The position numbers and the translations under genes are program-made. 64,000 bases of DNA from Rhodospirillaceae bacterium. Lineage in GTDB: Bacteria; Pseudomonadota; Alphaproteobacteria; Kiloniellales; DSM-21159. Location: NCBI GenBank assembly GCA_029265995.1, contig JAJUFM010000001.1, positions 1 through 64,000 on the forward strand, read 5' to 3'. This document shows positions 1 through 64,000 of this stretch, one piece after another. The notes under the pieces were generated by a model that was not told where the DNA came from, made no database searches, and saw only the letters and a list, made by a program, of their open reading frames with translations. The number at the start of each line of letters is the position of its first letter. The first letter of the stretch is position 1.

Positions 1-131
1 CGAATGATCGACACGAAGTAGACGATCACGATGAAAGCCACCAACGCGGCCAGAACGGCCAGATTCTTTCCCCTCTTGGCACGGTGAACCTCGGTATCGC
101 CGGGTTTCCGGGGTCGGTCATCGCGTGCCAT
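1..131 (-). CDS. CoxF/CtaF-like small cytochrome oxidase-associated membrane protein (C-terminus lies outside the window)
   Basis: Minus-strand ATG at 131 reads MARDDRPRKPGDTEVHRAKRGKNLAVLAALVAFIVIVYFVSII, a short protein with one TM helix directly downstream of ctaB, the usual alphaproteobacterial cox order. Runs off the left edge. Confidence 0.6.
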   Translation of the reverse strand, partial: MARDDRPRKPGDTEVHRAKRGKNLAVLAALVAFIVIVYFVSII

Positions 132-134
132 GCC

Positions 135-1067
135 TCAGCCCCACCCCATCCCCGCGAGCAGCCCGGGCTGACGGTCGATGATCAGCAGGGCGAACAGCAG
201 GAACAGGTAAAGGATGGAAAAAGCGAAAAGCCGCTTTGCCGCCCGGTCCGTCGCTTGCCCGCTCGGGGCGCGATAGACGGCGAAAGCGCCTGCCAGAAAG
301 ATGAGACCGAGCAGGAGCGCGACGGCCCCATAAACCACGCCCACTGTGCCCGCGAGCGTGGGCGCAACGGCCAGCGGCAGGAGCAGCAGGCTGTACAGCA
401 TGATCTGCCGCTTGGTCGCCCCTTCCCCTGCCACCACCGGCAACATGGGCACGCCCGCGCGCTCATAGTCGCTGTTGCGATAGAGCGCGAGCGCCCAGAA
501 GTGCGGCGGAGTCCAGAAAAAGATCAGCGCGAAGAGAAGGATCGCGTCCAGCGAAATGCTGCCGGTGGCCGCGACCCAGCCGATCATCGGCGGGAAGGAG
601 CCGGCGGCGCCACCGATGACGATGTTCTGAGGCGTACGCCGCTTCAGCCAGACGGTGTAAACGAAAACATAGAAGAGAGTCGCCAGCGCCAGCAGGCCCG
701 CGGCCAGCCAGTTGAGCGCGATCCCCATCAACATGACGGAGAAGATCGTGAGCACGACGCCGAAGGCCAGAGCCTCCGAGGGATCTACCCGGCCTTGTAC
801 GAGAGGACGCTTTCGGGTCCGCGCCATGATGGCGTCGATGTCGCGGTCGTACCACATGTTGATGGCACCCGCTCCTCCCGCTGCCACGGCGATGCAGAGT
901 ACGGCCACCGCCGCGAGGAAGGGATGGATGTCTCCGGGCGCCACCAGCAAGCCAGCCAGCCCCGTGAAGACGACGAGGGACATGACACGCGGCTTCAACA
1001 GCGCGATGAAATCGCGCAGCTGCTCGCTGGCCGAGCCCGCTGCCCTATCTATCGTCACTTGCGCCAC
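135..1067 (-). CDS. ctaB: Protoheme IX farnesyltransferase (heme O synthase)
   Basis: 310 aa, UbiA-type polytopic protein with LLKPRVMSLVVFTG and NMWYDRDIDAIMARTRKRPL motifs; next to ctaD. Confidence 0.95.
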   Translation of the reverse strand: MAQVTIDRAAGSASEQLRDFIALLKPRVMSLVVFTGLAGLLVAPGDIHPFLAAVAVLCIAVAAGGAGAINMWYDRDIDAIMARTRKRPLVQGRVDPSEALAFGVVLTIFSVMLMGIALNWLAAGLLALATLFYVFVYTVWLKRRTPQNIVIGGAAGSFPPMIGWVAATGSISLDAILLFALIFFWTPPHFWALALYRNSDYERAGVPMLPVVAGEGATKRQIMLYSLLLLPLAVAPTLAGTVGVVYGAVALLLGLIFLAGAFAVYRAPSGQATDRAAKRLFAFSILYLFLLFALLIIDRQPGLLAGMGWG

Positions 1068-1170
1068 GTTCCGGCTCTCCTGTCGGTCAAGAAGTACGGC
1101 AAGATCGCGTTACTCTGGATCTTGCGATGGCGGGCCCCGCAGCGGGACCCGCCACCTGGTCATCACTGCC

Positions 1171-2787
<1,617 letters not shown>

Positions 2788-2798
2788 TTAGGCGAGGG

Positions 2799-3665
2799 TC
2801 ACTGGACTGAGCGGGCGTCGGCGAGTTGCGTAGCCTGCGCCGGAGCCGGCGCGGCCGCATACTGCTCCGCCATCTCATTGAGCCAGGCGTCGTATTCCTC
2901 TTGCGGAACGGCGCGGATCTGGATCGGCATGTAGGCGTGCGCGGTGCCGCAGAGCTCCGAACACTGCCCGAAGTAGAGGCCCGGCTGATCAGCCCTGAAC
3001 CAGGTTTCGTTCAGGCGCCCCGGCACGGCATCGACCTTCACGCCGAAGGCGGGGACGGCAAAGGCATGGAGAACGTCGCCGGCTGTGACCAGCACGCGAA
3101 CGTTCGTGCCGACAGGTACCACCATCTCCTGATCCACCCCCAAAAGGCGCGGAAGATTGGCCTCTGCCGCTTCTTCATCGGTCAGCATAAAGGAGTCGAA
3201 GGCGAAGTTGCCCAGCTCCGGGTGCTCGTACTCATAGTTCCAGTACCACTGGAGCCCCGTCGCCTTGACGGTGATCGCCGACTCCGGAACCCGATCGGAT
3301 GCATAAAGCAGCCGGAACGACGGAATGGCGATGATCACCAGGATGAGCACCGGAATGGTCGTCCAGACGATTTCCACGAGCGTGTTGTGGGTGGTGCGTG
3401 ACGGCTCCCGATTCTTGCCCTCGCGAAAGCGCAAGATAACGAAGAGCAGCAGCACCAGAACCAGCAGCACGATGCCGGTGATGATGAACAGAAGCATGTT
3501 GTGGAAGTCATGCATCTGAACCTTGATCGGAGACATCGCCGGCTGGAAGCCCAAGCCCCAGTCGGTCGGCTGCCCGATGATTTCCTGGGCGAACACCGGA
3601 ACGGCACCGAGCGCCGTAAAGAGGGCAGCCCCCAGGGCGCCCAGGCGTGACATCAGCCTCATCAT
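2799..3665 (-). CDS. ctaC: Cytochrome c oxidase subunit II
   Basis: 288 aa; two N-terminal TM segments and CuA motif GQCSELCGTAHAYMPI. Confidence 0.97.
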   Translation of the reverse strand: MMRLMSRLGALGAALFTALGAVPVFAQEIIGQPTDWGLGFQPAMSPIKVQMHDFHNMLLFIITGIVLLVLVLLLFVILRFREGKNREPSRTTHNTLVEIVWTTIPVLILVIIAIPSFRLLYASDRVPESAITVKATGLQWYWNYEYEHPELGNFAFDSFMLTDEEAAEANLPRLLGVDQEMVVPVGTNVRVLVTAGDVLHAFAVPAFGVKVDAVPGRLNETWFRADQPGLYFGQCSELCGTAHAYMPIQIRAVPQEEYDAWLNEMAEQYAAAPAPAQATQLADARSVQ

Positions 3666-3935
3666 CCTCTTCCCGTCTCTTCATTGCCGGGCAGAACGCC
3701 TGACCGATCCTTCGGCCGGCGCCCTGTTTTCAGCCGCCTGCCAGCGCGTTTCGACGGCCCCCGCCTTTGTCGGGCCGCAACCTAACCGAAGCGCTGGACC
3801 CCCACAAGCGGCTGCTCGTCCTTTGATCCCGGACGGACAGCCCTGCGAGGGAGTAAAGAGTATAGCAGGCTCTTGTTTCGCCGCCGCGCGACCTTGTGCC
3901 GCACACCAAGGGCCCAGAACTACGGGGTTCCCCCA

Positions 3936-5252
3936 CTAGTCACGCGCCCATTTGACGATTCGCCGCCGCACGCGGCGCATGCCGATCCAGACCAATCCGG
4001 CAACCAGCGGGATGGCCAGACCAACTGACACCTTTACCGGAACGTCCAACCCCGCTTCCTGAGCGGCCGTCAGCGCATAAGACAGGAGGCCTATGGTGTA
4101 GTAGGTGATGGCCGCGACCGAGAGGCCCTCCACCGTCTCCTGCAGCGCCAACTGCAGCCGCGCCCGCCGCTCCATGGAGGTCAGTAGGTCGCGATTCTGG
4201 GCCTCCAGCTGCACATCGATCCGGGTGCGCAGGAGCTGCGAAGTACGATTCACCTGGCGCGAGAGGCCATCCAGGCGGTCGGCGACGGCCTGGCAGGTGC
4301 GCATCGCCGGCGACAGCCGCCGATCCATGAATTCGCTGACCTTCTGCTGCCCCTCGATTCGCTCCTCGCGAAGTTCTTCGATTCGCCGCTGGACCAGCGC
4401 GTAATAGGCGCGCGCGGCGCCGAAACGATAGGCGGTTGCGGCGGCGATCCGCTGGGTCTCGGCGGCGAGAGCCGTCAGCTGCTCCAACAGCTGCCGCTCG
4501 CCCTCCACCCCCGCCGGCGCGCCATTGGAGATCTCCGCCATGGCCTGAGTGGTTTCAGTCAGCCTGTTGCCGATCTGGGTCAGCTCCGAGCCGTGGCGGC
4601 GTGCCAAGGGCAGGGCCAGCAGCGCCATCATGCGGTAGGTCTCGACCTCCAGGAGCCTTTGCACCAGGCGTCCCGCTTGCCGTCCGCCAAGATGATGATC
4701 ACGGACCAGTACCCGGCCGAAGCCATCGGGATTGATGGTGAAATTCATCCAGACCTCGGCAGCGCCTCCGGCCGCCAGACAGGCGGCAAAGGTCTCACTT
4801 TGCAGCAGTTCGGCTACCGCTTCCGGATTGGCCAGCTCACCTCCGGCTGGCTGCAGCTCCACATGCATCGCGCAGAGCACTTCGCCAGGCAAACGAGCCA
4901 GCCAGTCTTGTGGCACCCGGTCGATCATCCGCGCGGCAAAGAGCGAGCTATCCGATTGACCGAAGAAGCCATAGGTGGAGAATTCCGTATGGCGCTCCCA
5001 CCGCAGGCGAAACCCGTCCAGCTGAACCAGATGAAAGTTTGCGTTGGCAGACGGTTCGGGTGCGTTCGCCGCGCAGCAGAGTTCTGCCAACAGAGCGCGC
5101 TCCTCCTCCGCCCCCTCCTCAGCGGTGAAGAGGGCCAGGTGGCTGGCTCTTTCCGGCGCTACCAGCCGCATGTATGGACGGGCGTGCACCTCATCAGACA
5201 GAAGCTGACGTTGAGGGTGATCCCGCAGCGGCAGTGGCTCAGCCATCTTCAA
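3936..5252 (-). CDS. DUF3422 family membrane protein
   Basis: 438 aa; N-terminal LPLRDHPQRQLLSDEVHARPYMRL typical of DUF3422, coiled coil and C-terminal TM pair. Confidence 0.85.
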   Translation of the reverse strand: MKMAEPLPLRDHPQRQLLSDEVHARPYMRLVAPERASHLALFTAEEGAEEERALLAELCCAANAPEPSANANFHLVQLDGFRLRWERHTEFSTYGFFGQSDSSLFAARMIDRVPQDWLARLPGEVLCAMHVELQPAGGELANPEAVAELLQSETFAACLAAGGAAEVWMNFTINPDGFGRVLVRDHHLGGRQAGRLVQRLLEVETYRMMALLALPLARRHGSELTQIGNRLTETTQAMAEISNGAPAGVEGERQLLEQLTALAAETQRIAAATAYRFGAARAYYALVQRRIEELREERIEGQQKVSEFMDRRLSPAMRTCQAVADRLDGLSRQVNRTSQLLRTRIDVQLEAQNRDLLTSMERRARLQLALQETVEGLSVAAITYYTIGLLSYALTAAQEAGLDVPVKVSVGLAIPLVAGLVWIGMRRVRRRIVKWARD

Positions 5253-5486
5253 TCCCTGCTGTCTGGTCCAATTTTTGCCGAGGGCGGTCGATAAAGCGTG
5301 CGGGACATTCTATATCAAGGCCTAGCGAGCTAGAGCACTTCGCATTTTGCCGGGGTCCGATGCGCCTCGGAAATGAAGCTGCTCTTGCGCCTGAAATTGA
5401 AGCGGATCTACGCGTTTGTTCTGAAAGATCTTTCCCTCTGAACCGAGCGCCCGCCCTCTCGAAGCCCACCGGAGGCCCGTAGCTTC

Positions 5487-6920
5487 ATGTCCCTGATTGC
5501 CGAAACCGACTCCCTCTTCTTCTCCCGCGGCGAGTTGGAGCTCAGCCGCTTGGAGCGCCAAGTCGCTAACGCTCTACAAGGCGCCGATGATGGCGAGCTC
5601 TTTCTCGAGTATCGGCAAAGTGAAGCCCTCGGCTGGGATGATGGTCGCTTGCGCAGCGCTTCCTTCGACGCGAGCCAGGGCTTCGGCCTTCGCTCCGTTG
5701 CCGGTGAGGCGGCTGGCTACGCGCATTCCAACGAGCTGACGGAAGAGGCCGTCGCCCGCGCTGCCGAGGCGGTGGCCGCCGTGCACCGCGGTCATAGCGG
5801 CAACATCGATCTCGCGCCCGCCGGCACCAATGCCCGCCTCTATACCGATCAGAATCCCATATCTGCCCTGTCTTTCGACAAGAAGGTCAAGCTGCTCGAA
5901 GAGATCGACGCCTACGCGAGAGCGCGCGATCCCCGGGTGCGGCAGGTCAGCGTGTCGCTCGGCGGAAGCTGGCAGGCGGTGCAGATCATTCGGCCCGACG
6001 GCGAGCGCCGGGCGGACATCAGGCCGATGGTCCGCCTCAACGTCTCGGTGGTGATGGAAGAAGGCGACCGCATGGAAAGCGGAAGTCATGGAAGTGGCGG
6101 ACGACTCGGCTATGACGGCCTGATCGACCCCGCCCACTGGCAAGCCAGCGTGCAGGAAGCCATCCGCCAGGCGGAGGTCAACCTGCGCTCTGTCGACGCG
6201 CCGGCGGGGGAAATGCCGGTGCTGCTGGGACCCGGTTGGCCAGGAATCCTGCTGCACGAGGCAGTCGGTCATGGACTGGAAGGCGACTTCAATCGGAAGA
6301 AGACCAGCGCCTTTGCTGGCCTGATGGGCCAGCGCGTCGCGGCGCCGGGAGTAACCGTGGTGGACGACGGCACCATTGCGGACCGTCGCGGCTCCCTCAC
6401 CGTCGATGACGAAGGGACCCCCAGCCAACGCACGGTGCTGATCGAAGACGGCATCCTTACCGGCTACATGCAGGATCGGCAGAACGCGCGTTTGATGGGC
6501 ATGAAGCCGACCGGCAACGGACGCCGCCAGTCCTATGCGCACATCCCCATGCCACGCATGACCAACACCGTCATGCTGGCCGGCGACCGGGACCCGCAGG
6601 AGCTTCTCGCCTCGGTGAAGCGTGGGCTCTACGCGGTCAACTTCGGCGGTGGGCAGGTTGATATTACCAGCGGCAAGTTCACCTTCTCCTGCACCGAGGC
6701 CTACCTGATCGAGGACGGGAAGATCGGCGCTCCCGTCAAGGGCGCAACCCTCATCGGTAACGGCCCGGAGGTGCTGACCAAAGTCACTGGCATCGGCAAC
6801 GACATGAAGCTCGATCCGGGCATCGGAACCTGCGGGAAGGACGGCCAGGGCGTGCCTGTAGGAGTGGGCCAGCCCAGCCTGCTGGTCAGCGCCATCACCG
6901 TGGGCGGCACCGCAGCCTAA
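5487..6920 (+). CDS. tldD: Metalloprotease TldD
   Basis: 477 aa; HEAVGHGLEGDFNRKKTSAFAGLMG metal-binding motif. Confidence 0.96.
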   Translation: MSLIAETDSLFFSRGELELSRLERQVANALQGADDGELFLEYRQSEALGWDDGRLRSASFDASQGFGLRSVAGEAAGYAHSNELTEEAVARAAEAVAAVHRGHSGNIDLAPAGTNARLYTDQNPISALSFDKKVKLLEEIDAYARARDPRVRQVSVSLGGSWQAVQIIRPDGERRADIRPMVRLNVSVVMEEGDRMESGSHGSGGRLGYDGLIDPAHWQASVQEAIRQAEVNLRSVDAPAGEMPVLLGPGWPGILLHEAVGHGLEGDFNRKKTSAFAGLMGQRVAAPGVTVVDDGTIADRRGSLTVDDEGTPSQRTVLIEDGILTGYMQDRQNARLMGMKPTGNGRRQSYAHIPMPRMTNTVMLAGDRDPQELLASVKRGLYAVNFGGGQVDITSGKFTFSCTEAYLIEDGKIGAPVKGATLIGNGPEVLTKVTGIGNDMKLDPGIGTCGKDGQGVPVGVGQPSLLVSAITVGGTAA

Positions 6921-6935
6921 TCGGCGGCGGCGCCG

Positions 6936-9900
6936 CTACTCCGCGGGTTTCAGGCGGCGCTGCTCCTCTTCCTCCAGGGCTTGCAGGTCTTGCTCGATTG
7001 CGTTGCGGGAGCGGGTGAAGCGCGCGAGCAGATCGTAGAGGACGGGGACCACAAAGAAGGTCAAGAGGGTCGCAAACAGCAGCCCGCCGATGACCACCGC
7101 GCCGATGGACGCTCGGCTTTCCGCGCCCGCCCCGCGCGCCAGCACCAGAGGCAGCGCGCCGAAAACCGTCGAAATCGCCGTCATCAGGATCGGGCGAAAG
7201 CGCAGCACCGCCCCCTCGACGATCGCCTCGCGCACCGTCCTTCCCTCGTCGCGCAGTTGATTGGCGAACTCGACGATCAGGATACCGTTCTTGGTCAGCA
7301 GCCCGATCAGCAGGATCATCCCGATCTGGCTGTAGATGTTGAGGGAAATGCCGCTGATCAAAAGCGCTGCCAGGGCCCCAGTGATGGCAAGCGGCACCAC
7401 CAGCATGATGATCAGCGGGTGGATCCAGCTTTCAAACTGGGCGGATAACACCAGGAAGACGATCAGCAGCGCCAGCAGGAAGGTGACGTAAATCGCCCCT
7501 GACGTCTCCATGAAGTCCAGGGCCTGCCCCAGGTAGCCGAGCCGCGCTTCAGGCGGCAGCTCCTCGGCGGCCAGCTCCTGGAAGAAGGCCAATGCTTCAC
7601 CCAGAGAGTAGCCGTCGGCGAGCGATGCGCTGATGGTGATCGAGGGTAGGCGATCAATGCGGGTGAGCCGCGGAGAGGCGCCGCGCTCCTCGATCGAGAT
7701 CAGGCTCGAAAGCGGCACCAGCTCTTGATCGGAGGCCCGCAGGAAAATGTTTTCCAGATCCGTGGGGGTTGCGCGATCGGAGGGCTCGGCCTGCACGATG
7801 ACATCATACTCCCGGCCACGGTCCAGGTAGCGACCCACGACGCGGGAGGCGATCATGGTTTCGATCGCCCGGGCCACGTCCTGGGCCCTGACTCCCAGAT
7901 CCGCAGCCCGGCGGCGGTCGACACTGATGTCCAATTGCGGGCGGTTTTCATCGTAATCGGTGCTGATGTTCATCAGCCCCGAATTGCTCTGCGCCCGAGC
8001 CATCACCCGGTCGGTCCACTCTTTGATCTGGCTATAGTCGGGACCGCTGACGACGACCTGAACCGGCTGCCGGAAACTGGACTGGCCGAGACCGGGGGGA
8101 TTCACGGCGAAAGCCCGCACCCCCGGCGCATTCCCCAGCAGGGGGAAAATCTGCTGCGTCACTTCCTGTTGGCGGACATCCCTCTCCTCCCAGGGCTCGA
8201 GGCCGACGATGGTGAAAGCCCGATTGCCGATGCCGCCAAAGCCGACGATGGTGAAGATGCGGTTCGCGATCCCCTGCTCCCGGAAATGCTCCAGCTGCTC
8301 TTCGATCACCTGGACGCTGCGGTAGGTAGCCGCAGGGGTCGTGCCTTCGGGCGCCGTGCTTGGAATGATGATGACCGAGCGATCTTCGACGGGCGTCAAC
8401 TCCTGGGGCACCAGGGTGAAGAGTTGAACAGAGGCGAGCGCAGCAACCACGCCCAGCGCCAGTACGATCACCGGGAAGCGCAATGACACTTCGAGCACCC
8501 GCCGGTAGCCCCCCGCCATCGCGTTGAGGAGACGTTCCGACGCCCGGAAAAACCTGCTGCTCCCGGTCGTGGGGCGTAACCACTTGGAGCAGAGCATCGG
8601 CGCCAGAGTGAGGGCGACCAGGCTGGAAATGATCACGGCCGCGGCCATCACGAAGCCGAATTCCGTAAAGAGACGGCCGACGTTGCCTTCCATGAAGGCG
8701 ATCGGCACGAAAACAGCAACCAGGGTCAGGGTGGTCGCGATAACCGCGAAGGCTACCTGCCGAGCGCCGCGCACCGCGGCGATCAGGGGCGCCTCCCCCT
8801 CATCGATCCGTCGCTGCACGTTCTCCAGCACGACGATGGCATCATCGACGACCAGGCCCACCGCCAAAATCAGCGCCAGCAGGGTCAGGACGTTAATGGA
8901 AAAGCCTGCCGGCGCCATGATGATGAAGGCGCCGATGATGGAAACCGGGATCGTGAAGGCAGGAATCGCCGTCGCACGCACTGAGCGCAAGAAAAGGAAA
9001 ATCACCGCGATCACCAGCACGATCGCGATCCCGAGCGTGATGAGCACCTCCTCGACCGCGGCCCGCACGAACAGGGACTCGTCGTAACTGATACTGGCAG
9101 TCACTCCCGCGGGGAGGCTGCGGCGGATGTCCTCCAGCGCTTCGCGCACCAGATCGGAAACCTCGATCACATTGGCGTTCGACTGGCGGATGATGCCCAG
9201 TCCCACGCCCGGCTGGCCGTTGGAGCGGAGCAGCGTGCGCTCGCTTTCCACCCCTCGTTCCACACGCGCCACCTCACCCAGGCGCACCTGATACTCCGGC
9301 GTACGGGCGACCACGATCTCGGCAAACTCTTCCGGCGTAGAAAGGCGGGTCGCCGTTCGCACGGTCAGCTCGCGGGTGTCCGATTCAATCCGGCCCGCAG
9401 GAAGCTCGAGATTGTTTTCCCGCGCAGCCTGCTCCAGGTCCGCAATGGTGACGTTGCGCGCCGCCATTGCCTGCCGGTCCAGCCAGATCCGCATGGCATA
9501 GCGCCGCTCGCCGCCTATGTTGACGCTGGCGACACCGTCCAGCACGGAGAGGCGATCCACCAGGTAGCGGCGCGCATAGTCGGTGAGTTCGGCCGCATCC
9601 ATGCGGTCGCTGGTCATGGAGATCCACAGCATGGGACGCGCATCAGCGTCCGCCTTGCGCACGATCGGCGCGTCCGCCTGCTCGGGCAGACGGTTCGCGA
9701 TGCGGCCAATGGCATCGCGCACGTCGTTGGCTGCCCTGTCGACGTCCTGGTCCAGGTTGAAGTTGATGGTGATCCAGGCACGGCTGTCCCGGCTCTGGGA
9801 CTCGATGTAGCGAATCCCTTCAACCGTTGCGATGGCCGCCTCGACGACCTCGACCACCTCGCTCTCGATGACCTCCGGCGAGGCGCCGGTGTATTCCACG

Positions 9901-10043
9901 GACACGGAGACGACGGGCGGGTCAATGTCCGGGTTCTCACGAACGGCCAGTTGCAGGAAGGAGGCCACACCCAAGACAACGATCAGGAGGCTGAGGACCG
10001 TGGCCAGGACCGGCCGCTTGATAGAAACGTCCGAAAGGATCAT
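6936..10043 (-). CDS. RND (AcrB/MexF/HAE1-type) multidrug efflux permease
   Basis: 1035 aa; MILSDVSIKRPVLATVLSLLIVVLG start, GLVVDDAIVVLENVQRRI, and the 12-TM RND pattern. Confidence 0.94.
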   Translation of the reverse strand: MILSDVSIKRPVLATVLSLLIVVLGVASFLQLAVRENPDIDPPVVSVSVEYTGASPEVIESEVVEVVEAAIATVEGIRYIESQSRDSRAWITINFNLDQDVDRAANDVRDAIGRIANRLPEQADAPIVRKADADARPMLWISMTSDRMDAAELTDYARRYLVDRLSVLDGVASVNIGGERRYAMRIWLDRQAMAARNVTIADLEQAARENNLELPAGRIESDTRELTVRTATRLSTPEEFAEIVVARTPEYQVRLGEVARVERGVESERTLLRSNGQPGVGLGIIRQSNANVIEVSDLVREALEDIRRSLPAGVTASISYDESLFVRAAVEEVLITLGIAIVLVIAVIFLFLRSVRATAIPAFTIPVSIIGAFIIMAPAGFSINVLTLLALILAVGLVVDDAIVVLENVQRRIDEGEAPLIAAVRGARQVAFAVIATTLTLVAVFVPIAFMEGNVGRLFTEFGFVMAAAVIISSLVALTLAPMLCSKWLRPTTGSSRFFRASERLLNAMAGGYRRVLEVSLRFPVIVLALGVVAALASVQLFTLVPQELTPVEDRSVIIIPSTAPEGTTPAATYRSVQVIEEQLEHFREQGIANRIFTIVGFGGIGNRAFTIVGLEPWEERDVRQQEVTQQIFPLLGNAPGVRAFAVNPPGLGQSSFRQPVQVVVSGPDYSQIKEWTDRVMARAQSNSGLMNISTDYDENRPQLDISVDRRRAADLGVRAQDVARAIETMIASRVVGRYLDRGREYDVIVQAEPSDRATPTDLENIFLRASDQELVPLSSLISIEERGASPRLTRIDRLPSITISASLADGYSLGEALAFFQELAAEELPPEARLGYLGQALDFMETSGAIYVTFLLALLIVFLVLSAQFESWIHPLIIMLVVPLAITGALAALLISGISLNIYSQIGMILLIGLLTKNGILIVEFANQLRDEGRTVREAIVEGAVLRFRPILMTAISTVFGALPLVLARGAGAESRASIGAVVIGGLLFATLLTFFVVPVLYDLLARFTRSRNAIEQDLQALEEEEQRRLKPAE

Positions 10044-10053
10044 CTGCGGTCGC

Positions 10054-11124
10054 CTACACGCCGACAGCCTGCGGATTGATGATCTTGATCTCCGCGCCGT
10101 CGCTCAAGTGCTGCAGACCCAGGGTCGCCACCATTTCGCCGGCGGCCAATCCTTCAGCTATCTCCACTTGGCCATGCAGACGCTGGCCGATCACCACCGA
10201 CCTGCGCTCGGCGCGTCCGCCTGCGATCACGAAGACATAGGTACTACGCCCTTCGCTCACCACGGCGGCTTCCGGAACCAGGATGGCATCGCTTTTTTCG
10301 CCCACCTGCAGGCTGACGCTCATGAACATGCCCGGTCGGAGCCGGCGATCTGCGTTCTCCAGCTCCGCTTGAATTCGCAGCGAGCGCGTCACCGGATCGA
10401 CGCGCGTGTCGACGCGCGACACGCGCCCCTCGAAGGTGGTTCCAGAAAAGGCCGCGCTGATCGCGCGTACGGGCAGGCCCGGCTGCACGCGGCTCAGAAA
10501 GCGCTCGGGCACGGAAAAGTCGAGGCGTAAGATCGAAATGTCATCTAGGGTCGTCAGCCGTTGATGGGGTTGAACGAAGGCCCCGGGACTGACGTCGCGC
10601 AAACCAACCACGCCGTCAAAAGGCGCGCGAATCTCACGATCGCGCAAGGCTGCTTCTATCATCGCAAGGCGCGCTTCCGCGGCAGCGTAGGCGGCCCGCA
10701 ACTCGTCGACGCGCGCCTGAGAAACGTTTTGCGATCGCAGCAGCCGATTTGCGCGCTCCAGCTGATTGGCCACGTCAGACAGCATCGCCTGCTGCTCGCG
10801 CAACTCCGCTTCCTCGCGGTCACGATCCAGCTCGATGAGCAGGCGGCCTCGCTCCACTTCCTCGCCTTCTTCAAAATGGATCGCGATGACCCGGCCGGCG
10901 ACGGGCGCGACCAGTTCTACCGACTCTCGCGCGAGCGTCGTCCCCACCGCTTCGACGGTATAGCTGACGATACCCGTCTCCGCTTCGGCAACGGCGACAG
11001 GCACAGCGCTTGCCGCGACGGCCGTCTCCTCTTGCGCGGCTGGCTGCCCGAGTGCCTGCCATGCAAGGTAAGCGCCTCCGGCGATTACCGCGACGGCAAG
11101 CAGCTGAATCACGCTTCGCTTCAT
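10054..11124 (-). CDS. RND efflux periplasmic adaptor (membrane fusion protein)
   Basis: The open frame extends to 11199, but MKRSVIQLLAVAVIAGGAYLAW (start 11124) is the likelier N-terminus. Contains the lipoyl/hairpin/beta-barrel pattern IRAPFDGVVGLRDVSPGAFV. Adjacent to the RND permease. Confidence 0.88.
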   Translation of the reverse strand: MKRSVIQLLAVAVIAGGAYLAWQALGQPAAQEETAVAASAVPVAVAEAETGIVSYTVEAVGTTLARESVELVAPVAGRVIAIHFEEGEEVERGRLLIELDRDREEAELREQQAMLSDVANQLERANRLLRSQNVSQARVDELRAAYAAAEARLAMIEAALRDREIRAPFDGVVGLRDVSPGAFVQPHQRLTTLDDISILRLDFSVPERFLSRVQPGLPVRAISAAFSGTTFEGRVSRVDTRVDPVTRSLRIQAELENADRRLRPGMFMSVSLQVGEKSDAILVPEAAVVSEGRSTYVFVIAGGRAERRSVVIGQRLHGQVEIAEGLAAGEMVATLGLQHLSDGAEIKIINPQAVGV

Positions 11125-11382
11125 TGTCACCTTGTGCCGTCCGCGCACCGGAAGCACGCAGAAGTTCAATCCCATCCGCGCCGCTGGAAGCAACGGCACT
11201 CCCCTAGCTTCGAAATACTATACGCGCCGCGCGCCGCAAAGTATCCCCAGACGATTCTTTCCGATGACACATCCGCAAGTGGCATCCTGGCACTGGAAAC
11301 ATGGGCGCGAGGTCGGCAGACTGTCGGTGCTGCGGCGCGGGTGGGACCGTGTGGCGAAATACACCGATCTCTGGCGAGGGGG

Positions 11383-11970
11383 ATGCCGATGCGCGTTCTG
11401 GCTTATGTCATAGCACTTGGCTTCACTGCGCTGCTGGCTCTGCCTGCAGCGGCAGACGTGCCACGACCACCGCCAGCCAAGCCGGAACAAAGCCTCGTTC
11501 AGCAGAGCAATCTTACGCTCCCCGCAGCCCGCGAAGTGCAAGGCCCGCGGGCCGACTACATTCTGGTGAACAAGAGCGAACGCTACCTGAAGCTCTTTTC
11601 CGATGGGGAGGAAATTGCTCACTTCCCGATCCAGTTGGGAAAGCAGCCCATCGGCCATAAGCTTTATGAGGGAGACAACCGTACACCGGAAGGCGTCTAC
11701 TACATCGACTGGCGCAATCCCGAGAGCCACTATTTCCGCTCGCTGCGCATCTCCTATCCTAACAGCGAGGACCGAGCCCAGGCCGAAGCTGCGGGCCTCG
11801 ACCCCGGCGGCATGATCATGATCCACGGCATGCCCAACAACGTCGACTATAGGCTTGAGGTACAGGATCAGAAGGACTGGACCAACGGCTGCATCGCCCT
11901 CAGCGATGGCGACATGCTGGCCGTCTGGGACATGGTGGACGTCGGCACAGCCATTGAGATCCTGCCCTGA
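11383..11970 (+). CDS. L,D-transpeptidase (YkuD family), exported
   Basis: Start at 11383 (MPMRVLAYVIALGFTALLALPAAADVP, signal peptide); MIHGMPN...DWTNGCIALSDGDM active-site region. Confidence 0.85.
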   Translation: MPMRVLAYVIALGFTALLALPAAADVPRPPPAKPEQSLVQQSNLTLPAAREVQGPRADYILVNKSERYLKLFSDGEEIAHFPIQLGKQPIGHKLYEGDNRTPEGVYYIDWRNPESHYFRSLRISYPNSEDRAQAEAAGLDPGGMIMIHGMPNNVDYRLEVQDQKDWTNGCIALSDGDMLAVWDMVDVGTAIEILP

Positions 11971-12010
11971 GCCACTCCAGAAACCGGCAGGCCGAGAGCC
12001 TCGGGAGAAG

Positions 12011-12451
12011 ATGATGCCAGAGGGCGCCGATGCAGAAGCTGCTGTTGCGGGGGACGAAGCCGGCCCCCTCCCCCACACGGGACCTTTCCAGAATGTCATC
12101 GGCTACGAGATCATCCGCCTCACGGATGGCCGGCCGGCGGCTCGGCTGGAGGTGGGCGCCCACCTCCTGAATCAATACGAGATCGGGCACGGGGGCGTGG
12201 CCTTGGCGCTGCTGGATGTGGCCGGTGGTCTCGCGGTGTGGGACCACTGCAAGCCGCGTGGCGGCATGGCCACCGTCAGCATGAACACGGCCTTTCTTGA
12301 TGCTGTCCGTCCTGGGACTCTTTATGCTATCGGCCGCGTCGAGCGCGCCGGCGGCACGCTTGCCTATAGCTACATGACGCTCCACGCGCAGGCGCCTGAT
12401 GGCAAGCTGCTGGCGAGCGCCCAGGGCGTTTACCGTATTTTCAACGGTTAA
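12011..12451 (+). CDS. PaaI-family hotdog thioesterase
   Basis: About 146 aa; NQYEIGHGGVALALLDVAGGLAVW hotdog signature. Start chosen at ATG 12011 within the longer open frame. Confidence 0.75.
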   Translation: MMPEGADAEAAVAGDEAGPLPHTGPFQNVIGYEIIRLTDGRPAARLEVGAHLLNQYEIGHGGVALALLDVAGGLAVWDHCKPRGGMATVSMNTAFLDAVRPGTLYAIGRVERAGGTLAYSYMTLHAQAPDGKLLASAQGVYRIFNG

Positions 12452-12550
12452 AGCCGTTGACACTTCAGGGTCCGAGGGTATAGTCCCGGCTCTCGCGACC
12501 GGGCGCCTTTCGCCCGGCGATGTTTTTCCACGCGCGACGCAGGCAAACAA

Positions 12551-12868
12551 ATGTACGCAGTGATCAAAACCGGCGGCAAGCAGTATAGGGTCGCCAAGGA
12601 CGAGGTGCTCGAGGTAGAGCGCCTGCCCGGAGAGGCTGGGTCCAGCCTGCAGCTTGAAGAGGTGCTGCTGGTGAGCGGCGACGATGGTGTGACCATCGGC
12701 ACGCCGACCGTGGCCGGCGCCGTCGTGAGCGCCGAGGTTGTCGAGCAGACTCGCGGCAAGAAGATCACTGTCTTCAAGAAGAAGCGCCGCAAGCACTACC
12801 GCCGCACTCTGGGGCACCGTCAGGATCTGACGCGTATCCGCATCACTGACATCGCCATCGGCGGCTGA
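12551..12868 (+). CDS. rplU: 50S ribosomal protein L21
   Basis: [25 protein letters not shown]; followed by rpmA. Confidence 0.97.
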
Positions 12869-12881
12869 GGAGACAGAAGCT

Positions 12882-13157
12882 ATGGCACAGAAAAAAGCAG
12901 GTGGTAGTTCTCGTAACGGGCGCGACTCAGCTGGTCGTCGCCTGGGCGTGAAGCTGTTCGGCGGACAAACTGTGACTGCCGGCAACATCATCGTGCGTCA
13001 GCGCGGCACCAAGTGGAAGCCCGGCACCGGCGTGGGCCTTGGCAAGGACCACACGATCTATGCTTTGATCGACGGTCACGTCGAGTTCAAGACACGTGCC
13101 GGCGGCCGCACCCACGTGTCGGTTGTTCCGAACCCGGTTAGCGAGGCTGCCGAGTAA
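12882..13157 (+). CDS. rpmA: 50S ribosomal protein L27
   Basis: [48 protein letters not shown]. Confidence 0.98.
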
Positions 13158-13191
13158 GGCGCGCGCTAACAGCACAAGCTGCTAGCATCCC

Positions 13192-13223
13192 AAAGGGGGA
13201 ATGGCGCGCCATTCCCCCTTTTT
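13192..13223 (+). terminator. Rho-independent terminator after rplU-rpmA
   Basis: Perfect hairpin AAAGGGGGAATGG-CGCG-CCATTCCCCCTTT followed by TT, immediately after rpmA. Confidence 0.88.
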
Positions 13224-13257
13224 CTATTGAGCGCTATTTTTGTGGCCAGGGTGCTGA

Positions 13258-15454
<2,197 letters not shown>

Positions 15455-15463
15455 GGGAACTCC

Positions 15464-16759
15464 ATGACCCATAAGTCTGCTACTCTTGATTTTGCAGAAG
15501 GCACTCACCCTAGCCGTGACATGCAGGAACTGGGGGAGGCGGCGCGGGCCGCTGCGGCCGTCCTGGCACGCAGCCCTCAGGAGCAGCGTAATCAGGCACT
15601 GCGCGCCGGTGCGCGTGCCTTGCGCGCCGCAGAAACGGAAATTCTTGCTGCCAATGCGCAAGACATGAAGTCCGCCGAGGCGCGAGGACTGAGCGCCGCC
15701 CTGCTGGACCGGCTGCTGCTCGACCCGAAGCGACTGGAAGCCATGGCGCAAGGCCTGGAAGCCATCGCCGAGCTTCCTGATCCCCTGCACCGGGTGCTGG
15801 CGGAATGGGAGCAGCCCAGCGGCTTGCGCCTGCAGCGCGTGGCGGTACCTTTGGGAGTGATTGGCATCATCTATGAAAGCCGGCCGAACGTGACGGCGGA
15901 CGCTGCCGCTCTTTGCCTCAAGGCCGGTAATGCCGCGATCTTGCGCGGCGGCTCGGAATCCTTCGCCTCTTCAGGCGCCATTCTCGATGCCCTGCGCGAG
16001 GGCCTCACGGCCGCCGGGCTGCCGGAGGGCTGCCTGCAGCGCCCTGCCACCCGCGACCGCGCCCTGGTAGGGGAGATGCTTCGCGCGCACCAGTGGATCG
16101 ACGTGATCGTGCCTCGAGGCGGCCGCAGCCTCATCGAGCGGGTGATGCAAGAAGCCAAGGTGCCGGTACTGGCCCATCTGGAAGGCAACAACCATACCTA
16201 CCTTCACAGCGCCGCTGATCCGAGGAGGGCGCTGGATCTCACCCTCAACGCCAAGATGCGCCGGACGGGTATCTGCGGCGCTACTGAAACGCTGCTGGTT
16301 GATGCGGCCGTGGCCGCCGAGCTGCTGCCGCCCATCCTGGAAGCGCTGAGCGAGAAGGGTTGCGAGTTGAGGGGCGATCCGACCGTTCAGGCACTGAGCG
16401 ACAGGGTGGCGCCAGCCGAAGAGGCCGATTGGGACAAGGAGTACCTGGCACCGATTTTGGCCATCAAGACGGTTTCCGGGGTAGAGGAGGCGCTAGACCA
16501 TATTGCCCGCCACGGCTCAGGCCACACCGAATGCATTGTGACGGAAGACCCAGCGGCGGCTGGCCTGTTTCTGGAGCGGGTCGACGCAGCGATCGTGATG
16601 CACAATACCTCTACCCAGTTTGCCGACGGCGGCGAGTTCGGCATGGGGGCCGAGATCGGGATCGCCACCGGCAAGCTGCACGCGCGCGGACCAGTGGGTA
16701 CAGAGCAGCTCACCAGCTACAAGTATCTCGTGCGCAGCGACGGCGTGACCCGCGCTTGA
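15464..16759 (+). CDS. proA: Gamma-glutamyl phosphate reductase
   Basis: 431 aa; VAVPLGVIGIIYESRPNVTADAAALCLKAGNAAILRGG. Confidence 0.97.
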   Translation: MTHKSATLDFAEGTHPSRDMQELGEAARAAAAVLARSPQEQRNQALRAGARALRAAETEILAANAQDMKSAEARGLSAALLDRLLLDPKRLEAMAQGLEAIAELPDPLHRVLAEWEQPSGLRLQRVAVPLGVIGIIYESRPNVTADAAALCLKAGNAAILRGGSESFASSGAILDALREGLTAAGLPEGCLQRPATRDRALVGEMLRAHQWIDVIVPRGGRSLIERVMQEAKVPVLAHLEGNNHTYLHSAADPRRALDLTLNAKMRRTGICGATETLLVDAAVAAELLPPILEALSEKGCELRGDPTVQALSDRVAPAEEADWDKEYLAPILAIKTVSGVEEALDHIARHGSGHTECIVTEDPAAAGLFLERVDAAIVMHNTSTQFADGGEFGMGAEIGIATGKLHARGPVGTEQLTSYKYLVRSDGVTRA

Positions 16760-16772
16760 GCCCCGCCTAGCA

Positions 16773-17561
16773 GTGCTGAAGCGCCGTCCTCGCCTTGCCC
16801 CGCGGCCAACCCGCGCCGCGCTGGGGAGCGCTTTGGGGGGCCGCCTGCCGCCACGCGGCGCGCGGATCGGTCTGCTCGGCGGCTCCTTCAATCCGGCGCA
16901 CCAGGGGCATGCCCATGTGGCGCGGGAAGCGCTGCGGCGGCTCCGGCTGGACGAAGTCTGGCTGCTGGTTAGTCCGCAAAATCCCCTCAAGGATCCGCAG
17001 GAGATGGCCCCGCTGGACAAGCGCCTCGCCAGCGCCAGGCATATCGCGCGGCACCCACGCGTCCGCGCCAGCGCCATGGAGACGCTGCTTGGTACGCGGC
17101 GCACGGCCGACACCCTGTCCCAGCTCGAACGCTGTTTTCCTGGTGTTCACTTCGTCTGGATCATGGGCGCCGATAACCTGCAGCAGATTCATCACTGGGG
17201 GCGATGGAAAGAAATCTTTCATCGTGTTGGCGTTGCGGTCTTCGATCGCCCTTCCTATTCTTTAAGGGCGTTGTCGGCCAAGGCCGCGCAGCGCTTCGCC
17301 AAACACCGCCTGACTCAGGCGGGCGGCTGGCGGGTGGCCCGGGAGGGGCCGCCGGTTTGGGTGTTCATGCGGATCAAGCTGATCGCCCAGTCGGCAACCG
17401 CTCTACGGGCTCGCGCCCGTCGCACAGCGAAGAGCAGCAACCAGGTCCGAGCGGATGCTCGGGTACCGACTAAGGAGACTGATAGCCATAAACACCAAGG
17501 CCACGGCGCTCACCAGCGCCAGCGAAGTGCCCGAAGGCCTGAGCGCCCTGTCCGGCACTGA
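16773..17561 (+). CDS. nadD: Nicotinate-nucleotide adenylyltransferase with an unusual C-terminal extension overlapping rsfS
   Basis: ARIGLLGGSFNPAHQGHAHVAREALRRLRLDEVWLL; the frame stays open past the expected end (near STALRAR) to 17561. Confidence 0.85.
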   Translation: MLKRRPRLAPRPTRAALGSALGGRLPPRGARIGLLGGSFNPAHQGHAHVAREALRRLRLDEVWLLVSPQNPLKDPQEMAPLDKRLASARHIARHPRVRASAMETLLGTRRTADTLSQLERCFPGVHFVWIMGADNLQQIHHWGRWKEIFHRVGVAVFDRPSYSLRALSAKAAQRFAKHRLTQAGGWRVAREGPPVWVFMRIKLIAQSATALRARARRTAKSSNQVRADARVPTKETDSHKHQGHGAHQRQRSARRPERPVRH

Positions 17562-17925
17562 CCCGCGGAGCCTCCTCGCCGCGATAGAGGCCTCGCTCGA
17601 CGACGACAAGGCCGAAGACGTCGTTGTCATCGACCTCAGCGAGAAGAGCAGCTTCGCCGACTACATGGTGATTGCGAGCGGTCGCTCGAGCCGCCATGTC
17701 ATCTCGATCGTCGATCATCTGCAGGAGCGTCTGAAAGCGGCCGGTTGCCGCGAGACCTCGGTTGAGGGCTTGCCTCAGGCCGATTGGGTGCTTCTCGACG
17801 CGGGCGATGTGGTTGTCCACGTCTTCCGTCCAGAGATCCGCGAGTTCTATAACCTCGAGAAGATGTGGGGAGCTGCCTCCCTGCTTCAGCGCACCCAAGC
17901 GCAGGCGGCAGAATTGCAGGCCTGA
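17455..17925 (+). CDS. rsfS: Ribosome silencing factor RsfS (RsfA/Iojap)
   Basis: VVVIDLSEKSSFADYMVIASGRSSRHVISIVDHLQERLK...EGLPQADWVLLDAGDVVVHVFRPEIREFYNLEKMW. The start is ambiguous; see findings. Confidence 0.9.
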   Translation: MLGYRLRRLIAINTKATALTSASEVPEGLSALSGTDPRSLLAAIEASLDDDKAEDVVVIDLSEKSSFADYMVIASGRSSRHVISIVDHLQERLKAAGCRETSVEGLPQADWVLLDAGDVVVHVFRPEIREFYNLEKMWGAASLLQRTQAQAAELQA

Positions 17926-17968
17926 TCTGATCGACTAAAGCAGCGCCTGAGGCTGCAGCGAGGGCCTC

Positions 17969-18439
17969 ATGCGCCTGACACTTCTTGCCGTGGGGCGCCT
18001 GCGGGGCGGGCCTCTGCAGGCCCTGCTCGATGACTACGGCAAGCGCCTTGGCGGCGGCCCGCTGGGGCCGCTGACCGTGAAAGAGGTCGAGGAACGCCGC
18101 GCTTTACCGGCTCCGGCGCTCAAGGCTCGGGAAGGCAAGCTTTTGCTAAAAGCCCTGCCCAAGCACGCTCGCCTTATCGCCCTGGATGAAGGCGGCCGCA
18201 GTCTCGACAGCCGTGGCTTTGCCGCCTTGCTCGGCCGCTGGCATGAGGAAGGCGTGGCGGAGACCGCCTTTGCGATTGGGGGCGCAGATGGTCTCGATGA
18301 GGCGATCCGCCAGCACGCCAACCTTACACTCTCCCTCGGCGCCCTTACCTGGCCCCACATGCTGGTCCGCCTGCTCCTGGCCGAACAGCTCTACCGCGCC
18401 AACGCCATCCTCCAGGGCCACCCCTATCACCGGGATTGA
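17969..18439 (+). CDS. rlmH: 23S rRNA (pseudouridine1915-N3)-methyltransferase RlmH
   Basis: MRLTLLAVGRLRGGPLQALLDDYGKRLG ... FAIGGADGLDEAIRQHANLTLSLGALTWPHMLVRLLLAEQLYRA. Confidence 0.95.
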   Translation: MRLTLLAVGRLRGGPLQALLDDYGKRLGGGPLGPLTVKEVEERRALPAPALKAREGKLLLKALPKHARLIALDEGGRSLDSRGFAALLGRWHEEGVAETAFAIGGADGLDEAIRQHANLTLSLGALTWPHMLVRLLLAEQLYRANAILQGHPYHRD

Positions 18440-18526
18440 AGACCGTCCCAGCGCCGGATCTGGATCCAGCGCTCGAAGAGCGCGATTCTTCGCATCGATC
18501 AGAATGACCGGACGGGGGCCTGTTAT

Positions 18527-18943
18527 TCAGGACGGGTCGGTCTCTGCCATTTCGCAGATCAGCTTCCACTGCTCTTCCGTGACGGGCACCACCGAGAGCC
18601 GTGACTGACGGACGAGGGCCAGATCGGAAAGGCGCGGCTCTGCCTTGATCTCTGCCAAGGTCACGGGACGATTGACCGGTTTCACGGCCTCCACATCGAC
18701 CATCCCGAAGCGGCCCGAAGGATCGGTATGGTCGGGGTAATACTCCTTCACGATCCGGACGATGCCGACGATCCGCTTTTCCTTGACCGAATGGTAGAAG
18801 AAGGCGAGGTCGCCCTTCTTCATGGCCTTCAGGTTGTTCGCAGCCTGATAGTTGCGCACCCCGTCCCAATGCTCGCGCCCCGCACGCACCTGGTCCTCCC
18901 AGGACCATGCATTGGGCTCGCTTTTCACTAGCCAATAGGCCAT
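18527..18943 (-). CDS. EVE domain-containing protein (THYN1-like)
   Basis: Start at internal ATG 18943 (MAYWLVKSEPNAWSWEDQVRAGREHWDGVRNYQAANNLKAMKKGDLAFFYHS). Confidence 0.92.
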   Translation of the reverse strand: MAYWLVKSEPNAWSWEDQVRAGREHWDGVRNYQAANNLKAMKKGDLAFFYHSVKEKRIVGIVRIVKEYYPDHTDPSGRFGMVDVEAVKPVNRPVTLAEIKAEPRLSDLALVRQSRLSVVPVTEEQWKLICEMAETDPS

Positions 18944-19082
18944 GCCTTCCTCCAATGTCGTCCGAGCTTGGCCATAGCAAAAGCGCCCCGGCGCCGCTAT
19001 AGCGGATCTAGGGCAGATCGCGCCCAATCAGGTTCACGAAGTGATCCGATTTGGTGCGTGAATCTGCTCAATCTATTTGATG

Positions 19083-19145
19083 TAGACCGGATTCACGCGT
19101 TTGACTGAACCCCAAAGTGGTTCAGATCAAACGCGATCCGGTCTA
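19083..19145. repeat. Imperfect ~63-bp intergenic palindrome (REP-like candidate)
   Basis: TAGACCGGAT-TCA-CGCGTTTGACTGAACC / loop CCAAAG(T) / GGTTCAGATCAAACGCG-ATCCGGTCTA; the two arms are near-perfect reverse complements apart from a TCA bulge and one small insertion. Confidence 0.7.
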
Positions 19146-19175
19146 ACCTGTGGTCGAAGCAAGCGAGGAGACGTC

Positions 19176-19940
19176 ATGAAGCTGCAGCACGCGTCCTGGC
19201 CCGAAGTCGAAGCCTATCTCACGCGCTCCACCGCCATTTTGATCCCCATCGGCTCCACCGAGCAGCATGGTCCAACGGGCTTCATCGGCACCGACGCCCT
19301 GTGTCCGGAAGTGCTGGCAGAGGGCATCGCCGAGCGCAGCGGCGCGTTGGTGGCCCCCACGCTCTCCATTGGCATGGCCCAGCATCACCTGGGCTTCCCC
19401 GGCTCCATCACGCTGCGTCCCTCCACATTGATTGCCGTCATTCAGGATGTGGTGAATTCCCTGGCCCGCCACGGCTTCGATCGCTTCTTCTTCCTGAACG
19501 GCCACGGCGGCAACATTGCCAGCGTGACCGCCGCCTTTTCCGAGATCTACGCCGAGGCCAGCCTCGGCAGCGCCCCCTCCAATCGGCCGGCGCTGCGCTG
19601 CAAGCTTCACAACTGGTGGGACGTTGAGGGGGTAAAGCGGCTGTCGCGCGAGCTCTTCGGGGCAGATGAAGGCGGTCACGCCACCTGTTCTGAAGTCTCC
19701 CTCACCTATCATGCCTTTCCGGAGGTGGGGCGGCGTTTGGCGGCGGCCAGCGATCAGTTGATCGGCGAGCGCGCGCCCGTTGGCCCGATCCGCGACGCTG
19801 CCGACTACCGCCGCCGCTTCCCCGACGGCCGCATCGGCTCAAACCCGCGTCGGGCCAGCGCCGAAGCCGGAGCCCAGCTCTATGAAGCCGCCGTCACCGA
19901 ACTCACCAACGTCTGGCGCCGCTTCGCGGAAGAGGAGTAG
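19176..19940 (+). CDS. Creatininase family protein
   Basis: ATG 19176 (MKLQHASWPEVEAYLTRSTAILIPIGSTEQHGPTGFIGTDALCPEVLAEGI); FLNGHGGNIASV. Confidence 0.92.
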   Translation: MKLQHASWPEVEAYLTRSTAILIPIGSTEQHGPTGFIGTDALCPEVLAEGIAERSGALVAPTLSIGMAQHHLGFPGSITLRPSTLIAVIQDVVNSLARHGFDRFFFLNGHGGNIASVTAAFSEIYAEASLGSAPSNRPALRCKLHNWWDVEGVKRLSRELFGADEGGHATCSEVSLTYHAFPEVGRRLAAASDQLIGERAPVGPIRDAADYRRRFPDGRIGSNPRRASAEAGAQLYEAAVTELTNVWRRFAEEE

Positions 19941-19960
19941 GCATACGGCCGCCCTTTTTT

Positions 19961-20045
19961 CCCGTCGTCCTGAGCGCAGCGAAGGATCTCGATCCGTAGG
20001 CGCTCCGGCCCCCCGAGGTCCTTCGCTTTGCTCAGGACGACGGGG
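19961..20045. repeat. Intergenic inverted repeat between convergent genes
   Basis: CCCGTCGTCCTGAGCGCAGCGAAGG ... CCTTCGCTTTGCTCAGGACGACGGG; arms are reverse complements at about 23/25 positions and flank ~35 bp. Confidence 0.8.
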
Positions 20046-20057
20046 TTGGGAAATGGC

Positions 20058-21230
20058 TTACGCCGTGAATAGACTTTCATAAAGCGCCATCAGCTTGCCC
20101 TTGGCCTCGAAGCCGATGCCGGGAATGTCCGGCAGGGCGACTCGACCCTGCTCGATGGGTAGGTCGTCGGCGAAGCCGCCAAAGGGCGCGAAGATGCCGG
20201 GATAGGACTCATTACCGCCCAGGCCGAGGCCGGCCGCGATCGAGAGCGCGAACTGGTGACCGCCGTGAGGGATGCAGCGGCGCGGCGACCAGCCGGCCTG
20301 CCGCATCACCTGCAGGGTGCGCAGGTACTCGACCAGGCCATAGGAGAGTGCCGGGTCGAACTGCAGGATGTCGCGATCGGGGCGGAGGCCGCCGTAGCGC
20401 AGCAGATTGCGCGCATCCTGATGGGAAAAGAGGTTCTCCCCCGTCGCCATCGGACCGGGGTAGATCTCGCCCAGCACCGCCTGCAGGGCATAGTCCAGCG
20501 GATCACCGGCTTCCTCGTACCAACGCAACCCATAGGGCTCCATAGCCCGGGCATAGTCGATCGCCGTCGCCAGGTCGAAGCGCCCGTTGGCGTCCACCGC
20601 CAAGCGGCTGCCGTCGCCGCCAAGCACGTCGATAACCGCCTCGATGCGCTTGAGGTCCTCCTTCAGGGACGCGCCGCCGATCTTCATCTTGACCGTGTCG
20701 TAGCCGAGACCGAGATAGCCGCGCATCTCCTCCTGCAGCCCTTCCACCTGCTTGCCAGGATAGTAGTAGCCGCCGGCCGCATAGACGAAAGCGTGAGATT
20801 CCGCTTCACCCGGGCCGTAGCGCTCAGCCAGAAGGCGATGAAGGGGCTTTTCCTCGATCTTGGCGACGATATCCCAGAGCGCCATGTCGACTACGCCCAC
20901 GGCGACCGAACGCTCCCCATGCCCGCCGGGTTTTTCATTCCTCATCATCAGATCCCAGGCGCGGAAGGGGTCGAGATTGTCCCGCTCCGGATCCCGCAGC
21001 GCCTCGGGCTCGGCCTCGCGCAACCGCGGCAGGATGCGCTCGCGCAGGATGCCGCCCTGGCCGTAGCGACCGTTGGAATTGAAGCCGTAGCCCACAACCT
21101 TTTCGCCATTGCGCACGACGTCGGTGGTGATCTTCACCACGGAGACGTCCATTTTAGAGAAATCGATGTAGGCGTTGCGGATGTCGGAGGCGATCGAGGC
21201 GGTCGCCTCCTGAATAGCGGTGATGCGCAT
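20058..21230 (-). CDS. Enolase-superfamily (mandelate racemase/muconate lactonizing) dehydratase, D(-)-tartrate dehydratase-like
   Basis: 390 aa; IRNAYIDFSKM, VGYGFNSNGRYGQGG, NEKPGGHGERSVAVG, VYAAGGYYYPGK, PGPMATGENLFSHQDARNLLRYGG, IPHGGHQ. From memory these strongly match characterised D-tartrate dehydratase. Confidence 0.85.
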   Translation of the reverse strand: MRITAIQEATASIASDIRNAYIDFSKMDVSVVKITTDVVRNGEKVVGYGFNSNGRYGQGGILRERILPRLREAEPEALRDPERDNLDPFRAWDLMMRNEKPGGHGERSVAVGVVDMALWDIVAKIEEKPLHRLLAERYGPGEAESHAFVYAAGGYYYPGKQVEGLQEEMRGYLGLGYDTVKMKIGGASLKEDLKRIEAVIDVLGGDGSRLAVDANGRFDLATAIDYARAMEPYGLRWYEEAGDPLDYALQAVLGEIYPGPMATGENLFSHQDARNLLRYGGLRPDRDILQFDPALSYGLVEYLRTLQVMRQAGWSPRRCIPHGGHQFALSIAAGLGLGGNESYPGIFAPFGGFADDLPIEQGRVALPDIPGIGFEAKGKLMALYESLFTA

Positions 21231-21376
21231 GCTTTTGCCTAAGGCGCCGAGGTCAGTTCAGTAAAACAGGCTGAAGGAAGGGCGCACTTGCTTGCCCGTT
21301 CTTCCGCGAACACCCGACGCCCAGGCCTTCTTCACCAAGGCGCCGGGTCGTCGGGGTCGGTCGCGTGCTACACGTG

Positions 21377-22990
21377 TCACGCTGCCTTGCTGTAGATCCC
21401 GGCAGCCTTCACGTCCTCGCCTACATAGGCTTCGAACTGCTTGAAGTTCTCTTCGAAGCGGCGGGTGAGGTCTCTGGCGGTCGCATCGTACGCCTTCGGG
21501 TCCTGCCAGGTGCTGCGGGGATCCAGGACCTCCGCGGGCACATCCGGACAGGCCTGGGGTATGCGCAGGCCGAACTCGGGGTGAACAACGTTTTCCACCC
21601 CGGCCAGGTCTCCCTCCAGCGCGGCGCGCAGCATGGCGCGCGTGTGGCGAATGGACATACGTTCGCCGACGCCGTACTGCCCCCCGGTCCAGCCGGTATT
21701 GACCAGCCAGCAGCGCGCTCCGGTTTTTGCCATCTTCTCCCCGAGCATGCGGGCGTAGACGCTGGGATGGCGCGGCATGAAGGGCGCGCCGAAGCAGGTG
21801 GAAAAGGTGGCCTTTGGTTCGTTACCCAGGCCCTTTTCCGTCCCCGCAACCCGTGCGGTGTAGCCTGACAGGAAGTGGTACATGGCCTGTTCGGGCGTCA
21901 ATTCGCTGATCGGCGGCAGCACCCCGAAGGCATCGGCCGTGAGCATAACGATGTTCTTCGGCTGCCCCCCCATGCCTTCGGGAACGATATTGGGAATGAA
22001 GTCGAGGGGATAGGAAGCTCGGGTATTTTCGGTGAAGCGCGCGTCATCGAGATCCATCTCGCGCGTCATCTCCTCGACCACCACGTTCTCGAGGATCGTG
22101 CCGAACCGCCGGGTAGTCGCCCAGATCTCCGGCTCCGCCTCGGGAGAGAGCCGGATGACCTTGGCATAGCAGCCGCCTTCGAAGTTGAAGACGCCCTTGT
22201 CCGACCAGCCGTGCTCGTCATCGCCGATAAGGCTGCGAGAGGCATCGGCGGAGAGGGTTGTCTTTCCCGTGCCGGAGAGGCCGAAGAATATGGCCGCATC
22301 GCCCTTTGGGCCGATATTGGCAGAGCAGTGCATGGGCAGAACCCCCTGCTCCGGCAGCAGGTAGTTCATGATCGAGAAAATGGACTTCTTGATCTCGCCC
22401 GCGTACCAGGTCCCGCCGATCAGCACCAGGCGCTCTTCGAAGTTGACGAGGATGAAGCACTCGCTGTTGGTGCCGTCGACCGCGGGATCCGCCTGGAGCC
22501 CGGGCAACTGGAGGACGGTGAACTCGGGCTGGAAATTTGCCAGGGCATCCGCCGGCGGTCGGATGAACATGTTGCGGGCAAAGAGGTTATGCCAGGCGTT
22601 CTCGGTGATGATCCGCACATTCAGGCGATAGTCAGGATCTGCCCCTGCCCAAAGGTCCTGCACGAAAATTTTTCGGTTCTGGACGTAGGCCCGGGCTTTG
22701 CCCAGCAGACCGCTGAACTGCTCGCGAGAGATCGGGCGGTTCACGTCCCCCCACCAGATTGACTCCTCGGAGGAGGGCTCCTTCACCACGAACTTGTCGT
22801 TTGGAGAGCGGCCGGTGTGCTGGCCGGTATAGGCGACGAAAGCGCCGCCCGCAGCGACCAGTCCTTCATTCCGCCGCAGCGCAGCTTCATAAAGTAGCGG
22901 CGCGTTCAGGTTCCAGTGTGCTTTCGCGTAATTGCGAAGCCCTACAGCTTCGAGACCCTGGCTACTGACCACCGGACCCCAATTTCCCAC
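21377..22990 (-). CDS. pckA: Phosphoenolpyruvate carboxykinase (ATP)
   Basis: 537 aa; [52 protein letters not shown]. Confidence 0.97.
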
Positions 22991-23248
22991 GACTTTTCCT
23001 CCAGTTCATTGGACTTGTTATAGGAAATGGCTTACCGGCCCTTTATACAAATGGCAAGATTTGGCGCGAGTGATCGCTGAAGGCGGGTCAAGTCATTCCA
23101 GGTGCCAGGCCCTCCTCGATCCTGGTTGGCCCAGAAGCACAGGAATTCCGGTACGAAGAGGCAACTTGAGCCGCCGTGTCGGAACGCCCAACTTTAGCCA
23201 TAGCACCACGATAGATGGTGCCGCGAAGTAGCGGGAAGAGAGTACTCA

Positions 23249-24004
23249 ATGCGATCTGCTAGCGATCCGGGCGACGCGGTTGCGCGCCATGAAGATCTGG
23301 AACCGGCGCGCCTATCCATCGCGCTGGTTGATGACGACCGGAACATCCTGACATCTGTCTCGATGGCACTGGAAGCCGAAGGATTCCGGGTGCGCTGCTA
23401 TACGGACGGCGCAGAGGCCTTGCGCGGCTTGACCGGCCAACCTGCCGACGTGGTGGTGCTCGACATCAAGATGCCGCGCATGGACGGCATGGAACTGCTG
23501 CAGCGGCTACGCGCAACCTCCAACGTCCCCGTCATCTTCCTGACCTCGAAGGACGAGGAGGTGGATGAAGTCCTCGGCCTGCGCATGGGCGCCGACGACT
23601 ACATCACCAAGCCCTTTTCCCAACGCCTGCTGATCGAACGCATTCGCGCGCTGCTGCGGCGGGATCGGGTCGCCAAGGAGGACCTGGACCCCGGCAGCGA
23701 CACCCCCATCCGCCGGGGGGACCTGGTGCTGGACCCGGCGCGCCATCTCTGCACCTGGAAGGGCGAAGCCGTCAACTTGACGGTGACGGAGTTCCTCATC
23801 CTGCGCGCACTGGCACAGCGGCCCGGCCACGTGAAGAATCGCGACCAGCTCATGGACGCTGCCTATGGCGAGCACATCTACGTGGATGACCGCACGATCG
23901 ACAGCCATATCAAACGTCTACGCAAGAAGTTCAAGTTGATCGATGACGGCTTCGCGCAGATAGAGACCCTGTATGGTGTCGGCTACCGCTATCGCGACGG
24001 CTGA
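23249..24004 (+). CDS. chvI: Response regulator, ChvI-type
   Basis: Receiver domain ([42 protein letters not shown]) plus winged helix; pairs with downstream kinase and PTS cluster as in other alphaproteobacteria. Confidence 0.88.
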
Positions 24005-24033
24005 CCTGCTGGAGCAAGAGCATTTCTAGAGCC

Positions 24034-25758
24034 ATGATCGCGCCCGCCCTTGAAGGCGACACTACAAAGCTCAGGCGCATCTGGTCCGGCTGGAGGCTTC
24101 GCAGAGGTAAAGAGGCCCATGCCGGCAAGGAAGTAATCTCCTCAAGAAGAGCGCGGCGTAGACGGCTGCGCCGCTCCGCCTGGCGCTCGCCCCTCACTCG
24201 CCGGATCTTGCTGGTAAACATGTTGGTGCTGCTTATCCCGGTTCTGGGCTTGCTGCACCTGGAGCAGTATCGCCAGAGCCTGATCGATTCCGAGATCGAG
24301 GCCATGCGGACCCAGGCGACGACGGTCGCGCTCGCGCTTGGTTCGGCGGCGGTTCAAGACGGGCTTGATGGCGACCAGCAGCTGATGCACGAAACCGCGC
24401 GCCAGCTCATCCGCGTGCTCTTGGGCAACGTCACTTCCGATGCTTCCCTGCGCGCCCGGCTGTTCAGCCATAGCGGCGATCTGGTGGCCGACTCTTCCCT
24501 TCTGGGCGGGCCTGACGCCACGGTGCGGGTGGAAGAGCTTCCGCCACCCCAGGACAGCCCGGAGATCTTTCGTCAACTGGAAGACTTCTACGAGCTCACC
24601 ATGCGGCGGCTTCTGCACCCTGAAGCCCTGCCGCTCTATCAAGAATCACTTCCTCAATCCGCCGCCGACTATGGGGAGGTGGAGCAGGCACTGCGCGGCG
24701 AGTCGAGCGCCGCGGTGCGGCGCGATGCGGGCCGCAGGCTCGTGCTTTCTGTCACCGTGCCGGTGCAGCGCTACCGCCAGGTCGTCGGCGGCCTGATGAT
24801 CAGCAAGGATGGCAGCGCGATCGACCAGGCCGTCCGTGACCGCCGCAGCGACATTCTGATCATCTTCGCTGTGGCGCTGGCCGTGACGGTAATGCTGTCC
24901 TTCTACCTGGCACGCACGATCGGCCAGCCGATCCGCTGGCTGGCGGAAGCTGCGGATCAGGTCCGCGGATCCTCCGGGCGTGTGGATGCCATTCCCGACC
25001 TCACCAGCCGCCGAGATGAGATCGGCGACCTCTCCGCCGCCTTGATCGAGATGACGCAAGCGCTGCACAACCGGCTGGAGGCGATCGAGAACTTTGCGGC
25101 CGACGTGGCCCACGAGATCAAGAACCCCCTGACCTCCCTGCGCAGCGCGGTGGAGACGGTAACCCGGGTCGACAATCCTGAGCAGCGGGAACGCCTGATC
25201 AGCATCATCATCGATGACGTGTCGCGCCTCGATCGCCTGATCAGCGACATTTCCGATGCCTCTCGCCTCGACGCGGAATTGGCGCGGGCAGAGAGTGAAA
25301 AAGTCGACCTCGCAGCCCTGCTGGAGACCCTCGTTGAGGTTCATCGCGACCGCGTCGACTCCCTCGCCCCACATTTGCGGCTTACCTTGCCGCCGCGCGG
25401 GCGGGTCATGGTGCTCGGCAAGGAGGGACGCCTTGGCCAGGTCTTTGGCAACCTCATCGCCAATGCAATCTCCTTCAGCCCTGTGGACGAGGAGATTCAT
25501 CTTGCAGTTCGGCGTGAAGGCGCTTGGATCTTCGTCACGGTCGATGATCGTGGACCAGGCATACCGGCCGGCAAGGAGGAAGACATTTTCAACCGCTTCT
25601 ATAGCGAACGTCCGGCGGGCGAGAAGTTCGGGATCCACTCTGGCCTCGGCCTCTCCATCGCGAGGCAGATCGTTGAGGCTCACAAGGGTAGTATTAGCGC
25701 CAGCAATCGACCGGAAGGCGGCGCCCGCTTCACGGTGAAGCTGCCCGCGGCCGTTTGA
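24034..25758 (+). CDS. chvG: Sensor histidine kinase, ChvG-type
   Basis: Two TM segments, HAMP, H-box FAADVAHEIKNPLTSLRSAVETV, ATPase RLGQVFGNLIANAISFSP. Confidence 0.88.
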   Translation: MIAPALEGDTTKLRRIWSGWRLRRGKEAHAGKEVISSRRARRRRLRRSAWRSPLTRRILLVNMLVLLIPVLGLLHLEQYRQSLIDSEIEAMRTQATTVALALGSAAVQDGLDGDQQLMHETARQLIRVLLGNVTSDASLRARLFSHSGDLVADSSLLGGPDATVRVEELPPPQDSPEIFRQLEDFYELTMRRLLHPEALPLYQESLPQSAADYGEVEQALRGESSAAVRRDAGRRLVLSVTVPVQRYRQVVGGLMISKDGSAIDQAVRDRRSDILIIFAVALAVTVMLSFYLARTIGQPIRWLAEAADQVRGSSGRVDAIPDLTSRRDEIGDLSAALIEMTQALHNRLEAIENFAADVAHEIKNPLTSLRSAVETVTRVDNPEQRERLISIIIDDVSRLDRLISDISDASRLDAELARAESEKVDLAALLETLVEVHRDRVDSLAPHLRLTLPPRGRVMVLGKEGRLGQVFGNLIANAISFSPVDEEIHLAVRREGAWIFVTVDDRGPGIPAGKEEDIFNRFYSERPAGEKFGIHSGLGLSIARQIVEAHKGSISASNRPEGGARFTVKLPAAV

Positions 25759-27164
25759 TGTCCCAGGAGCAGATGATGGAACGCCTGCACGCCACCTGTG
25801 TAGCTCTCCCCACACCGTCAGGGCCGCTTGCGCTGTTGCTTCGAGGCCCCTCTGGCACGGGCAAGTCTGGCCTCGCCCTTCGCCTCATCGATGAAGGGGG
25901 GTGGCTGGTAGCCGACGATCAAGTGGAGATCGTGCGACGAGGCGAAAGGCTGGTGGCCCGCCCGCCCGCTACCCTCAGCGGCGTGATGGAAATTCGCGGC
26001 TTTGGCCTAGTCGAGGTTCCCCACCTGCCTGAGGCCCCTCTTGGGTTTGCCGTGGACCTCCTTTCCCGGGACGCCGTGGATCGCCTGCCGGAGGAACGCC
26101 ATCTGGAGGTGCTGGACCTGCAGCTACCGCTCCTGCAACTGGATCCTGATGCCGCCGCAACGACGGCAACCTTGCGGCTCGCAGCTCGATCGCGGGCCGC
26201 AGCCTTGCCACCTGCTACGGCCGCGGCCGACACTGACGCCCCAAAAGACGAGCAGCAAGCGGCCTCTCCCCTGCTTCTCGTGACCGGGCTATCCGGCGCC
26301 GGCCGCTCCACCGCCTTGAAGAGCCTGGAAGATCTGGGCTGGGAATCCATCGATAACCTGCCGCTGACCCTGCTCGACGGGGTGCTGGGCGCCAACCCTC
26401 AGCGGCAGCCCCTGGCCGTGGGTATCGATACGCGCACCCTCGACTTCTCGATTCTCCTGTTCCAACGCCAGGCGGAGCGACTGCGCGCCGATCCCCGCAT
26501 TCAGTTCGACCTGCTGTTCCTGGATTGTGACGATCAGGTGCTCCAGCAACGCTATACCGCCACACGCCGCCCCCATCCTCTGGCGCTCAACAAGCCGCTG
26601 GCCGACGGTGTCGCGGCCGAGCGCGCCCTGCTCGAACCCCTGCGCTTGATCGCCGATCACGTGCTGGACACCAGCGACCTGCCGCCGGTCGAACTGCGGC
26701 GCCTGCTGGCTGCGAAGCTGCCGATCGATCGATCGGCCGGCATGCAGCTGTTCGTGCTTTCCTTCTCCTACCGCTTCGGGCTGCCGCGGGAGGCGGATCT
26801 CGTCTTCGACATGCGCTTTCTCGACAACCCGCATTGGGAACAGGAACTCCGCGGCCTCACGGGCCGTGACGCACCGGTTCAGGAGTATCTGGCCGCCGAT
26901 CCCTCTTATGAACCCTTCATGACTGGACTCTTCGGTCTACTTGCGCCCTTGTTGGAACGTTACCAGGCGGGTGGGAAAAGCTATCTTACCATTGCTATCG
27001 GTTGTACAGGCGGCCAGCATCGCTCGGTCGCGGCCGCGGAACGTTTGGCGGCTTGGTTGCGGGAGCAGGGGTGGCCAGCGGGTCTAACGCACAGGGAGCT
27101 GGAGCGCACGGCGGCCACTTCCTCAGCCCATCGAGCCACATCTCTTCCCGGCTCAGGTGGCTAG
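25758..27164 (+). CDS. Fused HPr kinase/phosphorylase (HprK) - RNase adapter RapZ protein
   Basis: One ORF with no internal stop. HprK part: LLLRGPSGTGKSGLALRLIDEGGWLVADDQVEIV...SGVMEIRGFGLVEV (about aa 1-147 of the tracked ORF). Linker ARSRAAALPPATAAADTDAPKDEQQAA. RapZ part: LLLVTGLSGAGRSTALKSLEDLGWESIDNLPLTLL...FVLSFSYRFGLPREADLVFDMRFLDNPHW...IAIGCTGGQHRSVAAAERLA (from nt ~26268). ATG 25758 overlaps the chvG stop. Confidence 0.92.
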   Translation: MSQEQMMERLHATCVALPTPSGPLALLLRGPSGTGKSGLALRLIDEGGWLVADDQVEIVRRGERLVARPPATLSGVMEIRGFGLVEVPHLPEAPLGFAVDLLSRDAVDRLPEERHLEVLDLQLPLLQLDPDAAATTATLRLAARSRAAALPPATAAADTDAPKDEQQAASPLLLVTGLSGAGRSTALKSLEDLGWESIDNLPLTLLDGVLGANPQRQPLAVGIDTRTLDFSILLFQRQAERLRADPRIQFDLLFLDCDDQVLQQRYTATRRPHPLALNKPLADGVAAERALLEPLRLIADHVLDTSDLPPVELRRLLAAKLPIDRSAGMQLFVLSFSYRFGLPREADLVFDMRFLDNPHWEQELRGLTGRDAPVQEYLAADPSYEPFMTGLFGLLAPLLERYQAGGKSYLTIAIGCTGGQHRSVAAAERLAAWLREQGWPAGLTHRELERTAATSSAHRATSLPGSGG

Positions 27165-27235
27165 CTGCAGCAAAGATCGCTGGCCCGAACTTCCCCGCGC
27201 GAGTAGTGGTGGCTTAGATCCAAAAGGATAGGCAT

Positions 27236-27646
27236 ATGATCGGTCTCGTTCTGGTCACCCACGGCAAGCTGGCAACAGAGTTTGTCGCCGCAATGGAACA
27301 CGTCGTGGGCCCACAGCCGAATACGGTCTCGGTCTGCATTGGTCCGGATGACGATATGGAACAGCGGCGACAGGAGATCATTGACGGCATACAAGAAGTG
27401 GAAAACGGCGCTGGCGTCGTCATCCTGACCGACATGTTCGGCGGCACCCCGTCCAACCTCGCCATCTCGGTGCTCGATCAGGGACGGGTGGAGGTGATTG
27501 CCGGGATCAACCTGCCAATGCTGATCAAGCTCGCTCAGGTCAGGGAGCGGGAACGCTTGGCAACTGCGGTGTTGCAGGCGCAGGAAGCTGGTCGCAAGTA
27601 TATCAGCGTCGCGTCGCAACTCCTGAGGGATGAAGTGAATCGGTGA
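27236..27646 (+). CDS. PTS mannose-family EIIA domain protein (regulatory, no associated permease)
   Basis: MIGLVLVTHGKLATEFVAAMEHVVGPQ (His10 context), DMFGGTPSNLAI. Confidence 0.92.
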   Translation: MIGLVLVTHGKLATEFVAAMEHVVGPQPNTVSVCIGPDDDMEQRRQEIIDGIQEVENGAGVVILTDMFGGTPSNLAISVLDQGRVEVIAGINLPMLIKLAQVRERERLATAVLQAQEAGRKYISVASQLLRDEVNR

Positions 27647-27948
27647 TGACTACGACCGTAAGCGAAAGCGGTGCCCGGCCCCCGGCTGTTCGGCGCGTCG
27701 TAGTATGCAACCGCAAGGGTCTGCACGCGCGCGCGGCCGCCAAGTTCGTGAAGCTTGCCGGGGAATTCACCGCCGACATTACGGTGGTGCGTCGTGACCA
27801 GGAGGTGCCTGGCGGCTCCATCATGGGCTTGATGATGCTCGCCGCCGGGCCGGGCTGCGAGATCGAGTTGCGCGCTGTGGGATCGGATGCTGAGGCTGCG
27901 CTGGACGCCCTGGCCCAGCTCGTGCAGCGCAAGTTCGATGAAGACTAA
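27643..27948 (+). CDS. ptsH: HPr family phosphocarrier protein
   Basis: NRKGLHARAAAKFVKLAGEF (His15 context) and VPGGSIMGLMMLAA (regulatory Ser context). Confidence 0.93.
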   Translation: MMTTTVSESGARPPAVRRVVVCNRKGLHARAAAKFVKLAGEFTADITVVRRDQEVPGGSIMGLMMLAAGPGCEIELRAVGSDAEAALDALAQLVQRKFDED

Positions 27949-29719
27949 GGCAAATCCCAATGAGAACGCCGGCCAGCCTACGGAAATTCGGCTGCGCGGT
28001 CTTGGCGTTTCCCCAGGGGTGGCTGTAGGTGCAATCCATCTGCGGGACGCCAGCGCCGTCCCGATTCCTGAGTATCTGATCTCCGCTTCCCAGGTCCCGC
28101 GCGAGATCAATCGCTTCGACACGGCGGTCAGCGCAGCGGAAAAGCAACTGGCCAAGCTGAGGGAAAAGGCGGCCAGCGTTCATGGCGCTTCGGCAGAGGA
28201 GCTCTTCTTTCTTCTTGAGGCTCATTCCCAGATGCTGCGCTCCGGCCAGCTCCGCGAGGGGGTGGAACGCCGGGTGCGAGAGGAGCGGCAGAATGCAGAA
28301 GCTGCCCTCGCCGCCGAGATCGAGCAGATCCTTACCATCTTCGATGCCATTGACGACCCCTATCTGCGCTCGCGGGGAGATGAGGTCCGCCAGGTTGGCC
28401 AGCGCATCCTGCGCCATCTTACCGATCGGGCCTACCAGGGCTTCGATCGCCTGTCGCGCAATTCCCTCGTCATCGCCGAAGAGGTGACACCCGCAGATAC
28501 CGCGCTTATGGACCCCAAGCGGGTTATCGGTTTCGCAAGCGTCCTCGGCGGAGCGGAGGGGCACACGGCGGTGATGGCCCGTTCCCTGGGTCTGCCAGCG
28601 GTACTGGGGGTCCCCGAGCTGCTTCGCCACGGCCGAAGCGGCGCGATGATGATCATTGATGGCGACGAAGGCCTGGTGATCATCGATCCCTACAAGGAGA
28701 CCCTGGAGCTCTACCGGCGCCGCCGCGCATCGCAGCTGCGGGCCAACCGCGCCCTGCAGCGTCTGCGGGACCTGCCTGCGGTCACCAAGGATGGGGTCAG
28801 AGTTAGCCTACAGGCCAACGTCGAGCTCCCCAGCGACGTGGAACAATGCGTCGCCGCAGGGGCCGAGGGCGTGGGGCTGCTTCGCACCGAATACCTCTTC
28901 ATGAACCGCCACGACCTCCCCGATGAGGAGGAGCAGATTGCCTCTATCCGTCACATCATGCATGGCGTGGCGGATGGGCAGGTGACGGTCAGAACTTTGG
29001 ATGTCGGCGGAGAAAAGATTGCTTCCGCGCTGGGTCACCATCTGGCGGAAGCGGCCAATCCTGCCTTGGGCCTGCGCGCAGTGCGCCTATCGCTACGCGT
29101 GCCCGAGTTGTTGGAGAGCCAGCTCTCCGCAGCCTTGCGGGCCAACGAGGGGAATCGCCTGCGCATCCTCCTGCCGATGATCGTCAATGTCGACGAGATC
29201 CGGCTCGTACGACGAAAGATGGAGGAAGTGACCCTTCGATTGACGTCGCAAGGCCTGATCGCAGGGGAGACCTTGCCTTCCCTCGGCGTCATGATCGAAA
29301 TTCCCGGTGCTGCCCTGGCGGCAGACGCGCTGGCGCGCGAGGCGGATTTCTTCGCCATCGGCACCAACGACCTGATCATGTACACGCTGGCCATCGATCG
29401 GAGCGATGAGCGGGTAGCCTACCTCTACGACCCCCTCCATCCGGCCGTCCTGCGCCTCATTCACTTCGCCGTGGACGCCGCTCGGCGCCAGGACAAGCCC
29501 GTTTCGGTGTGCGGAGAAATGGCAGGAGATGCGCGTTACCTGCCCTTCTTCCTGGGCCTTGGCATTCGTGAACTTTCAATGCGCCCTACGGCGTTGCCGC
29601 GCATCAAGCAGCGCCTTCGACGCCTTGAAGCCGCTGCCTGCGAGGAGCTGGTAAGCCAACTCCTGAGCCAGAGCGACAGCCACGAAATCAAGCGGCTCCT
29701 GAACGAGTTCAACGGCTGA
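27938..29719 (+). CDS. ptsI: Phosphoenolpyruvate-protein phosphotransferase (Enzyme I)
   Basis: Start 27938 (MKTKANPNENAGQPTEIRLRGLGVSPGVAVG); GGAEGHTAVMARSLGLPAVLG; no N-terminal GAF domain. Confidence 0.93.
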   Translation: MKTKANPNENAGQPTEIRLRGLGVSPGVAVGAIHLRDASAVPIPEYLISASQVPREINRFDTAVSAAEKQLAKLREKAASVHGASAEELFFLLEAHSQMLRSGQLREGVERRVREERQNAEAALAAEIEQILTIFDAIDDPYLRSRGDEVRQVGQRILRHLTDRAYQGFDRLSRNSLVIAEEVTPADTALMDPKRVIGFASVLGGAEGHTAVMARSLGLPAVLGVPELLRHGRSGAMMIIDGDEGLVIIDPYKETLELYRRRRASQLRANRALQRLRDLPAVTKDGVRVSLQANVELPSDVEQCVAAGAEGVGLLRTEYLFMNRHDLPDEEEQIASIRHIMHGVADGQVTVRTLDVGGEKIASALGHHLAEAANPALGLRAVRLSLRVPELLESQLSAALRANEGNRLRILLPMIVNVDEIRLVRRKMEEVTLRLTSQGLIAGETLPSLGVMIEIPGAALAADALAREADFFAIGTNDLIMYTLAIDRSDERVAYLYDPLHPAVLRLIHFAVDAARRQDKPVSVCGEMAGDARYLPFFLGLGIRELSMRPTALPRIKQRLRRLEAAACEELVSQLLSQSDSHEIKRLLNEFNG

Positions 29720-29888
29720 GCTTCTGCTCGCCGGCTAGAAATTGCATTCGGTTCCGCTCACCCCAAGTAGGTGGCACGCGACTTACCCTTAGAGCTCTTC
29801 TGGGCGATTGCGCGACAACCGATTACCTCGCTTGGCTCAAGGGCTAACTTGGTTTAGCTCCTCCTTCGTTCTTTTCTTTTGATGCAGC

Positions 29889-30647
29889 ATGTCAACCAAT
29901 TCAGCACCTCTTCATCTGCCCCCACCGCCGGCGCCCTGCAGCGACTGGGCCGTCTTCTTCGACGTCGACGGCTGTCTGCTTGAGATTGCCCAGCGGCCGG
30001 ACGAAGTGGTGGTGGCCCCCGAACTCGTGCCCGCCCTCGCTCGGCTGCGCGAGCACCTCAATGGCGCTGTAGCACTGGTCAGTGGACGTCCAATCGCCCA
30101 GCTGGATTCTCTCTTCGCGCCCCTCCACCTGCCAGCGGCAGGTCAACATGGACTCGAGCGACGCGATGCGGCTGGCCGGCTGCTTCCTCTCGCCAGCCTG
30201 CCAGCCAATTTCACAGAGGTGGAAGCGCGGCTCGCTCTTTTCACGGAGCGTCATCCCGGCACCTTGCTAGAACGAAAGTCTCGTGGCCTGGCCTTGCACT
30301 TCCGCGGCGCTCCCGAGTGTGGTGAGGAGGCGCAACGGCTCGCACTGGCGCTGGCTGAACGGACCGCCCCTCCCCTCGTGGCAGTTCCGGGAAAGGCCGT
30401 CATCGAGCTGCGCACCCCCGGCTCCAACAAGGGAAAGGCAATCGAGGAGTTCCTGAAGGAACCGCCCTTTGCAGGCCGCGTTCCGGTCTTCTTGGGCGAT
30501 GATGTGACCGATGAGGACGGCTTCGCGACGGTCAACCGCTATGGGGGACATTCCATCCTGGTGGGACGGCGACCGACCCAGGCGCGCTGGGCCCTGCCCG
30601 ATGTAGCCGCTGTACACCACTGGTTATCCACAACAGCTGTCCAGTAG
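29889..30647 (+). CDS. otsB: Trehalose-6-phosphate phosphatase
   Basis: DWAVFFDVDGCLLEIAQRPDEVVV (HAD motif I), SGRPIAQLD, FLGDDVTDEDGFATVN. Confidence 0.92.
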   Translation: MSTNSAPLHLPPPPAPCSDWAVFFDVDGCLLEIAQRPDEVVVAPELVPALARLREHLNGAVALVSGRPIAQLDSLFAPLHLPAAGQHGLERRDAAGRLLPLASLPANFTEVEARLALFTERHPGTLLERKSRGLALHFRGAPECGEEAQRLALALAERTAPPLVAVPGKAVIELRTPGSNKGKAIEEFLKEPPFAGRVPVFLGDDVTDEDGFATVNRYGGHSILVGRRPTQARWALPDVAAVHHWLSTTAVQ

Positions 30648-30662
30648 TTTTAGGAGAAAGCC

Positions 30663-32455
30663 TTGCCTGCGGGATTTCGTCCCAACCTCGATCTTGCCGT
30701 CATCGGCAACTGTTCGATCGGCGCTCTTGTCGATCAGGGTGGCCGCATCGTCTGGGCCTGCCTTCCAGCTTTCGACGGCGACCCTTGGTTCAGCGCTCTC
30801 CTGGGCGGGGAACACCCGGAAGAAGGCTACTTCGGCATCGAACTGAAGGGCCTTCAGCGGACCGAGCAGGAGTACCGCCGGAACTCGGCCGTTCTTGTGA
30901 CGCGGCTCTACGCTGAAGATGGCAGCGCCATCGAGATCACCGATTGCATTCCGCGCAGCAAGCTCTTCGGCCGGACCTTCCGCCCCACGATGATCGTGCG
31001 GCGGATACGCCCGATCAGCGGGACGCCGCAGATCCGCGTGATCCTGCGTCCCACCAACAACTACGGTAAGGACCGACCCCAGGTCACACGCGGCAGCAAC
31101 CACGCGCGCTATGTCGGGACCGACATGACGCTGCGGCTCTATTCCACCGCACCCCTGGCCTACGTTCTGGCGGAACGATGGTTCCTGCTCCAGGACGATG
31201 AGTTTCTGATTCTAGGGCCTGACGAGAGCCTGACCGAGCCGGTAGAAGCGGCAGCCAGCCGCCTGATCAGTGAAGCGGACGCCTATTGGCGTGACTGGGT
31301 CCGATCGCTTTCCATCCCCTTTGAATGGCAAGAGGAGGTCATTCGCGCAGCTATCACCCTCAAGCTCTGCACCTACGAGGAAACCGGCGGGCTGGTCGCC
31401 GCGCTCACTACCTCAATTCCCGAGGCGCCCGGATCGGAACGGAATTGGGACTACCGCTACTGCTGGCTGCGCGATTCCTACTTTGTCGTCAATGCCCTCA
31501 ATCAACTGGGTGCGACCCGCACGATGGAGGGATACCTGCGCTACATCATGAACATCGCCTCTGCGGCGCCGGATGGATATCTGCAGCCCGTCTTCGGTCT
31601 GGATCTGGAGCAGCGGATCGAAGAGCGCGAAATAGCGGCACTGCCGGGCTACCGGAACATGGGGCCTGTCCGTGTGGGCAACCAGGCCTACACCCAGGTG
31701 CAGAACGATGGCTACGGCAGCATTATCCTGGCGGCGACCCGCGTATTCTTTGATCAGCGACTGATGGCGCCCGGCTCGCTGCAGCTCTTCCAGCTATTGG
31801 AGGAGATCGGCGAGCAAGCGGTGAAGCGTTTCGATAGTCCTGATGCCGGGCCATGGGAATATCGCAGCCGCCAGATGGTGCATACCTACTCCACCTTGCT
31901 CTGCTGGGCTGCCTGCGACCGCCTGTCGCGCATCGCGCGCCACCTGGGCCAGGCGCAGCGGGCCAGCCACTGGCGCGAGGAGGCGGATCGCATTAAGGAG
32001 GTGATCCTCCAGCGCGCCTGGAACGAGCGGCTGAACAGCTTCGTTGCCACTTTTGAAGGTGAACACCTGGATGCCAGCCTGCTGCTGATGCAGGAGTTGG
32101 GCTTCCTCGATCCCATGGATCCGCGCTATCTTGGAACAGTAGCCGCTGTCGAGCGCTTTCTGCTGAAGGAGGGCTACCTGTTGCGTTATCACGCGGCCGA
32201 TGATTTTGGGGTTCCCGAGGTAGCCTTTACCATCTGTTCCTTCTGGTACGTGGATGCGCTCACAGCGACAGGGCGACATGACGAAGCGCGGGAGCTTTTT
32301 GAGAAGCTGCTGGCTCGGCGCAATCACGTCGGCCTCCTCTCGGAAGATCTCCATCCCGGAACGGGTGAGCTGTGGGGGAACTTTCCTCAGACCTACTCTC
32401 TGGTCGGCATCATCCACTCGGCGATGCGCTTGAGCCAAAGCTGGGAGGCCTGGGG

Positions 32456-32459
<4 letters not shown>
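30663..32459 (+). CDS. Glycoside hydrolase family 15 protein (glucoamylase/trehalase-like)
   Basis: 598 aa; NLDLAVIGNCSIGALVDQGGRIVWACLPAFDGDPWF, ERNWDYRYCWLRDSYFVVNALNQLG, LLSEDLHPGTGELWGNFPQTYSLVGIIHSAMRL. Confidence 0.92.
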
Positions 32460-33847
<1,388 letters not shown>

Positions 33848-33853
33848 TAGACC

Positions 33854-34867
33854 ATGGCGGCGGGACTTGGTGACACGAACGCGCCCTGGCTGGTTGCCGA
33901 TATCGGGGGCACCAACGCCCGCTTCGCCATCTATGATCCAACCAGCCAGCCGGCCGCAGTACCTTTGGCGGCAGGACGCCTGAAGACGGCAGACTACCCC
34001 GGCCCCGCCGAGTGTACGCGCACCTTCCTGCACGCCCACTGGAAGGAACAGCCTATCAGCCGCGCGGCGCTGGCAATCGCCGCACCGGTCACCGGCGACG
34101 TGGTGTCGCTGACCAACGCAGACTGGCGCTTCTCGATCCAGCAGCTGCGGCAGGATCTCGCGCTGAATCACCTTGAAGTGATCAACGACTTCGCGGCCCT
34201 CGCCCATGCCCTACCACTTCTCGAGAAGGATGACCGGGTCTCCCTGGGGCCCGAGCGGCCGGCCGAAAAGGGACAGCCCATGGTCGTTATCGGACCCGGA
34301 ACCGGCCTGGGTGCGGCGGCAGTACTTCCACACGAAAACCACGGTTGGGCAGTGGTCGCGGGCGAAGGCGGCCACACGACCGCCGCCGCGCGCTGCGACC
34401 GGGAAGCGGCTGTTCTCGCGCACCTTCGTCGGGAAAACCGTCACGTCTCCTATGAAAGGGTCGCGAGCGGTCCCGGGCTTCTTGAGCTGTCCCGCGCCAT
34501 CGCAGAGATCGAAGGTGCCCCTTTTTCCTATCGAACGCCCGCGGAGGTGGCCGCGGGAGCGCGAAAGGGCGACGCCACTTGCCGGGAGGCCCTTGCGCTT
34601 TTCCAGGGCTTCCTCGCAAACTTTGCCGGCGACATGGCGCTGATCATCGGCGCGCGTGGGGGCATCTACCTCGGGGGTGGCGTGCTCGCTCACCTCGAAG
34701 GTCTCTTTGACCCTGACGCCTTCCGCGCCCGCATGGAGGACAAGGGTCGCTTTCGCGACTACCTCGAGCGGATCCCTCTATGGCAACTTCGCCGCCAGGA
34801 CGCAGCCTTCCTCGGGCTGCGCCGTCTCCTGAGCGAGAAGGCGGAGAACGACGCCGCCGCTCCCTGA
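33854..34867 (+). CDS. glk: Glucokinase
   Basis: WLVADIGGTNARFAIYDP; LEVINDFAALAHALPLL; VIGPGTGLGAAAV; GEGGHTTAAAR. Confidence 0.93.
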   Translation: MAAGLGDTNAPWLVADIGGTNARFAIYDPTSQPAAVPLAAGRLKTADYPGPAECTRTFLHAHWKEQPISRAALAIAAPVTGDVVSLTNADWRFSIQQLRQDLALNHLEVINDFAALAHALPLLEKDDRVSLGPERPAEKGQPMVVIGPGTGLGAAAVLPHENHGWAVVAGEGGHTTAAARCDREAAVLAHLRRENRHVSYERVASGPGLLELSRAIAEIEGAPFSYRTPAEVAAGARKGDATCREALALFQGFLANFAGDMALIIGARGGIYLGGGVLAHLEGLFDPDAFRARMEDKGRFRDYLERIPLWQLRRQDAAFLGLRRLLSEKAENDAAAP

Positions 34868-34878
34868 ACCTCCAGGCC

Positions 34879-35700
34879 TCAGAACCTGATCCGCAACCCG
34901 GCACGTGCTGTGTGATCGTGCTGGCGGTTGGAGATGTAGGCATCATAAGCGCCGAAGGCTTCAACGCCGCCGCCGACCCCGATGTCTAGCCCCACTCCGA
35001 GAAGGGCCGCATCCTTGCTGCGCTTCGCACCGGAGACGGTAAAGCGCTCGCCCCCCGCAGCAAAGGCAAGATCCGCATCGCTGCTGGAGCCAGTCACCCG
35101 ATGCTCCCATCCCAGCGTGGCGAAGGGTTTCAGCCGAAGGTCGCTCTCGAGTTCGAAGGTCTCGCTAACTTGCACGCCCAGAGTCGTGTGCACGGTGGAG
35201 CTCCGATCCTTGGCGACCTCAAGATTGGCATCACCGGCCCCACTCTCCCGATAACTTTCGGTCCGGCTGTGCTGGAAGCTCATGCCGGCGAAAGGTTCGA
35301 GCGCCAGGCTCTCCAGTTGGAAACGGTGACCCACTTCAGCGAAAACCTGAGCAGACCAGCCGTCGTAGTCAGCCGTGGCTTGCCTGTTCCCCGAAGGCAG
35401 CCGCACCGTGCGCTCACTCTCGAGGTCGTGCCAGCCGAAGCTGGCGCCGCCGCGAAGTCGCCAGCCGCCACTGCGCCACAGGCCATAGGTGGAGAGGGAG
35501 TAGGTATCGGCCTCCACCCGACTCGCCCGGTCGTCGATCTTCGCCTTGTCGCTTTGATAGCCCAGGGCCATGCCCATACCGAAGGTTTCGGAGAAGAGCA
35601 TTTCCGCGCCGATCAGGCCGCCCCAGCTGTCCGTGCGGGTGTCCGCAGCATTGCCATCTCCCTCCAGGGTGCCGGTGCCGGCGTATAGCTCGATCCAGGC
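34879..35700 (-). other. Autotransporter beta-barrel domain
   Basis: Last ~272 aa alternate aromatic/hydrophobic residues in short strands (YGLWRSGGWRLRGGASFGWHDLE, FAEVGHRFQLESLALEPFAGMSFQHSRTESYRESG), terminal RAGLRIRF. Confidence 0.85.
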
Positions 35701-38700
35701 CGCAGGACCGTTTCCACCATCTGCCGCGGTGGGAGCCGCTACTGGATCGGCATCGGAGACCGCCAGCGCCGCAAGGCTATTTGCCTGAAGCTCACTGCCA
35801 CCGCTGCTGCCAGAGAAGCCGGACATGCGCTTGCTGATCTGGCTCCGCAGACGGCGGCCAATGTCCAGCGGCATGGCGTTTGCCGTCGCATGAACTTCAC
35901 CTGAAAGCGTATCGTAGGCTTCGCGGGCCTCCTCTTCCGTCATCCAGACAAGCTGCCTGTAAAGCGAGTCCTCCTGTCCGGGCCCGAGAGACTCAAGCGC
36001 CCTGGCCACAGCACGCTGGTTTCGCGAACGCGCGGCTTTATCGAAGGAGGTGTCGCTGCGGCCAACATGCAACGTCAGTTGCTTGCGATCCTCTTCGGGG
36101 GTAACCCGCAGGGCGAGGAAGGGAAGGTCGAGGTCGACACTGCCGAAAGTGCCATCGATCTCCTCCGACGAGGAGAAGATTGAATACTGCTGGTTCAGCG
36201 GATAGTCGTCGGGAGCACGCTCGACAGCGAGCACCGCCTCTTGCTCCACAACAGCCTTGCCTTCGACCCTGATGTGATCGGACTCACCCGCCGAGTTGAT
36301 ATCGACAAGGTAGAGGCTGCCGTCTTCAAGATGCAGATCGCCCTCGATGGTGGTGTGCTGGATCTCTTCAAACCCGGGCGCGAGAAGACCGCGGTTACGG
36401 ACTGTCCCCTCCCCCAGACGAACCAGCGAGCCGGGCGCAAAGATGCCGTTGGCCTCGTTCAGGATTGCGTTCTCGCCGCCACCCAAGTCCAAACCGCCCA
36501 CCAGCATGCCGTGATTGACGACCCTTTCGTTCTGGTCCCCGCCGCTGACCGTCAAGTCGCCGTGGGAGATCAAAAGCCCCTTGTTGAGCAGCTTATTGTC
36601 CTCGCCATCGAGGAACTCCACCGCCGGCCCTTCGAGGGCCAGAACGACGCCGTTTTCGCCGATCTCAATCTCGATATCGCCAGCCGGCTGAGCTTCCAGG
36701 TCCTCCCACCAGTCGCCGGAAACAGAAGAAGCGCTGATGCCGCTGCGGGCGAAGATGAGCCCGTCGTTCACAATATCGATCCGCGGGCCCGCAGCGGTCT
36801 CAGCTTCGACCGCCCCTGATAGATCAAGATAAAGGTTTGAGTGGGCGATGATGCCCCAGCCTTCTTCCGCAAACACGCGGCCATCATGACTATTGTAGAT
36901 ATGCACTGCAGCGACATCGGGGCCAATGTCGACCTGGGCAGCACGCTCGACGCCCTCCCCAAGCTGTTCGGCGTTGAGCAAGACCCTCACATTGGCGTCG
37001 GCTACAAGGCCGTCGGTTCCTGCTGTCACCTCACCGCTATTCACGATATCTACCGTCCCGGCCTTCGCACCCAGAGAGAGATCCACAAGCTGCGAGCCTG
37101 AAGCGGTGGACGCAACCGACTGAACGACGCCCACGTCAACGCTAAGAGCTGAACCGGCGTGGATGCCTGCCCAGCCGGAGGCAACATCTCCGCTATTGTG
37201 AACATCCACCGCAGCCGCAGCCTCGCCTACCGCCAGCTTTACCGTTTGCGAAGCGATAGCGGCCGATTCCACGGACTGCCGAATGTTCATCCCGACCATG
37301 ACCAAGGAGCCGGGATCTATTCCTACCTCCTGTGCTCGAATGCTCCCGCTATTGCGGATGCTCACCGAGCCTGTGCCGGTCCAGTCAGCGCCCTCTACCT
37401 GCTGGTCGATAACCGCCCTGGCCGAGGAGTCGGCGACATATTCCTGCAGCACGGAACTCCCCCCATCGAGGTAATTCCAAGCGCTAATACCGAACCAGTC
37501 AGCACGAATATCACCTTGGTTCGCGATTTCGATCGCGCCTAAGAAGCTATTATCCCCTTCAAGATGTTTCTGGCTGGCCTGATTCGTCTGACTGACGTGC
37601 GTCAGGGCATCACCGGGGGCGCGGTTGCGCTGCTTCAAGATCTGGGTGGTATCAGCCAGCTGATCGACGATGCTGTAGCCGTAAATCCCGTCCCAGCCCG
37701 ATCTGATCTCGCCACTATTCTCGACCATGATAGAACCGGCATGGCGAGCCGTGCTTCCGGTGACCAGCTGCTCCGCCTCGTTCGTTTGGGCTGCAGGCGG
37801 CCAACTACCCTCCCGCAAACTGGCATCCTGCCCGACTTGCCTGTGAATGCGATTATGCTGAGTCAGGTGCTGCTGTGCGCTATCCCGCGTTTCCACCACG
37901 TTGCCAACGGATACACCATCTTCCCCGGCTCGGATGCGGCCGCTGGTATTGACCTCGACCCGCCCCGCACCTGTCCAGTCGCCGCCGTGCGCGCGCTGAT
38001 CACCCTTGTTGATCTGTGTCAGGCTCCGTCCGCGTTCAGCACCAGCATCGGCAAGAACCGGCGCAACCTCTACCAAGGGTGCCGGCTGGTGGGCCTTGTT
38101 CCGCTGCTTGAGGTGTTGATCCACATGGGTGGAAAGCTTGACGTAGTTGTCTACGCCAATTCCGTATTCCTTTGCGCGGATCTCTCCGCTGTTGTCGATC
38201 AACCGTCCGCTCAGGTTGAAGCCGCTGCTGCCTCCGGCAATCTGCCGCGCGTCATTCTCCTGATCGGCCCTTTGCGGGAGGAGGCTGTCGCCATCGGCCG
38301 TCTGATCCAAAGCCAGCGTCCGCCCCTTTTGCCGCGCAATGTTGCGCTGATCGGCGGTCTGCGCCGTCTTTTCAATAAGAGTGAAAAAACTTTCCGCGAC
38401 AGCACCCGAACGACCCGCCGTGATCCAGCCACTGTTGTCGATTTCGATGCGACCGACGCCGCTCCAGTCGCTGCCATAAAAGCGCTGTTGGATCCCATTG
38501 GACTGCCGCAGAAGCTGTCCCCCCTCGGCAGCATCCTGGTCAGATGGCGAAGCGGGCGCCACCTGCGTAGCCCTGTTTCCTTGCCTCGCACCCTGATTCG
38601 AGCCCGTGGCAAGGTGGATATCGCTGCGGGCTTCGACCCCCTCTAGGCCAGCACGAAGCTCTCCCTCGTTATCGACCTCCAGACTGCCGAAAGGACGCCC

Positions 38701-40215
38701 GACCATGCCATCGGAGTACTGCCGAACGTCATTATCCTGCGTCAGGTCCTGTGGGATGAGGCCGATACTCTCGATCTCCATGTCTCTCCAGGGCTGTTGC
38801 CGCGCGACATTGCCTTGACGCACCGTCTGCCCGATCGCCTTGTCAACCGAAAGCGCGTTTACTGCGACTATCGCTCTGCCATCAGCAAGAATCCGTCCCC
38901 TATTGCTGACGTCGACTTGCCCGGCGCCCTCCCAGCCGCTGCTTATGCCGTTATGATGGACCTTGTTCGCTTGCCGAAGCGTGACGGAATTGGGGACTTC
39001 GCCTGAGGCGCTTGACTGCAGCGCGGCATTCCCCTGTGCCAGGTCGCTTGTTCCGTCAGCAGAGTACTCGGCCAGACTCCTGGCATCGACCCCGTTTCTG
39101 CCGGCATCGATCTCTCCCGAGTTCTCAACCTCCATGCGCCCGGCGTCTTGTCCGGGGTTGCTGACAATGAACTGGCTGGCGGTGTTGCTCTGTCGAAGCT
39201 CGCCTTCCCCTGGGGAATCGCTGCCGGTGCTATCCTGTTCTGCGGCATTGCCTTGGCGAAGCCTCTGATGCACTTGATCGACACGGACAACCGTGCTTCT
39301 GCCGTTTACCCCATCCTTGGCGGCACCAATGGTCCCGACATTGTCGACCTTCAACGCGCCGACGGCCTCCCTAGGTTCGAACCACACAAGCTGGGTGGCC
39401 TCATTCGTCTGTGAGGGCGCCTGCGCGGATCTCTGGGCTGAAGCGGTGTCTTGGTCTTGTAATGCATCGCTGCCTGGGCCGTATTGCTCTGTAGCGTTGC
39501 CCTGAGCCATAAGCTGAAAGCTCTGAGTCTTGAGCAGAGACTGGGCTTTGGCCGCAATGCCGTTCGCCCCGGCTTCGACGCTGCCATTGTTCTCCACTTC
39601 GACGGAGCCGGTTAGCGACCACTTCTCACCCAAGATTTCCTGCGTGGCCTTGTTCTGCTGGTCGATCACCAGATCCTGGTCGGAAGCTTCCTCTTCACCG
39701 TCTTTGCCCTGAACGGCGGCGTTCCCCTGAGCAAGCGCCTGAAGTGTGAAGGTGTGAGAGAGCGCCTTGCCGCTCCCGGCAATACCGGCAGCCTCCGTCA
39801 GAATCAGGCCGTTGTTGCGCAGTGTAAGGGTGCCGGCACGCTGCCAATCGCCACCCATGACACCTTGAGCAGCGTCATTTCTCTCACTATTGGCCTGGCG
39901 GATGAACTGGCCCCGCCAAGAGATCAGTCCTGCTTTGCTTCGCCCCACCAGGCCGCTGCCCGGCGCTGAAGCAAGCTCATCGTTTATGATCGTGAGGTAT
40001 TCGCCGTCCCAGCTAGGCCTTGTCGATTCCTGGATCGGCCCGGAGCCCGCCTGGATGTCAAGATCCCAGAGCAGCCACCCATCCTGTTCCTCGGCAGCAA
40101 CTTCGACTGCCGCTACTGCTGCGACGATCATTGCGGCCGACGCCAGCAGTTGATGGCGTCTTGCTCCGCCACACGCCGCGCACTTCGCGCGATAGACGTA
40201 TCCCCCCACAAACAC
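34879..40215 (-). CDS. Giant repeat-rich autotransporter (type Va-like) with curlin-like QxNxAxQ passenger repeats
   Basis: 1778 aa; N-terminal hydrophobic export segment (LLASAAMIVAAVAAVEVAAEEQ); long repeat passenger; C-terminal ~272-aa beta-barrel (AWIELYAGTGTLEGDGNA...HTARAGLRIRF) ending in F. GTG start; GTG 40209 is an alternative with better spacing to AAGGGGG. Confidence 0.88.
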   Translation of the reverse strand: MFVGGYVYRAKCAACGGARRHQLLASAAMIVAAVAAVEVAAEEQDGWLLWDLDIQAGSGPIQESTRPSWDGEYLTIINDELASAPGSGLVGRSKAGLISWRGQFIRQANSERNDAAQGVMGGDWQRAGTLTLRNNGLILTEAAGIAGSGKALSHTFTLQALAQGNAAVQGKDGEEEASDQDLVIDQQNKATQEILGEKWSLTGSVEVENNGSVEAGANGIAAKAQSLLKTQSFQLMAQGNATEQYGPGSDALQDQDTASAQRSAQAPSQTNEATQLVWFEPREAVGALKVDNVGTIGAAKDGVNGRSTVVRVDQVHQRLRQGNAAEQDSTGSDSPGEGELRQSNTASQFIVSNPGQDAGRMEVENSGEIDAGRNGVDARSLAEYSADGTSDLAQGNAALQSSASGEVPNSVTLRQANKVHHNGISSGWEGAGQVDVSNRGRILADGRAIVAVNALSVDKAIGQTVRQGNVARQQPWRDMEIESIGLIPQDLTQDNDVRQYSDGMVGRPFGSLEVDNEGELRAGLEGVEARSDIHLATGSNQGARQGNRATQVAPASPSDQDAAEGGQLLRQSNGIQQRFYGSDWSGVGRIEIDNSGWITAGRSGAVAESFFTLIEKTAQTADQRNIARQKGRTLALDQTADGDSLLPQRADQENDARQIAGGSSGFNLSGRLIDNSGEIRAKEYGIGVDNYVKLSTHVDQHLKQRNKAHQPAPLVEVAPVLADAGAERGRSLTQINKGDQRAHGGDWTGAGRVEVNTSGRIRAGEDGVSVGNVVETRDSAQQHLTQHNRIHRQVGQDASLREGSWPPAAQTNEAEQLVTGSTARHAGSIMVENSGEIRSGWDGIYGYSIVDQLADTTQILKQRNRAPGDALTHVSQTNQASQKHLEGDNSFLGAIEIANQGDIRADWFGISAWNYLDGGSSVLQEYVADSSARAVIDQQVEGADWTGTGSVSIRNSGSIRAQEVGIDPGSLVMVGMNIRQSVESAAIASQTVKLAVGEAAAAVDVHNSGDVASGWAGIHAGSALSVDVGVVQSVASTASGSQLVDLSLGAKAGTVDIVNSGEVTAGTDGLVADANVRVLLNAEQLGEGVERAAQVDIGPDVAAVHIYNSHDGRVFAEEGWGIIAHSNLYLDLSGAVEAETAAGPRIDIVNDGLIFARSGISASSVSGDWWEDLEAQPAGDIEIEIGENGVVLALEGPAVEFLDGEDNKLLNKGLLISHGDLTVSGGDQNERVVNHGMLVGGLDLGGGENAILNEANGIFAPGSLVRLGEGTVRNRGLLAPGFEEIQHTTIEGDLHLEDGSLYLVDINSAGESDHIRVEGKAVVEQEAVLAVERAPDDYPLNQQYSIFSSSEEIDGTFGSVDLDLPFLALRVTPEEDRKQLTLHVGRSDTSFDKAARSRNQRAVARALESLGPGQEDSLYRQLVWMTEEEAREAYDTLSGEVHATANAMPLDIGRRLRSQISKRMSGFSGSSGGSELQANSLAALAVSDADPVAAPTAADGGNGPAAWIELYAGTGTLEGDGNAADTRTDSWGGLIGAEMLFSETFGMGMALGYQSDKAKIDDRASRVEADTYSLSTYGLWRSGGWRLRGGASFGWHDLESERTVRLPSGNRQATADYDGWSAQVFAEVGHRFQLESLALEPFAGMSFQHSRTESYRESGAGDANLEVAKDRSSTVHTTLGVQVSETFELESDLRLKPFATLGWEHRVTGSSSDADLAFAAGGERFTVSGAKRSKDAALLGVGLDIGVGGGVEAFGAYDAYISNRQHDHTARAGLRIRF
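36730..39910 (-). repeat. Tandem passenger repeats (about 15-16 degenerate units; the first ~11 carry QxNxAxQ-type motifs)
   Basis: Units such as LAQGNAAVQ..IDQQNKATQ..GSVEVENNGSVEAGANGIAAKA; LRQGNAAEQ..LRQSNTASQ..GRMEVENSGEIDAGRNGVDARS; LKQRNKAHQ..LTQINKGDQ..GRVEVNTSGRIRAGEDGVSVGN. Confidence 0.88.
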
Positions 40216-40396
40216 CCCCTTAGGTAGTCTATTGCGCCCTTCTTATCGGACGCTTCTCAGCTACGTCAATCCTTGCCAAGCGCCGACCAAACCGGGGCTC
40301 CTGTAGAAGAAGTTGCATTTTAAATACTGATTATGCATCCTGATCCGGCATTCTGGTGAATCCGTTCCCCTTCACCCCTGAACAAGGAGGCATCTC

Positions 40397-40711
40397 ATGC
40401 TCAGGCGCGCAACGGTCCCGATCTTGGCCGCAGCTATGCTTTTCGCGTCCCCCGCTCTGGCCCAGGATGATATGGCTGGGGATAGCAGCGACTGGTTGCC
40501 AAGCCTGATCACGCAAACACCGGCCGAAGGCTTTGACCTGGCGGTCTCCATGGCGCGCAAGGCCGTGACCACGACCCAGACCGACAAAACCATCCTGCAT
40601 GCGCTGCGCCCCAACTACTCCCACGATCCTCAAAGCCTGATCGACGTTTCCGGCGTGGTTGGGATTTACTTTGGGACCGTAGCGGCCGCCAACGACTACT
40701 GGCGCGACTAG
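40397..40711 (+). CDS. Small secreted protein of unknown function
   Basis: 104 aa with clear signal peptide MLRRATVPILAAAMLFASPALAQDD; AAGGAGG upstream of the ATG; divergent from the autotransporter. Confidence 0.7.
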   Translation: MLRRATVPILAAAMLFASPALAQDDMAGDSSDWLPSLITQTPAEGFDLAVSMARKAVTTTQTDKTILHALRPNYSHDPQSLIDVSGVVGIYFGTVAAANDYWRD

Positions 40712-40723
40712 AGTGAGACTGAC

Positions 40724-41338
40724 TTGACTGGCGGCCGCCGCGAACAGCCCCTCGCCTGCGCCAGGCAGGGCGGAGCGAGCAGGATCGACGTGGTCTACTG
40801 GCGTCGGACCGACGTCATCGGGTTGGAACGCCTCGTCCTGGAGGCTTCGGCAGAGGCCGTCGTGGCAAATTCCACTGTAATTTGCGTTGAGGACGCTGGT
40901 TTACAGATCGACTACCGCTGGCACTTGACCCCCGCTTGGCAAACACTGTCGCTCGAGGTGGAAAAACAGGGTCCCAAGGACAGGAGCGGGCTTCTACTGC
41001 AACGCTGGGGCACCGGGTGGAAGGTGAATGGCGATCCGCGCCCGGATCTCGATGCCGCGGAAGAGCCCGACCTTTCTATCACGCCCTTCTGCAACAGCCT
41101 GCCGATCCGCCGGCTGATGCGAGAGCGCCTCTCGACCTTGACGCTCGACACCTGCTACGTGGACGCGGCCTCGATGACGGTAAGTCGCTCAAAACAGCAC
41201 TACGTCCAGCTCACACTCACTTTGCTGCGCTACATCGATCTGGGTGCGGCAGCGGGATTTGAGGCCGATCTGGAAATTGATGAGAGCGGCTTGCTTACGC
41301 GCTACCAAGGGCTCTTTGAGCGGATTGCGCCAGAGTAG
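40724..41338 (+). CDS. Putative glycolipid-binding (DUF1089-type) protein
   Basis: 204 aa; VYWRRTDVIGLERLVL, ITPFCNSLPIRRLMRE, SKQHYVQLTLTLLRYIDLGAAAGFEADLEIDESGLLTRYQGLFERI resemble the putative glycolipid-binding family. Confidence 0.65.
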   Translation: MTGGRREQPLACARQGGASRIDVVYWRRTDVIGLERLVLEASAEAVVANSTVICVEDAGLQIDYRWHLTPAWQTLSLEVEKQGPKDRSGLLLQRWGTGWKVNGDPRPDLDAAEEPDLSITPFCNSLPIRRLMRERLSTLTLDTCYVDAASMTVSRSKQHYVQLTLTLLRYIDLGAAAGFEADLEIDESGLLTRYQGLFERIAPE

Positions 41339-41373
41339 GCACAAAGCGCCGCGCACTACTCAGACTTCGTGCC

Positions 41374-42036
41374 TCACCCCAAAGACGCTGCGGTAAGTGC
41401 AGCGCGCCTTTCCGCGGAACGGTCCCAGAGGTTGGGGACAGCCGAGGAGGAATAGCCTGATACAAAGGGCTTTTCCCTACCAGTGGCAGGGTCGAAAACC
41501 GCTCGAGCGACGCCTCCGATGTTCGCGCCATAGACATGAATGCTCACTGAGGTCCGTCCGGCCTCGTTGTTCGAAACCTCATGAATGTCGCCGATGGATG
41601 GCGAAACGGCATCGATCTCGCCCTGATGAAGCACTTCGCGCGAACCGACCTGCTCCAGCGCTCCGGAGGCGCTGCGCTGGAAGCGGGTGCTGGCTTCCGA
41701 TCCGCGCAGGACGCCGATCAGGCCCCAGACCGTATGATTATGAACCGGGGTCTTCTGGCCAGGTCCCCAAACGAAGCTAACGACTGAAAAGCGTTCCAAG
41801 GGATCGCAATGGAGCAGATACTGCTGATAGTGGTCCGGATGCGGCTGCGCATAGTCGTCCGGCAGCCAGCTGTCCTCCTCTAGCAAGCGCGACAGAATCG
41901 CCCTGCCCTCCTTCAGAACTAGCGCCTCTTCCGGGTTTCGCTCGATCAGCTGGGTAAAGGCGACGACGAAGCGGCGCAAGGGAGCAAGGCTGGTAGCTGG
42001 CGCACCCACGGAGTCCTCTCCTATCTGGTCAGGCAC
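41374..42036 (-). CDS. Cysteine dioxygenase/thiol dioxygenase-like cupin protein
   Basis: 220 aa; VWGPGQKTPVHNHTVWGLIGVLRGSE (cupin His motif), GDIHEVSN; matches the predicted cysteine-dioxygenase-type family. Confidence 0.75.
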   Translation of the reverse strand: MPDQIGEDSVGAPATSLAPLRRFVVAFTQLIERNPEEALVLKEGRAILSRLLEEDSWLPDDYAQPHPDHYQQYLLHCDPLERFSVVSFVWGPGQKTPVHNHTVWGLIGVLRGSEASTRFQRSASGALEQVGSREVLHQGEIDAVSPSIGDIHEVSNNEAGRTSVSIHVYGANIGGVARAVFDPATGREKPFVSGYSSSAVPNLWDRSAERRAALTAASLG

Positions 42037-42283
42037 AAACGCTTGGCTTGACCTCTAATGTAGCATCCTCGCTTGCGGAAGGTGGCAGCTGTTGCGCAGA
42101 GCGAGCCCGCGCCACGAAGGTCGTCAGCACGCCGACATCCCCCACGTAGTTGGCCAGCATCAAAACAAGCCTGGCATTTAGGGCCGCGCTTTCTTCCCGG
42201 CTCAGGCCACGGTGAGCCTGAACAAGCGCCTCATAGAAGTCATCGCCCCCAGGTCCGAGGCGATCCGCAAACCACTCCTCCAT
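42029..42283 (-). CDS. DUF2783 domain-containing protein
   Basis: Start 42283 (MEEWFADRLGPGGDDFYEALVQAHRGLSREESAALNARLVLMLANYVGDVGVLTTFVARAR); overlaps the upstream hydroxylase stop (TGATG). Confidence 0.7.
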   Translation of the reverse strand: MEEWFADRLGPGGDDFYEALVQAHRGLSREESAALNARLVLMLANYVGDVGVLTTFVARARSAQQLPPSASEDATLEVKPSVCA

Positions 42284-43878
42284 CACGTCCCCCTTGTAAG
42301 TTCTGCTGCCACCGCAGCTCGGACAAGCGAAGGGTCGGGCGTCCGGAAAGTGGCGCAAACATGCTGATCTGGTCGGAAGAGATAGGAAAGGCCCTGGCCA
42401 TAGCGCGCCAGCGCATAGCCTTCACGATCGACGAGACCGCGGCCTCTGGTGCCAACCTGCAACTGCTTGATTCCGGGGATGGCAGGCACTGCCTCATCAC
42501 CGAAGGTCACCAGTGTGAAGCCGCCTCCCAGATGGTTCAGCAGCCAGGTCGGCTGTCCCCCTCGTTCCAGCGGAGCATCGAGCGCCACCCTGCCCGGTGC
42601 CAGCGGCGCATCTTCGGCATGGCTCTCTGGCCCATAAAAACCTTCAAGCGAACAAGGAAGCGATAGACGCCCGGAATTGATGAGGCGCCGCGCGAAAGGC
42701 ATGTCAGTCGAAAGGTCAAAAACAGCGCGGCGCAGCAGCTCTTCCATTTCCGATGAAGGCGTCATGAAGGAGGTGGTACGCAGGGAGTTACGGATGTTCT
42801 CGTCAGCGCCGTACAGGCGTTCGTCGTTGTAGACTTCGAGAAGGCTTTGCGGCGCCTCCCCCCTGATCAGGGCAGCCAGGCGCCAGCCCAGTGCGTCCAC
42901 ATCCTGGATTCCCCCATTTCCGCCGCGAGCGCCGAAAGGGGAGACCACGTGCGCGCTATCGCCCGCAAAGATCACCCTTCCATGGACGAAGCGGTCCAGC
43001 CGACTGCATTGGAAACTGTAGACGGAAACGGTGTCGATCTCGAAGGGACGCTCGCCCACGATCGCCTTGATCCGGGGCACAACCTTCTCGTGTCTGGTTT
43101 CTTCCTGCGGATCCGCCCCAGGACCCAAATGCAGATCGATGCGGTAGAGGTCGTCGGGTTGCTTGTGCAGCAGTGCCGATTGTCCGCTGTGAAATGTGGG
43201 CTCGAACCAGAAGCGGCGATCCGCTGGAAAATCGGCCTGCATCTCGATGTCGGCGATCAGGAAGCGCTCCTCGAAACGCCGCCCCTTCAGATCGAGATCA
43301 AGCAGGCCACGAAGGGTGGATCTGGCCCCATCGCAGGCCACCACATAGGCTGCCTCTAGATCATACGGCCCATCCGGTGTCTCGACATGTAAACGGACGT
43401 GATCCGGCTTGGTCTCGACCCCCGTGACCCTGTTTAGAAAGCGCAGTTGGATTAGCTCGGGAAACTGCCGCACTCGATCGACTAGATACTCCTCGACGTA
43501 ATACTGCTGCAAATTGATGAAAGCGGGCATCTTGTGCGCTGCTTCCGGCTGCAGATCGAAGGAGTAGAGCTCCCTGTCGCGGTGATAGACACGGCCGATC
43601 TTCCAGGTAACGCCCTTCGCCAGCATGCGATCGCCGACGCCCAACCTGTCAAAGATTTCCAGCGTGCGTTTCGCCCAGCAGATGGCCCGGGATCCGCGCG
43701 AAACCATGTCGTTGTCATCGAGCAGAACTGATGAAATGCCCTGCAACGCCAGATCGATGGCAAGCGCCAGGCCGATCGGCCCAGCCCCAACGATCGCCAC
43801 GCTATAGCGGCCTGGGCCCGCGCCAGAGAGTTCCGGCGGCGCAAGATATCCCAATCGCTTGTACTGGTAGCGCGCCAT
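42283..43878 (-). CDS. FAD-dependent aromatic-ring hydroxylase-like monooxygenase (MhpA/PheA-type)
   Basis: 531 aa; VAIVGAGPIGLALAIDLALQGISSVLLDDND, DGARSTLRGLL, RVIFAGDSAHVVSPFGARGGNGGIQDVDALGWRLA. Confidence 0.88.
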   Translation of the reverse strand: MARYQYKRLGYLAPPELSGAGPGRYSVAIVGAGPIGLALAIDLALQGISSVLLDDNDMVSRGSRAICWAKRTLEIFDRLGVGDRMLAKGVTWKIGRVYHRDRELYSFDLQPEAAHKMPAFINLQQYYVEEYLVDRVRQFPELIQLRFLNRVTGVETKPDHVRLHVETPDGPYDLEAAYVVACDGARSTLRGLLDLDLKGRRFEERFLIADIEMQADFPADRRFWFEPTFHSGQSALLHKQPDDLYRIDLHLGPGADPQEETRHEKVVPRIKAIVGERPFEIDTVSVYSFQCSRLDRFVHGRVIFAGDSAHVVSPFGARGGNGGIQDVDALGWRLAALIRGEAPQSLLEVYNDERLYGADENIRNSLRTTSFMTPSSEMEELLRRAVFDLSTDMPFARRLINSGRLSLPCSLEGFYGPESHAEDAPLAPGRVALDAPLERGGQPTWLLNHLGGGFTLVTFGDEAVPAIPGIKQLQVGTRGRGLVDREGYALARYGQGLSYLFRPDQHVCATFRTPDPSLVRAAVAAELTRGT

Positions 43879-43998
43879 GCTCCTCCCCCTTGGAGCAAGC
43901 CTCGATTAAGGCGAGCCGCGAGTTGTCTCACCTCTTATAGTAGAGTAGCCGGCCTGAATGCAATGCGTTCTACTGTTTTGGATTTGAGCAAGTGCGCG

Positions 43999-44688
43999 TT
44001 ATGCGGGCGTCTCGATCCGTCGGGACCAGTCTTCTGTCTGACCACTCGACAGTCGCTTCTCTGCAAGCTGTCGCCAGCTTTCCGGCAGACCGGGCAGCGC
44101 AGCAAACTCAGCCAGTGCTGCCTGGTTCAAGCAGTCGCGATACAGAAGCGTGGTGGTCCTTTGGATGGTCCAGCGCGGATTGGGGCGGGCTTCAAGATGC
44201 CCGACGTCGCCGGCTTGCAGCACGCCTGCGCGAAGAACTCTGAAATACCAGCCGCTGCGGCCGCTTTGCTGCACCAGGCGTGCCATATCCCTGCGGCCGA
44301 AGCGCAGGTTGAGCCTCCAGCACGGCTGCCGGCCCTGACTCACTTCCAGAAGGCAGCCGCCCAAGCTCCAGCGGTCACCCAGGCAAAGGTCCTCTTCGCT
44401 TAGGCCTCCCACCACCAGGTTCTCGCCGAAGGCGCCAGGGCGAAAAAGCTCTGCCTGTTCCGGCAATTCGCCGGCCCATGCGGCATAGTGACAAGCCGGG
44501 TAGGCATGCAGCGCCTTTTCAGGGCCCCCGTGATGTCGGCGGTCGCCCTGTTCGTCCCCCTCGAGGCCGTCGGGCGTAGCCTTCAGCGCGCCCTCGACAC
44601 GTTCCTTGAAAATGCCGCTCGAGACGCCTTTTGGCCCGAGCGGACGCACCTTGCCCCTGCGCAACTCAAGAAGTGTAAAGGTCGTCAT
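43999..44688 (-). CDS. MOSC domain-containing protein (YiiM-like)
   Basis: 229 aa; GDEQGDRRHHGGPEKALHAYPACHYAAW, FGENLVVGGLSEEDLCLGDRWSLG. Confidence 0.88.
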   Translation of the reverse strand: MTTFTLLELRRGKVRPLGPKGVSSGIFKERVEGALKATPDGLEGDEQGDRRHHGGPEKALHAYPACHYAAWAGELPEQAELFRPGAFGENLVVGGLSEEDLCLGDRWSLGGCLLEVSQGRQPCWRLNLRFGRRDMARLVQQSGRSGWYFRVLRAGVLQAGDVGHLEARPNPRWTIQRTTTLLYRDCLNQAALAEFAALPGLPESWRQLAEKRLSSGQTEDWSRRIETPA

Positions 44689-44766
44689 GATAGGCCCTTT
44701 AGCCGGCAGGCGGTGCCTGGTCAGGGTGAAACTTTGCGGGATGACCAGGCACGATGAAGCGGGGCA

Positions 44767-45084
44767 TCAGGCTCGGCCGCTTGGCGCACCGTCTGCGAAA
44801 AGATCGGGCCCGCGCTGATCGATGATCTGCTTGCCTTTGGTGATCGTGAAGGCTGCCGCGTCCTCGCGAGTAGCAAAGGTGTCGGCGCGTTGGAAAACGC
44901 GCTCCATCTCCCCGCCCTCTGCCTTGGTGATCACGCCAGCCACCCGCCATTGGCCATTTTGCTGTTCTGGAGCCGCGTGGATGAGGTAGCCCTGATACTC
45001 CACAGGCTCATCGCGCTGTGGCGTGGCGGGTTCGGATGATGGCGCGGAACCGCCGCCGAAAAGACGTGATAGAAAAGAAGCCAT
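44767..45084 (-). CDS. HlyU family protein
   Basis: 105 aa; EYQGYLIHAAPEQQNGQWRVAGVITKAEGGEMERVFQRADTFATREDAAAFTITKGKQIIDQRG. Confidence 0.8.
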   Translation of the reverse strand: MASFLSRLFGGGSAPSSEPATPQRDEPVEYQGYLIHAAPEQQNGQWRVAGVITKAEGGEMERVFQRADTFATREDAAAFTITKGKQIIDQRGPDLFADGAPSGRA

Positions 45085-45108
45085 GTTGCTAGTTAATCAT
45101 GCAAGGCC

Positions 45109-46122
45109 CTACATGAACAGCCTCTCCGACTGCGCATCCAGGCCCGCATAAAGACCCGCCACCTCCTCGGCATAGCCATTGAAGAGCTGTGTGGGCACCT
45201 CTTCCTTCGTTCCCAGCACCCTTTCCGACGCCTGCGACCAGCGTGGATGCGGCACCTCCGGATTGACGTTGGCCCAGAAGCCATACTCGTTCGCGGCGAT
45301 GGCTTCCCAGAAGGTCGTCGGGCGCTGCTCCACGAAGTCGATGGCAACCACAGACTTGATGGACTTGAAGCCGTACTTCCACGGCACCACCAGGCGAAGC
45401 GGTGCGCCATTCTGAGGCGGCAGGGGCTTGCCATAGATGCCGGTCGCCATGAAAGCCAGTTCGTGCCCAGCCTCCTCCATAGTCAGCCCTTCCTGATAGG
45501 GCCAGGGATACCAGCTTGCGCGCAAGCCCCGCATGACATCAGGTTGCTCCGCCGTGGTGAAGCGGACATAGCGAGCACTACTCAATGGCTGGGCCAGCTT
45601 CAGCAGGTGTGAAAGCTGGAAGCCCGACCAGGGCACGACCATCGACCAGGCTTCAACGCAGCGAAGTCGATAAACCCGCTCCTCCAACGGAACGCGAGCC
45701 AGAAGATCGTCAATGGCGATTTCCTGAGGCTTCTCGACTGCGCCGCCGATCGCAACAGTCCAGGGCCGCAGCTTCAGCTTCGATGCCGCGGACCAGATGG
45801 TCTTGGAAGAGCCGAACTCGTAGAAATTGTTGTAGGTGGTCGCCAGGTTCTCGTCCGTAATAGCGCGGGCAACCTGAAAGGCTTCGTTACGCGGCACCGG
45901 ATAAAGACCGGCCGAGGGATCATTGATCGCGGAACTGCTTTCGCCCGCAGCCGCTCCGGCAGGAGGGGCTGCCTCGCCACACCCCGCAAGCACGCCTCCG
46001 CTAAAGAGCAGGAGGGATCCAGCCCCGGCGTACTGCATGAACTGGCGGCGCTGCCGGTATATCCCTTCCGGAGTCGTCGCTGTCTCGGGTAGTTCCCAGG
46101 TCCGGCGGCGCTTGATCAACAT
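45109..46122 (-). CDS. msrP: Protein-methionine-sulfoxide reductase catalytic subunit MsrP (YedY)
   Basis: 337 aa; RRQFMQYAGAGSLLLFSGGVLAGC leader, YRLRCVEAWSMVVPWSGFQLSHLL (molybdopterin Cys), LRLVVPWKYGFKSIKSV. Confidence 0.92.
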   Translation of the reverse strand: MLIKRRRTWELPETATTPEGIYRQRRQFMQYAGAGSLLLFSGGVLAGCGEAAPPAGAAAGESSSAINDPSAGLYPVPRNEAFQVARAITDENLATTYNNFYEFGSSKTIWSAASKLKLRPWTVAIGGAVEKPQEIAIDDLLARVPLEERVYRLRCVEAWSMVVPWSGFQLSHLLKLAQPLSSARYVRFTTAEQPDVMRGLRASWYPWPYQEGLTMEEAGHELAFMATGIYGKPLPPQNGAPLRLVVPWKYGFKSIKSVVAIDFVEQRPTTFWEAIAANEYGFWANVNPEVPHPRWSQASERVLGTKEEVPTQLFNGYAEEVAGLYAGLDAQSERLFM

Positions 46123-46289
46123 GGCCGGTCTCCCTGTAAGGGTACGGCCTCAGGGCCCATCCAAAAGACCGTTCCAGGCGCAGAGATTATAGCAGAAGGC
46201 AGCCTGGATCGGGAGGTGCATTCCTGCCGCGCCTGGATCTTTTACATTCCGCTGGACGAGCTTTTGCTGAAAAGCTTTTGCTATAGAAG

Positions 46290-46322
46290 AGAAAAGCCGG
46301 CCCCACTTGAATGGAGCCGGCT
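46290..46322 (-). terminator. Candidate Rho-independent terminator downstream of dps
   Basis: On minus strand: AGCCGGCTCCA-TTCAAG-TGGGGCCGGCT followed by TTTCTC; about 90 bp past the dps stop. Confidence 0.65.
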
Positions 46323-46407
46323 AGACCTGCACCGGGTCGTCGGCGCTCCTGACCGCCTCGCGCTTCAAGGCGAAGCGGGTCGGGCCGATCTGCTGATGCC
46401 AAACGTC

Positions 46408-46875
46408 CTACTTGAGGTGGGAGCGGAGCATCCAGGCGGCCTTTTCGTGGGCCGCAAGCCGTTCAGTCAGCAAATCCAGCGTTGCTTCATCGTTCCCAGC
46501 TTCAGCAGTTGGGAAGACCGAGCGGATCGTCCGCGCAGTAGCTTCGTTATCCGCCACCAGCTGCTCGATCATCTTCTCCCAAGAGGGCACTCCCTCCTCT
46601 TCCGTGAGGCTGGTCCGCTCGGCAAAGGCCTTGTAGGTGCCTGGCGCCGGCTGCCCGAGCATGCGAATGCGCTCAGCGACCTCATCCACGGCTGCCGCCA
46701 ACTCGGTGTACTGCTCCTCGAAAAGGTTGTGCAGCGAGGCGAAGTGGGGCCCCGTAACGTTCCAGTGGAAGTTGTGGGTCTTGAGGTAGAGCGTGTAGGT
46801 GTCCGCCAGCACCTTTCCGAGACCTTCCGCGATAGCCTTGCGATCTTCTTCAGAAATTCCCGTGTTCAGAGCCAT
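46408..46875 (-). CDS. dps: Dps family DNA-binding/ferritin-like protein
   Basis: 155 aa; DTYTLYLKTHNFHWNVTGPHFASLHNLFEEQYTELAAAVDEVAERIR. Confidence 0.93.
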   Translation of the reverse strand: MALNTGISEEDRKAIAEGLGKVLADTYTLYLKTHNFHWNVTGPHFASLHNLFEEQYTELAAAVDEVAERIRMLGQPAPGTYKAFAERTSLTEEEGVPSWEKMIEQLVADNEATARTIRSVFPTAEAGNDEATLDLLTERLAAHEKAAWMLRSHLK

Positions 46876-47237
46876 AGGCTTTCTCCTTTTGATTTTTGCG
46901 GGCAGAACGGCCCGCCCCCGCGTGATGTTCTACTAATTGTATATGGGCTCTTCGGAGCCAGAACCAAGCACTTTTTAGAATCTTTCTAAACTGGCTCGGG
47001 GCTCCTGGATCAGTTCCACCCAAGCCAGCACGTGTCAGGCCTCTAAGGTTCCCAAAAAGGGGAAGCGCCGCCGCTATCACGCACGTCATTGCGCCACGTC
47101 CTTTCCAAAAAATCCACCTTAGAAGCCTTCATGCAGTGCCATCCAGCAGCTTCAATAACCGAACGAAACGCAACGCTCCTTGTCGAGAAGTCTCAAGCCA
47201 AGGGAGCGCCTGAGACAGGAAAGCCAGCGTGTCTGCC

Positions 47238-48176
47238 CTAACTTTCAGAAGCCTTCCGTTGGGTCCGACCAGCCATGGCTCCGGTGCCTTTCTCGGGTAC
47301 GCCGAGTGCATCAGCCAGCCGCGCGGTGGCGCTACCCGGGCGCAAAGGCTGGGGCTGCGCCGCATCTGGTGCCCACCCAGCCATCCAGAAAATCTCGAAG
47401 GTGACCGGCAATCGTCCGTCTGCGAGGGCAAAGCGCTCCCCATAGATCTCCAATGCCCGCAGCAAGACCTCGCGTCTCAGTCCCCGCCGCGAACGCTCCA
47501 CCAAGGCATTGGCCGCCCCCATACCGCGCAGCTCCGCCAGAAGCTTGAGCGGATCCCCATAGCTGACGGTCAAGGCGTCCCGGTCGGCAACCGGCAAGGC
47601 AAAGCCTGCCCGCTGCAGCAGGCCGGCCACATCGCGAAGTTGCGCAAAGGCCGAGACTCGGGGCGCCGCCCCTCCAGAGATCTCGATCTCGGCCAACATC
47701 AAGGACGATCTCAGTTCGTGCAGCGTGTCTCCGCCGATGAGGGCAGCGAGGAAAAGGCCATCCGGTTTCAGACACTGCCGGATCTGCAGCAAAGACCCCG
47801 GCAGATCGTTTACCCACTGCAGATCGAGCAAGCTGACCACAAGATCGAAACTCTGTGGCGCAAAGGGCAGCGCCTCCTCGTCGGCCGCAAGCGCCGCTTG
47901 CCCGTTGGCCGCCGCGCAGCGCGCCATCTTCGGCGAGAAATCCGCCTGGATGACGCGCTCCACACCCCGATGCGCCAGCAACCGCGGCGCCAAAGTGCCG
48001 CCGTAGCAGCCAAGATCGAGAACCAGCGGAAAGTCTCGGCGAACCTCGGCGAGGCGCTCCACCAAGCGTTCTGTCATCTCTTTGTGAAGGAAATCATGGG
48101 TGCGCCACCCTGGGGCGGCGCGATCCCTGTTCCGGCGCACGGCGCGTCGATCAAAGACCTGCATGGAATCGTTCAT
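47238..48176 (-). CDS. SAM-dependent methyltransferase (BioC/NDUFAF5-like)
   Basis: 312 aa; LVLDLGCYGGTLAPRLLAHRGVERVIQADFSPKM, FDLVVSLLDLQWVNDLPGSLLQIRQCLKPDGLFLAALIGGDTLHELR. Confidence 0.85.
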   Translation of the reverse strand: MNDSMQVFDRRAVRRNRDRAAPGWRTHDFLHKEMTERLVERLAEVRRDFPLVLDLGCYGGTLAPRLLAHRGVERVIQADFSPKMARCAAANGQAALAADEEALPFAPQSFDLVVSLLDLQWVNDLPGSLLQIRQCLKPDGLFLAALIGGDTLHELRSSLMLAEIEISGGAAPRVSAFAQLRDVAGLLQRAGFALPVADRDALTVSYGDPLKLLAELRGMGAANALVERSRRGLRREVLLRALEIYGERFALADGRLPVTFEIFWMAGWAPDAAQPQPLRPGSATARLADALGVPEKGTGAMAGRTQRKASES

Positions 48177-48186
48177 GGTAGGAGAT

Positions 48187-48987
48187 ATGGACCGAGGCGC
48201 GGCTGGACAAAAGCCCGAAGCCTTTGATCAGGCTCGTCCTGGCTCGTCGCTTGTGCTACGCGGCGGGCGCCGGTTTCTCGATTTGCTGTTGCCGCCGCGC
48301 TGCCTTGCCTGCGGCTGCCTGGTTCGGCTCGACGGCACGCTTTGCCTGCCCTGCTGGAGCGCGCTCCACCTCCTGGCGCCCCCGCAATGTGAAAGCTGCG
48401 GTCTGCCTTTCGAACATGAGCAGCCTCCCGGCAGCCTTTGCGGCGCTTGCCTGAGGGAAGCGCCGCCGTGGCAGCGGGCACGCGCAGCCCTCGCCTATGA
48501 CGACGGCAGCAAGGGGATGATCCTGCGGTTCAAGCATGCGGATTACACTCAGGCCGCACCGACCTTCGCGCTCTGGATGGAACGTGCTGCCGGTTCGCTG
48601 TTGCATGAGGCCGATCTGATCGTGCCTGTCCCCCTGCACCGCTGGCGGCTGTTCTATCGCCGCTACAACCAGGCTGCGCTGCTGGCACAGGCCCTGGGCA
48701 AGCTAGGGCGCAAGCAGGTCATTCCGGATCTTCTCTTGCGCTACAAGCGCACGTCTTCCCAAGGTCACCTCTCGCCGCAGCAGCGCCGCCGCAATGTTGC
48801 CGGAGCCTTCAAAGTTCAGCCGCGCTGGAAACCACTGCTGCAGGAAGCACGCGTCCTGCTGGTCGATGATGTGCTGACCAGCGGTGCTACCCTCGGCGCC
48901 TGCAGCAGGACCCTGTACCGAGCAGGGGCCCGCGCCGTGGATGTCCTTACATTGGCGCGCGTCCTGCGCCCTCTGCCGCCCAAATGA
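48187..48987 (+). CDS. ComF family amidophosphoribosyltransferase-like protein
   Basis: CxxC pairs (LPPRCLACGCL, LCLPCW, CESCGLPF, LCGAC), RRNVAGAF, VLLVDDVLTSGATLGACSRTL. Start 48187 has AGGAG just upstream. Confidence 0.9.
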   Translation: MDRGAAGQKPEAFDQARPGSSLVLRGGRRFLDLLLPPRCLACGCLVRLDGTLCLPCWSALHLLAPPQCESCGLPFEHEQPPGSLCGACLREAPPWQRARAALAYDDGSKGMILRFKHADYTQAAPTFALWMERAAGSLLHEADLIVPVPLHRWRLFYRRYNQAALLAQALGKLGRKQVIPDLLLRYKRTSSQGHLSPQQRRRNVAGAFKVQPRWKPLLQEARVLLVDDVLTSGATLGACSRTLYRAGARAVDVLTLARVLRPLPPK

Positions 48988-49060
48988 GCAGGCACACCTT
49001 TCGTGCAGACGCGACCGTACTATATGGTCACAGGAGCTGTTCACGCGGACCGAGAGACCA

Positions 49061-49321
49061 ATGCCCAAAATCGAGATCTACACCACCTTCTTTTGCCCCT
49101 TCTGCATCCGAGCAAAGCGTCTGCTCGACAACAAGGGGGTCGAGTATGAAGAAATCGATGCCGGCAGCGCCCAGGTTCGCACGGCCATGCGCCAGCGCGC
49201 CGGCCGCAACTCAGTGCCGCAAATCTTCATTGGTGAGCGCCACATCGGCGGTTGCGACGACCTTTTCGCTCTCGAAGCAAAGGGCGAATTGGATGAGCTC
49301 CTGCAGGGAGAAGCGGCATGA
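49061..49321 (+). CDS. grxC: Glutaredoxin 3
   Basis: MPKIEIYTTFFCPFCIRAKRLLDNKGVEYEEID ... SVPQIFIGERHIGGCDDLFAL. Confidence 0.95.
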   Translation: MPKIEIYTTFFCPFCIRAKRLLDNKGVEYEEIDAGSAQVRTAMRQRAGRNSVPQIFIGERHIGGCDDLFALEAKGELDELLQGEAA

Positions 49322-50157
49322 GCAGCGGCTTCACTGTCGGGCTCGTCCAAACCAACAGCAGTGACGACGTAAGCGCCAATATTGCCGCCGCCTCGGGTTT
49401 CATCAGGCAGGCTGCCGGTCAGGGAGCGGATTTCATACTGACTCCCGAAAACACGACCGCAATCACAAGCGGGCGCGAGGCGACGCTGGCCACATCCCTT
49501 CCGGAAGACGCCCATCCGGCGATACCGGCCTTCGCCGCGCTGGCCGAAGAATTGAAGATCTGGCTGCTCATCGGTTCTCTATCGATCAAGCTGGAGCCGA
49601 CGAAAGCCGCCAACCGCAGCTTTCTCTTCGATCCTCAAGGCAGGATCGCGGCTCGCTACGACAAGATCCACATGTTCGACGTCGAGATTCCCGATGGCCA
49701 GAGCTACCGGGAATCAGCCACTTTCCGGCCGGGTGAGGAGGCTGTCACCGCAGACCTGCCTTGGGGCAAGCTCGGCCTCAGCATCTGCTACGACATGCGC
49801 TTCCCCTACCTCTACCGCAGCCTGGCCCACGCCGGGGCCAGCTTCCTTGCGGTGCCGGCTGCCTTTACCGAGTTTACCGGACGCGCCCACTGGCATGTAC
49901 TGCTTCGCGCGCGGGCGATCGAGACCGGCTGCTTCGTCTTCGCGCCGGCCCAATGCGGCACGCACGTCGCCGACAGGCGCACCTACGGCCATTCCCTGGT
50001 GGTTGCACCCTGGGGTGAGGTTCTGGCAGATGCCGGTGAAGAGCCGGGCGTGATTACCGCTCACATCGATCCTGCCCGAGTCACCGAAGCTCGTCGCATG
50101 GTTCCGGCCCTTTCCCACGACAAGCCCTTGAAGGTGGCCGAGGTAGCGCCCGCCTGA
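49318..50157 (+). CDS. Carbon-nitrogen hydrolase (nitrilase superfamily, Nit1/Nit2-like)
   Basis: 279 aa; LTPENTTAI, YDKIHMFDVEI, LGLSICYDMRFPYLYRSLAHAGASFLAVPAAFTEFTG; ATGA overlap with grxC. Confidence 0.92.
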   Translation: MSSGFTVGLVQTNSSDDVSANIAAASGFIRQAAGQGADFILTPENTTAITSGREATLATSLPEDAHPAIPAFAALAEELKIWLLIGSLSIKLEPTKAANRSFLFDPQGRIAARYDKIHMFDVEIPDGQSYRESATFRPGEEAVTADLPWGKLGLSICYDMRFPYLYRSLAHAGASFLAVPAAFTEFTGRAHWHVLLRARAIETGCFVFAPAQCGTHVADRRTYGHSLVVAPWGEVLADAGEEPGVITAHIDPARVTEARRMVPALSHDKPLKVAEVAPA

Positions 50158-50167
50158 ACGCGCCCGA

Positions 50168-51031
50168 TCAGCCAATACGGCCAGTGATGTAATCCTGGGT
50201 CTTCTTGTCGCGCGGGTTGGTGAAGATGCGCTCCGTCGGGCCTTCTTCGATCAGTTTGCCCAAGTGGAAGAACGCCGTCTTCTGTGACACGCGGGCCGCC
50301 TGCTGCATCGAGTGGGTCACGATGATGATGGTGTAGTTCTCGCGCAGCTCGTCGATCAGCTCTTCGATGATCGAGGTTGCGATGGGGTCCAGGGCGGAGC
50401 AGGGCTCGTCCATCAGGATGACTTCGGGACCGACGGCAATCGCTCGGGCGATGCAGAGGCGCTGCTGCTGGCCGCCCGAGAGGCCGGTGCCCGGCGCATG
50501 AAGCCGATCCTTGACTTCCTCGAACAGCCCAGCGCGCTTCAATGACGTCACGACGATTTCCTCGAGCTCGCTTTTGCTGCGGGCAAGCCCGTGAATCTTG
50601 GGTCCATAGGCAACGTTTTCGAAAATGGACTTCGGAAAGGGATTGGGCTTCTGGAAAACCATTCCGATGCGCGCGCGCAGCTCCACCACGTCGACCTGAG
50701 GGCTATAGAGGTTCTCGCCGTCCAGGGTGATCTCGCCGGTCACCCGCGCCCCCTCGATGGTGTCGTTCATGCGGTTGAGGCACCGCAGAAAGGTCGACTT
50801 GCCACAGCCCGACGGCCCGATCAGCGCGCTGACCGACCGCTCTGGAATGTCAATGGAGACGTTCTCGAGCGCCTGCTTGTCTCCATAGAAGACGCAGACA
50901 TCATGCGCCGACAGTCGCGTCGGTTTCGCCTTGGGATCCGGCGTTCTGACGGTCTGGTAGCCGTCACCTGCCTCTAGAGCCGTTGGCGGCGCTGCGACAC
51001 CCTGCAGGGAGCTTCTGAACAAACTGGTCAT
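50168..51031 (-). CDS. pstB: Phosphate ABC transporter ATP-binding protein
   Basis: [58 protein letters not shown]. Confidence 0.97.
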
Positions 51032-52392
51032 TTAAGGCGCTCCAATCGCTGGCGCAGCAGAACGGCGATCGCGTTCATGGTGATCATCAGGGTGAGCAGC
51101 ACCATGATCGCCGCGGAGGTGCGCGCTTCGAAGAAATTGCGGTTCTCATTTCCCTGCCAGAGATATATCTGGGCCGGCAGGGCGGTGGACTGATCGAAGG
51201 GTGTCCCCGGCACCGCCGCCACGAAGGCGTTCATGCCGATGAGGAGCAGGGGTGCGGTTTCACCCAGTGCCTGAGCCACACCGATGATCGTAGCCGTGAG
51301 GATGCCCGGAAGTGTCACCGGCAACACGTGATGAAAGACCATTTGGGTTCGCGAGGCGCCGAGCCCCAGCGCCGCCTGCCGCAAGGAAGGCGGCACGGCC
51401 CGCAGTGATGAACGCGTTGCGATGATGATCGTGGGCAGGGTCATGAGTGTCAGCACCAGGCCGCCCACGATGGGTGCGGAAAGCGGCAAGCCGATGTACT
51501 TGATGAAGACAGCCGCGCCGAAGAGGCCGAAAACGATCGAGGGTACGGCCGCCAGATTGTTGATGTTGACCTCGATCAGGTCGGTCAGGCGGTTCTTTGG
51601 CGCGAACTCCTCGAGGTAGATCGCGCTGGCGACACCAATGGGCACGGCAAGCAGGACGACCACCAGCATCATGTAGAGTGACCCCACGAGGCCGCCCGCC
51701 AGTCCAGCCGAGGCAGGGGCCGACCGCGAATCGACGTTGGTGAAGATGTGCCAGGCAAACTTGAACTGGATCGCGCCGCTTTCCAGCAACTGGTCGGCAA
51801 GCGCTCGCGTCGCCGGGGACAGCTGCTGTCGCTCGTCGGGCAGATCTCTGTCGATGGTTCCCTTGAGCCAGTTGTCCACATCCGCAGAGGCCAGCATCGT
51901 GAAAGGAAGCCGTTCGCCCAGGAGGCCAGGGTTCTCCACAAAGATATCGCGAAGACGATGACGCTCGCCGGCATCGACCAACGCCGTGGCTTCGCGCGCC
52001 GTGATCTCCAGTCCTGGAGGGACTGCCGCGCGCACCGCTTGCTCGACGACCCTGTTCCAGTTGGACATGGTAACCTGTCGCTGCCAGGCGAGGCGCTGGG
52101 CACGGAAGTCTGCCGCCGACTGGCCTGGCTGCTGCTGCGGCGGCGGGTCCACCTTGATGATGTCGGGATCGAAATAGACCTCTGTCTCAAGGTTGGCCTG
52201 GGTGAAGGCGGGATAGCCCTTCGAGATCACCATCCAGAAGAGGGACCCCACCAATGCCAGGGCGATCAGGATCGCGAGCACTCCGAGCCCGCGGAAGATC
52301 CGCTCAAAAAGATGCCGCCGGCCAAGACCTGCGCGGATGCGCGCCCGCCGCCGTTCCGCGCCCGAGGAGGAAACGGTAAAGGAATCAGTCAT
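51028..52392 (-). CDS. pstA: Phosphate ABC transporter permease PstA (long form with periplasmic N-terminal insert)
   Basis: 454 aa; [63 protein letters not shown]. Confidence 0.94.
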
Positions 52393-53777
52393 CAGTCGTA
52401 CTGCTCCCGGAAGCGGCGAACGATGAACAAGGCCAGGATGTTCAACAGCAGCGTTATGGCGAAGAGGGTCAGCCCAAGAGCGAATCCGACCAGGGATTGC
52501 GGCCCGGCGAAGTCACTGTCGCCGGTGAGCTGATTGACGATGGTCACTGTCACGGTCGAAACGGGTTCAGCGGGATTGAGCCGCAAGACCGGGCTGTTGC
52601 CGGCCGCCATAACGACGATCATGGTCTCGCCGATGGCCCGACTGACCGCGAGCAGAAAGGCGCCGACAATTCCTGGAAGCGCAGCCGGCAACAGCACCCG
52701 CCGGATCGTTTCGGACTGGGTCGCGCCCAGGCCGAGCGACCCATCCCGCAGCGCCAGCGGCACTTGCCGGAGGATGTCGTCCGACAAGGAAGAGATAAAG
52801 GGGATCAGCATGATCCCCATTACCATGCCGGCGGTAAGGGCGCTGGTGGAGCGGATATCGAGCCCGATGGCCGCGCCCAAAGCCGAAAGAAAAGGTCCGA
52901 CGGTCACCAAGGCGAAGAAGCCGTAGACGATGGTCGGAATGCCCGCGAGAATCTCGATCACCGGCTTGACCACCGTCCGCACCTTGTGGGGGGCATACTG
53001 CGACAGGTAGATCGCAGTCATTAGCCCGACCGGCAGGGCCACGAGCATGGCGATGACGGCGACCATGACCGTACCCCACAGCAAAGGCAGCAGCCCGTAG
53101 CGCCCGATCGCAGCGGATCCGGTTGTCGCGAAGCCGGGATTCCAGATCTCGCCGAAGAAGAAGTCGATTGGATTTACGAAGCTGAAGAAGCGGATCGACT
53201 CGTTGAACAGCGAAAGCACGATGCCGGCAGTGGTCAGAATCGCCACGGCGGAACAGAGCATCAGCAGGATGCGAACCGCTTTTTCGACGTGATCCCGCGC
53301 ACGCAGCGCCAGGGAAATCCGCCGCTTGGCCGCAAAAAGCGCAAGCAGGCCCAACCCGGCCGCCGCCGCGAGAACCAGGAGGAAGGCCAGGTTCTGAATC
53401 AGGCTCAGGTGTTCCGCCGCCGCCTGCTCGTAGTCCGCCACCTCCCCGGCGACACCATAGCCCGAGGCTAGCGCCCGGATCCGCGCGATGGCGCTATCGA
53501 GCTGTCGTCCTTCGAGCCCGGCTACTTCCGGCGGCAACATGCCGACGATGAGTGCGCGCAGCGCACTGGTCTCAAGAAGCGCCCACAGCCCCAACACCAG
53601 GAGGGTTGGCAAAAGAACCCAGATTGCCACCAGGGTGCCGTGGTACCGCGGGCGGGAGTGCAGTCGCCTTCCCTCTTTGCGGGCTTCGGCCGCGAGGGAA
53701 AGGCTGCGGGCAAACCCCTGCTGATAGGCAAAGCCTAGCAGTAACAAGAGCGCTGCAGCTATTACGAGATTACCCAC
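52392..53777 (-). CDS. pstC: Phosphate ABC transporter permease PstC
   Basis: 461 aa; [83 protein letters not shown]. Confidence 0.94.
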   Translation of the reverse strand: MGNLVIAAALLLLLGFAYQQGFARSLSLAAEARKEGRRLHSRPRYHGTLVAIWVLLPTLLVLGLWALLETSALRALIVGMLPPEVAGLEGRQLDSAIARIRALASGYGVAGEVADYEQAAAEHLSLIQNLAFLLVLAAAAGLGLLALFAAKRRISLALRARDHVEKAVRILLMLCSAVAILTTAGIVLSLFNESIRFFSFVNPIDFFFGEIWNPGFATTGSAAIGRYGLLPLLWGTVMVAVIAMLVALPVGLMTAIYLSQYAPHKVRTVVKPVIEILAGIPTIVYGFFALVTVGPFLSALGAAIGLDIRSTSALTAGMVMGIMLIPFISSLSDDILRQVPLALRDGSLGLGATQSETIRRVLLPAALPGIVGAFLLAVSRAIGETMIVVMAAGNSPVLRLNPAEPVSTVTVTIVNQLTGDSDFAGPQSLVGFALGLTLFAITLLLNILALFIVRRFREQYD

Positions 53778-53812
53778 GGCTTACCGTCGCCCGTCTTGTG
53801 ATTCAAAGCAGA

Positions 53813-53833
53813 CGGCCCGGTCCAGCCGGGCCG
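53813..53833 (-). other. GC-rich hairpin in the pstS-pstC intergenic region (possible mRNA stabiliser/attenuator)
   Basis: CGGCCCGG-loop-CCGGGCCG, perfect 8-bp stem, no downstream T-tract, located just after the pstS stop. Confidence 0.6.
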
Positions 53834-53857
53834 CCCGTCACTCACCATTTCTGCCAA

Positions 53858-54889
53858 TTACTCCGCAGATACGGTTTCTCCGGCCAGGAAGGCCTCCAGC
53901 ACGGCATCCGTTTCTTCAGCCGGTGCAGGAATGAGACCGGCCTCTTCAAGCAGGCCGCCGGCCCCCGCCATCTGCTCCGACAGGAAGAACTGCACATACT
54001 CCTCGAGGCCCGGGACCACCTCGATGTGCTCGCCCTTTACGTAGAAGAAGAGCGGGCGCGAAACGGGGTAGTCACCGGACGCGATCGTCTCCAATGACGG
54101 CTCAACGCCGGAGATGGTCGCCACCTTCAAGGTGTCGCGGTTCTGGTCATAGAAGGACAGGCCGAAGACACCCAGCGTTGCAGGATCGGATTGGAGCCGC
54201 GCCAGCGTCTCTGTGTAGTCGCCGGCGATCTCGATCACCACGTCCTGACGAAAGTTGTTGCAATAGCCTTCCGGTGCATCCGCGACCGCAAGAGCCTCAC
54301 ATCCGGGGCCGGTGACACGCTCTTCAAAGACCTCGCGCGTACCGTGGTTGGACGCAGGGATCGCCAAAGCGATCTTCTGGTCAGGAAGGGAAGCGTCGAT
54401 CTCGTTCCAGCTGGTGTAGGGGTTATCCACCAGGTCACCATCGACAGGCACCTGAGCAGCGATGGCCCGGAAGACATGCTCTGGCTCGAGCGCAAAATCA
54501 CCCTGGTCGATGTTCACGGCGAAGACGATGCCATCATAGCCGAACTGCACCTCGCGGATGTCGTTCACGCCAGCCGCGTTGCAGGCTTCAATCTCACCCT
54601 GCTTGATGGGGCGCGAGGCGTTGGCGATGTCGATCGTTCCCTCACCCACCCCTTCGCAGAACTGGCGGAGACCGCCACCGGAACCGCCGGAGCCTACGAC
54701 GGGCGTGTTGAACTCAGGGAAGGCCGCGCCGAATTCTTCCGCCACGATGGAGGCGAAGGGAAGAACGGTCGAGGAGCCCGCAATCTGAATTGTGTCGCGC
54801 GACTGGGCGCTGGCACCGGTGGCTCCCAGGGAAACCGCGAGCAAGGCCGTGGCAGCACCGGCCAAAAGTGCGACTCTCATGATATGCAT
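53858..54889 (-). CDS. pstS: Phosphate ABC transporter substrate-binding protein
   Basis: 343 aa; signal peptide, IQIAGSSTVLPFASIVAEEFG, VVGSGGSGGGLRQFCEGVGEGTIDIANASRPI. Confidence 0.95.
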   Translation of the reverse strand: MHIMRVALLAGAATALLAVSLGATGASAQSRDTIQIAGSSTVLPFASIVAEEFGAAFPEFNTPVVGSGGSGGGLRQFCEGVGEGTIDIANASRPIKQGEIEACNAAGVNDIREVQFGYDGIVFAVNIDQGDFALEPEHVFRAIAAQVPVDGDLVDNPYTSWNEIDASLPDQKIALAIPASNHGTREVFEERVTGPGCEALAVADAPEGYCNNFRQDVVIEIAGDYTETLARLQSDPATLGVFGLSFYDQNRDTLKVATISGVEPSLETIASGDYPVSRPLFFYVKGEHIEVVPGLEEYVQFFLSEQMAGAGGLLEEAGLIPAPAEETDAVLEAFLAGETVSAE

Positions 54890-54998
54890 CCTTTTTAGGT
54901 CTTAGCGACGTTCGTTGATGGCGCCTGGCGATTGCCGGCCCCCATCCCACTACGCGGCGCACCCTAGCGGCGGGCTGCAACGGTTATATTGAGGTTTG

Positions 54999-55016
54999 AT
55001 GAACCTTAGATGACAG
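54999..55016 (-). promoter_or_regulatory. Weak candidate PHO box upstream of pstS
   Basis: Minus strand CTGTCAT-CTAA-GGTTCAT; 7-mers with 11-bp period as in the CTGTCAT-(4)-CTGTCAT consensus; second half poor (TCAT matches only). Confidence 0.4.
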
Positions 55017-55124
55017 CCAACACGATAATCCGACGCAGCTTGCAGCTATGTGACGGAGCCATGACTGTCGCTTCGACTGTCGAGACGCGAAACGCTCTCT
55101 TGCTGCTCAAGCCGCGGGTGCTGC

Positions 55125-55817
55125 TCAAGCCACTGGGCGGTCCAAGGCATAGCCTGCCGAGCGGACCGTGCGGATAAGATCGGGAAGGCCACCATCATTG
55201 AGGGCCTTTCGCAGTCGCCGAATATGAACATCAACCGTGCGCTGCTCCACATAGACGTCCCGGCCCCACACGGCATCCAGCAGCTGCTCCCGGGAAAAGA
55301 CGCGCCCCGGCTGCTGCAGAAAATGGCGCAGAAGCCGAAATTCAGTCGGCCCCAAGTGGAGGTCGCGCTCGCCCCGGCGCACGCGATGGGCCGTCAGATC
55401 CATAGTGAGATCCTCGAAGGACAATTCGTCCGCGGCCGCCATCGGGGCGGCCCGGCGCAGCACGGCGCGCACGCGCGCCAGCAATTCTGCCGGAGAAAAG
55501 GGCTTGGTAATATAGTCGTCCGCCCCGCTTTCCAGTCCGCGCACCTTGTCGGTTTCTTCACTGCGCGCCGTGAGCAGGATAATCGGGGTCTCGCGGGTGG
55601 CCGGTTCACGCCGAAGTTGCCTGCAGACATGCAAGCCGCTCAACAGCGGCAGCATCCAATCGAGCAGAATCAGATCCGGCTGTTCTTCCTTGGCGACTAC
55701 CAGCGCCTCTTCACCATCATGTGCCTCGACGAGGCGAAACCCCTCCTTCTCGAGGTTGTATCGCAAGAGGGTGATCAAGGCCGCTTCATCCTCGACCAGA
55801 AGGATGGTGGGTTTCAT
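55125..55817 (-). CDS. phoB: Phosphate regulon response regulator PhoB
   Basis: 230 aa; ILLVEDEAALITLLRYNLEKEGF, LGPTEFRLLRHFLQQPGRVFSREQLLDAVWGRDVYVEQRTVDVHIRRLRKAL. Confidence 0.95.
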   Translation of the reverse strand: MKPTILLVEDEAALITLLRYNLEKEGFRLVEAHDGEEALVVAKEEQPDLILLDWMLPLLSGLHVCRQLRREPATRETPIILLTARSEETDKVRGLESGADDYITKPFSPAELLARVRAVLRRAAPMAAADELSFEDLTMDLTAHRVRRGERDLHLGPTEFRLLRHFLQQPGRVFSREQLLDAVWGRDVYVEQRTVDVHIRRLRKALNDGGLPDLIRTVRSAGYALDRPVA

Positions 55818-56563
55818 TCCTGCTCGTCTCCTCGACTACCTTCCACGTCATCAGGCGTGACCACGGCGTAGTTCGCCGCATCGCTCTTGGGTCTCGCACC
55901 TTCCAGCCGCTCGCCGGTAACCATGAAATGAACCACTTCCGCGATGTTGGTGGCATGGTCGCCGATGCGCTCGATGTTCCTGGCGATGAACAACAGGTGG
56001 GTGGCGGAGGTGATGTTGCGTGGATCTTCCATCATGTAGGTCAGCGTCGCCCGGAACAGGCCGGTGTACATTTCGTCCACCTCCTGATCCCGTTCCCAGA
56101 CATCCACTGCCGCCGCAGCGTCGCGTTTGAGGTAGGCATCCAGCACCTGCTTGATGCCCGCTTGAACCAAGCGTGTCATGCGCGGAAGCGCATTGAAGGT
56201 TTCGATTTGCCGGGTCTGCCAAAGTGGCAGGGATCGCTTGGCGATGTTCTTGGCGTAGTCGCCAATGCGTTCCAGATCCGCAGAAATTCTCAGGGCGGCG
56301 ATGACACTGCGCAGATCACTCGCCATCGGCTGTCGCAAGGCGAGAATGCGCACGACGGCTTCGTCTACTTCCTGCTCCAGTTCATCCAGGCGTTCATCCC
56401 CCCGGATCGTCTGTTGAGCGAGCTCGCTGTCGCCCGTAGCCAACGCCTTGACGGCGGCGGCGAGCTGCGCCTCAGCCATGCCGCCCATGCGGGCGATCAG
56501 CCCGTCCAGAGCCTGCAGCTCCTCGGAATAGGCCTTGAAGATATGTTCGGACTGTCCCGCCAT
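55814..56563 (-). CDS. phoU: Phosphate signalling complex protein PhoU
   Basis: 249 aa; MAEAQLAAAVKALATGD, LRSVIAALRISADLERIGDYAKNIAKR, IGDHATNIAEVVHFMVTGE. Confidence 0.95.
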   Translation of the reverse strand: MAGQSEHIFKAYSEELQALDGLIARMGGMAEAQLAAAVKALATGDSELAQQTIRGDERLDELEQEVDEAVVRILALRQPMASDLRSVIAALRISADLERIGDYAKNIAKRSLPLWQTRQIETFNALPRMTRLVQAGIKQVLDAYLKRDAAAAVDVWERDQEVDEMYTGLFRATLTYMMEDPRNITSATHLLFIARNIERIGDHATNIAEVVHFMVTGERLEGARPKSDAANYAVVTPDDVEGSRGDEQE

Positions 56564-56729
56564 TGCTGCTGCCCCTTAGGATCGAGTTTCGCGGTGCGCG
56601 CCAACCTTTAACAATCGGCGGGAGCGTCACTGTCCAACCGAGTTGGTAGGGCCGCCTTCTTACACAAGGTGCGCCCGCCGCCGCTCGCGACCTGCTACGC
56701 TTTTGTGACTGCGGTAATATTACAGGGAG

Positions 56730-56747
56730 ATGAAGCTTTTATGACCG
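56730..56747 (-). promoter_or_regulatory. Candidate PHO box upstream of phoU-phoB
   Basis: Minus strand CGGTCAT-AAAA-GCTTCAT in the phoR-phoU gap; close to CTGTCAT-(4 nt)-CTGTCAT with exact 11-bp spacing. Confidence 0.5.
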
Positions 56748-56750
56748 CGT

Positions 56751-58235
56751 TCAACGGGCGGTGGCCATCTTGGTGCCTGGCAACGCTGCGGGATTTGCTT
56801 CCAAGGCCTCCGCTGCCAGCGGCAGATAGACGGAAAAGCATGAGCCTTCGCCTGGCGTGCTATCGATCTGAAGCAGGCCGCGGTGCCGATTGACGATGTG
56901 CTTTACGATCGCAAGACCCAGGCCGGTTCCTCCTTGTTGGCGTGAACGCGCTGTATCGACCCGGTAAAAGCGCTCGGTCAGCCGAACCAGATGCTCACGC
57001 TCGATCCCCTCGCCTTGATCGACCACGCTTACCGCCAGGCAGGTGGTCCCTATGCGGCGGGCCCGCAGATCGTCGGCCGGCTCGGCAACCCGCCCCTCGA
57101 TGCGGATGGCCGTGCCCTCCCGGCCGTACTTGAGCGCATTATCCATGAGGTTCTGAAAGACCTGGGCGAGCTCGTCCGGATCCCCCACCACGAGCGTAGA
57201 AGAAGGTAGATCTACCTCGATCTCCATCTCCCGCTCCTGCGCTCGCAGCGTCATGCCCTTGGCGAGGGTTCGAACCGTGGCTGCCACATCCACCCGTCCA
57301 TCCGGCAGGCTGTGTTCGCGCAGCTCGATGCGCGAGAGGCTGAGCAGATCTTCCACCAGACGGGCCATGCGCCACGCCTGGTCATGCATGATGGGAAGAA
57401 AGCTTGCTAGAGCTTGCCGATCCTCCTTGGCGGGTCCCTGCAGCGTCTCGATGAATCCAAGCAAACTCGACAAGGGCGTGCGCAGCTCGTGGCTCGCATT
57501 CGCGACGAAATCGGCCCGCAGTTCTTCCGTACGGCGGATCGCCGTCAGGTCGTGGAGCGCTACAACGGCAGTAGTGTCACTCCCCTCCACCGTTGGAATG
57601 GTTAAGACGACGATGTGCGCACTCAGGTGCCGGGTTATGTTGCCGGGCAAATCGAACTCCACCGCGTCTGGCTTCTCACCCCGAAATGCCGCTTCCACGG
57701 CGGTCAGGAGGTCGGGATGGCGAATGATCTCGACCAATTCGCGGCCCGCCAGGTCGCCGCCAAGAAGCTCCTCCGCCGCTTCGTTGGCTCGCAAGACATG
57801 TCCGGTGTTATCCAGAACCAGCAGCGGGTCCGGCAGGTTCGATAAAATGACGCTTCCTGCCGCCATCGCGCTTTCCACACGTTGCTGCTGCTGCTCCTGC
57901 TGCCGGGCGGTTTCTCGAAGCGCCTCAGCAAGCTGAGGCGTTAGAAAAGGTGAGCCAACCTGCCAGTGCTGCTCCATACCGATCGAGGCGCGACCGCCTC
58001 GCCGGAGCTTCCCGAGGTACAGCAGAATCCAGTCCAGATGCTGAAAGTGATTGATCAGCATTGGCAGGAGCATTGCCAGGACCGCGAGGACGGCAACCAC
58101 TGCCCATATCCACGCGAGCAAGCCCGCGAGCGCCAATCCCGCGAGTACCAGCATCATCGGCGCGGTTAGTGCAATTAATGCAAACGCAACCCTTCGCGCC
58201 ATTGGCGGCGGCTCCATAAATAATCCGTAACACAA
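56751..58235 (-). CDS. phoR: Phosphate regulon sensor histidine kinase PhoR
   Basis: Two TM segments, PAS, FVANASHELRTPLSSLLGFIETLQGPAKED, QQGGTGLGLAIVKHIVNRHRG. True start may be internal (MEPPPMARR). Confidence 0.92.
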   Translation of the reverse strand: MCYGLFMEPPPMARRVAFALIALTAPMMLVLAGLALAGLLAWIWAVVAVLAVLAMLLPMLINHFQHLDWILLYLGKLRRGGRASIGMEQHWQVGSPFLTPQLAEALRETARQQEQQQQRVESAMAAGSVILSNLPDPLLVLDNTGHVLRANEAAEELLGGDLAGRELVEIIRHPDLLTAVEAAFRGEKPDAVEFDLPGNITRHLSAHIVVLTIPTVEGSDTTAVVALHDLTAIRRTEELRADFVANASHELRTPLSSLLGFIETLQGPAKEDRQALASFLPIMHDQAWRMARLVEDLLSLSRIELREHSLPDGRVDVAATVRTLAKGMTLRAQEREMEIEVDLPSSTLVVGDPDELAQVFQNLMDNALKYGREGTAIRIEGRVAEPADDLRARRIGTTCLAVSVVDQGEGIEREHLVRLTERFYRVDTARSRQQGGTGLGLAIVKHIVNRHRGLLQIDSTPGEGSCFSVYLPLAAEALEANPAALPGTKMATAR

Positions 58236-58377
58236 AAGTAGCGCGACTAGACGACGCTAGCACCGAAAGATGACATCACCGAGAAGCCTGCGTTACGGTT
58301 TGAGAAGCGGCTGCTCTTGCCTGCCACCAGGCTCACCGGCATCATCATTGTGCGACATGATTTCAACGGCGGTGACA

Positions 58378-58773
58378 ATGAAGACGGTGCTTCGCGCGCG
58401 ACAGGCCGCGCTCTTTGTCGGAAGTCTGGCGTTTCTCGCCGGCTGTAGCAGCACGCCCCAGCGCCCTCCGCCCGGTGAGCAGGAAGCCTTCATCGTCATC
58501 GGCGTCCCCCGCGTCGCAAGCGTGGCCTCAGAAAAGAAAAGCTATGACTGTGACGGATTGTCGGTAAGGGTGGAATACATCAACGCCGGCGACAGTTCGC
58601 TGGCCGTGCTGGAGTTCGACGAGGAATTTGTCGTCGCTTCGAACGTCCTTTCAGGCTCCGGGGCGCGCTATGCCGGAAAGCAGTATATTTGGTGGGTGAA
58701 GGGTGAAGAGGCCCAGTTCGAGAACCTGATGGCGGACGATCCGCAACCGCGCCAGTGCCAGGTAACCTCGTGA
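58378..58773 (+). CDS. MliC-like lipoprotein (C-type lysozyme inhibitor family)
   Basis: Start 58378 (MKTVLRARQAALFVGSLAFLAGCSS, lipobox); SYDCDGLSVRVEYINAGDSSLAVLEFDEEFVVASNVLSGSGARYAGKQYIWWVKGEEAQFE fits the MliC pattern. Confidence 0.7.
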   Translation: MKTVLRARQAALFVGSLAFLAGCSSTPQRPPPGEQEAFIVIGVPRVASVASEKKSYDCDGLSVRVEYINAGDSSLAVLEFDEEFVVASNVLSGSGARYAGKQYIWWVKGEEAQFENLMADDPQPRQCQVTS

Positions 58774-58810
58774 CGCGAACCCTATCTCGGTCTGTTTCTG
58801 GAAGCCCATC

Positions 58811-59395
58811 ATGACAAGCATCATCGGCATCTCCGGCAGCCTCCGACAGGGCTCCTTCAACACGCGATTAATGCTAGCGGCTGCGGCTCGAATGCCCGAT
58901 GGCGCGCTAATGGAAACCGCGACCATCCACGGCATTCCGCTCTACGACGGCGATGTGGAGGAGCGGGAAGGCGTTCCCGCCGCTGCCGCAGCCCTGAAGG
59001 AGCGCATTGCCGTAGCAGACGGCCTGCTGCTCTTCACGCCGGAGTACAACAATTCCATCCCCGGGCCTTTCAAGAACGCGATCGATTGGCTTACCCGGCC
59101 AAGCAGCGACGTGCCGCGTGTCTTCCGAGGCAAGCCGACGGCCCTGATGGGCGCAACGCCCGGTGGCTTCGGGACCAACCTCGCACAAGCAGCCTGGCTG
59201 CCGGTGCTGCGCCAACTCGGGGTGGAAGCCTGGTTTGGCGCCCGACTGCACGTCGCGCGTGCACCCGATGCCTTCGATGAGGATGGCGTCCTGAAGAGCG
59301 AACCCCTGGATCGGCAACTGAGGGCTTTTCTTGCCGGCTTCACGGAGTTCGTGAAACAGATCAAGGGCCGACAGGTGGACTCGCTCTCTAGCTGA
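58811..59395 (+). CDS. NADPH-dependent FMN reductase family protein
   Basis: 194 aa; IIGISGSLRQGSFNTRLMLAAAA, LLLFTPEYNNSIPGPFKNAIDWLTRP. Confidence 0.93.
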   Translation: MTSIIGISGSLRQGSFNTRLMLAAAARMPDGALMETATIHGIPLYDGDVEEREGVPAAAAALKERIAVADGLLLFTPEYNNSIPGPFKNAIDWLTRPSSDVPRVFRGKPTALMGATPGGFGTNLAQAAWLPVLRQLGVEAWFGARLHVARAPDAFDEDGVLKSEPLDRQLRAFLAGFTEFVKQIKGRQVDSLSS

Positions 59396-59492
59396 GCGCC
59401 GCAGAGCGAGCTGCTCGCCTACACTTCAAACAAACCACGAGATTTGGGGAGTACGGGCCACTCGGCCCGTACCCGCTCGGAGCCTGCGCCCG

Positions 59493-59945
59493 CTACTGGA
59501 AGAATTCTATATTGGTGCGCGAACGCAGCTCGACCAGATCGACGCAGTCCTGCCGCGCCCCTTCTTCATCCGCACAGGGACCAATATCGTTCAACAGCAC
59601 GCGGTCGATGCTCTCGCACTGCAGGTCCGAGAGATCGAAGAGCTTTACGACCGAGCGATCCGCGCGAAGCGGGGCAGCCTCCACGGCGATCCGCCGGGCG
59701 ATGACCCCTTCGCCGTCGAACAGCACGAGGTCCAGGCGAAACTCCTCGAAGCGGCTGCTATGGCCGTTCTCAAAAAGCAGATACGCGCGGCAAGCATTGT
59801 CGAGCTGCTCAACCTTGTTGAGCTCTACGACAACCGTTTGCCCTGTGGCGGCAGCCTCTGGCTCCGTCTGAGCGAGGGAGGGAGCCGTGGCTCCGATCAA
59901 ACTGGCGGCGATCAAGGCGCCAAGGAACTTGATGCGGCAACGCAT
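59493..59945 (-). CDS. Conserved exported protein of unknown function
   Basis: 150 aa, signal peptide (FLGALIAASLIGATAPSLAQ), four cysteines, beta-rich body (LFENGHSSRFEEFRLDLVLFDGEGVIARRIAVEAAPLRADRSVVKLFDL). Confidence 0.7.
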   Translation of the reverse strand: MRCRIKFLGALIAASLIGATAPSLAQTEPEAAATGQTVVVELNKVEQLDNACRAYLLFENGHSSRFEEFRLDLVLFDGEGVIARRIAVEAAPLRADRSVVKLFDLSDLQCESIDRVLLNDIGPCADEEGARQDCVDLVELRSRTNIEFFQ

Positions 59946-60157
59946 TTCTAGGTTCTACCTCCCCCGTAAGACATGAAGCGGGCGGCAGCATAGATCAGAT
60001 CTCGATCCGATGGAATCATGCAACGCAGTCCCTTTTGCCGTTGTTGGGGGACAGGCTTTGCTATTGAAGGCAAACTCTTCTCGACCAGCGCCGGTCGGAA
60101 CTGCATGCTGGTCCTTCCGTTCTCTTTCAAGACTCTCATCACACATCGACACTCGCC

Positions 60158-62413
60158 TTGCCCAAAGCTGAACTGCCGCCCTTCCCTGATAAAGAGGCGC
60201 TCCTCGATTTCATCCAGAACGCGGGGCGCCCTCTGGCCATGCGCGACATCGCGCGGCATTTCGACGTGCGCGGCGCCGACCGGCGATTGCTGCGCCAGAT
60301 GGTGAAGGAGTTGGAGGCGGAGGGCGCTTTGGAGCAGCCAGAGCGACGCAAGGTTGCTCCGGTGGGAGCGCTTCCGGCGGTCGCCGTCCTTGAAATCTCC
60401 GGCGTCGATGAGGATGGAGAGCTCCTGGCACGCCCGGTGCGAGAAACCGAGGGTGAAACGCCCTTGATCTACATGGCGCCGGAAAAGCGCGGCCGCTCGG
60501 CCCTGGCGGTGGGGGAGCGAGTGCTGGCAAAGCTCGAGCGCCAGGACGATGGCACCTACAGCGGCGCCGTCATCCGGCGGGTTGGCACCGCGATCAAACA
60601 TGAAGTCCTCGGCATCTACGAGACCGGTCCCCGCGGCGGACGCCTCAAGCCGACGGACAAGCGCGCGAAATACGATTACCGGATCAGCTCCGCCGACTCC
60701 AAGGGCGCTACGCCCGGGGAGCTGGTGCTGGCCGAGACCCGGCCCCATCACAAGCGTGCCGGCGATCGACAGGCAGTCGTGATCGAGCGGCTCGGCAGCC
60801 TCGAAAACCATCGCGCCCTGAGCCTCATCGCCATCCACGAGCACGGCATCCCCACCCGCTTTTCTGAAGCTGCGTTGGCCGAGGCAGCGGCGGCGGGTCC
60901 GGCTTCACCGAACGGCCGGGTCGACCTGCGGGACCTGCCGCTCGTGACGATCGATGGCGCGGATGCCCGGGATTTCGACGACGCTGTCTTTGCCGAGCCC
61001 GACGAGGATCCGAAGAACCCCGGCGGCTGGCATATCGTCGTCGCGATCGCCGACGTCGCCTATTACGTGCGGCCGGAAAGTGCGCTCGATCGCGAGGCGC
61101 GCGAACGGGGAAACTCCGTCTACTTCCCCGATCGTGTCGTTCCGATGCTGCCGGAAGCGCTCTCCAACGGCTGGTGTTCGTTGCGTCCCGAGGAAGACCG
61201 CGCCACCATGGCTGCCCATCTTTGGATCGACGCGAACGGGCGTCTGAAGCGCCAGAAGTTTGTCCGCGGCATTATGCGCTCGGCTGCCCGGCTGACCTAC
61301 GAGCAGGTGCAGTTGGCCCATGATGGCCATCCGGACGATCTGACCGAACCTCTGGCCGAGCAGGTGATCAAGCGCCTGTACGGCGCCTTTACGGCCCTTG
61401 TGAAAGCGCGAGAAAAAAGGGGAACCCTTGATCTGGAGATCCCGGAACGGCGCCCCGTGCTCAACGACGCAGGTCAGGTCATCGGCATCGAGCCTCGGCG
61501 CCGTCTCGACAGTCATCGGCTGATCGAAGAGTTCATGATCCTCGCCAATGTGGCCGCGGCCACGGAACTGGAGAAACGGCGGCAACCCTGCATGTACCGG
61601 GTCCATGATCAGCCCGATAAGGCGCGGGTCGACGCGCTGCGAGAGGTTTTGGAAGGCCTTGGCCTGAAACTCGCGAAAGGTCAGGTACCGAAACCACAGA
61701 CCTTCACCCGCATCCTGGACAAAGTGAAGGGTACCGAAGCCGCACCCGTCGTCAGCGAGCTGATCCTGCGGGCCCAGGCGCAAGCAGTCTACAGCCCGGA
61801 AAATATCGGCCACTTCGGCCTGGCGCTCGCCCGCTACGCCCACTTTACCTCTCCCATCCGGCGCTACGCAGACCTTCTCGTGCACCGGGCCCTGATTACC
61901 GGGTTGAAGCTGGGTTCCGATGGCCTGCCGCCAACCGATGCGGAAACCTTTGCCGAAATCGGCGAGGCCATTTCGATGACGGAGCGCCGGGCTGCTGCCG
62001 CAGAGCGCGATGCCGTAGACCGCATGACCGCTGCCTTCTTGCAGGATCGAATAGGCGAAGTCTTTGCAGGCCGCGTCAGTGGGGTGACCCGCTTTGGCCT
62101 CTTTATCACGCTGGAGGAAAGCGGCGCGGACGGGCTTGTGCCCATCAGCACGCTTCCCAACGACTACTATGTCCACGACGAGCGGCAGCATAGCCTGATC
62201 GGCCGCCGCCACGGGCGCGTCTATACCCTCGGCGAGAAGCTCGCCGTCGAGTTGATCGAAGCGCAGCCGCTGACTGGCGGCCTCGTGCTGGGCGTGATCG
62301 AGACAGACGAGCAAGAACACACCCCTTCAGGACGCTCAACTAAAGGCAGCAAAAAGAAGAAACCGAATGGGGGCAGGGGCAAAAGATCCTCGACGCGCCG
62401 TCGCAACCTATAG
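60158..62413 (+). CDS. rnr: Ribonuclease R
   Basis: 751 aa from a TTG start; ITIDGADARDFDDAVFAEPD, HFTSPIRRYADLLVHRALI, S1 domain, basic C-terminal tail KGSKKKKPNGGRGKRSSTRRR. Confidence 0.95.
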   Translation: MPKAELPPFPDKEALLDFIQNAGRPLAMRDIARHFDVRGADRRLLRQMVKELEAEGALEQPERRKVAPVGALPAVAVLEISGVDEDGELLARPVRETEGETPLIYMAPEKRGRSALAVGERVLAKLERQDDGTYSGAVIRRVGTAIKHEVLGIYETGPRGGRLKPTDKRAKYDYRISSADSKGATPGELVLAETRPHHKRAGDRQAVVIERLGSLENHRALSLIAIHEHGIPTRFSEAALAEAAAAGPASPNGRVDLRDLPLVTIDGADARDFDDAVFAEPDEDPKNPGGWHIVVAIADVAYYVRPESALDREARERGNSVYFPDRVVPMLPEALSNGWCSLRPEEDRATMAAHLWIDANGRLKRQKFVRGIMRSAARLTYEQVQLAHDGHPDDLTEPLAEQVIKRLYGAFTALVKAREKRGTLDLEIPERRPVLNDAGQVIGIEPRRRLDSHRLIEEFMILANVAAATELEKRRQPCMYRVHDQPDKARVDALREVLEGLGLKLAKGQVPKPQTFTRILDKVKGTEAAPVVSELILRAQAQAVYSPENIGHFGLALARYAHFTSPIRRYADLLVHRALITGLKLGSDGLPPTDAETFAEIGEAISMTERRAAAAERDAVDRMTAAFLQDRIGEVFAGRVSGVTRFGLFITLEESGADGLVPISTLPNDYYVHDERQHSLIGRRHGRVYTLGEKLAVELIEAQPLTGGLVLGVIETDEQEHTPSGRSTKGSKKKKPNGGRGKRSSTRRRNL

Positions 62414-62489
62414 ATTCCAGATGACTCTGCAGTAGTCTTTACGCTTAGATGGGGCGAGCCCGTAGAAGCTGTAGGACATCTATTGCAAT

Positions 62490-64000
62490 ATGAAACGGCA
62501 CACAGCCATGGCCCGACCGACCAAGGCCGCTGGCCTTTTGATCGGGCTCCTGTTTCTTGTCGCCTGCACCGCCGGTAACGCTGGCTACTCCAGCGCTGAA
62601 TATGATCGGCGCCTCGCAGCCCGTCTCTTTACAGCTGGCTATCAGGACATCGCCGCCGTTTACATCAACGAGGTTCCGCCGCTGCAACTCGCCGCGGCTG
62701 GGCTGAGCGAATTGCATGAGATGGATGAGCGTCTGCAGCTGCGGCAGCCTGATGATCACACTTTGCAGTTGGTGGTCGATGAAGAGCCGACCCGCTCCTA
62801 TCGTTTGCCTGCCGAAGACGACTATTCTGCCTGGGGTGGTCTTACGGCTATGGTCCTCGAGGACGCCCGGACGCACTCTTCCTCTCTATCCGCTGCTGAA
62901 AGCGAAACCCTTTATTCGACCGTTTTTCGCGGCATTGTGAGCGAGCTGGACAGCTACTCTCGCTACTCTGGCCGCGACACCGCCAAGGAAAATCGGGCAA
63001 CCCGCACCGGCTTTGGTGGGATAGGTGTCCGCATCCGCCCAGAAGAAGAAGGTGTTCGCGTCCTTTCTGTGATGGAAGAGACTCCGGCGGAAGCCGCCGG
63101 TTTGCAAAGCCATGATCTCATTGTCGAGATTGACGGCGAGGCGGCCGGAAATCTCGATCAGCTGGAGGTGGTACATCGTCTGCGCGGGCCGATCGGCACG
63201 CGCGTCACGCTTCTGCTGCGCCGCGAAAAGGCGCCGGAGCCTGTCGCTGTTGAAGTAAAGCGCGCGCATATCGTGCCCCAGACGGTTCACCTCCACATCG
63301 AAGAGAATGTCGCGGTGTTCCGCATCAGCGGCTTCAATCACGCGAGTACCGCAACGCTGCGCCACAAGCTCAAGGAGGTCGAGAAGACCCATGGCGACGA
63401 GTTGCGCGGCTACATACTGGATCTTCGCTCGAACCCAGGGGGTCTACTGGATCAGGCAGTCAGCGTGGCCGACCTCTTCCTGGAAAAGGGACGGATCGTC
63501 TCCACGCACGGCCGTCACCCAGACAGCCACCAGTATTTCGACTCCCGCGAGGATCCGCACGCGACGCAGCGGCCGATGATCGTCCTCGTTAACGGCAACT
63601 CTGCTTCTGCGTCGGAAATCGTCGCTGCGGCGCTGCAGGATGCGGGCCGCGCTCTGGTGGTTGGGAGCAACTCCTATGGCAAGGGAACCGTGCAGACGGT
63701 CTTGCGGCTTCCCAACGAAGGGGAATTGACCCTTACCTGGGCGCGGTTTCATGCACCCTCCGGCTATCCGCTCGACCGGCGCGGCATCATGCCGGACGTC
63801 TGCACCAGCGCCTCCGAGACAGAAGAAGAACAGCTTCTCACCCAGGTAAGCCGTGGCGAAAATCGGCTTTATCGCGACCTACGCCAGCGAGAGATCGACG
63901 TGAATGATGAGGAGGAGCTGGCGAGTTTCCGAGCTCACTGCCCGGCTCAGGAGCAGGAATTCGACCGCGACCTGCGCGTGGCACTCCGGCTGCTGCAGGA
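62490..64000 (+). CDS. S41 family C-terminal processing peptidase with PDZ domain, predicted lipoprotein (truncated by the window edge)
   Basis: Not in the ORF track because it runs off the end. ATG 62490: MKRHTAMARPTKAAGLLIGLLFLVACTAG; GFGGIGVRIRPEEEGVRVLSV; VNGNSASASEIVAAALQDAGRALVVGSNSYGKGTVQT. Confidence 0.9.
   Translation, partial: MKRHTAMARPTKAAGLLIGLLFLVACTAGNAGYSSAEYDRRLAARLFTAGYQDIAAVYINEVPPLQLAAAGLSELHEMDERLQLRQPDDHTLQLVVDEEPTRSYRLPAEDDYSAWGGLTAMVLEDARTHSSSLSAAESETLYSTVFRGIVSELDSYSRYSGRDTAKENRATRTGFGGIGVRIRPEEEGVRVLSVMEETPAEAAGLQSHDLIVEIDGEAAGNLDQLEVVHRLRGPIGTRVTLLLRREKAPEPVAVEVKRAHIVPQTVHLHIEENVAVFRISGFNHASTATLRHKLKEVEKTHGDELRGYILDLRSNPGGLLDQAVSVADLFLEKGRIVSTHGRHPDSHQYFDSREDPHATQRPMIVLVNGNSASASEIVAAALQDAGRALVVGSNSYGKGTVQTVLRLPNEGELTLTWARFHAPSGYPLDRRGIMPDVCTSASETEEEQLLTQVSRGENRLYRDLRQREIDVNDEEELASFRAHCPAQEQEFDRDLRVALRLLQ

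Follow-up and report, generated by a model that had tools for sequence, protein, structure and literature searches.

A paired-glutamine repeat in an Aquibaculum autotransporter passenger: a candidate flat beta-solenoid with inward-facing amide side chains

The window, by which we mean the whole 64,000-nucleotide stretch of DNA analyzed, comes from a marine bacterium of the same genus, Aquibaculum (Rhodovibrionaceae), as A. arenosum CAU 1616, an isolate from sea sand (PMC11316597). It carries a minus-strand open reading frame (34879..40215) encoding an autotransporter of 1778 aa, with a GTG start as listed; a second GTG in the same frame, at 40209, may be preferable as the start. The N-terminus presents a hydrophobic stretch behind RR and was assigned by eye as a plausible signal-peptide region (RRHQLLASAAMIVAAVAAVEVAAEE; 40093..40215, minus strand), and a similar leader is encoded in the A. 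arenosum DNA. The protein closes with an autotransporter beta-barrel (PF03797, E=3.9e-64; aa 1506-1758, 34942..35700, minus strand) and ends on Phe, as expected from the original prediction of a type V autotransporter. The end of the passenger and the linker ahead of the barrel (aa 1181-1500, 35716..36675, minus strand) are autochaperone-like by position alone. In this half of the protein, family models were matched by TIGR01414 (aa 1285-1778) and by the EprS model (aa 1231-1777), and the sole solved-structure match for the whole protein was 9oqa, the barrel part of an autotransporter-domain protein. By its barrel, the protein is a classical type Va autotransporter. Its neighbors encode a GT20 trehalose-phosphate synthase type protein, a glucokinase, a hexameric tyrosine-coordinated heme protein (HTHP), a glycolipid-binding protein, and a cysteine dioxygenase type protein, and the adjoining genes point to no pathway for the autotransporter. 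The HTHP gene (PF11534, 40397-40711) has a leader and is divergent from the autotransporter gene.

The passenger is built from ten tandem units of 66-83 aa, each with two Q-x-N-x-A-x-Q-type motifs (aa 124-892, 37540..39846). All units lie on the minus strand: unit 1 (aa 124-202, 39610..39846), unit 2 (aa 203-285, 39361..39609), unit 3 (aa 286-358, 39142..39360), unit 4 (aa 359-431, 38923..39141), unit 5 (aa 432-509, 38689..38922), unit 6 (aa 510-587, 38455..38688), unit 7 (aa 588-668, 38212..38454), unit 8 (aa 669-750, 37966..38211), unit 9 (aa 751-826, 37738..37965), and unit 10 (aa 827-892, 37540..37737), the last with the shortest loop (7 aa). Where about 11 tandem units had been noted, ten full motif pairs (aa 163-882) were found together with one degenerate leading copy, QANSERNDAAQ (aa 107-117, 39865..39897, minus strand). 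Each unit opens with the core strand and runs on through a long out-strand, which has motif 1 at its end, and a variable loop to a return strand with motif 2. The core consensus noted beforehand was recovered in the slightly fuller form G-x-V-x-V-x-N-x-G-x-I-x-A-G-x-x-G-V-x-A-x-S. The stretch between paired motifs, described beforehand as acidic, is so only mildly; the loops of the window units span 7-24 aa with 1-7 D/E and 0-3 K/R. Downstream of unit 10, the solenoid appears to continue (aa 893-1081, 36973..37539, minus strand) in units of 52-56 aa that do not have the motif tips and that keep the Gln at frame positions 48 and 6 (defined below); aa 949-1059 of this stretch are made up of plain 52-aa units.

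The motif pairs are far in excess of chance. In aa 101-940, the exact Q-x-N-x-A-x-Q was observed 13 times (shuffles: mean 0.05, maximum 2), which bears out the claim of paired motifs, and the looser Q-x-N-x3-[QHR] was observed 19 times (mean 0.8, maximum 5). Successive motif distances from aa 163 were 23, 52, 31, 52, 21, 52, 21, 52, 26, 52, 26, 52, 29, 52, 30, 52, 24, 52, and 14; that is, all nine steps leading from a motif 2 to the following motif 1 measure 52 residues, unlike the intra-pair distance, which varies freely. The core V lies 21 aa from motif 2. Units 2-10 are just 21-36% identical to unit 1, and the constant 52-residue spacing is therefore not the product of recent duplication. 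A further Gln stands four residues ahead of motif 1 in nine of the ten window units, counting back from motif 1.

Numbering the repeat from the first Gln of motif 2 as position 0 places the core strand at V21-x-N23-x-G25-x-I27-x-A29, the turn at 30-33, and motif 1 at Q52-N54-A56-Q58, with the extra Gln at 48. Column entropy alternates without a break over positions 34-58, the even positions being the conserved ones. Hydrophobicity alternates over 34-46 in the parity of the Gln residues; this holds for the window and for A. arenosum separately, with none of 5000 shuffles as strong in either species. Past motif 2, over positions 6-12 of the window Q units, the return strand showed no hydrophobic alternation (3708 of 5000 shuffles), which weighs against the one-rung model proposed below. 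Positions 34-58 thus look like a single strand some 25 residues long, its inner face hydrophobic at the start and made of Gln, Asn, and Ala at the end. The two parities together would put the amides on the buried face. The conserved Q, N, and A of the motifs probably share a face with the hydrophobic residues and lie on strands rather than in disordered loops, in keeping with the earlier proposal of a ladder-forming motif.

The A. arenosum ortholog (L009) is 55% identical to the window protein over aa 1145-1778, the barrel half, and 26-27% identical in the repeats. Across its ten units, Gln was retained at position 48 in 8, at 52 in 9, at 58 in 8, at 0 in 9, and at 6 in all 10, such that these five Gln positions are near-invariant over 20 units from two species, while the intervening Asn and Ala are relaxed in A. 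arenosum. Since Gln is kept and Asn/Ala are not, the frame of Gln residues probably represents the ancestral rule, with Q-x-N-x-A-x-Q as its lineage-specific version. In the A. arenosum gene as sequenced, the reading frame changes between the signal peptide and the passenger, close to a stretch of six G (L041, about 7680-7700); the alternative explanations are a sequencing error, slippage (phase variation), and a broken gene. The first codons of the window gene also contain G5 and G6 runs (40200-40220).

Parity and conservation also bear on a reading of the protein as an ordinary beta-helical adhesin, whose Q-rich segments form surface loops or ligand-binding strips (e.g., for polysaccharide) and no ladder exists. 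Many autotransporter adhesins use loops on a beta-helix for binding, and the inter-motif loops of the present protein, variable and mildly acidic, would suit such a role. However, the Gln parity equals the hydrophobic parity in two species, and no residues of the unit are more conserved than the Gln, whereas the outward positions are variable; we regard this account as quite unlikely.

We propose instead that the passenger is a wide, flat beta-solenoid with one unit of about 75 residues per rung, tethered to the cell, and that its edge is a beta-arch across which the two motifs of a unit face one another; to this arrangement we give an even chance of being correct. The core strand V-x-V-x-N-x-G-x-I-x-A would turn into the out-strand of about 25 residues that ends in motif 1, the variable loop would form the arc, and a return strand beginning with motif 2 would close the rung. 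Motif 1 would oppose motif 2 in antiparallel fashion, Gln to Gln and Asn to Ala, and as rungs stack, their inward-pointing Gln and Asn would line up as ladders at the distal edge of the solenoid, itself decorated by the variable, mildly acidic loop. The fixed 52 residues would then be the length needed to come back, in register, from motif 2 to motif 1 by way of the core, leaving the arc free. The most extreme units appear consistent with this layout. Only three residues separate the motifs in A. arenosum unit 2 (QANDAEQ-DAL-QKNNADQ), and seven do so in window unit 10; downstream, at aa 955-1059, the window units are exactly 52 aa long, with Gln 48 and Gln 6 present and the rest of both motifs lost jointly. 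A strand-arc-strand arm whose tip is trimmed symmetrically would explain both the short joins and the 52-aa units, which separate rungs do not.

The latter comparison concerns the main competing layout, in which each unit consists of three standard beta-helix rungs of about 26 aa (the V-x-N-x-G-x-I strand, motif 1, and motif 2) stacked with Asn in register to give an Asn/Gln ladder. Several distances are compatible with it: (i) the mean unit length of about 77 is near 3 x 26, and 52 and about 78 are multiples of 26; (ii) the rung of another alphaproteobacterial autotransporter, from a relative, is 25-26 aa; and (iii) motif 2 lies 21 aa from the core V with N aligned on N. Against these, the two motifs lie 10 aa apart in A. 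arenosum unit 2 and 14 aa apart in window unit 10, both less than a rung length, and the three-residue join of the former leaves no room for a separate rung per motif. Moreover, strand parity is continuous for 25 residues up to the end of motif 1, and an offset of 26 residues sets conserved motif positions on variable ones. A three-rung unit is therefore unlikely in our estimation, although it is the alternative that we take most seriously.

Structure modeling was performed with AlphaFold on units 3-6, using a seven-row alignment of the other units and A. arenosum. The model reached a mean pLDDT of 54.6 and a pTM of 0.50, with two of five models above 50 and the motif regions at a pLDDT of about 45; a second passenger segment gave a pLDDT of 30.3. 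In all four units, two short core strands preceded a longer one, 24-27 residues in length, that runs through motif 1; after a loop, a return strand of 12-15 residues runs through motif 2. This predicted pattern agrees with the sequence-derived frame. Structure prediction had been named in the original prediction as a check that could place the motifs in disordered loops; strands ran through both motifs in the model, albeit at the low confidence given above. The repeat frame and strand parity fit a beta-helical or solenoid passenger, which is a candidate fold given the low confidence of the structure model. No significant match came from a Foldseek search with the model of units 3-6, where FapC ranked first among PDB entries (E=0.015, prob 0.06, TM 0.08), and a viral fold library likewise gave no significant match.

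The motifs had been described at the outset as curlin-like. The curlin repeat has been redefined as two N-x-psi-x-psi-x-Q motifs with X-G-X-X between them, forming a strand-arc-strand arch with inward Gln/Asn (PMC10192328). The layout part of that description is supported: as in CsgA and other curlins, there would be two short, facing strand motifs per repeat plus an arc, with conserved inner Gln/Asn and variable polar outward positions, and the pair appears to be near-centrosymmetric here as in curlin. The sequence kinship does not hold. PF07012 had no match in the genome of the window organism, nor for any single unit; the curlin kernel N-x-psi-x-psi-x-Q occurred once in the passenger against 0.8 expected; Q-x-G-x-x-N was absent from it; and hhalign comparison of the repeat with three alphaproteobacterial curlins (from three genomes of the order) gave a probability of about 0.1%. 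With the Pfam, kernel, and profile comparisons all failing, we rejected curlin kinship. The two differ also in the strand motif (Q-x-N-x-A-x-Q in the passenger), in the arc (four residues in curlin versus 3-24 between the motifs here), in the repeat (about 23 aa versus 62-85 aa, the latter including the autotransporter core strand), and in export (via CsgG versus the protein's own barrel). A true curlin-derived domain joined to an autotransporter would account for the two motifs per repeat, with Q/N/A inward and an arc between, as in curlin motifs a and b (PMC10192328), yet the same null results make it a highly improbable origin. No csg genes are among the neighbors of the autotransporter gene, and the CsgG-family gene of the genome sits on another contig. 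Both Aquibaculum genomes have such a gene (PF03783) beside LuxR-type regulators, as judged by eye (G000:C24:3246-3827, L068, and L069 2109-5023), and the A. arenosum locus also encodes a 319-aa protein that looks secreted and has TAVGNSFSL-type repeats; these loci look like a curli- or holdfast-anchor-like operon that has no PF07012 curlin.

Other systems offer partial likenesses. FapC (PMC12392863, PDB 9u4u) shares imperfect repeats, conserved Asn/Gln, and variable loops, and would share the one-layer repeat and the long rung, but it is a secreted fiber subunit of the fap system outside any autotransporter. Its consensus N-q-Q-N is missing, with no N-x-Q-N in the passenger; together with the non-significant Foldseek values, this led us to reject kinship with FapC. 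The resemblance to the curli motif a/b arches and to FapC would hence be one of principle only. Chlamydia Pmp passengers also alternate between two short motifs whose residues point inward on a beta-helix, and filaments of Pmp21 with amyloid characteristics have been reported (PMC11166332, PMC8326573). Neither Pmp motif, GGA(I,L,V) or F-x-x-N, was found in the passenger, and the likeness is that of an autotransporter passenger with paired short inward-facing motifs; by analogy, the Pmp proteins are the best functional precedent for it. Closer at hand are the alphaproteobacterial beta-helix autotransporters of the NSG/GGGGG type, which share the barrel, the linker, and the V-x-N-S-G-x-I-x-A ... 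G-I-x-A-x-S core, but those examined have no Q-x-N-x-A-x-Q. One of them, from a relative (L014, 1727-6730, genome G023), has a very regular alternating 25/26-aa N-S-G repeat, a clean standard rung. Another (L019, 1000-7731, contig C19) is the only other PF03797 autotransporter of the window genome, with 2243 aa of the G-I-x-A-Q-S-I-G-G-G-G-G type and no Q motifs.

The distribution of the repeat is narrow. A repeat profile built from both species matched only the two Aquibaculum genomes among 387 sampled genomes of the class Alphaproteobacteria (275 genera) and 399 of the phylum Pseudomonadota, and a profile from the window repeats had no match in ten other family members. Searches of genome contigs gave no match with the single protein and, with the pair alignment, matched A. 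arenosum alone; a plasmid search retrieved barrel homologs alone, with no repeat, and PHROGs gave no match. The motif pair, for which a search in other autotransporters had been suggested, was absent from the eight examined from the window genome and its relatives, none of which has QxNxAxQ. The paired-Q repeat is provisionally restricted to the genus, sampling being thin relative to all known species. In open-access papers, no description of this repeat was found.

Barrel-mediated export and folding of the passenger is the established pathway for this class of autotransporter. By that route, the barrel would insert in the outer membrane, and the passenger would be drawn out to fold as a flat solenoid. 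Nothing in the passenger is enzyme-like, so the rod most likely stays tethered, and, judging from its protein class, it would likely serve as a stiff stalk that adheres or self-associates in biofilm on particles. In its fullest form, which we advance as a tentative reading that is less probable than the solenoid itself, the protein would be an intramolecular cross-beta solenoid, tethered to the cell and carrying amyloid-like ladders of Gln and Asn; it would be exported as an autotransporter without csg or fap machinery, and would add to curli and Fap a third amide-ladder architecture of independent evolutionary origin. If so, the amide-ladder design of secreted amyloid fibers would fit within one tethered molecule served by the simplest secretion route, and the gene rather than fiber growth would set repeat number and stacking. 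The contrast between the two species, with Gln kept and Asn/Ala relaxed, separates the residues that the fold would require from lineage-specific filling.
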